Source: Prochloraceae cyanobacterium (GTDB lineage: Bacteria > Cyanobacteriota > Cyanobacteriia > Cyanobacteriales > JASJDA01). Taken from it: a stretch of DNA of 45,792 nucleotides. The stretch lies in the NCBI GenBank assembly GCA_030065755.1, contig JASJDA010000056.1:1-45792 (forward strand). The letters are read 5' to 3'. A program made the translations under genes and the position numbers. Below are positions 1 to 45,792 of this stretch, one piece after another. The stretch's first letter is position 1; each line of letters starts with the position of its first letter. The notes below the pieces were generated by a model. It searched no databases, was not told the DNA's origin, and saw nothing but the letters and a program-made list of their open reading frames with translations.

Positions 1-91
1 TGGACTTCAAATCGGGGTTTAAAACCCCCACTATAATCTTTGATTTAGTGGTCTACAATTAGTGGCGAGTTTCAATCTCCCACTAATTGCT

Positions 92-124
92 ACTTCTGAC
101 TTCTGACTTCTGACTTCTGACTTC
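92..124. repeat. Tandem heptamer TGACTTC repeat
   Basis: About four to five copies of the heptamer TGACTTC lie end to end downstream of the dehydrogenase gene. Simple heptamer arrays of this kind are common between genes in cyanobacteria. I see no gene in positions 1-204. Confidence 0.8.
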
Positions 125-158
125 TTGAATGTTTGTTTTCAAGAGCGATCGCCCGTGA

Positions 159-191
159 GAAAAATCCGCTTATAGTGCGCTCGATAAGCGG
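159..191 (-). terminator. Rho-independent terminator of the dehydrogenase gene
   Basis: An 8-bp perfect stem (CCGCTTAT at 166-173, ATAAGCGG at 184-191) has a 10-nt loop. Read on the minus strand it lies 13 bp past the stop codon of the dehydrogenase gene and is followed by ATTTTTCTC, a U-rich tract. Confidence 0.6.
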
Positions 192-204
192 AAATAACTC
201 TCTA

Positions 205-1356
205 CTACTGACTACTCAAAACCTCTTTCTTACCCTCAACAGAAACAGTAGTAGAAACCATAGCTGCCATTAATTGTTCTGCTGCTACTGGAAAAGGTAA
301 ATTGTGAATGTCGGATTTAGGATTGCAAGCAAATTCAGCAGCGCTACGCAACTCACTTAAAGTAACGTCTTTTAGTCCCAAATCTTCTAAAGTTTGAGGC
401 AAACCAATCTCCCCATAAAACTTCAATAACTGTTGTCTTGCTGAAGCTGCTAATTGATTACCCTGTACCATCTCTTCTAAACGCAGTTGCACCAGAATGC
501 CATAAGCGACTTTTTCGCCGTGTAAAGCACTGCGAGAAGCTAAAATGTGAGTCAAGCCATTGTGGACTGCATGGGCGGCTACAGTACGGCATCTAGCCCC
601 TCCTAAACCTCCTATTACCCCAGCTAACAACACGGTAGCATCTACTACTTCCCGCCACTCTTCGCCTCCTGGTGCAGATAATGCCGCAGCAGATTTTTGA
701 AAGAGAATATCTCTAAGTATTCTTGCTTCTTGTACGGCGGCAATAATTAGAGTAGCAGTAGAATTACCACTGCTGACAGAGGACTCATACCACTTAGCAA
801 GTGCGTCCCCAATACCAGCTATTAAAGTCCGTTTGGGTGCCGTTTTAATGAGGCTGTAATCTAAAATTAGTAACTCAGGACAGTTAGAAAGACCAACCCC
901 ATATTGAAATGCTCCCTCATTAGAATAAACATTAGAAAGAGCTGCCCAACTAGCACAAGTAGCCGCAGAAGTAGGAATAGTAACCACAGGTAGCTGATTT
1001 TGATAAGCAACCAGTTTAGCTGTATCTAAAGCTTTTCCACCACCAACCCCGATAATTAAATCTGCTTGATGTTCTTCTACTGCTTTTGCGAGGCGTTCTA
1101 AAGTAGTTTCGGAACAATCTGGATAATAACTTGCTTGAGTTGCATCTAACTGATATTTTGCGAAAACTTCTTGTAAGTGAGGTTCAGCTACATTCAAAGT
1201 TCGATCGCCTCCTACCACTAAAGGACGTTTTCCCAAACTAGCGATCGATTCTCCTGCTTCTCGCAAACATTCTTCCCCCCGCAATACCCGCGCAGGGGAT
1301 ACCAATAAAGGCATTACAGATTTTATAGTTTTTTTTCTTGACAATTTTTGATTCAT
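205..1356 (-). CDS. Iron-containing alcohol dehydrogenase family, glycerol-dehydrogenase-like
   Basis: This 383-residue protein has the layout of the metal-dependent glycerol dehydrogenase family, which oxidises polyols with NAD. The glycine-rich nucleotide-binding motif GVGGGKALDTAK is near residues 103-114. Metal ligands can be assigned as Asp184 (GIGDALAKW), His262 (AHAVHNGLTH) and His279 (HGEKVAYG). In the family these bind zinc or iron. The length is normal. The N-terminus may begin at Met15 (position 1314), because family members usually start just before a sequence like LLVSPARVLRG. The substrate cannot be read from the sequence. The gene stands alone and is followed by a terminator. 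Confidence 0.82.
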   Translation of the reverse strand: MNQKLSRKKTIKSVMPLLVSPARVLRGEECLREAGESIASLGKRPLVVGGDRTLNVAEPHLQEVFAKYQLDATQASYYPDCSETTLERLAKAVEEHQADLIIGVGGGKALDTAKLVAYQNQLPVVTIPTSAATCASWAALSNVYSNEGAFQYGVGLSNCPELLILDYSLIKTAPKRTLIAGIGDALAKWYESSVSSGNSTATLIIAAVQEARILRDILFQKSAAALSAPGGEEWREVVDATVLLAGVIGGLGGARCRTVAAHAVHNGLTHILASRSALHGEKVAYGILVQLRLEEMVQGNQLAASARQQLLKFYGEIGLPQTLEDLGLKDVTLSELRSAAEFACNPKSDIHNLPFPVAAEQLMAAMVSTTVSVEGKKEVLSSQ

Positions 1357-1360
1357 TTTG

Positions 1361-1537
1361 ATGTTGGCTATTTGCTGTTAGCTGTTGGCTGTTTGCTATT
1401 TGCTGTTGGCTGTTGGCTATTGGCTGTTGGCTATTGGCTGTTTGCTATTTGTTTCTCCCCCATCTCCCCCATCTCCCCCATCTCCCCCATCTCCCCTATC
1501 TCCCCCTCTCCCACTCTCCCACTCTCCCACTCTCCCT
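1361..1537. repeat. Simple repeats: GCTGTTG/GCTATTT heptamers, then CCCCCATCT and CCCACTCT arrays
   Basis: Positions 1361-1452 hold degenerate heptamers (GCTGTTG, GCTATTT). Positions 1454-1537 hold five CCCCCATCT-like nonamers and then CCCACTCT octamers. A forward reading frame across this stretch is low complexity and is not a gene. Similar heptamers recur near 26.7 kb, and C/T arrays recur near 3.7, 20.8-21.1, 21.9 and 26.8 kb. Confidence 0.85.
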
Positions 1538-1543
1538 TAATTT

Positions 1544-2077
1544 CTACTCCTCAACCTCGCCAGGCATTTCTTCGGGCAATTGAGCTAAATTATCTGAGAA
1601 TACTTCTATTTGCATGTTGTCGTCTTCGCGACTAGAAAGCGATCGCTTGACTTCTCCCAAATAAAGTGGTAAAGAAACTCCTGTTTCTGGATGAATAACT
1701 GTTCGCATTCTGACGATCAATTTATTTTCTCCTAAACCCAAACGTCCTGGGGAATAGATGTCATAAGCTGCTTGGCGAAGAGTAGGTTCTATTTCTTCAG
1801 GAGTTATGGAAGGTTCTACCGCAATTACTGTTTGGTTAGCACCATTATCGTATACCAAACTATACTTAATAGCCCCAGGAATGGCTATGCGGTTGTAAAA
1901 TCCGAGTCCTAGACCGAATAAACCTACTGTAAGAACGCCCATAAAACCAGTTATCCCGACTAGACGAAAGCGAATACCCCATTTAAAAATAAACCCTAAT
2001 ACAGCCAGAACGAAGAACGCTAAGGTCGCGTATGCTGACCATCGAGTATAAGCAAAAAAGTCAATTGATAGTTCCAT
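1544..2077 (-). CDS. ycf51: Ycf51-family (DUF2518) protein
   Basis: This 177-residue protein has two hydrophobic segments near residues 13-32 and 37-60, then a soluble domain. The overall pattern, including the conserved YDIYSPGRLGLGENKL region near residues 105-120, matches the cyanobacterial and plastid Ycf51 family. It is probably a membrane protein with the C-terminal domain outside the bilayer. The family has no firmly established function. The acidic tail ends inside the flanking repeat region. The gene is divergent from the helicase gene, with a 103-bp shared upstream region. Confidence 0.75.
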   Translation of the reverse strand: MELSIDFFAYTRWSAYATLAFFVLAVLGFIFKWGIRFRLVGITGFMGVLTVGLFGLGLGFYNRIAIPGAIKYSLVYDNGANQTVIAVEPSITPEEIEPTLRQAAYDIYSPGRLGLGENKLIVRMRTVIHPETGVSLPLYLGEVKRSLSSREDDNMQIEVFSDNLAQLPEEMPGEVEE

Positions 2078-2180
2078 ATGTCACGATCGCCTCAATATCT
2101 TCTAATAATTGATAGTATCTCGAACAATTTTGGGAAAAATGTAAACTAAGTTTAACGATCGCGTCGATACGCAAGCGGGG

Positions 2181-3659
2181 ATGAATTCAAATTCTTCAAT
2201 TTTTTTAGCCTCAATAGACTGGGATAAGTTAGCCTCTGAATATAGCAAAGTTACTCAACGCCTCAAAGTTGCTGAAACTAAAAGCAATTATCAGTCTAAC
2301 CCCCCAGGATGTCCCCAAATTCCCCCATCTATTCAACTGAGAGAATATCAGCAAAAAGCAGTTGTCAGTTGGATGAAAAATAAAGGACGCGGTACTCTCA
2401 AAATGGCTACTGGTAGCGGTAAAACAATTATTGCACTGGCGATCGCGACTGAACTCTATCAAAAAATTGGCTTACAAGTTCTCCTGGTAGTCTGTCCTTA
2501 TCGCCACTTAGTTACTCAATGGGGTCGCACGTGCGAACAGTTCAATCTCCGACCTATCCTAGCATTTGAAAGTGTTCGCAACTGGCAAAATCAACTTTCC
2601 ACTGAACTCTATAACATTCTTTCTCAAAACCAATCTTTTCTCACTGTTATTACCACTAACTCTACTTTTATAGCTGAAAGTTTTCAATCTCAGCTTAAAT
2701 TTTTTCCCGATAAAACTATAATAGTCGGCGACGAAGCGCACAATCTCGGCTCTACTCGCCTAGAAGAAAGTTTACCTCGTAAAATTGGGTTGCGTCTGGC
2801 TTTATCTGCTACTCCAGAAAGATATTTAGATGACATCGGTACTGATTCTATTTTTAACTATTTTGGTAATATTTTGCAGCCAGAATTTACTCTCGCTGAT
2901 GCCATACGAGTTGGGGCATTAGTACCTTATCTTTACTATCCTATTTTGGTAGAATTAACCCCATCAGAAGCTTTGGCTTATGCCAAGTTAACTAAAAGAA
3001 TTGGTTGGGCAATAAATCAGAATGAAAACTTACAAACAAATGAGACTTTAACCTCTTTATTAATGCAGCGATCGCGCTTAATTGGTGCGGCTGCTAATAA
3101 GTTAGAAGCTTTACGCAAACTGATGTCGTCCCGCTTGCAGACCAGCCACACTTTGTTTTACTGTGGCGATGGTTATGTTGAAAGTCCTGCTGTTAGTTAT
3201 CGCCGCCAATTAGAAGCTGTTACCCGCATTTTAGGCATCGAATTAGGCTATCGAGTTAATACTTATACCTTTGAAACTCCCCTAGCAGAAAGAGAAAAAT
3301 TGCGCCGTCAATTTGAAACAGGAGAGTTACAAGGTTTAGTAGCAATTCGCTGTTTAGATGAAGGGGTGGATATACCAGCAATTAAACACGCTGTTATTTT
3401 GGCAAGTACGAGTAACCCTCGTCAATTTATTCAGCGTCGCGGGAGAATTTTAAGACCTTATCCAGATAAAAAAAATGCTACTCTATTTGATACGATCGTT
3501 ATGCCTCCAGAATTAGATCGTCAAACTTGGGAAGTCGAACGTAATTTGTTGCGTAAGGAGTTAAAAAGATTTCTCGAATTTGCCGATCTTGCTGATAATG
3601 CAGACGAAGCGAGAACTAAATTGTTATCTCTTCAAGAAAAATATGGACTGCAATCTTAA
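2181..3659 (+). CDS. DEAH-box superfamily 2 helicase, restriction-type
   Basis: The 492 residues carry a complete SF2 helicase core: LREYQQKAV near residue 53, Walker A MATGSGKT at 75-82, Walker B DEAH at 184-187, SAT at 209-211, DEGVDIPA, and the arginine motif QRRGRILRP in the second RecA domain. The protein resembles the Res subunits of type I/III restriction enzymes and UvrB-like translocases. From memory it is close to a family described as the restriction helicase of DNA phosphorothioation (dnd) systems. No dnd genes are visible in the window, so a defence role is only a possibility. No methylase or nuclease gene sits beside it. Confidence 0.75.
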   Translation: MNSNSSIFLASIDWDKLASEYSKVTQRLKVAETKSNYQSNPPGCPQIPPSIQLREYQQKAVVSWMKNKGRGTLKMATGSGKTIIALAIATELYQKIGLQVLLVVCPYRHLVTQWGRTCEQFNLRPILAFESVRNWQNQLSTELYNILSQNQSFLTVITTNSTFIAESFQSQLKFFPDKTIIVGDEAHNLGSTRLEESLPRKIGLRLALSATPERYLDDIGTDSIFNYFGNILQPEFTLADAIRVGALVPYLYYPILVELTPSEALAYAKLTKRIGWAINQNENLQTNETLTSLLMQRSRLIGAAANKLEALRKLMSSRLQTSHTLFYCGDGYVESPAVSYRRQLEAVTRILGIELGYRVNTYTFETPLAEREKLRRQFETGELQGLVAIRCLDEGVDIPAIKHAVILASTSNPRQFIQRRGRILRPYPDKKNATLFDTIVMPPELDRQTWEVERNLLRKELKRFLEFADLADNADEARTKLLSLQEKYGLQS

Positions 3660-3708
3660 AATAAAAAGTTATACAACGAAATAACCCTGGATTTTTTCTT
3701 TCTCCATC

Positions 3709-3765
3709 TTCCCACACCCACCACACTCCCCACACTCCCCACACTTTACCCACCCCCCACATTAT
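3709..3765. repeat. C-rich CCACACTCC simple repeat
   Basis: Degenerate CCACACTCCC units lie between the helicase gene and the Rieske gene. They are the same class of low-complexity C/T(A) array that also occurs inside cobN. Confidence 0.75.
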
Positions 3766-3787
3766 TTTTTAATTAATCTGTTCCCAA

Positions 3788-3826
3788 CTTAAGGCAAACT
3801 TAAGATCGGAGCAATTCGAGAGGAGA
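3788..3826 (+). promoter_or_regulatory. Two CTTAAG sites 11 bp apart, plus ribosome binding site
   Basis: CTTAAG occurs at 3788-3793 and 3799-3804, one helical turn apart. This is the geometry of direct-repeat operators for OmpR/PhoB-type regulators, and resembles but does not match the cyanobacterial Pho box (YTTAAYYW). A strong AGGAGA ribosome binding site at 3821-3826 precedes the ATG of the Rieske gene. Confidence 0.35.
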
Positions 3827-3830
3827 CACT

Positions 3831-4187
3831 ATGAGTTGGACTAAAGTTGCTGAAGAAGTTCTATCTGAAGATTCTCGGCAGGTAGTAAAAGTAGGCAAGC
3901 GGAAAGTTCTTCTAATTAACCATTCGGGACAGCTATATGCATTGGATAATGCCTGTCCTCACCTCAAACTATCTCTGAAAAAAGGAAAAATCACCTCTGA
4001 CGGGGCGATCGTCTGTCCTTGGCACCGCAGTGTATTTGACTTAAAGACTGGTGAAGCAAAAGACTGGACGACGTGGCCCCCTGTGGTTGGAAAAGCAATG
4101 GGAATGATTTCTAAACCCAAACCACTCTCAGTATTTCCTGTCAAGATAGAAGAAGGGAGTATCTGGGTTGATATAGAAGAGCAATAG
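3831..4187 (+). CDS. Small Rieske [2Fe-2S] protein
   Basis: This 118-residue protein is a single Rieske domain. Cluster ligands are Cys42 and His44 (CPHLKLSL) and Cys62 and His65 (CPWHRSVFD). It has no membrane segment and no catalytic oxygenase domain, so it looks like a Rieske-type ferredoxin or a NirD-like small electron carrier. The partner enzyme is unknown; a Rieske oxygenase lies 37 kb away but has its own cluster. The start is supported by AGGAGA 4 bp upstream. Paired CTTAAG sites lie about 27 to 43 bp before the start. Confidence 0.85.
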   Translation: MSWTKVAEEVLSEDSRQVVKVGKRKVLLINHSGQLYALDNACPHLKLSLKKGKITSDGAIVCPWHRSVFDLKTGEAKDWTTWPPVVGKAMGMISKPKPLSVFPVKIEEGSIWVDIEEQ

Positions 4188-4191
4188 AGCG

Positions 4192-4219
4192 ATCGAGAAA
4201 TAGCCCCTCGATTATTTTC
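4192..4219 (+). terminator. Possible terminator of the Rieske gene
   Basis: A 6-bp stem (ATCGAG at 4192-4197, CTCGAT at 4207-4212) is followed by TATTTTC. It sits in the 30-bp gap between two convergent genes. The short stem makes this a tentative call. Confidence 0.35.
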
Positions 4220-5906
4220 AGTTGGCGGAAGGGTAAATGGAGATAAAACCAGCTTTTTCGATTAGCCGTTGTCCCTCCTTGGAAAGAAGTAGATTGGCGT
4301 AAGCCTTTCCTGCTCGTTCGTCTCTACCGCCATCTTCTTTAACAATCACAAATAACTGGCGAGTTAATGGATAATCTCCGTTTTGGAATACTTGACGATC
4401 GATTTGGTTGCGCTTTTGCGGACATTGGCTGGGTGTTACGTAAGGTTGTTGATGAGGTGAAATTAGCTTGCCAGTGCTATGTCCTATTGGGAGCGTCTTA
4501 ATTTGGCACTGTCCCACCACTTCAGGGGCAGAAGCAAAGAAAATCGCCCCTTCATTGGCTGCAACTTCTCGTAAAGCCATAGTGGTGGTAGAAACAAGTT
4601 GAACGTTCGATCCTATATGCTCTTTGTCCATAACCTGGTTAACAAAAAACTCGGCGGTACCGCTACTATGAGGAGATTTAGAAAAGGCTACGATCTCGAT
4701 GTCAGGACCTCCTACTTCCTTCCAGTTGGTTATTTTGCCCAGATAAATATTTTTAAGCTGTACCACACTCAGACCAGCTATATTTAAGTTTGGGTTGACG
4801 GCAATTGTAATTCCGTCGATCGCTACTGGAATTTGTTTGAGATTAATTTGCCTCTCTTTTGCTTCTTGATATTCTTCCGGTTTTAAGGGACGAGAAGATT
4901 GAGAGACACTCAATTGACTGTCAAGCAACATACTAATCCCTACGCCAGACCCAGGATTTTTAATCGGATGGTCTTGATAGCGCAACTTAAATTGTTGCTG
5001 ATTCTCTTGAATTATTGAATCTACCTCCTTTCGGATTGGAGCCCAGGTAGTACTACCCCCATAGTTAAACAAACCACTGGGTACTCCCTCAACTTGTTTG
5101 AAGGTATTTTTCTGCTGTGGTAGATTACTCTGTTTATTAGATAGCGATCGGGTTTCTTTTTCCTCTGGGAAACTAGCGTATTCCTGGGAATTAGATGAGA
5201 TTACTAAATTTACTAAAGGTACTAAGAGAACGAAAATTACTGAACCCGCAATTACTCCCGAGTTCCTCAACAGAAATTTATTTCTTTTTATGCTTTTGTA
5301 TATATTGTTATATATATTTTTGAAAGTTTGTTGTATGAGAATATTGTCATAATCAATCTCTACTCTTTTACCTTGTTTTTCTAAGATGCGAATTATAATT
5401 CCTCGATTAAAGTATGCCAAACTATCGTTTGGTTCTAGTCTAATTACGCTATCGTAGTCTTTTAAAGCTTGTTCGTATTTTTCTAGAACGTGATATACAA
5501 GCGCTCTATTGCGATATGCAAGAGTATATTTCGGATTTATTTTTACTGCGTGTGAAAAGTCGGCAATGGCTTCTAAGTAATTTTGCAATATTGCGTGAGC
5601 TTGTCCTCTATTATGATATGCCAAAGCATATTTCCTATTTATTTGGATCGCTTTACTCCAATCTGATATTGCTTTTTGATAATTTTTTAGACCTATATGT
5701 GCTATTCCTCTATGGTAGTAAAGTCTCTCGTCGTTTTTTCTTAGTTCGATCGCCAAGGTCAAGTCAGATATCGCCTTGTGATATTTTTCCATTTTGAGCC
5801 ACTGGCACGCTCTTTGATGGTATGCTTTTACGTCCTCTGGATTTTGATGGAGCTTTTTAGTACAATCTGATATCTTTTTATAGTTGCTAGATAGCATTTT
5901 ACTCAA
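4218..5906 (-). CDS. TPR repeats, membrane anchor and PstS-like phosphate-binding domain in one chain
   Basis: The 562 residues hold about five TPR units (residues 10-175, recurring YxxRG and AI.D motifs), one transmembrane helix (about 214-238), a polar linker, and a phosphate-binding-protein domain (about 275-560). The last domain shows the PstS-like motifs NYGGSTTWAP near 281-290, PGSGVGISMLL near 318-328, and SSGTAEFF. The topology suggests a cytoplasmic TPR part and a periplasmic ligand-binding part. PstS normally delivers phosphate to an ABC importer, but no pst genes are nearby, so a sensing or scaffold role is equally possible. The gene is convergent with the Rieske gene. Confidence 0.75.
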   Translation of the reverse strand: MSKMLSSNYKKISDCTKKLHQNPEDVKAYHQRACQWLKMEKYHKAISDLTLAIELRKNDERLYYHRGIAHIGLKNYQKAISDWSKAIQINRKYALAYHNRGQAHAILQNYLEAIADFSHAVKINPKYTLAYRNRALVYHVLEKYEQALKDYDSVIRLEPNDSLAYFNRGIIIRILEKQGKRVEIDYDNILIQQTFKNIYNNIYKSIKRNKFLLRNSGVIAGSVIFVLLVPLVNLVISSNSQEYASFPEEKETRSLSNKQSNLPQQKNTFKQVEGVPSGLFNYGGSTTWAPIRKEVDSIIQENQQQFKLRYQDHPIKNPGSGVGISMLLDSQLSVSQSSRPLKPEEYQEAKERQINLKQIPVAIDGITIAVNPNLNIAGLSVVQLKNIYLGKITNWKEVGGPDIEIVAFSKSPHSSGTAEFFVNQVMDKEHIGSNVQLVSTTTMALREVAANEGAIFFASAPEVVGQCQIKTLPIGHSTGKLISPHQQPYVTPSQCPQKRNQIDRQVFQNGDYPLTRQLFVIVKEDGGRDERAGKAYANLLLSKEGQRLIEKAGFISIYPSAN

Positions 5907-6488
5907 TCCTGAATAGGCTCAATTCTGAATAGTTACTTTTGCGGCTTTTTCCTACTAAGTCGAGTTCACTTTATTTGTCTTGAATATAATTTTTATCTTC
6001 GACTCAGATATTTCTGTTTTTGTTTTTTGTGCTATATTATTTCTATGTTTTATAACCTGATTTTTTAGAATACCCGTTCTAATCTTTAAACGTCTTACAA
6101 TAAAGATCGTTAAAATTATAGGTATTACTAAAACAATATACTAACTTTCTCTACGATCGAATATAATTAAGAGTAAATTTAGATTTAAAATTGTTTCGAT
6201 TTAAAAAACAACTTTAATAGACGAGAATGGAGATATTGAAGAGCCAAAAAAACACCGTCACTAATGGGAACAATGTAGTATTTTCATCTTCAAATTTGGG
6301 ATATTGTCATTGCGCTCGAATTGCTAAACTCCTAAACTAACATTGAGGCTTGACGATCTCAGCTATTAGCTAATCTAATCTACACGAGTTTTTGGTGGCA
6401 CTATAGGCAAGTTATTGTAAAACATAAGATACATATCTTAAGATATATTGCATAATCTCAAAGCAAATATTAATTTTTCGGGAATTCT
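5907..6488. other. AT-rich intergenic region, no gene seen
   Basis: These 582 bp are AT-rich and lie upstream of both the TPR fusion gene (minus) and the glycosyltransferase gene (plus). They presumably hold both promoters. I found no convincing small gene, RNA gene or long repeat. Confidence 0.5.
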
Positions 6489-7727
6489 ATGGACTATAAG
6501 CAGGAATTAATCACTACAATTCACGATTTTGGTTGTAATTTAGAATTTCTTGAAGAGAGATTAACTCAACTAAGTGAAGAAGATGGCACGGCAGTATTAA
6601 TTCCAGCTTTATATGACGAACTGGAAAGACCTGCCCTAACAAAGATCGTAGAACACCTCAAGAAATGCGCTTTTGTCAAGACAGTTATTGTTTGTCTATA
6701 TGCAAATACCAAGGAACAATATGTAAAAGCGATAGAATTTTTTAAACCATTGCCCCAATCAACCCTAGTGATTTGGGAGAATGGGGAGCGCGTGACTCAG
6801 CTTTTAGAAAAATTGCGATCGAGAGGTTTGGATTTGCTGAGCTTCAAAGGCAAAGGGAAAGCAGTTTGGCTGGGATTAGGAGTAGCTTCTCTACAAGCAG
6901 AGGCGATCGCCCTTCACGATGCAGATATAGTTACCTACGACAAATCCTATCCTCTCAAATTGCTGTTTCCCCTACTAGAGAAAGAATTTGGTATCGCTTT
7001 TAACAAAGCCTATTATGCACGTCTGGGCAGCGAGACTCGCCGCTTCCACGGGAGAGTAGTGCGCCTGTTTGTCACTCCTTTATTGAGTGCTTTAACAGAA
7101 ATGTATGGCTATCGAGACTATTTACGCTATCTCAACGCCTATCGCTATCCCCTCTCAGGAGAATTTGCTCTCACTAGAGATTTGGCACTTAATACGCGCA
7201 TTCCTGGGAATTGGGGATTAGAAATAGGCTTACTCGCTGAAGTTTATCGCAATGTTGCCAAAAAACGCATTGCCCAGATCGATCTAGGTATTTTCGATCA
7301 CAAGCATCAAGCGATCGGTAATTCTAGCGAAGAAGGACTCAGAAAAATGTGTCGAGATATTCTTCGGTCTGTATTGCGGACTCTAACTGAAACCGAACAG
7401 GTAATAATTAGCAGAGAACACATTCACTCCTTAAGAGTTAAATTTCGTCGCAAAGCTCAAGACTATACTCGTCAATACTTTGTCGATGCTCGTTTTAACT
7501 ACCTCCAATACGATCGCCATCACGAAGAAGTAATTAGCGAAGTGTTTGAAAGAGTCATTTTAGATGGAGGCGAACTATATTTCCACGATCCAGCCGGAGC
7601 CCAAATTCCTGACTGGACGAGGGCTCTTGCGGTTATGCCCGATTTACGCGAACAACTGCTAGATGCCACACTAAAGGATGCTGCAGAAGCAGAAAAAAAT
7701 CTTTTGCTTCCTGCCGATCTAGTCTAA
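6489..7727 (+). CDS. gpgS: Glucosyl-3-phosphoglycerate synthase-like glycosyltransferase (GT81 type)
   Basis: This 412-residue protein resembles family 81 glycosyltransferases that transfer glucose from a nucleotide sugar to 3-phosphoglycerate, the first step to the compatible solute glucosylglycerate. Visible marks are the N-terminal VLIPALYDELERPAL segment (36-50), KGKGKAVWLGL (120-130), and the acidic metal/nucleotide motif HDADIVTYD with Asp144 and Asp146. The later FHGRVVR and YPLSGEFA segments also fit the family. The matching phosphatase gene (gpgP) is not adjacent. A kinase gene follows after a gap containing a hairpin. The family call is firm; the acceptor substrate is inferred. Confidence 0.72.
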   Translation: MDYKQELITTIHDFGCNLEFLEERLTQLSEEDGTAVLIPALYDELERPALTKIVEHLKKCAFVKTVIVCLYANTKEQYVKAIEFFKPLPQSTLVIWENGERVTQLLEKLRSRGLDLLSFKGKGKAVWLGLGVASLQAEAIALHDADIVTYDKSYPLKLLFPLLEKEFGIAFNKAYYARLGSETRRFHGRVVRLFVTPLLSALTEMYGYRDYLRYLNAYRYPLSGEFALTRDLALNTRIPGNWGLEIGLLAEVYRNVAKKRIAQIDLGIFDHKHQAIGNSSEEGLRKMCRDILRSVLRTLTETEQVIISREHIHSLRVKFRRKAQDYTRQYFVDARFNYLQYDRHHEEVISEVFERVILDGGELYFHDPAGAQIPDWTRALAVMPDLREQLLDATLKDAAEAEKNLLLPADLV

Positions 7728-7733
7728 AGGTAC

Positions 7734-7796
7734 ACAAGTCCCTGAGTTTCTTTCTTTGTCCAACAGACAAACAATTTCTTTCAGGACGGGGCTTGT
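7734..7796 (+). terminator. Stem-loop between gpgS-like gene and cNMP kinase gene
   Basis: An inner hairpin (TTTGTC at 7755-7760, GACAAA at 7766-7771, 5-nt loop) sits inside an imperfect outer stem (ACAAGTCCCTGA at 7734-7745 against 7781-7796). There is no clear U-tract after the inner stem, so it may be a weak terminator, attenuator or RNA-processing site. Confidence 0.4.
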
Positions 7797-7886
7797 ATTC
7801 TATTATTTTTGCTTCAGCGCAATGTTACTTTAATCCCATTTAAGGGGAATGATATATATGGAATCCCCGTCAGATTTGTCCGTCGC

Positions 7887-8978
7887 ATGGAATTAAAATC
7901 TCATCGATTTATATCTTTTTTTGAACCAGAGCAAGCAGCTCAACTTTCCCGTGTTGCTATTGTTGAGCAATTACCAGATCGAACAGTAATTTTTGAAGAA
8001 GGGGAAAGACCAGATTTTCTTTATCTGGTTTTAGCCGGTAAGGTAGAGTTTAGAAAGTGTCAAAATGGCAATCAATATAAAACAGTTGCCGAAGCTTTGC
8101 CAGACGATTTTTTTGGCGAATTTGGGATACTAGACGGACAACCTCGTAGCGCTCAAGCAATTGTGTGCAAACAAGCTACTTTAGCGAAAATTCCCCGCAT
8201 AGGTTTGATAGATGTTTTAGAGAAAACTCAAAGTACAGTAGTACTCAATCTGTTTTCTTATATTGTGCAACGTCTTAGAACAACAACAGAAGAATATGTC
8301 AAAGAGCTAGTATACAAAGATAGAATGGTGCTTTTAGGGGAAACGATTAATACGATCATTCACGATCTAAAAAGTCCTCTGAGCGCTATCAATCTAGCTA
8401 GTAGCTTAATTAAAGAAATACATCCAGATAAAGAAACAATTGAGTGGTCTAATATAATTCGAGCGCAAGCGCAACAAATGCTGTCAATGGCGCAAGAATT
8501 GTTAGAATTTTCTCAGGGTCAAGGAGAATTACACAAAAATCCTGTCAACTTAGCGGAAGTATTGCAGACTTTTGAAAAGCTCAATCAGATTTATTTTCAA
8601 CAAGCAGGAGTAGAGCTTTTTATTAACTGTCCGGACGATATAGTAATCGATGCGGATAAAGATAAACTACTGCGCGTATTGCAAAATTTAGCAAACAACT
8701 CAGTTGAGGCTTTTAAAAATCGTGGCGGTCGTATTGAAGTTATGGTTTGGTCTGATTCAAAAATAGCCCACATCAAATTTTACGATAACGGACCTGGAAT
8801 TCCAGAGAAAATTCACGATCGCTTATTTGAATCCTTTGTTACTTATGGTAAGGCTACCGGTACCGGTCTGGGAACGGCAATTATTAAATCAATTATTGAC
8901 GCTCATAAAGGAAGTATTTCTTTCTCTTCTAGTAAGGATGAAGGAACTACTTTTAATATTCAAATTCCGATCGGCTAA
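7887..8978 (+). CDS. Cyclic-nucleotide-binding-domain histidine kinase
   Basis: The protein joins an N-terminal CRP-type cyclic-nucleotide-binding domain (about 8-125 from this start, with FFGEFGILDGQPRSAQA in the nucleotide-cradle position) to a HisKA/HATPase core. The phospho-acceptor is the His of IIHDLKSPL, the N-box contains LANNSVEAF, and the ATP-lid motifs are DNGPGIP and GTGLGTAI. The core is the HDLKSPLSAI type common in cyanobacteria. No receiver domain or partner regulator gene is adjacent. An in-frame TTG at 7809 would add 26 residues without any recognisable domain, so I prefer ATG 7887. The 3' end overlaps the convergent outer-membrane gene by 4 bp. Likely role: coupling a cNMP signal to phosphotransfer. 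Confidence 0.8.
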   Translation: MELKSHRFISFFEPEQAAQLSRVAIVEQLPDRTVIFEEGERPDFLYLVLAGKVEFRKCQNGNQYKTVAEALPDDFFGEFGILDGQPRSAQAIVCKQATLAKIPRIGLIDVLEKTQSTVVLNLFSYIVQRLRTTTEEYVKELVYKDRMVLLGETINTIIHDLKSPLSAINLASSLIKEIHPDKETIEWSNIIRAQAQQMLSMAQELLEFSQGQGELHKNPVNLAEVLQTFEKLNQIYFQQAGVELFINCPDDIVIDADKDKLLRVLQNLANNSVEAFKNRGGRIEVMVWSDSKIAHIKFYDNGPGIPEKIHDRLFESFVTYGKATGTGLGTAIIKSIIDAHKGSISFSSSKDEGTTFNIQIPIG

Positions 8979-9670
8979 AACATTAATTCCAAACCAATTC
9001 CCACTCTACTGTCTTTTTCAGCGCTCGAATTTTGCTTCTCTATATCTGCAGACAAGCGCAGGTTAGAAGTTACTCCATAGCCAACAGAAATACTTGTTAC
9101 CCCCACTTCTTCATTACTTCCAGGAGAAATAAACGTTTGAGTCAAGGAAATGTCGGCTGCACCAGTACGAGATAAAACTAGCATTAACCTCGCACCTATA
9201 TTAATGCCATCAGTAGAATAATCTTCACTTTGAATGTAACGATAGCCTATGACTGGGCCAAAATTAACGTAATAGCCTAGAGGAAGTACAAAATAGTTGA
9301 GTCTTGCACCTCCAGCAGAGCGATCGCCATTAAAAGAAAAGTAATAATCTCCACTAATAGTTAAACCCGTACCACCAATAAATATATCTTCTACTCCAAA
9401 ATTTAACCCTGCTGCATTTTTTGTAGAAGGAAATTGAGAGTAACCTACCCGCAAGCGAGTCTTAAAACTGCGATCGTTGCGAATGTCTTCTAAAACGTCG
9501 GGTATTTCCTCTAACCAGCGCTGCAGAGTGGGACTACTTTCGATCGTAGCTGGATCTAAATCTAACTCTTGGGAGGCTGTTTGGCTTCTTGCAGAAGTAG
9601 GGAAGAGCAAGATTAGGTTGAATAGAAAGATTCCTACCTGAAGGTAAATCCGTCTTTTTTTCTCTAGCAC
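8975..9670 (-). CDS. Outer-membrane beta-barrel-type protein, function unknown
   Basis: The 231-residue protein starts with a basic, hydrophobic signal peptide (about residues 1-29, ending near ARSQTA). After a short helical segment come alternating aromatic/glycine strands such as NYFVLPLGYYVNFGPVIGYRY. It ends in LELMF, a C-terminal phenylalanine as in outer-membrane barrel proteins. About eight to ten strands seem likely. I recognise no named family. Its 3' end overlaps that of the kinase gene by 4 bp in convergent orientation. Confidence 0.6.
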   Translation of the reverse strand: MLEKKRRIYLQVGIFLFNLILLFPTSARSQTASQELDLDPATIESSPTLQRWLEEIPDVLEDIRNDRSFKTRLRVGYSQFPSTKNAAGLNFGVEDIFIGGTGLTISGDYYFSFNGDRSAGGARLNYFVLPLGYYVNFGPVIGYRYIQSEDYSTDGINIGARLMLVLSRTGAADISLTQTFISPGSNEEVGVTSISVGYGVTSNLRLSADIEKQNSSAEKDSRVGIGLELMF

Positions 9671-9793
9671 CTGAAAATTATGTGATTCTTGCGATCGAGT
9701 TGCAGATTAACATGATACACGCAGTTTGGTAACCCCGTCGATGAGTGCGCGGGGCGGAAAAACACTAAGAACGGCAAAAGCCCGTGAGTGAAT

Positions 9794-9975
9794 TCACCAA
9801 TGATCAGGGTCTTCAATATACTCTTTGATTTTGGCAGTGCTGATTTTTCCAGTCGTCTCATAAAAATAAGATTTAGTCCACAAAGAAGGTAATTTAAGTA
9901 ACTCTGGAAACTCTTGTCTTAAAAATCTTGAAGACCTACCCTTAAACGCTCTAGCTACTTCAGCAATTGAAACTG
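9794..9975 (-). pseudogene. tnpA: tnpA (IS200/IS605 Y1 transposase) 3' fragment
   Basis: The minus strand reads in frame to the stop at 9794-9796, with the segments SIAEVARAFKGRSSRFLRQ, SLWTKSYFY and KIKEYIEDPDHW. These match the C-terminal third of Y1 transposases. The tyrosine in KEYIED sits where the family's catalytic tyrosine lies, but the upstream HUH metal-binding half is missing, so the product would be inactive. The fragment abuts the tnpB fragment head to head. Confidence 0.75.
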
Positions 9976-10295
9976 AAGAAAGTTATACTTCTGCTGCTTC
10001 AAGTTTAGACAATGATGAGATTCCAGTATATGGTGAAAAACCCGAAAAATGGAAAGCATCAGGTAAACGAGTAAAGCGCGGATTATACCGTTCGGTTAAA
10101 GGTATCGAATTTAATGCCGATGTTAATGGCTCGATTAATATCGCACGAAAAGTAGCGAGGCAAAACGAGTTTTGTTTTGATGCGCGTAGTCTTGCTAGAG
10201 GCGTTTTGACAATGCCTAGGCGGTTAAGATTGTGGAACAAGAAAGGAACTGTTCCTAATTTTAGCAGTGCTGAAAAAGAATCTGCGTCGCTTTAG
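9964..10295 (+). pseudogene. tnpB: tnpB 3' fragment (RuvC-III end)
   Basis: The plus strand reads IETEESYTSAAS, GEKPEKWKASGKRVKRGLYR and NADVNGSINIARKVA to a stop at 10293-10295. This is the C-terminal end of a TnpB-type RNA-guided nuclease, including the RuvC-III region around NADVNGS. It is the subgroup that carries EESYTSKAS-type sequence in place of the usual CxxC zinc finger start. The RuvC-I and RuvC-II parts are gone. Its stop codon lies inside the right-end hairpin. It is from a different subgroup than the intact tnpB at 35.5 kb. Confidence 0.75.
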
Positions 10296-10310
10296 CGCGC
10301 AGAGTGTCAA

Positions 10311-10646
10311 ACCATATCTCTTGCTTTTGAGATTACTGTATTTACCTCACTTTCCCATGGCGATCGGTATAGCGGATCTGGAGTACTGAGTGCGCAAAAA
10401 AAAAAAATAGTAGTTTTTTTTATCTTAAATTATCAATAAAACACGTTTTATTGCTTTGCTTTTATTTCTCTAAACGTTTTTTTATTACTATCATTTAATA
10501 ATTCTACAGCCTTGAAATAGAGGTAATAATAGGACTATAGTCCCAATACTAATAGGACTATAATCTTAGTAAATTGAGGACTTTTAGCTCATATACAAGG
10601 AAATAAAACCTCGGTAAATTAGAGCTGTTGAGTTGAGACGATTTAC
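10311..10646. other. AT-rich intergenic region upstream of the 89-residue-repeat gene
   Basis: These 336 bp carry no gene. The only structure I see is the paired TAATAGGACTATA motif at 10527-10565, listed separately. A 10-bp A-run lies near 10397. Confidence 0.5.
10527..10565 (+). promoter_or_regulatory. Possible operator: repeated GGACTATAGTCC palindrome
   Basis: A 16-bp unit, TAATAGGACTATAGTC, at 10527-10542 recurs as TAATAGGACTATAATC at 10550-10565, 23 bp apart. The first copy contains the perfect 12-bp palindrome GGACTATAGTCC (10532-10543). It sits about 80-120 bp before the repeat-protein gene, which suits a repressor or activator site. No regulator can be named. Confidence 0.35.
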
Positions 10647-11813
10647 ATGAAAGTTAATCAATTTACTAGCTCTAAACCTGTTATTTCTGAAGAAAAATTA
10701 GAAAATATACAAAACCTTAAAGAAATAATCAAAGACAGTGTAGATAATCCTCCCAGCCAAGAACAGATTCAAGCAGCAAAAGATAACTTCAAAGCTATTA
10801 TCGCTGACGGAGTAATTACTGCAGCAGAAAAAGAGCAAATAAAAACATCACTACAAGAGAATCTGAATTCTCTCGGAATAACTGAAAGTGAATTACAAGA
10901 TATTAAATCAGCAGCGAAAGAAGTTTTCGAACCTTCTCCTTTAGCAGATAAAATCTCTGAGAAAAAAGACAATCTGGCTAATCTCAAACAAGTAATTCAA
11001 GATAGTGTGGATAATCCTCCCAGCCAAGAACAGATTCAAGCAGCAAAAGATAACTTCAAAGCTATTATCGCTGACGGGGTAATTACTACAGCAGAAAAAG
11101 AGCAAATTAAAACATCACTACAAGAGAATCTGAATTCTCTCGGAATAACTGAAAGTGAATTAGAAAATATTAAATCAGCAGCGAAAGAAGTTTTCGAACC
11201 TTCTCCTTTAGCAGAGAAAATCTCCGAGAAAAAAGACAATCTGGCTAATCTCAAACAAGTAATCCAAGATAGTGTGGATAATCCTCCTAGCCAAGAACAA
11301 ATTCAACTAGCAAAAGATAACTTCAAAGATATTATCGCTGACGGGGTAATTACTCCAGCAGAAAAAGAGCAAATTAAAACCGGAATCAAAGATGTGCTAG
11401 ACTCTTTAGGTGTAAGCGATAGCAAGCTTGAAGAGATTATCCTTAAAGTAGAAGAAATAGAATTAATTCGAGAAAATTCTCCATTTCCCAAGACTTTTGA
11501 CGGTTTTTTAGGTAAAGACAGAAAAGATAGCTTAACATCAGGTTTCAACAAAGATGTAATCCCTTTGAATCGAGTTGTTAAAGATTTTTCTGCGATCGAA
11601 AATCTTGGTGTCAGTATTGATACTATCGATCTAAATCTGACTGGTAACGAGTACAGTTTAGGTGCTATTTCTAGTAATTCCAGCGATATTTTGAGTAAAT
11701 TCGACCCTGCTGTTATTGACAGTCCTGGAAATACAAATTCTACTCCTAAATTATTGGAAATTCTTTCTGGTACGGGAGTTAGCGATCTCAACAGTCGTTT
11801 TGAATTTTTCTAG
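10647..11813 (+). CDS. Protein with three 89-residue repeats, function unknown
   Basis: The 388 residues contain three near-identical 89-residue units beginning around SVDNPPSQEQIQAAKDNF. The DNA period is exactly 267 bp (units at about 10734, 11001 and 11268) and copies one and two are almost identical, so the duplication is recent or kept uniform. Each unit is predicted helical and contains IIADGVITAAEKEQI, which looks like a degenerate EF-hand-like or helical-hairpin motif without an obvious calcium loop. The C-terminal 110 residues are unique and rich in Ser, Asn and Asp. There is no signal peptide or membrane segment. I recognise no family. A strong terminator follows. Confidence 0.7.
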   Translation: MKVNQFTSSKPVISEEKLENIQNLKEIIKDSVDNPPSQEQIQAAKDNFKAIIADGVITAAEKEQIKTSLQENLNSLGITESELQDIKSAAKEVFEPSPLADKISEKKDNLANLKQVIQDSVDNPPSQEQIQAAKDNFKAIIADGVITTAEKEQIKTSLQENLNSLGITESELENIKSAAKEVFEPSPLAEKISEKKDNLANLKQVIQDSVDNPPSQEQIQLAKDNFKDIIADGVITPAEKEQIKTGIKDVLDSLGVSDSKLEEIILKVEEIELIRENSPFPKTFDGFLGKDRKDSLTSGFNKDVIPLNRVVKDFSAIENLGVSIDTIDLNLTGNEYSLGAISSNSSDILSKFDPAVIDSPGNTNSTPKLLEILSGTGVSDLNSRFEFF

Positions 11814-11866
11814 GAAGTGTCTGGCAATTAAGTAGCTCTAAATCCGAGCAAAACCCAATAAATAGT

Positions 11867-11900
11867 AATAAAACGGTAGTTATTTAACTACCGTTTTATT
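11867..11900. terminator. Strong bidirectional terminator
   Basis: A perfect 16-bp stem (AATAAAACGGTAGTTA at 11867-11882 against 11885-11900) has a 2-nt loop and A/T-rich flanks. It lies between the convergent repeat-protein gene and acsF and can end transcripts from both sides. Confidence 0.85.
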
Positions 11901-11943
11901 AACTGCTCGTTAGAGCGCCCCTTTTCAGGGTAAGGAAGTCCGA

Positions 11944-13020
11944 TTAACGCACAGTACCTTCCAGATTGTCAACCCGAATAGGTTTGATAAAAAATAAGCG
12001 TAAAAATTGCCAACCGTTAGAGATGTATAGTGGTAACTTCTGGAACAATTGCAAGAATTTGGGGGTATTGGAGTTTTTTATTGCTCTCAACTTCTCGTTA
12101 TTTTCTATGCAAGTTTCTAAGCGATCGTAAAATTCTGGGTTTTCTACATCTAGAGTAATGGGGAATACTCTTCCTGCAGTTTCGTTGGTCTTCTCTATTA
12201 CGTGTTTGTCGTACTCGCGGGCGTTTAAACCGATCGATTCGTAGAAGCCCGATCGCTGGATGTCGTTGAGGTACATAGTTGCAAACACTGAAAGCAAGAA
12301 GAAACGACACCACAGTCTAGCTTTCCAGTCATTTAAGATTTGAGGTTGGGACTTCATCATTGCATCGAAGAAGTCGCTGTGGCGGTTTTCGTCCTGACAC
12401 CAATTTTCAAAGAAGCGGAAGATGGGATAGATGCAATCTTCTGGATTTTTTTCTAGGTGACGATAAATAGTAATATAGCGCCAGTAACCAATCTTTTCAG
12501 ACAAATAGGTAGCGTAGAAGATAAATTTGGGTTCAAAGAAAGTGTATTTGCGGCTTTTGGTCAGAAATCCTAAATCGAGAGAGAGGTTAAAATCTGACAT
12601 CGCTTTGTTGAGAAAGCCAGCGTGACGCGCTTCGTCACGAGACATCAGGGTAAAACACTCGGCTAGTAGGGGATTTTTATCTTTGAGTCTTCTTCCTAGT
12701 TCTTTGTAGAGAAGGAAGCCGGAAAACTCAGCAGTACAAGAACGTTCTAAGAATTCCACGAACAAGCGACGAGTTTCTCCATCTATATTTTCCCAAGACT
12801 GCTCGAATTCTCGATCGCGAACGAAGTGATGGCGGTTGTAGTCGGCGCGAAATTCTTTAAGAATAGCTTTCAATTCATCTTCGTTGACGGAGATATCCAT
12901 CTTACCCATAGCTTCAAAGTCGGTGGTGTAGAAGCGAGGGGTGAGAATAGTTTCTTGGGCGGGAACTTTTATCCCAGGACGCAACTCTTCAAAGTTGTTT
13001 TTTTTAAGGGTGTTTACCAT
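11944..13020 (-). CDS. acsF: Mg-protoporphyrin IX monomethyl ester oxidative cyclase
   Basis: AcsF makes the fifth (E) ring of chlorophyll using oxygen, turning Mg-protoporphyrin monomethyl ester into divinyl protochlorophyllide. The protein shows the diiron-carboxylate ligand motifs SRDEARH (Glu130, His133) and QDENRH (Glu211, His214), plus Glu98 in SCTAEFSGF. Starting at ATG 13020 gives 358 residues beginning [16 protein letters not shown], the usual AcsF start. The frame stays open to 13113, which would add 31 unlike residues, so I reject the longer form. The gene is divergent from the permease gene. Partner subunit genes are not visible. Many cyanobacteria carry a second copy for low oxygen; which copy this is cannot be decided here. 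Confidence 0.95.
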
Positions 13021-13309
13021 ATCTACACTTTTGTTTAGTTTCTTTGACCTGAATACGGCGAGATGAAACAGTTTTACCTGAGGGGATCGCCAGCCGATTT
13101 GTAGTTTACCCATTGGAGACTAAGTTTAAGTTTATCAAGTTCTTGGTAAGCAATTCAGCTTGTTTTTATTAAGAGTTGCAACGCAATATTTCAATTTAGT
13201 AATAAAATCTTGCTAACCGATCGGACTTGTCTACTAATTCATAAACAATTGCTACATAAGATTACACTAGTGAAGTCACACCGATTAAATCAAATTGGTA
13301 TTAACTTTT

Positions 13310-14479
13310 ATGAGACTAGGTAAACCTAAATTTTTCTTCCCATCACTAATTCATGGCTTTTCCCTCATGGATCGCTACCTTTTGAGGGAACTAATTTTAC
13401 CCTTTCTCTTTGGTATGGGCTTGTTTTCATCTTTAGGAATAGCTGTTGGCGCTCTATTTGACTTAGTACGTCGAGTCAGTGAGTCGGGACTGAGGTTGGA
13501 GGTTGCTTTTGTTATTTTGCTATTGAAAATGCCAGATTTTATAGCCTACGCTCTTCCCATATCCGTACTTCTGGCTGCTTTGATGGCTTACAGTCGTCTT
13601 TCTCACGACAGCGAGTTGGTTGTTTTGCGCGCTATTGGGGTTAAGGTCTGGCGACTGATTCTACCGGCAATACTTTTTAGCCTTTTAATAACGGTGGCAA
13701 CTTTTTTATTCAAAGAGTTAGTAGTTCCTGCTGCTAACTACCAGGCATCGATTACTTTAGAACGCGCTCTCAAGGAAAACAATAATTTCGCCAAACAAAG
13801 TAATATTTTATACCCAGAGTATCGCAAAATCGAACAGCCTGACGGAGAGAAACGCAAGGTACTGACCCGTATCTTCTACGCTGAAGAGTTTGATGGGGAG
13901 AAAATGCGGGAGCTGACCATTTTAGATCTTTCCAACCAGAGTATAAATCAAATAGTCACTTCTACTTCTGCCACCTGGAATATACTTCAAAATAGCTGGG
14001 ATTTTGCTGATGGCTTTAGTTATTTAATCGCTCCTGACGGTTCTTATCAGAATGTAATGCGCTTCGATCGCCAAAAATTAGAAATACCCAGAGATCCTCT
14101 CGATCTAGTAAAAAGAGGGCGGGACTATGGCGAGATGAATATTGCTCAAGCACAGGAGTATCTCAAAGCTCTAAATTTGACTGGGAATGAGAGAAAAATT
14201 CGCAAGCTTAAAGTTCGCATTCAAGAAAAAATAGCTTTCCCTTTTATTTGTCTTGTTTTTGGCTTGGTGGGGGCATCTTTAGGTGCTAGATTAACAACTG
14301 CTGGTAGATCGATTAATTTTGGTATTTGCGTGTTAACAATTTTTTCCTATTATCTACTGGCATTTATTACCAGTAATCTGGGTGTGGCAGGTACGATCTC
14401 GCCTGTAGTGTCTGCCTGGATACCTAATTTGGTCGTGTTGACAATAGGAGGTTTGCTTTTAGTCAGAGCATCTACTTGA
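13310..14479 (+). CDS. LptF/LptG (YjgP/YjgQ) family permease
   Basis: Members of this family are the membrane subunits of the LptB2FG transporter, which extracts lipopolysaccharide from the inner membrane. Helices are seen near residues 25-55, 65-95 and 100-130, followed by a periplasmic domain (about 130-290) and three more helices at the C-terminus. MDRYLLRELILPFLFG matches the usual N-terminal helix. Cyanobacteria often have one fused or single LptF/G-like gene. An upstream in-frame TTG (13295) is possible, but ATG 13310 is preferred. The partner ATPase is not in the window. Confidence 0.85.
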   Translation: MRLGKPKFFFPSLIHGFSLMDRYLLRELILPFLFGMGLFSSLGIAVGALFDLVRRVSESGLRLEVAFVILLLKMPDFIAYALPISVLLAALMAYSRLSHDSELVVLRAIGVKVWRLILPAILFSLLITVATFLFKELVVPAANYQASITLERALKENNNFAKQSNILYPEYRKIEQPDGEKRKVLTRIFYAEEFDGEKMRELTILDLSNQSINQIVTSTSATWNILQNSWDFADGFSYLIAPDGSYQNVMRFDRQKLEIPRDPLDLVKRGRDYGEMNIAQAQEYLKALNLTGNERKIRKLKVRIQEKIAFPFICLVFGLVGASLGARLTTAGRSINFGICVLTIFSYYLLAFITSNLGVAGTISPVVSAWIPNLVVLTIGGLLLVRAST

Positions 14480-14594
14480 CATCTTCTTCTCTTGAAGCTT
14501 ATCTTTACCTCTTAGTTAAAATTTTGTTACTTTATATAAGTATAAAGAAAAAGTAAAATGACTTATGATAAAAATAACAACTAAAAAAGAATGA

Positions 14595-14667
14595 ATCTTC
14601 TTAGATAATGAGTGAGACATTGATAAAGAAAAATCGGGCTGAAGCTGGGGAGTATTTCTAAGAAGAT
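14595..14667. other. 11-bp inverted repeat in the leader of the cyanobacteriochrome-like kinase
   Basis: ATCTTCTTAGA at 14595-14605 and TCTAAGAAGAT at 14657-14667 are perfect inverted copies 51 bp apart. They lie in the 294-bp gap before the kinase gene. The role is unknown; it could be a regulator pair site or an RNA stem. Confidence 0.35.
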
Positions 14668-14773
14668 CGATCGTGTCTTGCCTGCAACTGAGTTTGACGA
14701 TTTCGATCCTTCGAGCTTAGTAGTTTGAGGGCTTGCGACCGCGATGAACAGTCAAATATGCGGCTAGATAAAA

Positions 14774-17053
14774 ATGCACAATCAAGCTAGTAATAATAGT
14801 ATCAAAAAAGATCGAAAAATTATTCACAACCAACCAGAAGATTTCAGTAAACAATCGCGGCAAAATATACAAAATGTATACGTAATCAATGGAGAGCGAT
14901 ATTGGCCCAGCATCTACGATCGCATTGAAGCAGCTATTTTTGTAATTGAAGTACTCAATAAAGAAAAATTTCGCTATATAGCATTGAACAAAGCTTGTGA
15001 GCGATGGATAGGTATAAGCATTGAAAATCTGAAGGGAAAAACACCAGAAGAAATATTCTCTGCTGAAGATGCCAAAAAGGTGAATCAAAACTACAGAAAT
15101 TGTGTTGATGCCGAAAAAACTATCTCCTATGAATTATCTGTATTGTTAAAAGGAACTCCAAGTTGGTGGATTACAACTCTGACACCAGTAAAGGACGATA
15201 GCGATCGAGTTTATCAACTAATCGGCACTAGCATCAATATTAACAAGCACAAGCAAGCAGAACAAGAACTGCGTCAAGGAGAAAAGCGGGATAAATTACT
15301 TGCAGATATTGCACTGCGCATTCGCCAGTCTCTAGATTTAGAAACCATTCTCAACCGAACTGTTTGTGAAGTCAGAAAATTTCTCTCTTGCGATCGAGTA
15401 TTGGTTTTTCAGTTTCATCCCAACTGGAGTGGCTTTGTTGCAGTTGAATCAGTAGTTCCTCCCTGGAAGAAGGTTGTAGGCAGAAGACTCAAAGACGATT
15501 GTTTTACTAAAAATTACCAAAAACAATATCAGCAAGGGCGCATTCAAGTCGTAGAAAACATCTACGAAGCTGGTTTGAGTTCTTGTCACGTCGATTTACT
15601 TGCCTCATTCGAGGTAAAGGCTAATTTAGTTGTTCCCATATTGGTAGAAGAAAAGTTATGGGGACTCTTAGTAGCGCAACACTGCCGCAGTCCTCGCAAG
15701 TGGCAGCCAGAAAACGTCGAATTACTCAAACAACTGGCAATTCAAGTGGGTATTGCCGTCCAGCAAGCAGAACTTCACCAACAGGTACAGGATTTCAATG
15801 CGGATCTGGAATGGCAAGTAGAAAAGCGTACCTATCAATTGCAGCAGACTCTAAATTTTGAAGCGCTAATACGACGCATCACAGAAGAAATTCGGGACAG
15901 TCTAGATGAAAGTCAGATTTTACAGGCTGCTACGCAGAATTTAGTGGAGGCGCTCAAACTCGATACCTGTAAAGTCGAACTGTACAACTCAGATTATACA
16001 ATGGCAACTATTGCGTACGAATACGCTACTGGCTTCCCAGTTTCCCAGGGAATGACTAGAAAAGTTGCCGAATTTCAATATGTTTACGATCGACTATTAG
16101 AGAAGCAGACCCTACAATTTGTAGAATTGAATCCTTCCCTAAATCCAAAACGAAAAATTCCCGTAACTCGATTAGCTTGCTCGATTTTTGACGACCAAGG
16201 AATTTTGGGCAATCTCTGGCTGATTAGACCTAAAAAAGAGTTTTTCGACCCGTGGGAGATTAGGTTAGTGCAGCAAGTAGCCAATCAATGCGCGATCGCT
16301 ATTCGTCAAGCTAGACTCTTTCAAAAAGCCCAGGTGCAAGTAAAAGAGTTAGAAAAACTCAACCGCATCAAAGATGAGTTTCTCAAGACCATTTCTCACG
16401 AACTGCGTACTCCCATGAGCAGCATTCAACTGGCTGCAAAAACCCTAGAAAACCTCCTGGAACAAGAAGACATAGGCAAAAAGTCTTCCACTTTTACCAG
16501 AGTTTTAAATCTTTTTCGTCAAGCTTGTCAGCGACAAACACAAATAGTTGACGATCTGCTCACTATCTGTTACATAGACGCTAAAGGGGAAACTATAGCC
16601 ACCGAATGGATCGATTTATCAATCTGGATTCCTGAAATTGTCAAACCCTTTTTGGAGCGTATTAATTCCCAGCAACAGGAGTTGAAAATTGACCTTCCCC
16701 CCAATCTACCTTTGTTAGATTCCGATGTTGCGATTCTCAAGCGCATTGTCAATGAATTACTCAATAATGCCTGTAAATACACCCCTTCAAAAGAAAAAAT
16801 TACAGTTTCAGCCAGTGCAACTGACAAGCATTTGCGACTTAGTGTTAGTAATTCCGGTGTAGAGATTCCTGTATCCGAACGGGAACGGATTTTTGAAAAA
16901 TTTTATCGCATTCCTCATAAAGATCCGTGGCAGTACGGCGGTACTGGCTTAGGACTCGCATTAGTAGAAAAACTGGCAGAACTTTTAGAAGCTTCCATCT
17001 ATTTAGAGAGCAAAAATAACCAAACTACATTTACTTTGCAGTTTCCTATCTAG
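14774..17053 (+). CDS. PAS-GAF-GAF histidine kinase with cyanobacteriochrome-type GAF
   Basis: The 759 residues carry a PAS domain (about 45-160), a first GAF (about 180-340), a second GAF (about 365-515) and a HisKA/HATPase core. The phospho-acceptor is His542 (SHELRTP), the N-box is ELLNNACKYT and the lid is GGTGLGLAL. The first GAF has Cys271-His272 (GLSSCHVDLL), the bilin-attachment pair of cyanobacteriochromes, and also D-D-C-F at 241-244, matching the DXCF motif whose cysteine is a second bilin linkage in blue/green sensors. It is therefore a candidate photoreceptor kinase. The G1 box reads NSGVEI instead of DxGxG, as in related cyanobacterial kinases. No receiver domain is attached. 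Confidence 0.82.
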   Translation: MHNQASNNSIKKDRKIIHNQPEDFSKQSRQNIQNVYVINGERYWPSIYDRIEAAIFVIEVLNKEKFRYIALNKACERWIGISIENLKGKTPEEIFSAEDAKKVNQNYRNCVDAEKTISYELSVLLKGTPSWWITTLTPVKDDSDRVYQLIGTSININKHKQAEQELRQGEKRDKLLADIALRIRQSLDLETILNRTVCEVRKFLSCDRVLVFQFHPNWSGFVAVESVVPPWKKVVGRRLKDDCFTKNYQKQYQQGRIQVVENIYEAGLSSCHVDLLASFEVKANLVVPILVEEKLWGLLVAQHCRSPRKWQPENVELLKQLAIQVGIAVQQAELHQQVQDFNADLEWQVEKRTYQLQQTLNFEALIRRITEEIRDSLDESQILQAATQNLVEALKLDTCKVELYNSDYTMATIAYEYATGFPVSQGMTRKVAEFQYVYDRLLEKQTLQFVELNPSLNPKRKIPVTRLACSIFDDQGILGNLWLIRPKKEFFDPWEIRLVQQVANQCAIAIRQARLFQKAQVQVKELEKLNRIKDEFLKTISHELRTPMSSIQLAAKTLENLLEQEDIGKKSSTFTRVLNLFRQACQRQTQIVDDLLTICYIDAKGETIATEWIDLSIWIPEIVKPFLERINSQQQELKIDLPPNLPLLDSDVAILKRIVNELLNNACKYTPSKEKITVSASATDKHLRLSVSNSGVEIPVSERERIFEKFYRIPHKDPWQYGGTGLGLALVEKLAELLEASIYLESKNNQTTFTLQFPI

Positions 17054-17109
17054 GTGGATCCCGAATGAGGATTAGGTCTTTTTTCTCGTATTTATACTTA
17101 GACCCAAAA

Positions 17110-17157
17110 CCTAAGCCCTACTTAAGATCCCCGCATTTTCCTTAAGACATTCTTAGG
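17110..17157. promoter_or_regulatory. Four CTTAAG-like half-sites in mirrored pairs
   Basis: CCTAAG (17110), CTTAAG (17121), CTTAAG (17141) and CTTAGG (17152) form two 11-bp-spaced pairs, arranged as mirror images about 17133. The region can form a hairpin or bind a paired response regulator. The remainder of 17054-17536 (483 bp between the two kinase genes) holds no gene that I can support. Confidence 0.35.
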
Positions 17158-17542
17158 TAAACTAGTAAAAATAAATGAGATGTTAGATTAATTAACAAGA
17201 AAAATAGTAAGGACTATTGCCATATAAGTAAAGTTCTAATAAAATTAGAAACCGTTTGAAACAAGAAAAAAATAGGTATTTCGACGCTTGTTCTAAATTC
17301 CTAATAGAAAAATATTGCGTGAAACCTAAGTAAGTGGACGGTCGATCGTTCGGGATAGATGCCCTATATCTTCCTATATGTATATCTATCGCCGAGCGCA
17401 CAAATAAAGTAAAGTTAGGGAGATTTTCATTCACAAAAGTTATCTTTTCGTATAAGTTGATACTAAATTGATTGACAATGCCAAGTAACTTACTGTTTCA
17501 GTAACGCCAGCAAGTAAAGATCCAACTACAAGAAGGATGAAA

Positions 17543-18856
17543 ATGCTAAATGAAATTAAGGTAGCGATCGAAAACAAAAAGCTAGTGGAATATAAATCAC
17601 TAGAATTACAGCAATCAACTTGTCAAAAAAACTGCAAAATTAAAGAACTCTACAATTTTGAAGCCACGATCTCGGCGATCGCAGAAGAAATCCAAGATAC
17701 TTTCAATGAAACTCAAATTTGGGAAAGAATTACTCGAAAACTAGCCCAAATTCTCAAACTCGATCGCTGTCAGATAGAACTGTACGATTCGGAGCAAAAA
17801 CAAACCACAATTAATTGCGAATTTGCTGTTACTAATATCTGGCAAAATTATCGAGGAAAAAGCCAAAAAGTTGCAGATTGTCCCGAAGTTTATCAACAAC
17901 TTTTACAAAAAAAATCTCTGCAATTAATAGAAATAGATAGCAGCGATAGCCTCGGCGAAACTCAGGTAATGCTATTAGTTTGTCCGATATTTGACAGCGA
18001 GGAAATCATAGGTAATATTAGATTGATTCGATCGAAAGAAGAGATATTTACTAAAAATGAAATTAAACTGGTACAAAAAGTAGCTTCTCAATGCGCCAAC
18101 GCAATTCGTCAAGCCAGACTATACCAAGCAGCTAAAGTAGAAGCCAAACAGTTAGAAAAACTGAATGCGCTAAAAGATGACTTTTTCAAAAGCATTTCCC
18201 ACGAACTCCGCAATCCGATGAGCAGTATTCAACTAGCTTTTGAAACTTTAGAAACTATACTAGAGCAAGAAAATATTGTTCCAAAATCTCCGATTTATGC
18301 GGAAGTTTTAAACATTTTTCGGGATGCATTTGAGCGACAAAATCAAACAGTTAGCGACTTATTCGCCATATCTAAAATAGATTCTCAAAGTGAAAGTTCA
18401 ACTTACGAATCGATCGAGATAGACAGTTTGATTCGCGAGATTGTCGAACCTTTTATCGGGCAAATCCATTTCCAACAACAACAAATAAAATTAGAGATCG
18501 ACCCCGAACTGCCTTTATTTTACACCCACGTCCCGACTTTCAAGCGCATCCTCATCGAACTAGTTAATAATGCGTGCAAATACACCCCAGCAGGAGAAAC
18601 AATTACTGTTTCTGCTAGCGCGACTGAGGAATGTTTACACGTAAGTGTCACCAACTCTGGTGTAGAAATTGAACCCTCCCAATTAGAACGTATTTTTGAT
18701 AAATCCTATCGAATTCCTAATAACGACCCCTGGAAAAGAGGTGGTACTGGAATGGGGTTAGGATTGATTCAGAAATTGACCAAACTTTTAGGAGGTTCAA
18801 TTAAAGCAGAAAGTAAAGACAATCGAACCAGTTTCACTTTGCAATTCAGTATTTAA
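17543..18856 (+). CDS. GAF-domain histidine kinase, shortened paralogue of the preceding kinase
   Basis: This protein (437 residues from ATG 17543) aligns along its length with the last 400 residues of the previous kinase: one GAF (about 40-200), HisKA with His in SHELRNPMSS, N-box ELVNNACKYTP and lid GGTGMGLGL. It lacks the PAS domain and the bilin-type GAF. AAGGA lies 5 bp before ATG 17543; the ATG two codons earlier has no proper spacing. The G1 box again reads NSGVEI. The GUN4-like gene starts 20 bp downstream, so the two are probably cotranscribed. The tandem arrangement points to duplication followed by loss of the input domain, or to a second kinase acting with the first. Confidence 0.82.
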   Translation: MLNEIKVAIENKKLVEYKSLELQQSTCQKNCKIKELYNFEATISAIAEEIQDTFNETQIWERITRKLAQILKLDRCQIELYDSEQKQTTINCEFAVTNIWQNYRGKSQKVADCPEVYQQLLQKKSLQLIEIDSSDSLGETQVMLLVCPIFDSEEIIGNIRLIRSKEEIFTKNEIKLVQKVASQCANAIRQARLYQAAKVEAKQLEKLNALKDDFFKSISHELRNPMSSIQLAFETLETILEQENIVPKSPIYAEVLNIFRDAFERQNQTVSDLFAISKIDSQSESSTYESIEIDSLIREIVEPFIGQIHFQQQQIKLEIDPELPLFYTHVPTFKRILIELVNNACKYTPAGETITVSASATEECLHVSVTNSGVEIEPSQLERIFDKSYRIPNNDPWKRGGTGMGLGLIQKLTKLLGGSIKAESKDNRTSFTLQFSI

Positions 18857-18876
18857 CCGAACTTCTGATTATTGTT

Positions 18877-19353
18877 ATGTCATTAACTGAAGTTAATTAC
18901 ACTAGGCTAGAGGAACTATTAGCAGCCAAAGACTGGTTTCAAGCAGATCTAGAAACCAATCAACAGATGTTAGTAATAGCAGATAGGTTTAAATGGGGTG
19001 GTTGGTTGAGATTGCAAGATATAGAAAATTTGTCTTGTAGCGATTTACAAAAAATCGATCGCCTTTGGCTGCAATATAGTGAAGCAAACTGGGGTTTTTC
19101 TAGACAAGAACAAATTTATCGAGAAGTAGATCGAGATTATTATAAATTAGCCGACTTACTTGGTTGGAGAAAGGATGAAACATGGGTTACTAATAACCAT
19201 CTGATTTTGAGTGAAAATGTTACACTTCCTAAGTTCCCATTTTCTTTTAGAGGTTTGTCTAGTCGTATAGGGGAAGTTAGTTTAGCTAGCAGTAGCTGGA
19301 TAGAGGCTTTTTTTTCTCGGCTAAATTATTGTAATAATAATTCCAATTATTGA
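18877..19353 (+). CDS. GUN4-domain protein, single domain
   Basis: GUN4 proteins bind protoporphyrin IX and Mg-protoporphyrin and stimulate magnesium chelatase; GUN4-like domains also occur in bilin-binding signalling proteins. This 158-residue protein shows the family pattern: LEELLAAKDWFQADLET (11-27), the acidic ADxxT contact, a DLQKIDRLWLQYSEANWGFS core (56-75), and further conserved aromatic positions to about 140. It lacks the extra N-terminal helical domain of canonical cyanobacterial Gun4 and has an Asn-rich tail. The core is diverged, so it may be a signalling version and not the chelatase activator itself. It lies 20 bp behind a kinase and is convergent with cobN. Confidence 0.72.
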   Translation: MSLTEVNYTRLEELLAAKDWFQADLETNQQMLVIADRFKWGGWLRLQDIENLSCSDLQKIDRLWLQYSEANWGFSRQEQIYREVDRDYYKLADLLGWRKDETWVTNNHLILSENVTLPKFPFSFRGLSSRIGEVSLASSSWIEAFFSRLNYCNNNSNY

Positions 19354-19389
19354 AACTTCAAAAGTCAAAAGTGATTTTACGATTTAAAG

Positions 19390-22300
19390 TCAAGTCATGC
19401 TTTCCACAATTCCTTCAGCTTCATTGACAATTGCTTTCAATTGTTCCAAAACTTTCTGACTAGCAGATTGCCACAAACCCCGTTGATTTGCTTCTAATAA
19501 TCTTTCTGCCATATCTCGCAAAGCCCAGGGATTTTTATCTCTAATAAAATCCTGTACTTTGGCATCAAATAAATACGTCTCGGCTACTCCTTCATACATA
19601 AAATCTTCCACACACCTAGCAGTAGCATCATAAGCAAATAAATAATCTACTGTCGCAGCCATTTCAAAAGCACCTTTATAGCCGTGACGCATAACTCCGT
19701 CGATCCATTTAGGATTAATTACCCGCGATCGATATACCCGTGCAATTTCTTCTTTCAGTTGTCTTACTCTAGGGTTAGCAGGGATAGAATTATCTCCAAA
19801 GTAAGTTTGGGGATTTTTACCTGTAATAGCACGCACAGCAGCAGTTAAACCCCCTTGAAATTGATAATAATCGTCGGAGTCCAGTAAGTCGTGTTCTCGA
19901 TTATCTTGATTGTGCAAAACTATTTGCAAATGTTTCAAGCGCTTCTCAAAAGCTTCTGGTGCAGCCTTACCTACTCCTTTAGGAGTATAGGCGTAGGAAC
20001 TCCAATTAATGTAGGCGCGGGCTAAATCTTCGTCGTTACTCCAGTTTTGTGCTTCGATTAAACCCTGCAAACCAGCACCATAAGCACCTGGTTTAGAACC
20101 AAAAATCCGATAGAGCGATCGCCCTTCTGCTTGCTCTTCGTCTAACCCTAGATCGCGCCAAAATTCCCTTTCTAACTTCACTTGCGCTGCTAGAGGATTT
20201 TCCTGTTCTGGTTCCTGGAGACTTGACACTGCAGCGATCGAATTATAAACTAAGTCTATTAAATTAGGGAAAGAGTCGCGAAAAAAGCCCGATATCCTCA
20301 GAGTCACGTCAACGCGAGGTCTTCCTAAAGCAGACACAGGAAGGATTTCAAAGTCTACAACCCTTCTAGAATTTCCGTCCCAAACTGGACGCACTCCCAA
20401 TAAAGCTAGTACCTGAGCAATATCGTCTCCGCCAGTACGCATGGTAGATGTTCCCCAGACCGAGATAGCAAGAGTTTTAGGATATTCGCCATTTTCTTGA
20501 GTGTAGCGTTCAATAACCACTTCAGCAGCCTTTCTACCTATATCCCAAGCGGTTTCGGTAGGAATAGCGCGGATATCTACTGAGTAGAAATTGCGACCAG
20601 TAGGAAGTACGTCTGGTCTACCTCTGGTTGGTGCCCCAGAAGCGCCGCTAGGAACATATTTTCCATCTAGTCCTTTGAGGAGGTTAGTTATTTCGTATTG
20701 GGTTTGTTGTAGGGAAGAAAGGAGGTTGTTTTTTATCCATTGCAGTTGTTTTTGCGTAAAGGGAGAGGGGGAGAGGGGGAGAGTGGGAGAGGGGGAGAAA
20801 ATTAGATTTTCTATTAAGGAAGCAGCGAACTGTTCTATTATTTCTATGGCATCACCTACAGTACGACAATTTTGAAACCAAGTTCGATCGGCAATAGTTT
20901 TTTTCTCCCCCTCATCCCCCTCTCCCCTGTCTAGAGTGTGGGGAGTGTGGGGAGTGTGGGAGGTGTGGGAGGACAATTTATTTTCAAGTTCAACTTCCCT
21001 TCTTCTCCCTCTTCCCTCTCTCCCCACACTTCCCCCTCTCCCACTCTCCCCCTCTCCCCCTCTCCCCCTCTCCCCATCGATCGCCTCAGATAAAACGAGT
21101 GAAAAAGGATCGCTGGGGTTAGCGGTTAGGGGGTTAAAATCTAGGTTGAGGTCTTGGGCGATCGCTTGTGTTAAACCATTGCGATCGAGGCTGGGAGATC
21201 GGGCGATCGCAACTATTAAGTCTATTAGTTGTTTTCCTTGGGGACATTTTCCGAAGATGTGGAGTCCGTCTCTAATTTGGGCTTCCTTTAATTCGCACAA
21301 GTAACCGTCAGCAAGGGTGAGAAATTCTGTTATGGGTTTGGTTTGTGGGTTATTAATTCCCAGGTCTTTATCTAGGTTGGTTTGGGCTATTAGTTGAACA
21401 ATGCGATCTTCTATAATTTTTAGTCTGGACGGATCTAAGCTTTGGGCTTGATAATATTCGTCTATTAGGGTTTCTAATTGTTGTAAAGGGCCGTATAATT
21501 CAGCACGTGTCATAGGTGGAGTGAGGTGATCGATAATGACTGCGCTAGCGCGACGTTTGGCTTGAGAACCTTCACCTGGATCGTTGACAATAAAGGGATA
21601 GAAGTGGGGAATTGTGTCTAGGGCTATTTCAGGATAGCAGTTAGAAGATAGAGCGAGACTTTTACCTGGTAACCATTCTAAATTACCGTGTTTGCCGACG
21701 TGGACTATGGCAAATGTGCCAAATTTTTCTCGCAACCAATAATAGTAAGCAAGATAATCGTGAGTAGGTTCTAAATCTGGCGCGTGATAATTTAAACTCG
21801 GATCGCGATCGTATCCTCTCGACGGCTGTATCCCCACAAATACATTCCCAAATTGCACCCCAGCAATAGGAATTATCCCCCCCTCTCCCCCTCTCCCCTG
21901 CTCCCCCTCTCCCACACCTCCCCACCGATCGCCTATTTCTTGCTGCACTTGAGAGGGTAAGCTGGCAAAATATTGCTGATATTCTTCTACGGATAGATAT
22001 TGCTGTATGGGACGTAGTTGTCCTGCTTCTCGATCGTTGGTAACTCCAGCAGTTAGAAGAGTAATTAATTCGTCTCCATTTTCTGGAATGTTTTCTACTG
22101 TATAGCCAGTTTGTTGCAAGGCTTTGAGAATTTCTACGCAACTTGCAGGGGTATCTAGACCTACTCCATTAGCCAGTCTTCCGTCTCGGTTGGGGTAGTT
22201 AGCTAAAATTAGAGCAATTTTTCTTTGGTTTAGGGGGGTTTGTTTGAGTTTGACCCAATTTGCTACTAAGTTGGCGACGAATTCGACTCGATCGCTTTTT

Positions 22301-23367
22301 GGTTGGTAAATTACTACGTCTGTCTCTAAATTTTCATTTCTCTTTTGTATTGATTTAAAAGAAACTGCGCGGGTGATAATTCTTCCGTCCACTTCTGGAA
22401 GCGCCACATTCATCGCGACATCCCTTGGTGTTAAGCCTGCAAAACTAGATTCCCAATATTCTGCGCTACTACCGCTGAGGATTACTTGTAAAACTGGTAC
22501 GTCTAATTTTTTCCATAGGGGAGGTTGTTCTGCGCTGCTAATTTTTGCTAAAGAAAAACTGGTTGTATTAAGTAATAACTCAATGGATGTAGTTTCTTGA
22601 AATTGAAAATAAGATAGTAATTTTTCTTGTATTGAGCGATCGCGCAGGGAAGAAATAAATATTGGTAATGGTTCTAAATTTCTTTTAGCCAATGCGTGAC
22701 AAATTGCATCGATCGCTCTTGTATTTCCAGCTAAATAATGTGCCCGATAAAACAATAAACCTATTTTATAAGTTCGGGATCGATCGTTTATGTCGAAATC
22801 AATATTTTTTCGGTTCCAAGCATAAATTCCTATCTTGGGAACTGACTGAGGTGGAACAATAGTGTAAGATTTTCCTAAGCCAAGATTGGCAACAAACTTT
22901 AAGGCATTAACCAAATTATCTATGCCACCTTCAATGAAGTAGCGCCATAATTGGTTAACTGCTGCTAAAGGAACGTTGGTAGAATGACTAATTAAATCGG
23001 GATCGACGCGATCGTCTCCTGGAAGGACAAATAATAAGGTTCCACAGTTTTGTGCTATCTCTTTTACTACTTCCAAACCATAAGACCAATAAGAACGTCC
23101 GCCAAGTAAGCGGAGGATAATTATTTTTGCAAAAGGTAAAATTTTTTCAGCATAATTATCAATACTTAACTCTTGCTGCAGTTGTAATAGATTTACTGCC
23201 CTAATTGCAGGAAAATCAGATGTTAAACTAGGTAGACAAGCAGCTAAAGTTTGAATGTCAGTATCTGCTGCTGTAAGCAAAACAATTGGTGCGGGAGTTT
23301 GTTCGATGAAAATAACTCCATCGGAATTAGGATTCCAACCTCCTGGTATAGCGGGGATCAAATGCAT
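19390..23367 (-). CDS. cobN: Cobaltochelatase subunit CobN (or CobN-like chelatase H subunit)
   Basis: CobN is the large porphyrin-binding subunit that, with ATPase subunits, inserts cobalt into hydrogenobyrinic diamide in the aerobic cobalamin pathway. It is homologous to ChlH. The N-terminus MHLIPAIPGGWNP and segments such as HVGKHGNLEWLPGKSLALS, VWGTSTMRTGGDD and HGYKGAFEMAATVDYLFAYD are family hallmarks. At 1325 residues it is somewhat long. The excess comes from low-complexity Gly/Arg/Glu- and Ser/Pro-rich stretches near residues 481-496, 763-826 and 856-870, encoded by C/T-rich repeats inserted in frame. No B12 riboswitch is evident in the 107 bp before the start. In cyanobacteria that use pseudocobalamin, this gene's exact substrate is open. 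Confidence 0.88.
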   Translation of the reverse strand: MHLIPAIPGGWNPNSDGVIFIEQTPAPIVLLTAADTDIQTLAACLPSLTSDFPAIRAVNLLQLQQELSIDNYAEKILPFAKIIILRLLGGRSYWSYGLEVVKEIAQNCGTLLFVLPGDDRVDPDLISHSTNVPLAAVNQLWRYFIEGGIDNLVNALKFVANLGLGKSYTIVPPQSVPKIGIYAWNRKNIDFDINDRSRTYKIGLLFYRAHYLAGNTRAIDAICHALAKRNLEPLPIFISSLRDRSIQEKLLSYFQFQETTSIELLLNTTSFSLAKISSAEQPPLWKKLDVPVLQVILSGSSAEYWESSFAGLTPRDVAMNVALPEVDGRIITRAVSFKSIQKRNENLETDVVIYQPKSDRVEFVANLVANWVKLKQTPLNQRKIALILANYPNRDGRLANGVGLDTPASCVEILKALQQTGYTVENIPENGDELITLLTAGVTNDREAGQLRPIQQYLSVEEYQQYFASLPSQVQQEIGDRWGGVGEGEQGRGGEGGIIPIAGVQFGNVFVGIQPSRGYDRDPSLNYHAPDLEPTHDYLAYYYWLREKFGTFAIVHVGKHGNLEWLPGKSLALSSNCYPEIALDTIPHFYPFIVNDPGEGSQAKRRASAVIIDHLTPPMTRAELYGPLQQLETLIDEYYQAQSLDPSRLKIIEDRIVQLIAQTNLDKDLGINNPQTKPITEFLTLADGYLCELKEAQIRDGLHIFGKCPQGKQLIDLIVAIARSPSLDRNGLTQAIAQDLNLDFNPLTANPSDPFSLVLSEAIDGERGRGGEGESGRGGSVGREGRGRRREVELENKLSSHTSHTPHTPHTLDRGEGDEGEKKTIADRTWFQNCRTVGDAIEIIEQFAASLIENLIFSPSPTLPLSPSPFTQKQLQWIKNNLLSSLQQTQYEITNLLKGLDGKYVPSGASGAPTRGRPDVLPTGRNFYSVDIRAIPTETAWDIGRKAAEVVIERYTQENGEYPKTLAISVWGTSTMRTGGDDIAQVLALLGVRPVWDGNSRRVVDFEILPVSALGRPRVDVTLRISGFFRDSFPNLIDLVYNSIAAVSSLQEPEQENPLAAQVKLEREFWRDLGLDEEQAEGRSLYRIFGSKPGAYGAGLQGLIEAQNWSNDEDLARAYINWSSYAYTPKGVGKAAPEAFEKRLKHLQIVLHNQDNREHDLLDSDDYYQFQGGLTAAVRAITGKNPQTYFGDNSIPANPRVRQLKEEIARVYRSRVINPKWIDGVMRHGYKGAFEMAATVDYLFAYDATARCVEDFMYEGVAETYLFDAKVQDFIRDKNPWALRDMAERLLEANQRGLWQSASQKVLEQLKAIVNEAEGIVESMT
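20755..21078. repeat. C/T-rich simple repeats inside cobN
   Basis: Arrays of CCCCCTCTC-type units, TGTGGGGAG units and related tracts occupy 20755-20800 and 20888-21078, with a further block at 21880-21925. They keep the cobN frame. Identical arrays are intergenic elsewhere in the window. The repeats are strand-asymmetric, purine-rich on the coding strand. Confidence 0.85.
21880..21925. repeat. Third in-frame C/T-rich repeat block in cobN
   Basis: A run of CCCCCTCTCCC-like units encodes the Gly/Glu/Arg stretch GVGEGEQGRGGEGG near residues 481-496. It falls between conserved segments, as expected for a tolerated surface-loop insertion. Confidence 0.8.
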
Positions 23368-23474
23368 AGAATCACATCCTTACCTTTAGAAATAATTAGA
23401 GTCGCGATTTACAAGACAATAACAGGGGATCCTATTAATAGCAGAATCTAGCTGCTCATTTGCAGTATTAGAAA

Positions 23475-25754
23475 ATGTTTAGTTCCCAAGCATACATTTT
23501 TCGTCGAACTTTACCATCGGGTAAGTTCGAGCAACTTTGTAGCCTGTGGCAGCAAATGGCTGAATTTTCTGGAGATGCCGTGTTAATTGGTGAAAATACT
23601 ATATTTACCAAAGAAAAAACTACTGTATCAGGAAATTTACCTGGGGATCTGGAAAAACAACGCTTTCGGATCTTAATTTCTCCTGATTTTAGCGCCTTGC
23701 TATCAGGAAAACCCACACCAAGCGATTCGTCTTATCAGGCTAGCATAACTTTTTCTTCCACCGCGATCGCTGAATTTCTCAGCGAACTTTGCCAGCAACT
23801 TCAAGATCCTGCCAATCTTAAAGATAGCTTGCAAGAATTATCAACTCAAATATCTAAAAATGTCAATGGGTTAAGCGAATTTAGTACTGAATTACTAAAA
23901 ATTCTCGTTCCCCAAGATTTAAACTCATCCTCCAGTTTTTCTAGCGATGGATCCCCAAAAACAATGCTCACTCACCAACTCGAACAAAAACGAATTCTCG
24001 ATCGAGTAACCGTTGAGATTAATCAAAACAAAGACTGGTTTGCGATCGTTAAAATGACCGTAGAACAAGTACAGCGTTTGTTAGAAGTAGATAGATTAGT
24101 CGTTTATCAATTAGGTGTAAAAACGGGCGAAAACCCGACAGCTATCAAACAAAAAAAGCTGGCTGATGTTGTTACTTATGAAGCGCGCGCTTCTGAAACA
24201 ATTCCTTCAATACTTAATTTTAGAGAAGAAATTTGTTTCTTAGACAATCCTCAATGTCAAAAGAAATACCTAGGGGGATTTAATTTAGTTATTGATGACG
24301 TAAATAAAGAAGCAGATTTAGCTCTATGCTTGCGATCGTTAATGGAAAAATTGCAAGTAAGATCTAAGTTAGTCACGCCGATTATTGTAGAAGAAAAACT
24401 ATGGGGCTTCCTAATTGCTCATCAATGTTCTGCTGCGCGAAAGTGGAGAAAAAGTGATATACAATTTCTCCAACAGGTTTCCGAATACTTAGCGATCGCT
24501 ATCTATCAAGCTTCATCTTATCAACAATTACAAAAACAAAAAAATGTCTTGCAACAACAAGTAAATAAAAGAGCTAAAGAACTGCAAGGTGCCTTATTAG
24601 CAGCACAAGCAGCTCACAGGTCAAAAAGCCAATTTATTGGCAATATGAGCCACGAATTACGCACGCCACTTACTCGCGTAATTGGCTTAGCAGGTACCTT
24701 GTTGCATTGGTCTGAGGATAGCTATTCTCTACCTCAAGACAAACAGCGGCAATTTTTACAAACTATCCACGACAGTGGCAAACAACTGTTGGATTTGGTT
24801 AACGATCTTCTCGAATTTTCTGAAATAGAAGCCGGAAAATCTCTATTGAATATTAAAGAGTTTTCTCTTCGCTATCTATCGGGATCGGTATTGCAAAGCC
24901 TCCAAGAAAAAGCTGAAAGCAAACAGATTAATTTGCAATTAGATTTGCAAGTCGATCGTCGAATCGATATCATTAGTGCCGATCGAGAAAGAGTCGAACA
25001 AATTCTCTTTCACCTGCTCGATAATGCTATCAAATTCACCCCCAAAGAAGGAACAGTAATTTTGAGAGTCTGGCGAGAAAGTAATGAAGTAGTCTTTCAA
25101 GTCGAAGATACTGGTATAGGTATTTCCGAACATCAATTACCTCTACTGTTTGAGAAATTTCAGCAGTTAGAAGAGTCTCGTCAGCGCACCCACGGAGGTA
25201 CTGGTTTGGGTTTGGCTTTAGCTAAACAGCTAGTAGAATTGCATCGAGGTAGAATCGAAGTAGAATCTAATTTGGGCAAAGGCTCTCTATTTACCGTTTG
25301 GTTGCCCACTGTGCAAAGTCGTAAACCAAAAGTGCGTCTATCTTCCTCAGTTTCCAATTCATCTGTTTCTGAGAAAGGAACCCTTGTTTTGGTAGAACAA
25401 GACGATCGAGAAGCCACTTTAATCTGCGAACTACTTACTGCAGCAGACTATCAGGTTATTTGGTTAACTGACGGAGCGAGTGCTATTAAGCAAATTGAAC
25501 TCATACAGCCAACCAGCGTTATTCTCCATCGCGATTTACCTGGCGTTTACGAAATTAGTCAAGATCTCAAAGAATCCCTAAAGACAAAAAATGTCAAAGT
25601 TCTCGTTTTAAGTTCCCAGATGATATCCCCTGATGATTGGAAATATATGTCTCTACGCGGGGTAGATGATTATTTAATTAAACCCGTGCAGCCGAATCTG
25701 TTATTAGAAAAAATGAATGTATTGATGTCTAATTCAGGTAATAGCAATAGCTAG
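23475..25754 (+). CDS. Hybrid GAF histidine kinase with degenerate receiver domain
   Basis: The 759 residues have an unrecognised N-terminal domain (1-150), a GAF domain (about 175-345), HisKA with His393 (MSHELRTP), HATPase (N-box LLDNAIKFTP, DTGIGI, GGTGLGLAL) and a C-terminal receiver (about 636-745). The GAF has Cys285 at the bilin-attachment position, with Leu instead of His after it, and E-I-C-F at 252-255 where DXCF would be. It is therefore bilin-sensor-like, but less convincing than the first kinase. In the receiver the phosphorylatable Asp position reads His685 (VILHRDLPG), while the acidic pocket (EQDD) and the lysine (LIKPV, Lys736) remain, so phosphotransfer there is doubtful. 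Divergent from cobN. Confidence 0.82.
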   Translation: MFSSQAYIFRRTLPSGKFEQLCSLWQQMAEFSGDAVLIGENTIFTKEKTTVSGNLPGDLEKQRFRILISPDFSALLSGKPTPSDSSYQASITFSSTAIAEFLSELCQQLQDPANLKDSLQELSTQISKNVNGLSEFSTELLKILVPQDLNSSSSFSSDGSPKTMLTHQLEQKRILDRVTVEINQNKDWFAIVKMTVEQVQRLLEVDRLVVYQLGVKTGENPTAIKQKKLADVVTYEARASETIPSILNFREEICFLDNPQCQKKYLGGFNLVIDDVNKEADLALCLRSLMEKLQVRSKLVTPIIVEEKLWGFLIAHQCSAARKWRKSDIQFLQQVSEYLAIAIYQASSYQQLQKQKNVLQQQVNKRAKELQGALLAAQAAHRSKSQFIGNMSHELRTPLTRVIGLAGTLLHWSEDSYSLPQDKQRQFLQTIHDSGKQLLDLVNDLLEFSEIEAGKSLLNIKEFSLRYLSGSVLQSLQEKAESKQINLQLDLQVDRRIDIISADRERVEQILFHLLDNAIKFTPKEGTVILRVWRESNEVVFQVEDTGIGISEHQLPLLFEKFQQLEESRQRTHGGTGLGLALAKQLVELHRGRIEVESNLGKGSLFTVWLPTVQSRKPKVRLSSSVSNSSVSEKGTLVLVEQDDREATLICELLTAADYQVIWLTDGASAIKQIELIQPTSVILHRDLPGVYEISQDLKESLKTKNVKVLVLSSQMISPDDWKYMSLRGVDDYLIKPVQPNLLLEKMNVLMSNSGNSNS

Positions 25755-25972
25755 AAAGGAGCAAGAGAATTATTAGATATAGATTAAAGTTTCTAAGACA
25801 GAAATAGTAGTTCGCTTAATTAGTTCTGGATAATAAGTTACGAGAAAAAGATAATTCGATTGCCGCAAGCAGAAAAGTTTGAAAAGTATTTTATGGTGTG
25901 AAAATTAACGCGGATATATAATTATTTTGGTTAGTTAATCGATCGCTTGCGGCAAATTTCTAATAAACTCAC

Positions 25973-26668
25973 TCAATTTGTAAATAGTTCTGTAAGTGTC
26001 ACAACTTCATAACCCCTACGACGAAGTTCGGGTAAAACATTTGTTAGGGTTTTTACTGTGTTTTCTCCTCGCAGACCTCCATCGTGTAAAACTATTATCG
26101 AACCAGGACTGAGGTTGACTAAAATGTGTTTTGAAGCAAAGTCAGAAGAATTAATGTTGGTGTCGTAGGGAAATATTGACCCCAAAGCAACTCGATAATT
26201 ATATTTATTAGCTGTTTCTATCATTTGACGATCGTACCAGCCAGATGCAGGACGCAACCATAATGGTTTACTGAACTGTGAGAGAATTTCATCTGCTTCC
26301 AGTAGATCGGCTTCAAATTCTGCTGGCGAGAGTTTAATACTCGGTTTATCTTCGGTTAAATGATTTCCTATTTCGTGTCCTTGGCTGACAATTTCATTGA
26401 CGATCGCCTCATTTCCTTTGACTCTATTACTGATGAGGAAAAAAGTTGCTTTAGCTTCATTTTCAGAAAGAACTTCCAGGATTTTTGCTGTTGTATTTGG
26501 ATCTGGACCGTCATCAATAGTAAGAGCAACTATTTGCCGATCGGTTTCTGCAAAATAAACAACTCCAGGAATAATTGATGCAGCAATTTTGAGCAACGAT
26601 CGAGGCTGAAAAAATAAAGTTAAACCCAGACTAGCTCCACTAACAAATAAAATAAATAAAAAATACAT
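25973..26668 (-). CDS. NodB-type polysaccharide deacetylase, membrane anchored
   Basis: This is a carbohydrate esterase family 4 protein that removes acetyl groups from cell-wall or extracellular polysaccharide. The NodB motifs are present: TIDDGPDP (catalytic Asp pair), HEIGNHL with two His metal ligands, RPASGWYD, and PGSIIVLHDG. One N-terminal membrane segment (MYFLFILFVSGASLGLTLFF) exports and anchors it. The frame is open up to 26695, but the additional residues MPNSKQQIA are encoded by the heptamer repeat, so ATG 26668 is the likelier start. It lies next to the pseudopilin cluster on the same strand but after a repeat block. Confidence 0.82.
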   Translation of the reverse strand: MYFLFILFVSGASLGLTLFFQPRSLLKIAASIIPGVVYFAETDRQIVALTIDDGPDPNTTAKILEVLSENEAKATFFLISNRVKGNEAIVNEIVSQGHEIGNHLTEDKPSIKLSPAEFEADLLEADEILSQFSKPLWLRPASGWYDRQMIETANKYNYRVALGSIFPYDTNINSSDFASKHILVNLSPGSIIVLHDGGLRGENTVKTLTNVLPELRRRGYEVVTLTELFTN

Positions 26669-26822
26669 TGCTATTTGCTGTTTGCTATTTGGCATTTGCT
26701 ATTTGCTGTTGGCTATTAGCTGTTGGCTGTTGGCTGTTAGCCGTTAATTATCTCCCTGCTCCCCCTCTCCCTCTCTCCCCCTCTCCCCTGCTCCCCCCTC
26801 TCCCCACACTCTCCCTCATCCC
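26669..26822. repeat. Heptamer repeats followed by C/T-rich array
   Basis: Positions 26669-26742 hold GCTGTTG/GCTATTT heptamers like those at 1361-1452. Positions 26751-26822 hold CCCCCTCTC-like units like those in cobN. The same two arrays occur side by side in the same order near 1.4 kb. Confidence 0.8.
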
Positions 26823-26830
26823 TTAAGACT

Positions 26831-27349
26831 CTAATAACAATACTTACCGTCTTTAGCCTTTGGCTGGTCTTTAGAAGTTCTTAAAGCGCCCAAAATCGTA
26901 GATGCGAAAACGCAGCGTTTAGCTGTATTGGCATCTTTGAGAGATAAAGTTACTCTTCCTAAGGGTGGATGGGCAACATTTCCTTTATGATCGAACTTGA
27001 TTCGCCGCACTCCATTCGATTTTTGTAAAGTAGTTTCCGAATCTAGCTGAATTGACTCGTCCAAGTTTTGCCAGTCTGCTGAAGCAGGATCCAGGCTAGC
27101 TGGATGAACAGCCCACTGAACCACTCCATTTTCTTCCCGAAAGCTAGCTTGCCACCTGATACGTCCCTTTTTCGCTTGGCTTTGGGCTTGTCGCATCGCT
27201 TGATAAACTTTTTCGTTAGCATTGTTAAGACGCTGGCGATTCATATAGTTAACATAACTAGGAGCAGCCATCGCTCCTACTATACCTATTAATGAAACAA
27301 CTACTAAAAGTTCGACTAAGGTGAATCCTCGGTTATTTTTAATATTCAT
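26831..27349 (-). CDS. GspH/FimT-type pseudopilin
   Basis: This 172-residue protein has a short basic leader and a type IV prepilin cleavage site, G8 before FTLVELL, with Glu at +5, followed by a hydrophobic helix. The rest matches the GspH-like minor pilin fold. It is the last gene of the hps-type cluster and resembles the preceding pilin (shared RQRL.NANE and FD.KGN motifs), suggesting duplication. It ends with conserved cysteines (KRCVF and KYCY) that could form a disulfide. Confidence 0.82.
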   Translation of the reverse strand: MNIKNNRGFTLVELLVVVSLIGIVGAMAAPSYVNYMNRQRLNNANEKVYQAMRQAQSQAKKGRIRWQASFREENGVVQWAVHPASLDPASADWQNLDESIQLDSETTLQKSNGVRRIKFDHKGNVAHPPLGRVTLSLKDANTAKRCVFASTILGALRTSKDQPKAKDGKYCY

Positions 27350-27489
27350 TAGACCTCTTGCAAAGTCAAATAGATTGATGTTTTATTATTAAATTAGCTT
27401 TAACACCAATAGAGGTACGACAGTAAACTTACTGAATTTGTAGGATTTCCTCAATCTCGACGATGAAATAAAAATAACCGATATCAAAG

Positions 27490-27515
27490 TATCGATCGCG
27501 CGAAGGCGATCGATA
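27490..27515. other. HIP1-containing hairpin between two pilin genes
   Basis: TATCGATCGC at 27490-27499 and GCGATCGATA at 27506-27515 form a perfect 10-bp stem with a 6-nt loop. It lies in the 203-bp gap between the two GspH-like genes. It may act as a terminator or mRNA stabiliser, or may simply be two overlapping palindromic GATCGC sites. Confidence 0.45.
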
Positions 27516-27552
27516 TCTTGGCAAGATTTCTATTATTTTACTGATTTGTTTC

Positions 27553-28107
27553 CTAAGGACAATCGGAATCTTGTTTTATTATTACAGAACCTAATAAATT
27601 CTCAACAACAGCACAACGCTTTAATGAGGAACTACTATTTGTAGGACTTACAATAATTGACTGATTTACAGTATTTTCTTTAGCGTTTCCTTTATAGTCG
27701 AAAGTCAATTTATTAGCTTGTGAAGAAGAAAAACTAAGGTTTATAGTATTTGCTTTCTCGCTCAGTAGGTTTTGCCAGTCACTATTACTGGGGGTAGATG
27801 CTTCTGGTAAGATGGCATATTGAGGTATTCCATTATTATTTTGAAAGTGAGCACTATAGGAGCTACGTTTCTTTTTGGCTTGAGTTCGAGCATCCTGAAG
27901 CGCAGAAACAACTCTTTCATTAGCTGAATCGAGCCTTTGTCGATCGATAAAAGCATTCCAACTATTAGCACTAATAGCAGCGAGAATGCCGACTAAGACG
28001 ACCACAACTAGCATTTCTACTAAAGTAAAACCAGCTACAGAAGAATTTGACAGGGATGTTTTGTCTCCGATCGGTTTAATCAAAAATTTATTTATCAATA
28101 ATTGCAT
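27553..28107 (-). CDS. GspH/FimT-type pseudopilin
   Basis: This 184-residue protein has a 26-residue leader ending in G26, then FTLVEML with Glu31 at +5 and a hydrophobic helix. The central part repeats motifs of the neighbouring pilin (RQRLDSANERV, FDYKGN) and ends with KRCAVVENLLG and a final DCP, so it also has a possible C-terminal disulfide. It probably forms part of the tip or core of a type IV pilus-like export machine with the other pseudopilins here. Confidence 0.8.
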   Translation of the reverse strand: MQLLINKFLIKPIGDKTSLSNSSVAGFTLVEMLVVVVLVGILAAISANSWNAFIDRQRLDSANERVVSALQDARTQAKKKRSSYSAHFQNNNGIPQYAILPEASTPSNSDWQNLLSEKANTINLSFSSSQANKLTFDYKGNAKENTVNQSIIVSPTNSSSSLKRCAVVENLLGSVIIKQDSDCP

Positions 28108-28177
28108 AGTTTTTTTTAGCTTGAATCTTTAAAATTAAAAGCGATCTAATCTTTCTCTAAAAAATGTTATTATTTTG

Positions 28178-29185
28178 TTATTCTTCGACTCCATACTTAT
28201 CAATTATGCCTCCAGTAGTCACTCGTGTTTGCAACTCTGCTTTAACATCATCAGCGTTGCTTTGCTCCCCTGTTTCTTTGCTATTTCCTCGCAGGTAAAC
28301 AATAACATCCTGTTTGATGCCCAATGTACCCGTTGTCCTCACACAAGCATAGAAACTATTACTTTGGAAATTAATAGGACTATTAAGATCTGGAACTCTA
28401 GCGTATTCTTCTGTAGCAGTATTACCATCTAGATCTGGACATACAAGTTGATTTTGGCTAGTACTACTAGGATCGTCAACAAAGTCAACTAGAACTGGAG
28501 AATTTCCTCCTGACAAAGTAGGTCGGGTTAGTTGTAAATTATCGGGCCACGTTGAGAAGTTTTTATATACGCCAGGGTCAATAAATCCAGTTGTATGCTG
28601 CAATTTATTGGAAATGTTTGAATCAGAAAGATTAGAATATTTAGGGAGTCTGTAGCGTAATATTCTAGATTTTCCTTTCCAAGTTGTACTGTTTTCTTTT
28701 GATTGCAAATAAACAATTAAGCTATAAGCATGACGCTTTACTATAAGAGCGTTACATTCTGCTTGTTGTTCGTCCGATAAGGAAGAGTTACTACAATCAC
28801 TTGAAGAAGGTAAATCGCTCTCTGAAATTGGTTCAATTTTCCAGAAGGCTAAAACAGGTGTTACATCATTACCAAAGTCGGGAATGCTGTCCTTAATTTG
28901 ATTCTTGATTTGATTGTCATTATAAACATATACTGCCTCTTTTAAATCCTGTGCGATATAATCTATCGCTTGGTGCATTTCCTGCTGTACTTTGGTTCGA
29001 TCTCCTTCTAGTTGGTCAGATCTCAAGACCTTAACCATAGCTGTCAGAAGTGCAGATAATACAATGCCTGATAGAATGACAGTTGTTAAAAGTTCCGTTA
29101 AAGTAAAACCTTTCGTTGTTTTCGAGCGGTTATTTTTCCCAAACCGATATAAAAAGAATTTTAAAAAGTTTTGTGTTATCGCCAT
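28178..29185 (-). CDS. hpsC: Pseudopilin HpsC-like (PilW type)
   Basis: This 335-residue protein has a prepilin site at G26 before FTLTELL with Glu31 at +5, then a long globular domain with several cysteines. It matches PilW-like minor pilins, and in position and size fits HpsC, a pseudopilin needed in filamentous cyanobacteria for hormogonium polysaccharide secretion and gliding. The long 26-residue leader is typical of this group. The gene lies 315 bp from hpsB and 71 bp from the next pilin. Confidence 0.72.
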   Translation of the reverse strand: MAITQNFLKFFLYRFGKNNRSKTTKGFTLTELLTTVILSGIVLSALLTAMVKVLRSDQLEGDRTKVQQEMHQAIDYIAQDLKEAVYVYNDNQIKNQIKDSIPDFGNDVTPVLAFWKIEPISESDLPSSSDCSNSSLSDEQQAECNALIVKRHAYSLIVYLQSKENSTTWKGKSRILRYRLPKYSNLSDSNISNKLQHTTGFIDPGVYKNFSTWPDNLQLTRPTLSGGNSPVLVDFVDDPSSTSQNQLVCPDLDGNTATEEYARVPDLNSPINFQSNSFYACVRTTGTLGIKQDVIVYLRGNSKETGEQSNADDVKAELQTRVTTGGIIDKYGVEE

Positions 29186-29500
29186 GATTCTTGTCTTCTT
29201 CTGTCTTTCTAGCTTTTAGACCTTATTTTTTTAGAGGTATATTAAGTTGACTTTTGATTTTATTCTGACTTATTTGCCTCCTTTTTCAATCGGACAACTT
29301 ACTAAAAAATTGTAAGCAAATTGACTGATTACCAATGAAGCAACAAAAAGTAAAATTAAATATAGATATTGATAATTTATAAAAAAGATTTCAAGCAAAA
29401 ACTCTCCTCTTTTTGAAGTTTTAGCGATCGAATCCAGAGAAATTATTTAGATCGATCGGCTAGTTCCCAAAGTTAAAGAAGAGAGTTGCAGTAATTTTAT
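29186..29500. other. AT-rich gap between hpsB- and hpsC-like genes
   Basis: These 315 bp contain no gene that I can support. They may hold a second promoter for the hpsC-pilin part of the cluster. Only a short CTTAC/GTAAG inverted repeat near 29300 is visible. Confidence 0.45.
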
Positions 29501-30178
29501 TTAACGTTCTAAAAGTGTTCTGTATTCGTCGAGAGCGTCTGGTGAATCAGACAGAGATAATTCTGTATATATAACTGCTAGAGGAAATTGCTGTAGATTG
29601 GTTCCTTCTCCAGAAGTTAAGGTCAAACGAGCTTTTGTTGTCTCTAAATTATTTTGGTTTTCGGCACTAATATAGTACACTCTTACTCCCATTTTAAAAG
29701 CAGTAATTCTACCATCTCCGTCTTGCACTCCTGGATTACGAAAAGTTTGTATTAGAAAATCGCCTTTTTTCAAAAACTGGTCAGCATTGCAGTTAGTAGA
29801 GCAAGTACTCCCAGGAGCATTAACCTCTTTAATGTCATCTTTATTGGTAATACTAGCCTGTGGTGGCAATTGGTTATTCCACTCTGACGCTGTTTGATTT
29901 TCAGTTGGACCATTATCGAGTAAAATTTTTATCTGTTGGACTTGCTCTCTAGCTATATTAAAAGCTTGTTCGGCTCTGCGGTTTTGAATTCGGGTAGCGG
30001 CACCCAGCAAGAGGGTCGGGGTAATTGCAGTAACGGCGATACTAATAATTAGCATCCCGATTAAAACTTCTAGCAAACTAAATCCTCGATCGGAGTTTTT
30101 TTGAGAAGTTCGCTGGTTTTTTAAAAAGTTAGCCAACCATAACGGGAATGGAAAAGATTGATTATTATTGGGTCGCAT
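29501..30178 (-). CDS. hpsB: Pseudopilin HpsB-like (PilV type)
   Basis: From ATG 30178 the protein has 225 residues with a prepilin site at G32 before FSLLEVL and Glu37 at +5, then a PilV-like domain. It fits HpsB, the pseudopilin encoded right after hpsA in filamentous cyanobacteria. The frame is open up to 30325, overlapping hpsA, but the extra 49 residues (MSVKPSAGK...) do not look like a pilin leader, so I prefer the internal start. A stem-loop lies between hpsA and this start. Confidence 0.75.
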   Translation of the reverse strand: MRPNNNQSFPFPLWLANFLKNQRTSQKNSDRGFSLLEVLIGMLIISIAVTAITPTLLLGAATRIQNRRAEQAFNIAREQVQQIKILLDNGPTENQTASEWNNQLPPQASITNKDDIKEVNAPGSTCSTNCNADQFLKKGDFLIQTFRNPGVQDGDGRITAFKMGVRVYYISAENQNNLETTKARLTLTSGEGTNLQQFPLAVIYTELSLSDSPDALDEYRTLLER

Positions 30179-30268
30179 TTTAGAAAAAATTGGATAGAGT
30201 ATTTGATATTTTTTGGTTACAGCACTTAAAGGGATCGATCGGGGGTAGAGTGCAAGGTAGATGAGGAG

Positions 30269-30299
30269 AAGGGAAAATGGAAATTGTTTATTTTCCCTT
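30269..30299 (-). terminator. Hairpin just after hpsA
   Basis: AAGGGAAAAT at 30269-30278 and ATTTTCCCTT at 30290-30299 form a perfect 10-bp stem with an 11-nt loop. On the minus strand it follows the hpsA stop codon by 17 bp. No clear U-tract follows, so partial termination or mRNA processing that lowers hpsB expression is possible. Confidence 0.45.
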
Positions 30300-30315
30300 T
30301 TCCCAGCCGAAGGCT

Positions 30316-33300
30316 TTACGGACAACTTGCTTGTGAATCAACTTGTTGATTATTGTCATCTACAGCGCAGCGCAGATTCTCAACGTAGGGATCGTCTGCA
30401 GCTAACTCTCGATAATATTCGCTGCGAGCATTACTTGGAGTAACAAAACGTTCAGCTATTGGACCTGCTGGAGCATACTGCAAGCCAACGTCATAACCCC
30501 ATCGACGATTAGGAGGAGAATAGTATTTAATGTTCTCTTTGCTGCTGTTAGCTGGATTACCTGGTTCCCAACTATCCTGATCGAAAGGAGCTGTAGCGTA
30601 AGTGCTAAAATTCAACTGCAACAAAGAACCTGAAATAAATAGATCTCTGCGACTCCAAGTTTCTATAAAGCGGGGGAAGTTGTGTAAGCCTCCATAGGCT
30701 TGGAAAGCACGAGAAGGTATGAGTCCGCTAATTATGACAGCATTGATTCGAGTATCATCTACACCACTAATTAGATTTTTACTCTCTGAAAATTCTCTGT
30801 ATGACTTATTGTTGTCTTTACCGTACTCTTTTACAGCACTACCATTTTTATACATGGGGTAGCCATTGCGAGAAATCTTAATTGGAGCTTCCCTTTGGTT
30901 AACAAGAGTGTTCGAGTCATTGGAGTTTTTACCATCTTCAGTTAACCAACCATTACCTGGCGTTGTATCACCCTCAGGATAATTCAAAGTGCGGTAAGAG
31001 GATCTACCTCCGGTATCAGTGGCTCTGATTCCCTGAGCTATATTTCCATCTTTAAAATCCTTTCCTACGATAGTAACTGCATCGGAAAGAACTTCAACTG
31101 GTCTCCAAACATCGCCGGCTACACGAGCAAAATCACCGTTAAGATTGCCATCGCTATCACCGTTATTTCGGCTGTAAAAGTTGCTAAAGTTAGTTTGAAG
31201 CTTTTCGTCAAATTCCTCAATACGGTTGCTGTCGCTGTAACTGCTGTTATCGCAAGTTGTGGTGTCAACATCTACGTGTAAGTTAAAACCTTTATTATTT
31301 CCGTCTCCAAATACATATACGGGGTTGTCGGAAATAAATGCCATTCCACTCGCAACAGAAGGGTCGTGACAGCGCCTTATATCCTGTCCGTTGCGCAATC
31401 GAAAACCGTAAGGACGACGATCTGGATCTGCATAGAAGTCTATAGGTTTAGGACTGATACCATTGCTGGAGTCAACAGGGGGATCTTTCGGATTCGCTCC
31501 AACAGCATTCATACGGCAGGTAGATGTAGTTATTTCGGAGAATTCATCGCAATTACTCCAGCTAGAGCTAGCTGGTCTAGCAATGCCGTCTTCTCGCATT
31601 GCATCTTCTCGGAAACTGTAGATAATGCCACTGTCGGGCAGCCAGTTTTCTATCATTCCAGTAGAGGATTGATTGTGTCTGAGCATATTGAGATCGAAAT
31701 CTAAAGTACGCACAGACATCATCTCCCGACCGTTGAACATACCTTTGTCTAACAGCGCTACATATCTGTTTTGAGAACTTGCTCCCGTGTTATCGGTTAT
31801 TTTGTTGCCAATATTCGTATTGCTAGTGCTATTAGGTAGTTCCCAATTACCTATCGATCGGGGTTGTATCCTAATTTTGTTTTTTATATTTCCGTCTGTA
31901 ATTTTCTTGTATGTATAACTACCATTGACTGAACTATCCTTAATATAAGTATCGGCAATGTAGAGTTCGGTAGCAGGTTGTTCGTCGTCATTAGTGGAAG
32001 ACCCATTATAGTCGTGATCCTGTCTGGGGAAAATGTAGTAGAGGGCAGGATATTTAGGTTTGGTAATATCTAGGGTATCTAGCATTTTTGCCAGACGGAT
32101 AAATTTCTTTTCCCTAGTTACTTTATTTTGAGTATCGCCCAAATCTATGAAATTGTTTCCAGATTCTTTAGTGTAATCAAAGTTTAAGGTGATTGTATCT
32201 CCCTGATTGTAGTTCGTTCCTCCGTATGCCAAACCGCCACTACCCAAATTATTTTTAATTGTGTACGTGTACGTGCTAGAAGAAGATGCAAAACCTAATT
32301 GACGATCGCGAGAAATCTGTTGTATTTGTTCGATCCGATGTACTAAATCTTCTCCTATGGCACTAACATATCCATCTCTATCTGTGGGTAACGAGCCAGT
32401 GCCAAAAGCAGCATCCAGTTTGTCACTCGCTTCTGTGAGCAGTGCGCTGCTTTTTGTTTGGATATTATTGAGATTGTATGCCAACATTCCCAGGGTGCAA
32501 GATGCTGTTTGAATTGTGGTTTTGTCGGCAATGCTGAGGTCGTTGTAATTAGTACCACTATCTAACAAGTCTAGCGCCCGACGCAGATTCGAGAAATCTC
32601 CCCACATTGTTAAATAAGGGTAGGGGTGGACAATTGTTCCTGTAGTTTCTTGAACAGGTGGAAAAGCACCGTCGGGATCGCCAGCAAAGTGAGCTAAATT
32701 TCTCAAAGCTTTTCCGAGAGGTCTGTTGACACCAATTTCGGCAGCAAAAGTAGCTTTATCTGGTGGAGCAAATTCCCAGCCGTTGGTTCCTTTAGCGTCA
32801 AGAAAGTTAGTATCTATCTCGGTAGTACCCGTGTAATTATCAAATGTTGTGCTGTTCTCAATTGTTTTATTTGTTCCTGGATGAGCTACAGTTGCAATAC
32901 AAGCAACGGGGAAATCACTATCTTTTTCGTGGTGATAAACTAGAGTGGCTTGAACTGCTGCCAGGTTATCCCGTAGAGTTTTCCACTGTCGCAGTTCGTG
33001 GCATCGGTTTTTTACTGCACTTTTGTTTTGCGGACAACTATTTGTTAGGTTGGAGTCTCCTGAGTCTGTGTCTGGTGGATAAAGGGGATCCTGATTCTGA
33101 TTGGGATGATTATCTCCTTCCCAACCGAATTTGTTACCCAATTCCAATCGTTGCCCCACGATAACTCGCAAACCATCTTTCCAGCCGCGTCTTTCCCAGT
33201 AACCATCGTAACCGAGGGTTTCTTTTGGATTAGTAATATTGGTTAGATTGTCATAATACGTATCTGTCGGATCTATTGATTCGCCGATATTGTGTCCGTC

Positions 33301-34851
33301 TAGATCGATCGCATTTGTATATTTGGGTTTAGGGCCGTAGCGATCGTCTGCTCGATAGGTATCGTCGATAAAGGGCGGTTGTTCTACCTGATTATAGACG
33401 CGCTGTCCTGTAACTGGAGCAGAATTTTCCCAATCAGTATCTTGATATTGTGTATTATCTGAGTTTGAGCCTCTCGATCGCTTATTTCCTGTTGTGAATA
33501 GAAATACTGGATCTAAGGCTCGATCTGCTATCTTTAGGTTGCTTTCGACTCCGTCTTTATTTTTGTCAATAATGTAAGTCTGGCTTGGCCCATTGTTTCC
33601 GTGTATGTCAAACGTTGACTTACCAAGGAAGTCATTTTTTGTCATCGTGCCGTTGAGCATCTGACCTCTGAATTGTTGACCCCCGTTGTCAGGATCGCCT
33701 GGGTCGTACTCGGACATGGTAATTTCTGAGTTTTGCTCGTTATAAAGACAAGATTGTGGATCGCTAATCAAATAGGCGTGAAATTTATTACCACCACCAT
33801 TATTTCCGACGATCAGGTTGCCTTCTGTGTGCATCGCCCCGTTCCAATTAAAATCTGGCCCTGGGAATATTTCTAAGTCGTTGAGGAACCACGCGCCCCA
33901 TTTGTTACCCAAATCTGCTTCTCTATCTTGTTGCAGTTCCAAGGCTGCATAGTTTGGGTCGTCGGTATTATTTTTAATTGCAACTCCAGTAATTTGAAAT
34001 GCTCTAACGAAAGTGGAACTACTTGCGGTAGCATCCCAGCCGTTGGTTGAATTTGCCGCTAAATTACAATTGGAATTACTAGCTTCTTGCAGAGAAAGTG
34101 GCCCGTTGCGAATAATTAGATCGTTAGCTTTGGTTTGATCTGAACTGGTGCGATCGATACTTCCGTCTTCAGAAGCTATCATTATTGAGTAAGCAACTGT
34201 TTCTAATTCGCCGTCGCCATCGGCATCTGTCTGAAAAGACCAGGCATTATCTAGAGGATTAGTTGTATTGTTATTGATTTCTAGGAGATCTAGGCGAGTT
34301 TCATCTGGTAAGGTATATGGATCTTGTATACCACTTGTACTCGAATCTGCGTCTAGCTGAGACAGGGAATTGGTGCCGTCATTCTTGAGCATACTCTCTA
34401 ATATTGCTCCAGAAGGAAGACCGTTGGGGAAGCGTTCGTCCTTGCTGAAGAGATACTCTAGCTTGGCTTTAGCTCTTTCGATCGCTGGAGTTGCAGCGTT
34501 AGTAATTACTTGTTGTTCGCGCTCTGTTACTACCTGATTGCTGCGGTTGGCAGAACGAAATAAAATCGAACCTGCTACCAGGGCAAATATTAATAATAAT
34601 ATGGCTATTGTTGGCAGGATAAATCCGCCAGCAGGGGAATGCGATCGCCTTCTACCTCCGAAAAAGCGACGTAAGACCCATTTCATTTGTTTTTTGACTA
34701 GCCTTCTCAAGCGACGAGATAAGGTAGGCAGTTTGAGGTTTGAAAGGAAACGCAAGAGCAAGTTTGGTTGAGTCTTGACAATTTCTCTGAATTGCTCTAA
34801 TAATCTGTCGATTAATTTATAATTATTGTTCGATCGTTTTTGCTTTGACAT
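30316..34851 (-). CDS. hpsA: HpsA-like large pilin-related exported protein
   Basis: This very large protein (1511 residues) has a basic leader of about 75 residues, a GG before FILPTIAILLLIFALVAG (membrane helix about 77-98), and then over 1400 residues of Asp/Asn/Gly/Ser-rich extracellular sequence. The pattern matches HpsA of filamentous cyanobacteria, the first gene of the hormogonium polysaccharide locus. The GG|F junction resembles a prepilin site, but the +5 residue is Thr instead of Glu. Its exact role is not established; it is probably an exported surface or pilus-associated protein. hpsB, hpsC and two pilins follow on the same strand. Confidence 0.82.
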   Translation of the reverse strand: MSKQKRSNNNYKLIDRLLEQFREIVKTQPNLLLRFLSNLKLPTLSRRLRRLVKKQMKWVLRRFFGGRRRSHSPAGGFILPTIAILLLIFALVAGSILFRSANRSNQVVTEREQQVITNAATPAIERAKAKLEYLFSKDERFPNGLPSGAILESMLKNDGTNSLSQLDADSSTSGIQDPYTLPDETRLDLLEINNNTTNPLDNAWSFQTDADGDGELETVAYSIMIASEDGSIDRTSSDQTKANDLIIRNGPLSLQEASNSNCNLAANSTNGWDATASSSTFVRAFQITGVAIKNNTDDPNYAALELQQDREADLGNKWGAWFLNDLEIFPGPDFNWNGAMHTEGNLIVGNNGGGNKFHAYLISDPQSCLYNEQNSEITMSEYDPGDPDNGGQQFRGQMLNGTMTKNDFLGKSTFDIHGNNGPSQTYIIDKNKDGVESNLKIADRALDPVFLFTTGNKRSRGSNSDNTQYQDTDWENSAPVTGQRVYNQVEQPPFIDDTYRADDRYGPKPKYTNAIDLDGHNIGESIDPTDTYYDNLTNITNPKETLGYDGYWERRGWKDGLRVIVGQRLELGNKFGWEGDNHPNQNQDPLYPPDTDSGDSNLTNSCPQNKSAVKNRCHELRQWKTLRDNLAAVQATLVYHHEKDSDFPVACIATVAHPGTNKTIENSTTFDNYTGTTEIDTNFLDAKGTNGWEFAPPDKATFAAEIGVNRPLGKALRNLAHFAGDPDGAFPPVQETTGTIVHPYPYLTMWGDFSNLRRALDLLDSGTNYNDLSIADKTTIQTASCTLGMLAYNLNNIQTKSSALLTEASDKLDAAFGTGSLPTDRDGYVSAIGEDLVHRIEQIQQISRDRQLGFASSSSTYTYTIKNNLGSGGLAYGGTNYNQGDTITLNFDYTKESGNNFIDLGDTQNKVTREKKFIRLAKMLDTLDITKPKYPALYYIFPRQDHDYNGSSTNDDEQPATELYIADTYIKDSSVNGSYTYKKITDGNIKNKIRIQPRSIGNWELPNSTSNTNIGNKITDNTGASSQNRYVALLDKGMFNGREMMSVRTLDFDLNMLRHNQSSTGMIENWLPDSGIIYSFREDAMREDGIARPASSSWSNCDEFSEITTSTCRMNAVGANPKDPPVDSSNGISPKPIDFYADPDRRPYGFRLRNGQDIRRCHDPSVASGMAFISDNPVYVFGDGNNKGFNLHVDVDTTTCDNSSYSDSNRIEEFDEKLQTNFSNFYSRNNGDSDGNLNGDFARVAGDVWRPVEVLSDAVTIVGKDFKDGNIAQGIRATDTGGRSSYRTLNYPEGDTTPGNGWLTEDGKNSNDSNTLVNQREAPIKISRNGYPMYKNGSAVKEYGKDNNKSYREFSESKNLISGVDDTRINAVIISGLIPSRAFQAYGGLHNFPRFIETWSRRDLFISGSLLQLNFSTYATAPFDQDSWEPGNPANSSKENIKYYSPPNRRWGYDVGLQYAPAGPIAERFVTPSNARSEYYRELAADDPYVENLRCAVDDNNQQVDSQASCP

Positions 34852-35280
34852 TGTTTTCTCTTACTTAGAAATCCCAATCTTTTTTTATAGGTTTAATAGG
34901 TGAAACTACTAGCTAATGAATATACATACAAATTTTCTCTGTGTCCTGAAGAAGAACAAACACAGACAAGATTTTCGCATCAACAATTTATTTGATAGGG
35001 TTTAAACTAGAAGTCTGATTATTATCAATTAATTCTTCTAACTTAGTAATAACATCTATATTTCTGAGAAGCAACCGAGAATTTACAGAGAAATTTATAC
35101 GTATTTTGTACTATTTAAGAGATTAAAATTTTGAATATACTGTTTAGCGATCGATAAATTTTTAAAGTTTTTATGAACTTTAAATTCTAGATTTCCAAGA
35201 TTTTAACTATAGTGCTTTGCTTCAAATTTTATTATTCCCAAAAATGCTAAAAAACATAGCAAGAATCTAGGGAGAACTGA
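34852..35280. other. AT-rich region upstream of hpsA, no gene seen
   Basis: These 429 bp lie between the hpsA start and the tnpB element. They presumably contain the hpsA promoter. I see no small gene or convincing repeat. Confidence 0.45.
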
Positions 35281-35429
35281 CTTTTCAACGGTCATGAGAG
35301 AGGCTATGCTTTACCCATAAGTCCCGTAAGACTTTGACTAACTTTCCCCGACCAGTCAATAAGGAAGAATAGTTCGCGGGCGATCGAGACGCTCGAACTG
35401 CTATCGAGACGGTTCTCTTCATCTGATTT

Positions 35430-35478
35430 CGGCGTTTCCTCCCCCGCTAACATTCGTTTAGCGGGGGAGGAAACGCCG
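35430..35478. repeat. Perfect 21-bp hairpin at the left side of the tnpB element
   Basis: The arms at 35430-35450 and 35458-35478 are exact reverse complements, with loop CATTCGT. The core TCCCCCGCTAA recurs in the right-end hairpin. Such hairpins are the recognition sites bound by Y1 transposases. Confidence 0.8.
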
Positions 35479-35543
35479 CCTCCAATTGTGTTTTTACAGA
35501 AAAGTGTGCTAAAATGTGAAAGTGAAAAAATTAACTGTTGTAA

Positions 35544-36737
35544 ATGACTGAACGTGCCTATAAGTACCGCTTTTACCCAACTCCCTCTCAAGAGAATCTC
35601 TTGCGGCGGACAATAGGCTGTGTTCGTTTGGTTTACAACAAAGCTTTGGCAACTAGAACCGAAGCATGGTACTCCAAGAAAGAGAGAGTTGGTTACAAAG
35701 AAACCTCTAGTTTTTTGACTGCGTGGAAAAAGACTACTGAACTCGACTTTCTTAACGAGGTTAGCTGTGTTCCTTTGCAGCAATGTCTCAGGCACCTTCA
35801 AAAAGCTTTTGCTAACTTCTGGGGAAAACGCGCTAAATATCCTCGGTTTAAAAAAAAGCGCTCGGGGGGCTCGGCTGAATTTACCAAGTCTGCTTTTAAG
35901 TGGAAAGATGGTAAATTGTGGCTTGCTAAGTGTAAGGAGCCACTTAATATAGTTTGGTCTAGATATTTGCCTGATGGTTGTGCCCCATCTACAGTAACAG
36001 TCAAGTTTGACCCATCGGGAAGATGGTATATTTCTTTGCTGATAAATGACCACACATGTGAGAAATTGCCACCAACCGAAAAAAAAGTTGGCATTGATGT
36101 AGGTATCTCTCGATTGATTAGTACCAGCGTCGGGGAAAAAATAGCTAATCCTAAGCATTTTAATCGGCTGTATCAAAAGCTTAAAAGAGCGCAAAAGGTA
36201 TTGAGTCGGAAAACCAAAAACTCGAATAACCGACATAAAGCGCGGCTTGAGGTAGCTAAGATACATGCTCAAATTAAAGATGCTCGTACCGATTTCTTGC
36301 ACAAGCTTACAACCAAAATGGTTAGAGAAAATAGCTTGATTGCTATTGAAGACTTGGGAATTAGAAACATGGTTAAAAACCGCAAGCTTGCTCGGTCTAT
36401 ATCCGATGCAGCTTGGGGCGAAATGTTTCGTCAACTTGAGTATAAGTGTGAGTGGTACGGGCGAGAATTGGTTAAAATCGACCGATTCTATCCCAGCAGT
36501 AAAAGATGTAACCATTGTGGTTTTGTGGTTGAGGAATTGCCTCTCGATGTTCGCCAGTGGGACTGTCCTAGCTGTGGAACGAAAGGCATAGACCGCGACA
36601 TCAATGCTGGGAAAAATATCTTGGCGGCAGGGCTTGCCGTTTCTGTCTGTGGAGCGGACATAAGACCTGATAACCATAGTGTTAAAGGGCGGTTGCGAAA
36701 AACTCGTACATCGAGAAGGAAACAGAAACCCAAATAG
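35544..36737 (+). CDS. tnpB: TnpB RNA-guided endonuclease, IS1341 type, intact
   Basis: TnpB is an RNA-guided DNA nuclease, ancestor of Cas12, that helps IS200/IS605 elements persist. This 397-residue copy has the full RuvC triad: Asp185 (GIDVG), Glu269 (IAIEDLG) and Asp352 (DRDINAG). It also has the zinc finger Cys322/Cys325 (CNHCG) and Cys341/Cys344 (CPSCG). Length and motifs indicate an active enzyme. The guide RNA normally covers the 3' end of the gene and the right end, here roughly 36600-36795. With no tnpA, transposition would need a transposase in trans. It belongs to a different subgroup than the relic at 10 kb. Confidence 0.92.
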   Translation: MTERAYKYRFYPTPSQENLLRRTIGCVRLVYNKALATRTEAWYSKKERVGYKETSSFLTAWKKTTELDFLNEVSCVPLQQCLRHLQKAFANFWGKRAKYPRFKKKRSGGSAEFTKSAFKWKDGKLWLAKCKEPLNIVWSRYLPDGCAPSTVTVKFDPSGRWYISLLINDHTCEKLPPTEKKVGIDVGISRLISTSVGEKIANPKHFNRLYQKLKRAQKVLSRKTKNSNNRHKARLEVAKIHAQIKDARTDFLHKLTTKMVRENSLIAIEDLGIRNMVKNRKLARSISDAAWGEMFRQLEYKCEWYGRELVKIDRFYPSSKRCNHCGFVVEELPLDVRQWDCPSCGTKGIDRDINAGKNILAAGLAVSVCGADIRPDNHSVKGRLRKTRTSRRKQKPK

Positions 36738-36748
36738 CGATGTTTGGG

Positions 36749-36794
36749 AATCCCCCGCTATAGCGCGCTAGCGTTTAGCGGGGGAGGATGTCAA
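36749..36794 (+). other. Right end of the tnpB element, candidate 3' end of its omega RNA
   Basis: A 10-bp stem (36751-36760, 36776-36785) encloses the small palindrome TAGCGCGCTA and is followed by GGATGTCAA. In this family the guide RNA scaffold ends at the right end and the guide follows from flanking DNA, which would put the guide just after 36794. This is inferred from the family. Confidence 0.4.
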
Positions 36795-36867
36795 AAATAG
36801 CAAGGCTTTCAAGACTTATGGATAAAGCACGGGTTTTGAAAATAGAGTCAACCATGAAGTTGAGAAG

Positions 36868-36898
36868 CCTACACCTATCCAGTCAAAATCGGTGTAGG
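36868..36898. terminator. Possible terminator hairpin downstream of acnB
   Basis: CCTACACC at 36868-36875 and GGTGTAGG at 36891-36898 form an 8-bp stem about 20 bp past the acnB stop codon. The loop is 15 nt and there is no good U-tract on the minus strand, so this is tentative. Confidence 0.35.
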
Positions 36899-36916
36899 AG
36901 TAGGCCACAAAAAAGG

Positions 36917-39514
36917 TTAAACAGGCATACCCAAAATATCTTCAATTTTAGGCATTTCTTCTAAAGGAATTACTCTTCCTTCGTCTTCAAAACCTTCAAT
37001 TTCATTGAAGTTTAGATAGCGATATAAATCGCCAGCAAATGGGTTAATTTTCTCCTTCACAATCTCCAGGTATTCTTCAACAGTAGGAATGTGTCCGAGT
37101 AGGGCGCAAACTGCTGCTAATTCTGCCGAACCTAGATAGACTCGCGCATCTTTACCCATGCGATTGTTGAAGTTACGAGTGGAAGTAGAAAAAACAGTTG
37201 CACCATCTTCTACTCTTGCTTGATTGCCCATACATAGGGAACATCCAGGTATTTCTGTTCTCGCACCTGATGCGGCAAAAATAGCATAAACTCCTTCTTC
37301 TCGCAGTTGTTTTTCATCCATGCGAGTGGGGGGACAAATCCACAGACGACTTTTTATCGTTCCTGCACCTTCTAATATTTTGGCAGCAGCGCGATAGTGA
37401 CCTATATTGGTCATGCAAGAACCGATAAATACTTCGTCAATTTTGTCTCCCGCACATTCGGACATTAATTTAACATTATCGGGGTCATTTGGTGCGGCAA
37501 CAATTGGTTCTTTTATCTCGTTCAAATTGACTTCGATCGTATCTATATATTCTGCATTTGTATCTGCTGACATTAACTCAGGATTTTCCAACCATTGTTC
37601 CATTTTGGCCACGCGGCGCATAATAGTATGACCGTCTTGATAACCCCGCGCTACCATATTTTTCAGCAAGGCAACATTCGATCGCAAATACTCGGCAACT
37701 GTCTCTACACTCAGCTTAATCGTAGAACCAGCACAAGATCTTTCGGCAGTGGCATCGGTTAATTCAAAGGCTTGTTCTACTTTCAAATCTGGCAAGCCTT
37801 CCATTTCCATTATGCGCCCGTTGAAGACATTTATTTTATTACTCGTGCCAAAGGTTAATTTCCCTTGCTGCATGGCAACATAAGGAATAGCATTAACAAT
37901 ATCCCGCAAAGTAACCCCTGGCTGCAATTCTCCTGTGAATTTAACTAACACAGATTCGGGCATATCTAAAGGCATTAACCCCAATGCTGCTGCAAATGCG
38001 ACCAAACCAGAACCAGCAGGGAAAGAAATGCCTAAGGGGAAACGGGTGTGAGAGTCGCCTCCCGTACCCACTGTATCTGGTAATAGCATTCGGTTTAACC
38101 AAGAGTGGATAATTCCGTCTCCAGGACGTAAAGCCACCCCACCGCGAGTAGCGAAGAAATCGGGTAATTCTTTGTGGGTTTGAATATCGACGGGTTTGGG
38201 ATAAGCAACAGTGTGACAGAAACTTTGCATCACCAAATCTGCATTGAAACCAAGACAAGCAAGTTCTTTTAATTCATCTCTAGTCATGGGGCCTGTGGTA
38301 TCCTGAGAACCAACGGCGGTCATTATCGGTTCGCAAGAAGTACCAGGACGAACTCCAGGTAAACCGCAAGCTTTGCCTACTATTTTCTGTGCTAGGGTAA
38401 AGCCTTTACCAGTATCTTCTGGTATTTGGGGACGGATGAAAGCATTTGAGGCTTCTAAACCTAATGCTTCGCGGGTTTTATCGGTGAGACTGCGTCCGAT
38501 TAATAAGGGGATGCGTCCCCCAGCCCGCACTTCGTCGATAATAGTATCTGGTTTGAGAGCAAATGTGGAAATTACTTCTCCTGCTTCGTTAGTAATTTGT
38601 CCTTTGTAGGGATGGATGGTAATTACATTACCTGTTTCCATTTTGGTAACGTCGCATTCGATCGGAAATGCACCAGAATCTTCAGAAGTATTGAAGAAAA
38701 TGGGGGCAATTTTCCCACCTAAAATAAATCCTCCTCGACGCTTGTTGGGTACGAAGGGAATATCTTCACCTATATGCCAGATTAAGGAATTAGCAGCAGA
38801 TTTACGAGAAGATCCAGTTCCCACTACATCCCCAACATAAGCTACTGGATGCCCTTTTTGTTTCAATTGGGCAATAGTTTCTAAGGCATCAGGCATTCTA
38901 GATTCCAGCATAGCCAAAGCGTGGAGAGGAATATCTGGGCGCGTGTTGGCTTTGGGTGCAGGGGATAAGTCGTCGGTGTTGGTTTCTCCTGGCACTTTGA
39001 ATACAGTAACTTTTATTGCTTCTGGTACTTTAGGACGACTGATAAACCACTCTGCATTTGTCCAAGAGTCAATTACTTGTTTGGCGTAAGGATTGACTTC
39101 CGATAGAGTAAATATTTCGTTGAAAGCGTCGAAAACGAGTAATGTTTTACTGAGAGCATTAGCAGCTGCAGATGCTAAGTTTGTATCTTTAGATTGGAGC
39201 AATTCTACTAAAGATTGAACGTTGTAACCTCCTATCATCGTGCCTAACAAGTCTATGGCACCTTGGCAAGAAATTAAGGGAGATTCTATTTCTCCTTTGG
39301 CGATCGCCGTTAAAAATCCCGCTTTTACGTATGCTGCTTCGTCTACTCCAGGAGGTACGCGATCGCGCAACATCATTAATAATTCTTCTCTATCTTCTGG
39401 GGCTGGATTTTTCAGCAATTCGCATAAATCTGAAGTCTGTTGGGCATTTAAAGGTAAGGGTGGAATTGATAATGCTTCTCTTTCGGCAACGTGTTGACGA
39501 TATTCGCGTAACAT
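36917..39514 (-). CDS. acnB: Aconitate hydratase B
   Basis: AcnB interconverts citrate and isocitrate in the TCA cycle and may also act on 2-methylcitrate intermediates. The 865-residue length and domain order (N-terminal helical HEAT-like region, swivel domain, then catalytic domain) are those of AcnB and not AcnA. Cluster-binding cysteines appear in [11 protein letters not shown] and [11 protein letters not shown]. Substrate-site motifs such as [10 protein letters not shown] are also seen. In cyanobacteria AcnB is the usual aconitase. It is a single gene on the minus strand; the upstream 140 bp separate it from the HEARO-like element. Confidence 0.95.
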
Positions 39515-39659
39515 TTTTTGTTCTCCTTCGATGGGCGATCGCTATATTCTTTTTTTTATCTCTGTTTCGCGAGAAGACCCTCAGTTTTACTGACAGGACG
39601 GCACTTAAAGCGTGGAATTTAGTTTAGCGCAAATTGTTGCCTCATGAATCGCGACTAGA

Positions 39660-40010
39660 TGAGTGCAAAATACTGTACAATGTTAAAAGTTTGAATCCTC
39701 TGGGTGGGAGTCCCGAAAGGGCGGTAGTGAATGGATCGAAGAAGCTGAACCCTAGAACCCGAAAGCTTGCATAAGAAGCAAAAAAGTTGGGTAACGAAAA
39801 CCACGTAAAACATAGTGCAGTAACCGAATTCTAAAACTGGTATCAGAAGAACAGATTACAAATAAATAGGGCTGGTTCAGCCCGAATTAACGCCTGTGGA
39901 CATGATACCGCCGACGGTCATGGTAAAAGCAGTAATGCAAAGAAGCAGGAAGTAAACACTAAAGTAGACAACTTTGGATAAGTTTTACAGAACAGCCTAG
40001 ATAACAAGTG
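39660..40010 (+). ncRNA. Candidate HEARO / IscB-type omega RNA without an adjacent iscB
   Basis: No open frame fits this stretch, yet it is dense in stems. CCC-GAAA-GGG is at 39712-39721. GGGCTG/CAGCCC with a 3-nt loop is at 39869-39883. CATG..ACCG-CCGA-CGGTCATG is at 39901-39922. The order of GAGTCCCGAAAGGG, then a CCTGTGGACATGATACCGCC-type segment, then AAAGAAGCAGG resembles, as I remember it, the HEARO RNA that guides IscB nucleases. The element ends at 40121 in the hairpin plus GTCAA right end used by IS605-type elements. HEARO RNA normally precedes an iscB gene; here none follows. An alternative is a degraded group II intron, but I find no GTGYG start or domain V. The boundaries are approximate. 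Confidence 0.5.
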
Positions 40011-40090
40011 ATATTCTAGTATTCTCGGTTCAGACATAATCGCGTAAGACTTGGAGTAGGGCAACCAAAACAAGCTGTGATTAGCTCAAG

Positions 40091-40122
40091 AATCCCCCGT
40101 CTCTGGCGGTGGGAGCGTCAAC
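40091..40122 (+). other. IS605-type right end of the HEARO-like element
   Basis: AATCCCCCG is followed by a short hairpin (TCCC and CCG pairing with CGG and GGGA) and GCGTCAAC. This closely matches the right end of the tnpB element (AATCCCCCG ... GGGGGAGGATGTCAA). It marks the stretch from about 39655 as a mobile element. Confidence 0.5.
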
Positions 40123-40174
40123 AGAGGATTAAAGCTGAGGAGCGATAATTTTTAGCTTTTTTGCGAGAACTGAG

Positions 40175-40561
40175 CTAGCTACGTACAATTTCAATAGGAA
40201 TTCCCAATGTTAAAGAAGACCAGGCTCGATCGGCAGTAAGCACTGTCAATCCTAGTTTAACCCCTAGGGCCAGACAAGCTCGATCGCCAAGTGACAGCCC
40301 TAGTGAACGAGTAAGTTGACGTAGTTTAGCGGTAGCTATTGCATCCTCTAATTCAAAGGATTTAACCTCACAGCTTAAATAAGCAAGCACCAACTCGATT
40401 TCTTTTTGAGGCATTCCCACTTCTATTAACTTGGCAATGGTTTCACTCATATTGACAGCACTCATCACATAGTTAGCGATCGCTTCTCCAACTCGTTCGT
40501 GTCTTGTTTCTTTGTTGAGAAAAGCAAGGAGTGCGGAGGCATCTAAAACGGATTTACTCAT
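40175..40561 (-). CDS. vapC: PIN-domain toxin, VapC type
   Basis: This 128-residue PIN nuclease would cut RNA when freed from its antitoxin. The acidic active-site residues are all present: Asp7 (VLDASALL), Glu40 (NMSETIAKL), Asp93 (LGDRACLAL) and Asp111 (LTADRAW). The length is normal. Its start overlaps the end of the AbrB-type antitoxin gene by 8 bp, the usual arrangement for coupled translation of a toxin-antitoxin pair. It lies just beyond the HEARO-like element. Confidence 0.88.
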   Translation of the reverse strand: MSKSVLDASALLAFLNKETRHERVGEAIANYVMSAVNMSETIAKLIEVGMPQKEIELVLAYLSCEVKSFELEDAIATAKLRQLTRSLGLSLGDRACLALGVKLGLTVLTADRAWSSLTLGIPIEIVRS

Positions 40562-40808
40562 AAGTGCGAGCTTCTTGTCTACGTTCTTCGATTAGTTCTG
40601 ATGCCAACGATCGCTTACCAGCATAACGAGTAACTAATTCTTGGGCGCGTCGCTGTGCTGCTTTTTTTGAGACTATTCGTAGGGAATCTTCTTCAAGGAA
40701 TAACACCACTTCATCTCCCACATCTATCTGGAGGGCTTTACGGATATCAGAGGGAATCACAATTCTCCCACCTTCAGTTAATTTTGTAGTTGTTTCAATT
40801 GACTTCAT
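40554..40808 (-). CDS. vapB: AbrB/SpoVT-type antitoxin, VapB type
   Basis: This 84-residue protein has an N-terminal swapped-hairpin AbrB DNA-binding domain (TKLTEGGRIVIPSDIRKAL, about 8-26, then DVGDEVVLFLEED) and a basic, helical C-terminus expected to wrap the toxin. As in other pairs, it should repress its own promoter together with the toxin. The promoter would lie in the AT-rich stretch above 40808. Confidence 0.85.
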   Translation of the reverse strand: MKSIETTTKLTEGGRIVIPSDIRKALQIDVGDEVVLFLEEDSLRIVSKKAAQRRAQELVTRYAGKRSLASELIEERRQEARTYE

Positions 40809-41047
40809 AAAACTGGATCGATGTCAACTATGTCATATTATTGTAGCAATGTCAAAACAACATAAATATGACAAGTAATAAATTTTTACCAGAAAAGAGA
40901 AAATTGACAGATATTTAGAATCGATCTCCTTGCTAGCATTTAGAGAAAAGTTGTAAAATACAGCTACATTTTCTTGCTTAGAAATATAAACAAAAGTATT
41001 TGCTCTTTTGGCAAATTACGTCCAATTAACAAACAAAAGTAAAAACT

Positions 41048-42481
41048 ATGACTATTAATAAGATTGTCGAAAGAACTACTAGTGAAATCGAGCAAATAAC
41101 AGCAAAAAAAACAGAACAAATATTTCAGTGGTCAAAAAACTGGTATCCACTAAGTCCGATATCCTATTTAAATCCAAGCATTCCTAACGCGATAGAGCTT
41201 TTGGGCAAAAAGTTAGTTATTTGGAAAAATAACCTTGGGGACTGGGTTGTAATGGACGATGTCTGTCCTCACAAGTTAATTGAACTATCTAAAGGAAAAA
41301 TCGATTCTAATGCTGAAAATATAGTTTGTAGATACCACGGCTGGTGTTTTAATAGTAAAGGTGATTGTACTAAAATACCCGCGTTAGATGAAGAAGACGC
41401 AGCACAAAAAACTGCTTGTCAGAGCGATCGATCTAAAGTTAATATCTATCCCAATCAAGTCGTTCAAGACTTGCTTTGGATATGGCCTGACGATAGTTCA
41501 GAAGCGTTTGAAGAATCGTTATCTTTGCAACCTGCTACAATGCCAGAAGACGTAATAGATACACCTTCAAACAACTGGTATATGAGGGAAGTACCAGTTG
41601 GTTATGCAGTATCAGTAGAGAACAGTTTCGACCCAATTCATGCCCAGTTCGTTCACGAAGGAATAGCCTTTTTTTCTCCAGAAAAAACCGTACCGATGCG
41701 AGAGTATAAATTAGTCTCAGAAATATCAAAAGAAGGATTTACTCTCAAACATAGTGGCTACAATAAAATGAACGAGGATATGGAAGCTACGCGACAGTTT
41801 AAATCTCCTTGTTCTAATACAACTATATACACGTATATCAACGGAAATAAAAATTTATTTCAACTGTATTTTATTCCTACTAAGCCTGGTTATTGCCGAT
41901 ATATAGGTCAATTTTTAGGCTTTGTTCCCCCTTCTAAAAAAAGTTTTTGGCAGCAATTTTTACCAGAAGATTTGCTTATAGGTTTGCAACATTCTTCTTC
42001 TTATCAATTGGTCAACCAAGATTTGAACGTAATCAGCAGTCAAGAAGTTGCTTATTCTCAAGTCAATAAAACTTGGTCTAAAGCTTATTATTTACCTACT
42101 AATTCTGATTTTGGTTCGAGCATTTTTAGAAAATGGTTGGAACAATTTGCTGGGGGCGATCCCTTCGGTAAAGACGATCTCAAACGACTCCCCGATCGAC
42201 AACTATACGATCGATGGAATGCACATTCTAAATTTTGCCCTCATTGTCGCAATTCTGTGGAGATTTTAGAAAAAATTAGAGGTCTTTGCGATCGAAGCAC
42301 CAAGATACTCATTTTGTTAGCTTTGATATCGATAGTGATAGGAATACCATTAAAAATAGGAGCGATCTTAATAATTTTGGGATTCGTTAGTTTTTGGGTC
42401 TCTTCTTATGTAGAAGATAAAAGACATGATTTTATGACCAGTATTCCCAAGCGCGGATTGCCAGAAGTTAAATTATATTAA
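41048..42481 (+). CDS. Rieske oxygenase of the pheophorbide a oxygenase / Tic55 family
   Basis: The 477 residues contain a Rieske domain (Cys73, His75, Cys94, His97), a mononuclear iron site in ENSFDPIHAQFVH (Asp195, His198, His203 as likely ligands, by family), a C-terminal PaO domain, a CxxC pair (Cys397/Cys400, FCPHC) and two membrane helices (about 418-452). This is the layout of plant PaO, Tic55 and PTC52, where the CxxC is linked to thioredoxin control. PaO opens the chlorophyll ring during breakdown; PTC52 and Tic55 act on other chlorophyll derivatives. The substrate in cyanobacteria is not settled. The gene stands alone. Confidence 0.82.
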   Translation: MTINKIVERTTSEIEQITAKKTEQIFQWSKNWYPLSPISYLNPSIPNAIELLGKKLVIWKNNLGDWVVMDDVCPHKLIELSKGKIDSNAENIVCRYHGWCFNSKGDCTKIPALDEEDAAQKTACQSDRSKVNIYPNQVVQDLLWIWPDDSSEAFEESLSLQPATMPEDVIDTPSNNWYMREVPVGYAVSVENSFDPIHAQFVHEGIAFFSPEKTVPMREYKLVSEISKEGFTLKHSGYNKMNEDMEATRQFKSPCSNTTIYTYINGNKNLFQLYFIPTKPGYCRYIGQFLGFVPPSKKSFWQQFLPEDLLIGLQHSSSYQLVNQDLNVISSQEVAYSQVNKTWSKAYYLPTNSDFGSSIFRKWLEQFAGGDPFGKDDLKRLPDRQLYDRWNAHSKFCPHCRNSVEILEKIRGLCDRSTKILILLALISIVIGIPLKIGAILIILGFVSFWVSSYVEDKRHDFMTSIPKRGLPEVKLY

Positions 42482-42660
42482 CAGTTGTCAGTGAACAGTG
42501 AACAGTGAACAGTTATCAGTTATCAGTTATCAGTTATCAGTTATCAGTTGTCAGTTACCAATTATCAATTGATTCAAAAATGAATTCACAACTGTTCACT
42601 GATAACTGAAAAGTGGTTTAAATCCATGGGGGAGACCTGATAACTGATAACTGTTTTAAA
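42482..42660. repeat. CAGTTATCAGT array with MITE-like unit, copy 1
   Basis: Tandem CAGTTATCAGTGAACAGT-type heptamers lead into a unique core (about 42545-42630: CAGTTGTCAGTTACCAATTA, then TTGATTCAAAAATGAATTCA, then ACTGTTCACTGATAACTG). The outer heptamers and the inverted ACTGTTCACTGATAACTG give it a folded, MITE-like shape. Copy 2 lies at 44848-45000, past the acylase gene, and continues with the same AAAAGTGGTTTAAATCCATG. Confidence 0.8.
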
Positions 42661-42716
42661 CTTTGTTAGGAAACTGGCGGGGCAATACTGTGCGGTAGCG
42701 CAGGTCGGGGAGGATA

Positions 42717-44810
42717 TCACTCAGAAAATATCTGACGAGATTCTAAGTGAGCTTCAATTTCTCCGCGCGATCGCCACGCAGGTCGCAATTCCTTACGCGC
42801 TGCCAGTTTCAATTGATCTCCGTAATGGGGAGAATCCGATCGAGAAGAATTGCCATAAGTACTCAATACTTTTGCCCTTATGGGGTTAGAAAACTCAATA
42901 GCTGCGATATAGCTATCGCCAAGACCAGAAATATAACGCCCCTCCTCCCCAGGGAAAAACCCAATTACTCGGAAAATGCCGAGATTCCCATTTCCTCCAT
43001 TACCTGGAAAATCTACTTTACCTCGAACGAACCGCATAACATCCCCCCAAGGCACGTCTAAAGTCCCATAGGCGGATTTAATCTTTGTAGCAGCAATTTC
43101 TAGCGCCTTAGCTGCAGCCTGCGGATTCGCTAAACCTTTAGGGGTTGTGAGGGGGTTTTTCTCGTCCCAGGGAGTAGCAAAAATATTTCCCCCTTGTTTG
43201 CCCATTTCCTCCCACCACATACTAAAAAGTAAGGCGCCACGGCTGTCTGCATCAGTTTTGCGATCCCAATTTGTTAGTACTGAGACAGCTTGACGGGTTA
43301 GGAGGCTGCCATATTGGTTTGCAGCAGCAATTAAATCGTCCAGGAGGCGATCGGCTAATTCCATGCGAGTCGAGTATTTATCCTCAATTAATTCCTCAAA
43401 GGAAATTTTTCTATCTTCAGCTAGCATTCTCGCGCTGCGTTGGGCGCGCAAACTCATACCCTGGGGGGCGGTATATGGTGGAAAATCCTTAGAATTGAGC
43501 TGTTGAGGAAATGTTGAAGTCCAAGGCGGATCGTTGGCATTTTGTACCCAGCCACTGGGAGGATCTATTACTTTAGGCAATTCGCTGTAGGGATGTATTT
43601 TCGTCCACAAAGTCTTGGAAGTATCTCCTGGAACAATGCCTTGCCAGTAGTTCCAGTCTCCTTGAGAACGAACTGGCAACTGACCGTTAAATAGATACAT
43701 AATATGACCGTTACGATCGCCATACAAGATATTAGTAAAAGGCATTTGCAGCCGCTTTAGGGCTGTTTGGAATTGACGCAGATTTTTTGCTGCCATCATG
43801 TCCCAATACTGCTGCATTAGACCCCAGGCAGCAAATCGATCCAATCCGACTATACGGATAGCAAATGTAACCCCTTCTCTTTCTAGCACGACACCCTGTA
43901 TCGATCGCCTCACTTTCAACTTTTCTTCTCGCAAACTGCCGTCGTTTTGCAAAACTTTCAAAGTTTTGCTTTCAGTTTCAAAAGGTCGCACCCGACCGTC
44001 AAAAAGGTAGCCTCCATCGGCGAGTTTGAGTTGATATCGATCGCAGCCGTCGAAGGTATTATATGTTGTCGCCCACCCCAGATAGTCGTTAAACGCTATG
44101 ACTAAAGCAGGGATACCCACAGGGGCGACTCCATAAGCATCAATTCCTGGGGCGACAAGCTGGGTCTCGTATAAAATATTGCTACCAGACCAAGGTAAGT
44201 GAGGATTTGCTAGAAGCATGGCGCGACCGCTAGCAGAGTGTTTGGGTGCGATCGCCCATGCATTCGAGCCGCCATTATTTCCCGCTAAGCCAGGATAGCA
44301 CTTTCCGTATACTGCTAAGAAAGAAAACAATAATCGATCGGCTAAAGCAAGAGAATCTGTTGCTTTTACTGGCAGCACCTTCTTTAATTCTTCAGAAATT
44401 CGATCGGGGTGTTTTTCAGCATAGGCATTCATCCCCGCAGCGAAAGCATCTAAATAGTTTTTCCCTTCCTCAGTTTGGGCAGCATAAGCCTGTTTTGCAC
44501 TTTCTGGAAAACCCATTGAGTTCGCCAGGCGATCGGACTCTAGATATTTCTCCCCCCAATACTCCGCACCTCGTCCCCTTGCCGTACCGTATAGTCGCAA
44601 AATCTCGTTCCCGTGACTCTGCATTTGCGCCCAACCAAAGGCACGAAACATACCTTCTCTATCTTTAGCAAAAATATGCGGCACTCCCCAGCTATCCCAA
44701 AGGATTTCTGTGCTTTGTTTAGTGGCTGCAATAGGACTGGGAACACTCAGCAGCAATACTAAACACAGACCCAAGATCGATCCTAAATAAAATCGCTTTT
44801 TGCTACCCAC
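42717..44810 (-). CDS. Penicillin-acylase-family Ntn hydrolase, exported
   Basis: The 697-residue protein begins with a signal peptide (about 1-29, ending SPIAAT). It is then a self-cleaving N-terminal-nucleophile hydrolase: the maturation site NNGGSNAW makes Ser182 the new N-terminal nucleophile of the beta subunit. In this family substrates include penicillins, acyl-homoserine lactones and other amides, and cyanobacterial relatives (AiiC of Anabaena) degrade acyl-homoserine lactones. Which substrate applies here cannot be told. The gene sits between two copies of a 150-bp repeat. Confidence 0.85.
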   Translation of the reverse strand: MGSKKRFYLGSILGLCLVLLLSVPSPIAATKQSTEILWDSWGVPHIFAKDREGMFRAFGWAQMQSHGNEILRLYGTARGRGAEYWGEKYLESDRLANSMGFPESAKQAYAAQTEEGKNYLDAFAAGMNAYAEKHPDRISEELKKVLPVKATDSLALADRLLFSFLAVYGKCYPGLAGNNGGSNAWAIAPKHSASGRAMLLANPHLPWSGSNILYETQLVAPGIDAYGVAPVGIPALVIAFNDYLGWATTYNTFDGCDRYQLKLADGGYLFDGRVRPFETESKTLKVLQNDGSLREEKLKVRRSIQGVVLEREGVTFAIRIVGLDRFAAWGLMQQYWDMMAAKNLRQFQTALKRLQMPFTNILYGDRNGHIMYLFNGQLPVRSQGDWNYWQGIVPGDTSKTLWTKIHPYSELPKVIDPPSGWVQNANDPPWTSTFPQQLNSKDFPPYTAPQGMSLRAQRSARMLAEDRKISFEELIEDKYSTRMELADRLLDDLIAAANQYGSLLTRQAVSVLTNWDRKTDADSRGALLFSMWWEEMGKQGGNIFATPWDEKNPLTTPKGLANPQAAAKALEIAATKIKSAYGTLDVPWGDVMRFVRGKVDFPGNGGNGNLGIFRVIGFFPGEEGRYISGLGDSYIAAIEFSNPIRAKVLSTYGNSSRSDSPHYGDQLKLAARKELRPAWRSRGEIEAHLESRQIFSE

Positions 44811-44847
44811 GGAACATTAGAATGATTGCAAACACGAGTTATCTTAC

Positions 44848-45000
44848 CAGTTATCAGTGAACAGTTACCAGTTATCAGTGAACAGTTATCAGTTGTCAGT
44901 TACCAATTATAAATTATCAATTGATTCAAAAATGAATTCACAACTGTTCACTGATAACTGAAAAGTGGTTTAAATCCATGAGGGAAAGCTGATAACTTTT
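44848..45000. repeat. CAGTTATCAGT array with MITE-like unit, copy 2
   Basis: This copy has the same core as 42545-42630, with about 7 extra bases (AAATTAT) after ACCAATTAT. It also includes TTGATTCAAAAATGAATTCA and ACTGTTCACTGATAACTG, and runs on to AAATCCATG. Orientation is the same as copy 1, so the two form direct repeats around the acylase gene. Confidence 0.8.
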
Positions 45001-45220
45001 CGCTATTTTAATAAAAATTATCACCAATTATCTAACTCAATCATTTCTAATTATTGACATTTTTTTCACAATAAATTACCTGTATAAATAATCTTCTGAG
45101 TTAGGTGTTTTTAGTTTGAACTAACCATCGTGCGGACATTTTTTTGTTGATTTAAGGAAAAATTAATTGGTATTTTACCTTAAATATAGCTTAGTAAAAT
45201 AGGACAATTTATTTTAACAC

Positions 45221-45792
45221 CTATATTAACTCGAGGTCGCTTTTGTTGCTCTGCTGACTACTTCGAGCTTCTTTTAAAAGTTTAACTTGCTGGCGATTGA
45301 GTTTGATTCTGCTCCTTATTTGTTCAATTTCACTTGCTACTTTCTCATAATCAGGATGTAACTCTTTTGGTCCTATTCCCATACTCTCTTCGAGGGTATT
45401 TTCTCTCATTTTGAGTGCTGTAAGTCGTTTCCTATCCCTATTAAACTCTTCTTCTAATTCGGACAATCCTCTCGATCGAGCTTGTTGAAGCAAATCTTCT
45501 TCTTTTAATTGTTCGCTCGCACTTTCTTGAGTAGTGAAATTGCTGTTTTCTGCTGTAGTATTTGGGGTTTCTATCGAGGGAATATCTTCACTAACCGAAT
45601 CTGGTTTTTCGGATACGGGATTTTCATCTAGCTCGAGACTAAATTCAACTTCTTCTTCTTCGGTAATATCAAAACTTTCTTGAGTAGTGAAATTGCTGTT
45701 TTCTGCTGCAGCATTTGGGTTTTCTCTTGAGATAATATCTTCCCTAACCGAATCTGGTTTTTCGGGTACGGAATTGTCATCTAGCTCGAGAC
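45221..45792 (-). CDS. 3' part of an acidic tandem-repeat protein, cut by the window edge
   Basis: The minus-strand frame is open from the window edge to the stop at 45221, about 190 residues. Its upstream part has two near-identical 51-residue acidic units (153-bp period), including NSNFTTQES and SVxEDI motifs, with the end of a further unit at the edge. The C-terminal 90 residues (ARSRGLSELEEEFNRDRKRL...) are charged and coiled-coil-like. The TTG at 45493 is not the start, as no stop interrupts the frame upstream. I do not recognise a family. Highly acidic linkers of this kind occur in cyanobacterial surface or scaffold proteins. Confidence 0.6.
   Translation of the reverse strand, partial: LELDDNSVPEKPDSVREDIISRENPNAAAENSNFTTQESFDITEEEEVEFSLELDENPVSEKPDSVSEDIPSIETPNTTAENSNFTTQESASEQLKEEDLLQQARSRGLSELEEEFNRDRKRLTALKMRENTLEESMGIGPKELHPDYEKVASEIEQIRSRIKLNRQQVKLLKEARSSQQSNKSDLELI

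What the first reader, a model, noticed from the sequence alone, without database searches (positions are those of the whole stretch)
39655..40125. Orphan HEARO-like (IscB omega RNA) element between acnB and vapBC
A gene-free, strongly structured 350-nt stretch with several clean stems (39712-39721, 39869-39883, 39901-39922) reads like a HEARO RNA in the order of its conserved blocks. It ends in an IS605-type hairpin plus GTCAA right end. No iscB gene follows, so this would be a non-autonomous RNA-only mobile element able to use an IscB and a Y1 transposase in trans. The stems and right end are seen; the RNA family is recalled from memory.
Basis: partly seen in the sequence, partly recalled or inferred. 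Interest (0 to 1): 0.72.

Follow-up and report, generated by a model that had tools for sequence, protein, structure and literature searches.

The report
Relic of a guide-RNA-only mobile element
The stretch is the broken remains of a small cyanobacterial jumping element that carries no gene, only a structured RNA built like the guide RNA of the DNA-cutting enzyme TnpB (not IscB), and it belongs to a widespread family of protein-free elements that RNA databases do not yet list.

Summary
Window 39560-40121 is a tnpB-less IS200/IS605-type element, not a HEARO. Rfam finds no HEARO here, although the same genome holds 14 HEAROs above the family cut-off. The 5' part (39684-39829) and 3' part (39996-40121) match complete 346-445 bp elements without protein genes in many cyanobacteria. 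Those start after TTAC/TTAT and end in a right-end hairpin plus GTCAA. One genome holds seven near-identical copies at unrelated sites; joining the flanks of one restores an open frame. The RNA is real: its 3' domain covaries strongly (75 double changes against 20.7 in shuffles, 0/500), and Rfam lacks it. Its core (GGGYAGGGCATACCC hairpin, CUUGG:YCAAG stem, right-end hairpin) equals the omegaRNA overlapping the 3' ends of tnpB genes in the same genome. The window copy is damaged: a 166-nt IS607-type tnpB end (39830-39995) replaces its middle. Use of TnpB and TnpA in trans is inferred.

The parts
39556..39559 (+). TTAT, target / putative transposon-adjacent motif
   Evidence: Intact relatives all start directly after TTAC or TTAT; type-B relatives L081, L108 and L111 read TTAT or TTAC then CTA..CGGCAAGA..GCCCTC; read off the sequence here.
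39560..40121 (+). whole element, 562 bp, left end to right end
   Evidence: Left boundary by analogy with type-B relatives; right boundary GTCAA (model R1 39969-40121, 106.2 bits, E = 9.6e-28).
39579..39597 (+). left-end imperfect hairpin (CCTCAGttttaCTGACAGG)
   Evidence: Same block GAAGACCCTC..hairpin in relatives L075, L081.
39684..39829 (+). 5' domain of the RNA
   Evidence: 79-83% identical over 39719-39827 to complete elements L023-L025; conserved blocks in the 17-sequence alignment.
39710..39722 (+). subtype hairpin GTCCC-GAAA-GGGC
   Evidence: Present in L075-L077, L082, L090 with loop changes, absent in the other subtype.
39830..39995 (+). foreign fragment: last ~55 codons plus right end of an IS607-type tnpB, replacing the middle of the RNA
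   Evidence: Copies at 82-90% identity elsewhere in the genome; tblastn E = 2.4e-12 to the tnpB product; a full copy has a MerR-type serine recombinase fragment upstream.
39996..40121 (+). 3' domain: TnpB-type omegaRNA scaffold with CTAGA..TCTAG hairpin, TAATCG:TGATTA stem and right end
   Evidence: R1 106.2 bits, E = 9.6e-28; covariation of the family. The 5' strands of helices 1 and 2 (CUUGG, UGAACC) are lost in this copy.
40093..40114 (+). right-end hairpin TCCCCCGtctctgGCGGTGGGA, followed by GCGTCAA
   Evidence: 94% identical over 33 nt to the right end of the tnpB element at C435 (L016).
40122..40141 (+). flank that would be the guide if the RNA were intact
   Evidence: Inference from TnpB biology: the guide lies directly 3' of the right end.

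Best explanation
The feature is a decayed copy of a protein-free IS200/IS605-type element of cyanobacteria. Its only cargo is a structured RNA descended from, and folded like, the omegaRNA (reRNA) of TnpB. An intact copy would work as follows. The Y1 transposase TnpA of another IS605 element recognises the left and right hairpin ends and moves the element to a site after TTAC/TTAT. The transcript reads through the scaffold into flanking DNA, so the first bases after GTCAA become a guide. A resident TnpB binds the scaffold in trans and cuts the empty copy of the same site (TTAY + guide), which brings the element back by repair. Shown here: element ends, mobility, RNA structure, homology to tnpB-linked omegaRNA, and presence of TnpA and TnpB genes in the genome. 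Inferred: transcription, TnpB loading in trans, guided cutting. The window copy is probably dead, because an IS607-type tnpB end inserted and the middle, including one strand of two core helices, was lost.
For: No HEARO although the genome has real ones. Complete homologues without protein genes in many cyanobacterial genera. Covarying helices: 97.8% of cells paired against 27.9-48.2% when slid, 75 double changes against 20.7, 0/500 shuffles; further covarying helices in the full-length RNA. The model of the 3' domain also rings at 3' ends of genuine tnpB genes (L147, L148, L149, L193, L211; Pfam OrfB_IS605 and Cas12f1-like_TNB on L148, L149, L193 and L159), and separate alignments of tnpB-linked and RNA-only ends give the same fold. 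Mobility: seven near-identical copies in G020 with unrelated flanks, all after TTAT; joined flanks of one restore a 267-aa frame. G020's RNA-only right end differs by two bases from that of a tnpB element in the same genome. Eleven complete Y1_Tnp genes in the own genome.
Against: No expression data and no proof that any TnpB binds this RNA. The match between the 3' model and tnpB ends rests on the outer stem, the AACGCUUGGGGAG block and the right-end hairpin; the interior differs. Folding energy alone is not significant. The 5' ~200 nt of the large RNA have no recognised counterpart in tnpB elements, so this part may do something else.
Confidence: 0.83

Rival explanations
1. HEARO: an IscB omegaRNA without its iscB gene.
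For: IS605-type right end; the genome is rich in HEARO and IscB-like genes.
Against: No HEARO match at E up to 10; relatives L023-L025 give none either. HEARO lies 5' of iscB and starts with GUCA, whereas this RNA ends in GTCAA and matches tnpB 3' ends.
Confidence: 0.02
2. A passive, MITE-like deletion derivative of an IS605 tnpB element, moved by TnpA in trans, whose RNA has no function.
For: Element ends and mobility explain the copy number without any RNA function. The window copy is broken. The thiC-linked copies evolve about as fast as thiC third codon positions.
Against: Compensatory changes in a helix seen in the large tnpB-less elements and not in the tnpB-linked ends (helix 2: UGAACC:GGUUCA, CUAUCC:GGAUAG, UAGUCC:GGACUA, CCAUCC:GGAUGG) point to selection on the RNA after the gene was gone.
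Confidence: 0.2
3. The RNA has left the TnpB pathway and acts on something else (regulatory RNA or decoy for TnpB).
For: Large 5' domain conserved across genera with no recognised counterpart in tnpB elements; three small genomes without intact TnpB keep a copy in the leader of thiC.
Against: The right end and GTCAA stay intact in most copies, so the guide junction is kept. The thiC copies show no excess conservation.
Confidence: 0.12
4. Group II or group I intron piece, or another known RNA family.
For: GAAA loops and intron-like blocks noted by eye.
Against: No intron-family match at E up to 10 in the window, nor at E up to 1 in three intact relatives. The element interrupts genes as a plain TTAT-targeted insertion.
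Confidence: 0.03

Closest known systems
TnpB omegaRNA / reRNA of IS200/IS605 elements (e.g. ISDra2; PMC8612924, PMC10097598)
   Same: RNA ends at the transposon right end, with the flank as potential guide; same core hairpin, stem and right-end hairpin as tnpB-linked loci of the same genome.
   Different: No tnpB gene; enlarged RNA with an added three-way region and a ~200-nt 5' domain; strong own covariation.
PATEs, palindrome-associated IS605-type elements without genes (PMC7290912, PMC3119063 use the term)
   Same: Non-autonomous, IS605-type ends, no protein gene.
   Different: These carry a conserved, covarying RNA shared across many genera, not just two ends. Whether tnpB-less omegaRNA elements were described elsewhere (I recall work on Geobacillus) could not be checked: that paper is not held.
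HEARO, Rfam RF02033 (IscB omegaRNA)
   Same: Guide-RNA-like RNA in an IS605-superfamily element; also occurs without a gene (own knowledge).
   Different: Different sequence, structure, orientation and partner; tested and not met.
IS607 TnpB reRNA (RAGATH-18, PMC11061315; cyanobacterial IS607 TnpBs, PMC10711439)
   Same: The foreign fragment 39830-39995 is the end of an IS607-type tnpB.
   Different: RAGATH-18 scores only 18.1 bits here (cut-off 44.9) and does not ring in intact copies; not claimed.

Membership tests
HEARO (RF02033) | Match to the covariance model | tested here: not met
   None at gathering or at E = 10, none in intact relatives; positive control 14 over-threshold hits in the genome.
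HEARO (RF02033) | iscB gene directly downstream in autonomous relatives | tested here: not met
   No iscB in inspected relatives; elements are only 346-445 bp.
IsrB omegaRNA | Similar RNA upstream of isrB genes | tested here: not met
   Upstream regions of the four RRXRR genes without HEARO (L129-L132) read by eye and found unrelated.
IS200/IS605 element | Insertion after a short motif, no target duplication, hairpin ends, right end in TCAA | tested here: met
   TTAC/TTAT before LE, GTCAA at RE, joined flanks restore a 267-aa frame, for relatives; read off the sequence for the window copy.
IS200/IS605 element | Y1 transposase TnpA available | tested here: met
   Eleven complete Y1_Tnp genes in the genome, none in the element.
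TnpB omegaRNA | Shared scaffold with the 3' end of tnpB loci | tested here: met
   R1 rings at 3' ends of tnpB genes, E = 1e-8 to 6e-5 in a 23-kb search, 4.2e-5 to 7.8e-4 genome-wide for L147-L149; same consensus fold.
TnpB omegaRNA | Intact scaffold in the window copy | tested here: not met
   5' strands of helices 1 and 2 replaced by the tnpB fragment.
TnpB omegaRNA | Bound and processed by TnpB, guides cleavage | not testable with these tools
   Needs RNA-protein experiments.
Group II intron | Match to Rfam intron models | tested here: not met

The most novel reading that the evidence does not exclude
Cyanobacteria carry a family of RNA-only parasites: elements with no protein gene whose enlarged TnpB-type guide RNA borrows both the TnpA transposase and the TnpB nuclease of resident IS605 elements. 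Selection has kept and rebuilt the RNA long after tnpB was lost.
Probability: 0.45. Interest if true: 0.75.

Novelty: new variant of a known kind. Interest (0 to 1): 0.5.

Why it matters
TnpB is usually thought to act in cis, making its guide RNA from its own message. A large family of tnpB-less elements with a covarying, enlarged omegaRNA would show that the guide RNA alone can be a selectable mobile unit, a two-level parasitism. It would also give a set of natural scaffold variants for TnpB engineering, and fill a gap in Rfam: intergenic stretches in Microcystis, Crocosphaera, Roseofilum and others could be annotated. The window copy itself is a relic; the family is the interest.

Tried and rejected
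HEARO and all Rfam families. IsrB omegaRNA. Group I/II introns (no intron match). Folding-energy evidence: not significant. RAGATH-18 hit at 39893-39951: 18.1 bits, E = 1.9, in the right kind of gene, but intact copies of that gene do not match, so treated as chance. Domestication of the copy in the thiC leader of three small genomes: RNA identity 83.6-84.1% is no higher than thiC third positions (84.1-86.5%), so no sign of extra constraint. Empty site of the window copy: the only same-genus genome has acnB, but I saw no alignable flank upstream of it. Plasmid collection: no match.

Full report
WHAT IS THERE. The stretch 39655-40125 has no gene and lies between the start of acnB and a PIN/AbrB-type pair. 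Rfam finds nothing at its thresholds in the window. At E up to 10 it finds only an 18.1-bit RAGATH-18 match, cut-off 44.9. Folding energy is not unusual: z = -0.81.

TWO LAYERS. A search of the window's own genome showed two kinds of repeat. Positions 39830-39995 have a dozen copies at 66-90% identity. They are the end of a tnpB gene: the frame ...ACGHDTADGHGKSSNAKKQEVNTKVDNFG-stop is shared with tnpB copies. One full copy has a fragment with a MerR-type helix-turn-helix and a serine recombinase upstream, that is, IS607 type (read by eye from the translation). Positions 40032-40124 resemble right ends of tnpB elements. The first 190 bases have no copy in this genome.

COMPLETE RELATIVES. The first 200 bases hit other cyanobacteria. 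Those hits (L023-L025) continue in the same order with the window's last 125 bases, while the tnpB piece is absent. So the window copy is an element with a foreign tnpB end in its middle. Most of the middle of its RNA is lost between GTAACCGA and CCTAGATAACAAGTG. A search of 391 genomes gave more than 30 genomes with long matches. An exact pattern scan of 84,980 species hit only cyanobacteria, among them Microcystis, Crocosphaera, Roseofilum, Microseira and Chlorogloea. One viral contig also has it. None of the inspected copies of the large family holds a tnpB or iscB frame.

IT IS A MOBILE ELEMENT. Left ends start directly after TTAC or TTAT and right ends finish in GTCAA. Genome G020 has seven near-identical copies of a 346-bp subtype (two carry a short internal insertion) at unrelated sites, each after TTAT. 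For one copy, joining the flanks restores an open frame of 267 codons across the site. These are the marks of IS200/IS605 transposition. By analogy the window copy runs from 39560, after TTAT 39556-39559, to 40121.

THE RNA IS REAL. In 22 diverse 3' domains, 97.8% of cells pair, with 75 double changes against 20.7 in shuffles (0/500). Sliding the partners drops pairing to 27.9-48.2%. The best helix switches between UGAACC:GGUUCA, CUAUCC:GGAUAG, UAGUCC:GGACUA and CCAUCC:GGAUGG. More covarying helices occur upstream in the full-length RNA.

WHICH RNA. HEARO is excluded, with a working positive control: 14 over-threshold HEAROs in the genome. The four IsrB-like genes have unrelated sequence upstream. 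The covariance model of the 3' domain also rings at 3' ends of real tnpB genes in the same genome and others, confirmed by Pfam for four of them. Aligned on their own, tnpB-linked ends fold into the GTAGGGCATAC-type hairpin, the CUUGG:CCAAG stem with inner stem, and the right-end hairpin. Short RNA-only elements fold the same way, and the long family keeps the outer parts but replaces the inside. One locus (L210) still shows a decayed tnpB reading next to this RNA (E = 0.003), which suggests how such elements arise. The own genome has eight further RNA-only copies of a related subtype, three of which share an identical 3' domain.

HOW IT LIKELY WORKS. Shown: ends, target, mobility, RNA structure, homology to TnpB omegaRNA, TnpA genes in the genome. 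Inferred: the transcript runs past GTCAA so that the flank becomes the guide, TnpB binds in trans, and cutting of the empty site favours retention. In G020 the RNA-only right end and that of a tnpB element (L254) differ by two bases, which fits shared enzymes. In the window the RNA is broken, since one strand of two core helices is gone, so this copy is probably inert.

LIMITS. Expression and TnpB binding cannot be tested here. The homology to tnpB-linked omegaRNA rests on the outer elements; the inside has diverged. Whether tnpB-less omegaRNA elements were described before could not be settled, because the most relevant paper I recall is not held; the titles and abstracts listed by the full-text searches showed none in cyanobacteria.

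Noticed in passing
L176, L178, L182 (genomes G148, G269, G184): A single copy of the RNA-only element sits at the same place, just upstream of thiC (TPP riboswitch confirmed by Rfam in L176), in three small genomes without intact TnpB; the GTCAA end is mutated in two. Its identity is no higher than thiC third codon positions, so it looks like a vertically inherited fossil.
   Followed up: yes
window 9809-9976 (-) and 10200-10310 (+): Remnant of a Y1 transposase gene next to a TnpB-type right end (GAATCTGCGTC..GAGTGTCAA): another decayed IS605-type element in the window.
   Followed up: partly
window 35544-36737 (+): Full-length tnpB (397 aa; OrfB_IS605, Cas12f1-like_TNB and HTH domains) just downstream of acnB, with its own hairpin right end at about 36748-36795.
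   Followed up: partly
L129-L132 (own genome C440, C409, C84, C334): Four RRXRR genes of about 390-410 aa without HEARO hits: likely IsrB with a distinct upstream RNA not recognised by the HEARO model.
   Followed up: no
L282 (viral contig IMGVR_UViG_3300017678_000010, 1111-1142): The conserved block of the RNA-only element also occurs on a contig classed as viral.
   Followed up: no
L096, L101, L102, L104, L105: Another short subtype (IS605-type left end plus about 180 nt of the 5' domain) that shares the 5' part at 73-78% identity; only one of the five (L102) showed a right-end match.
   Followed up: partly
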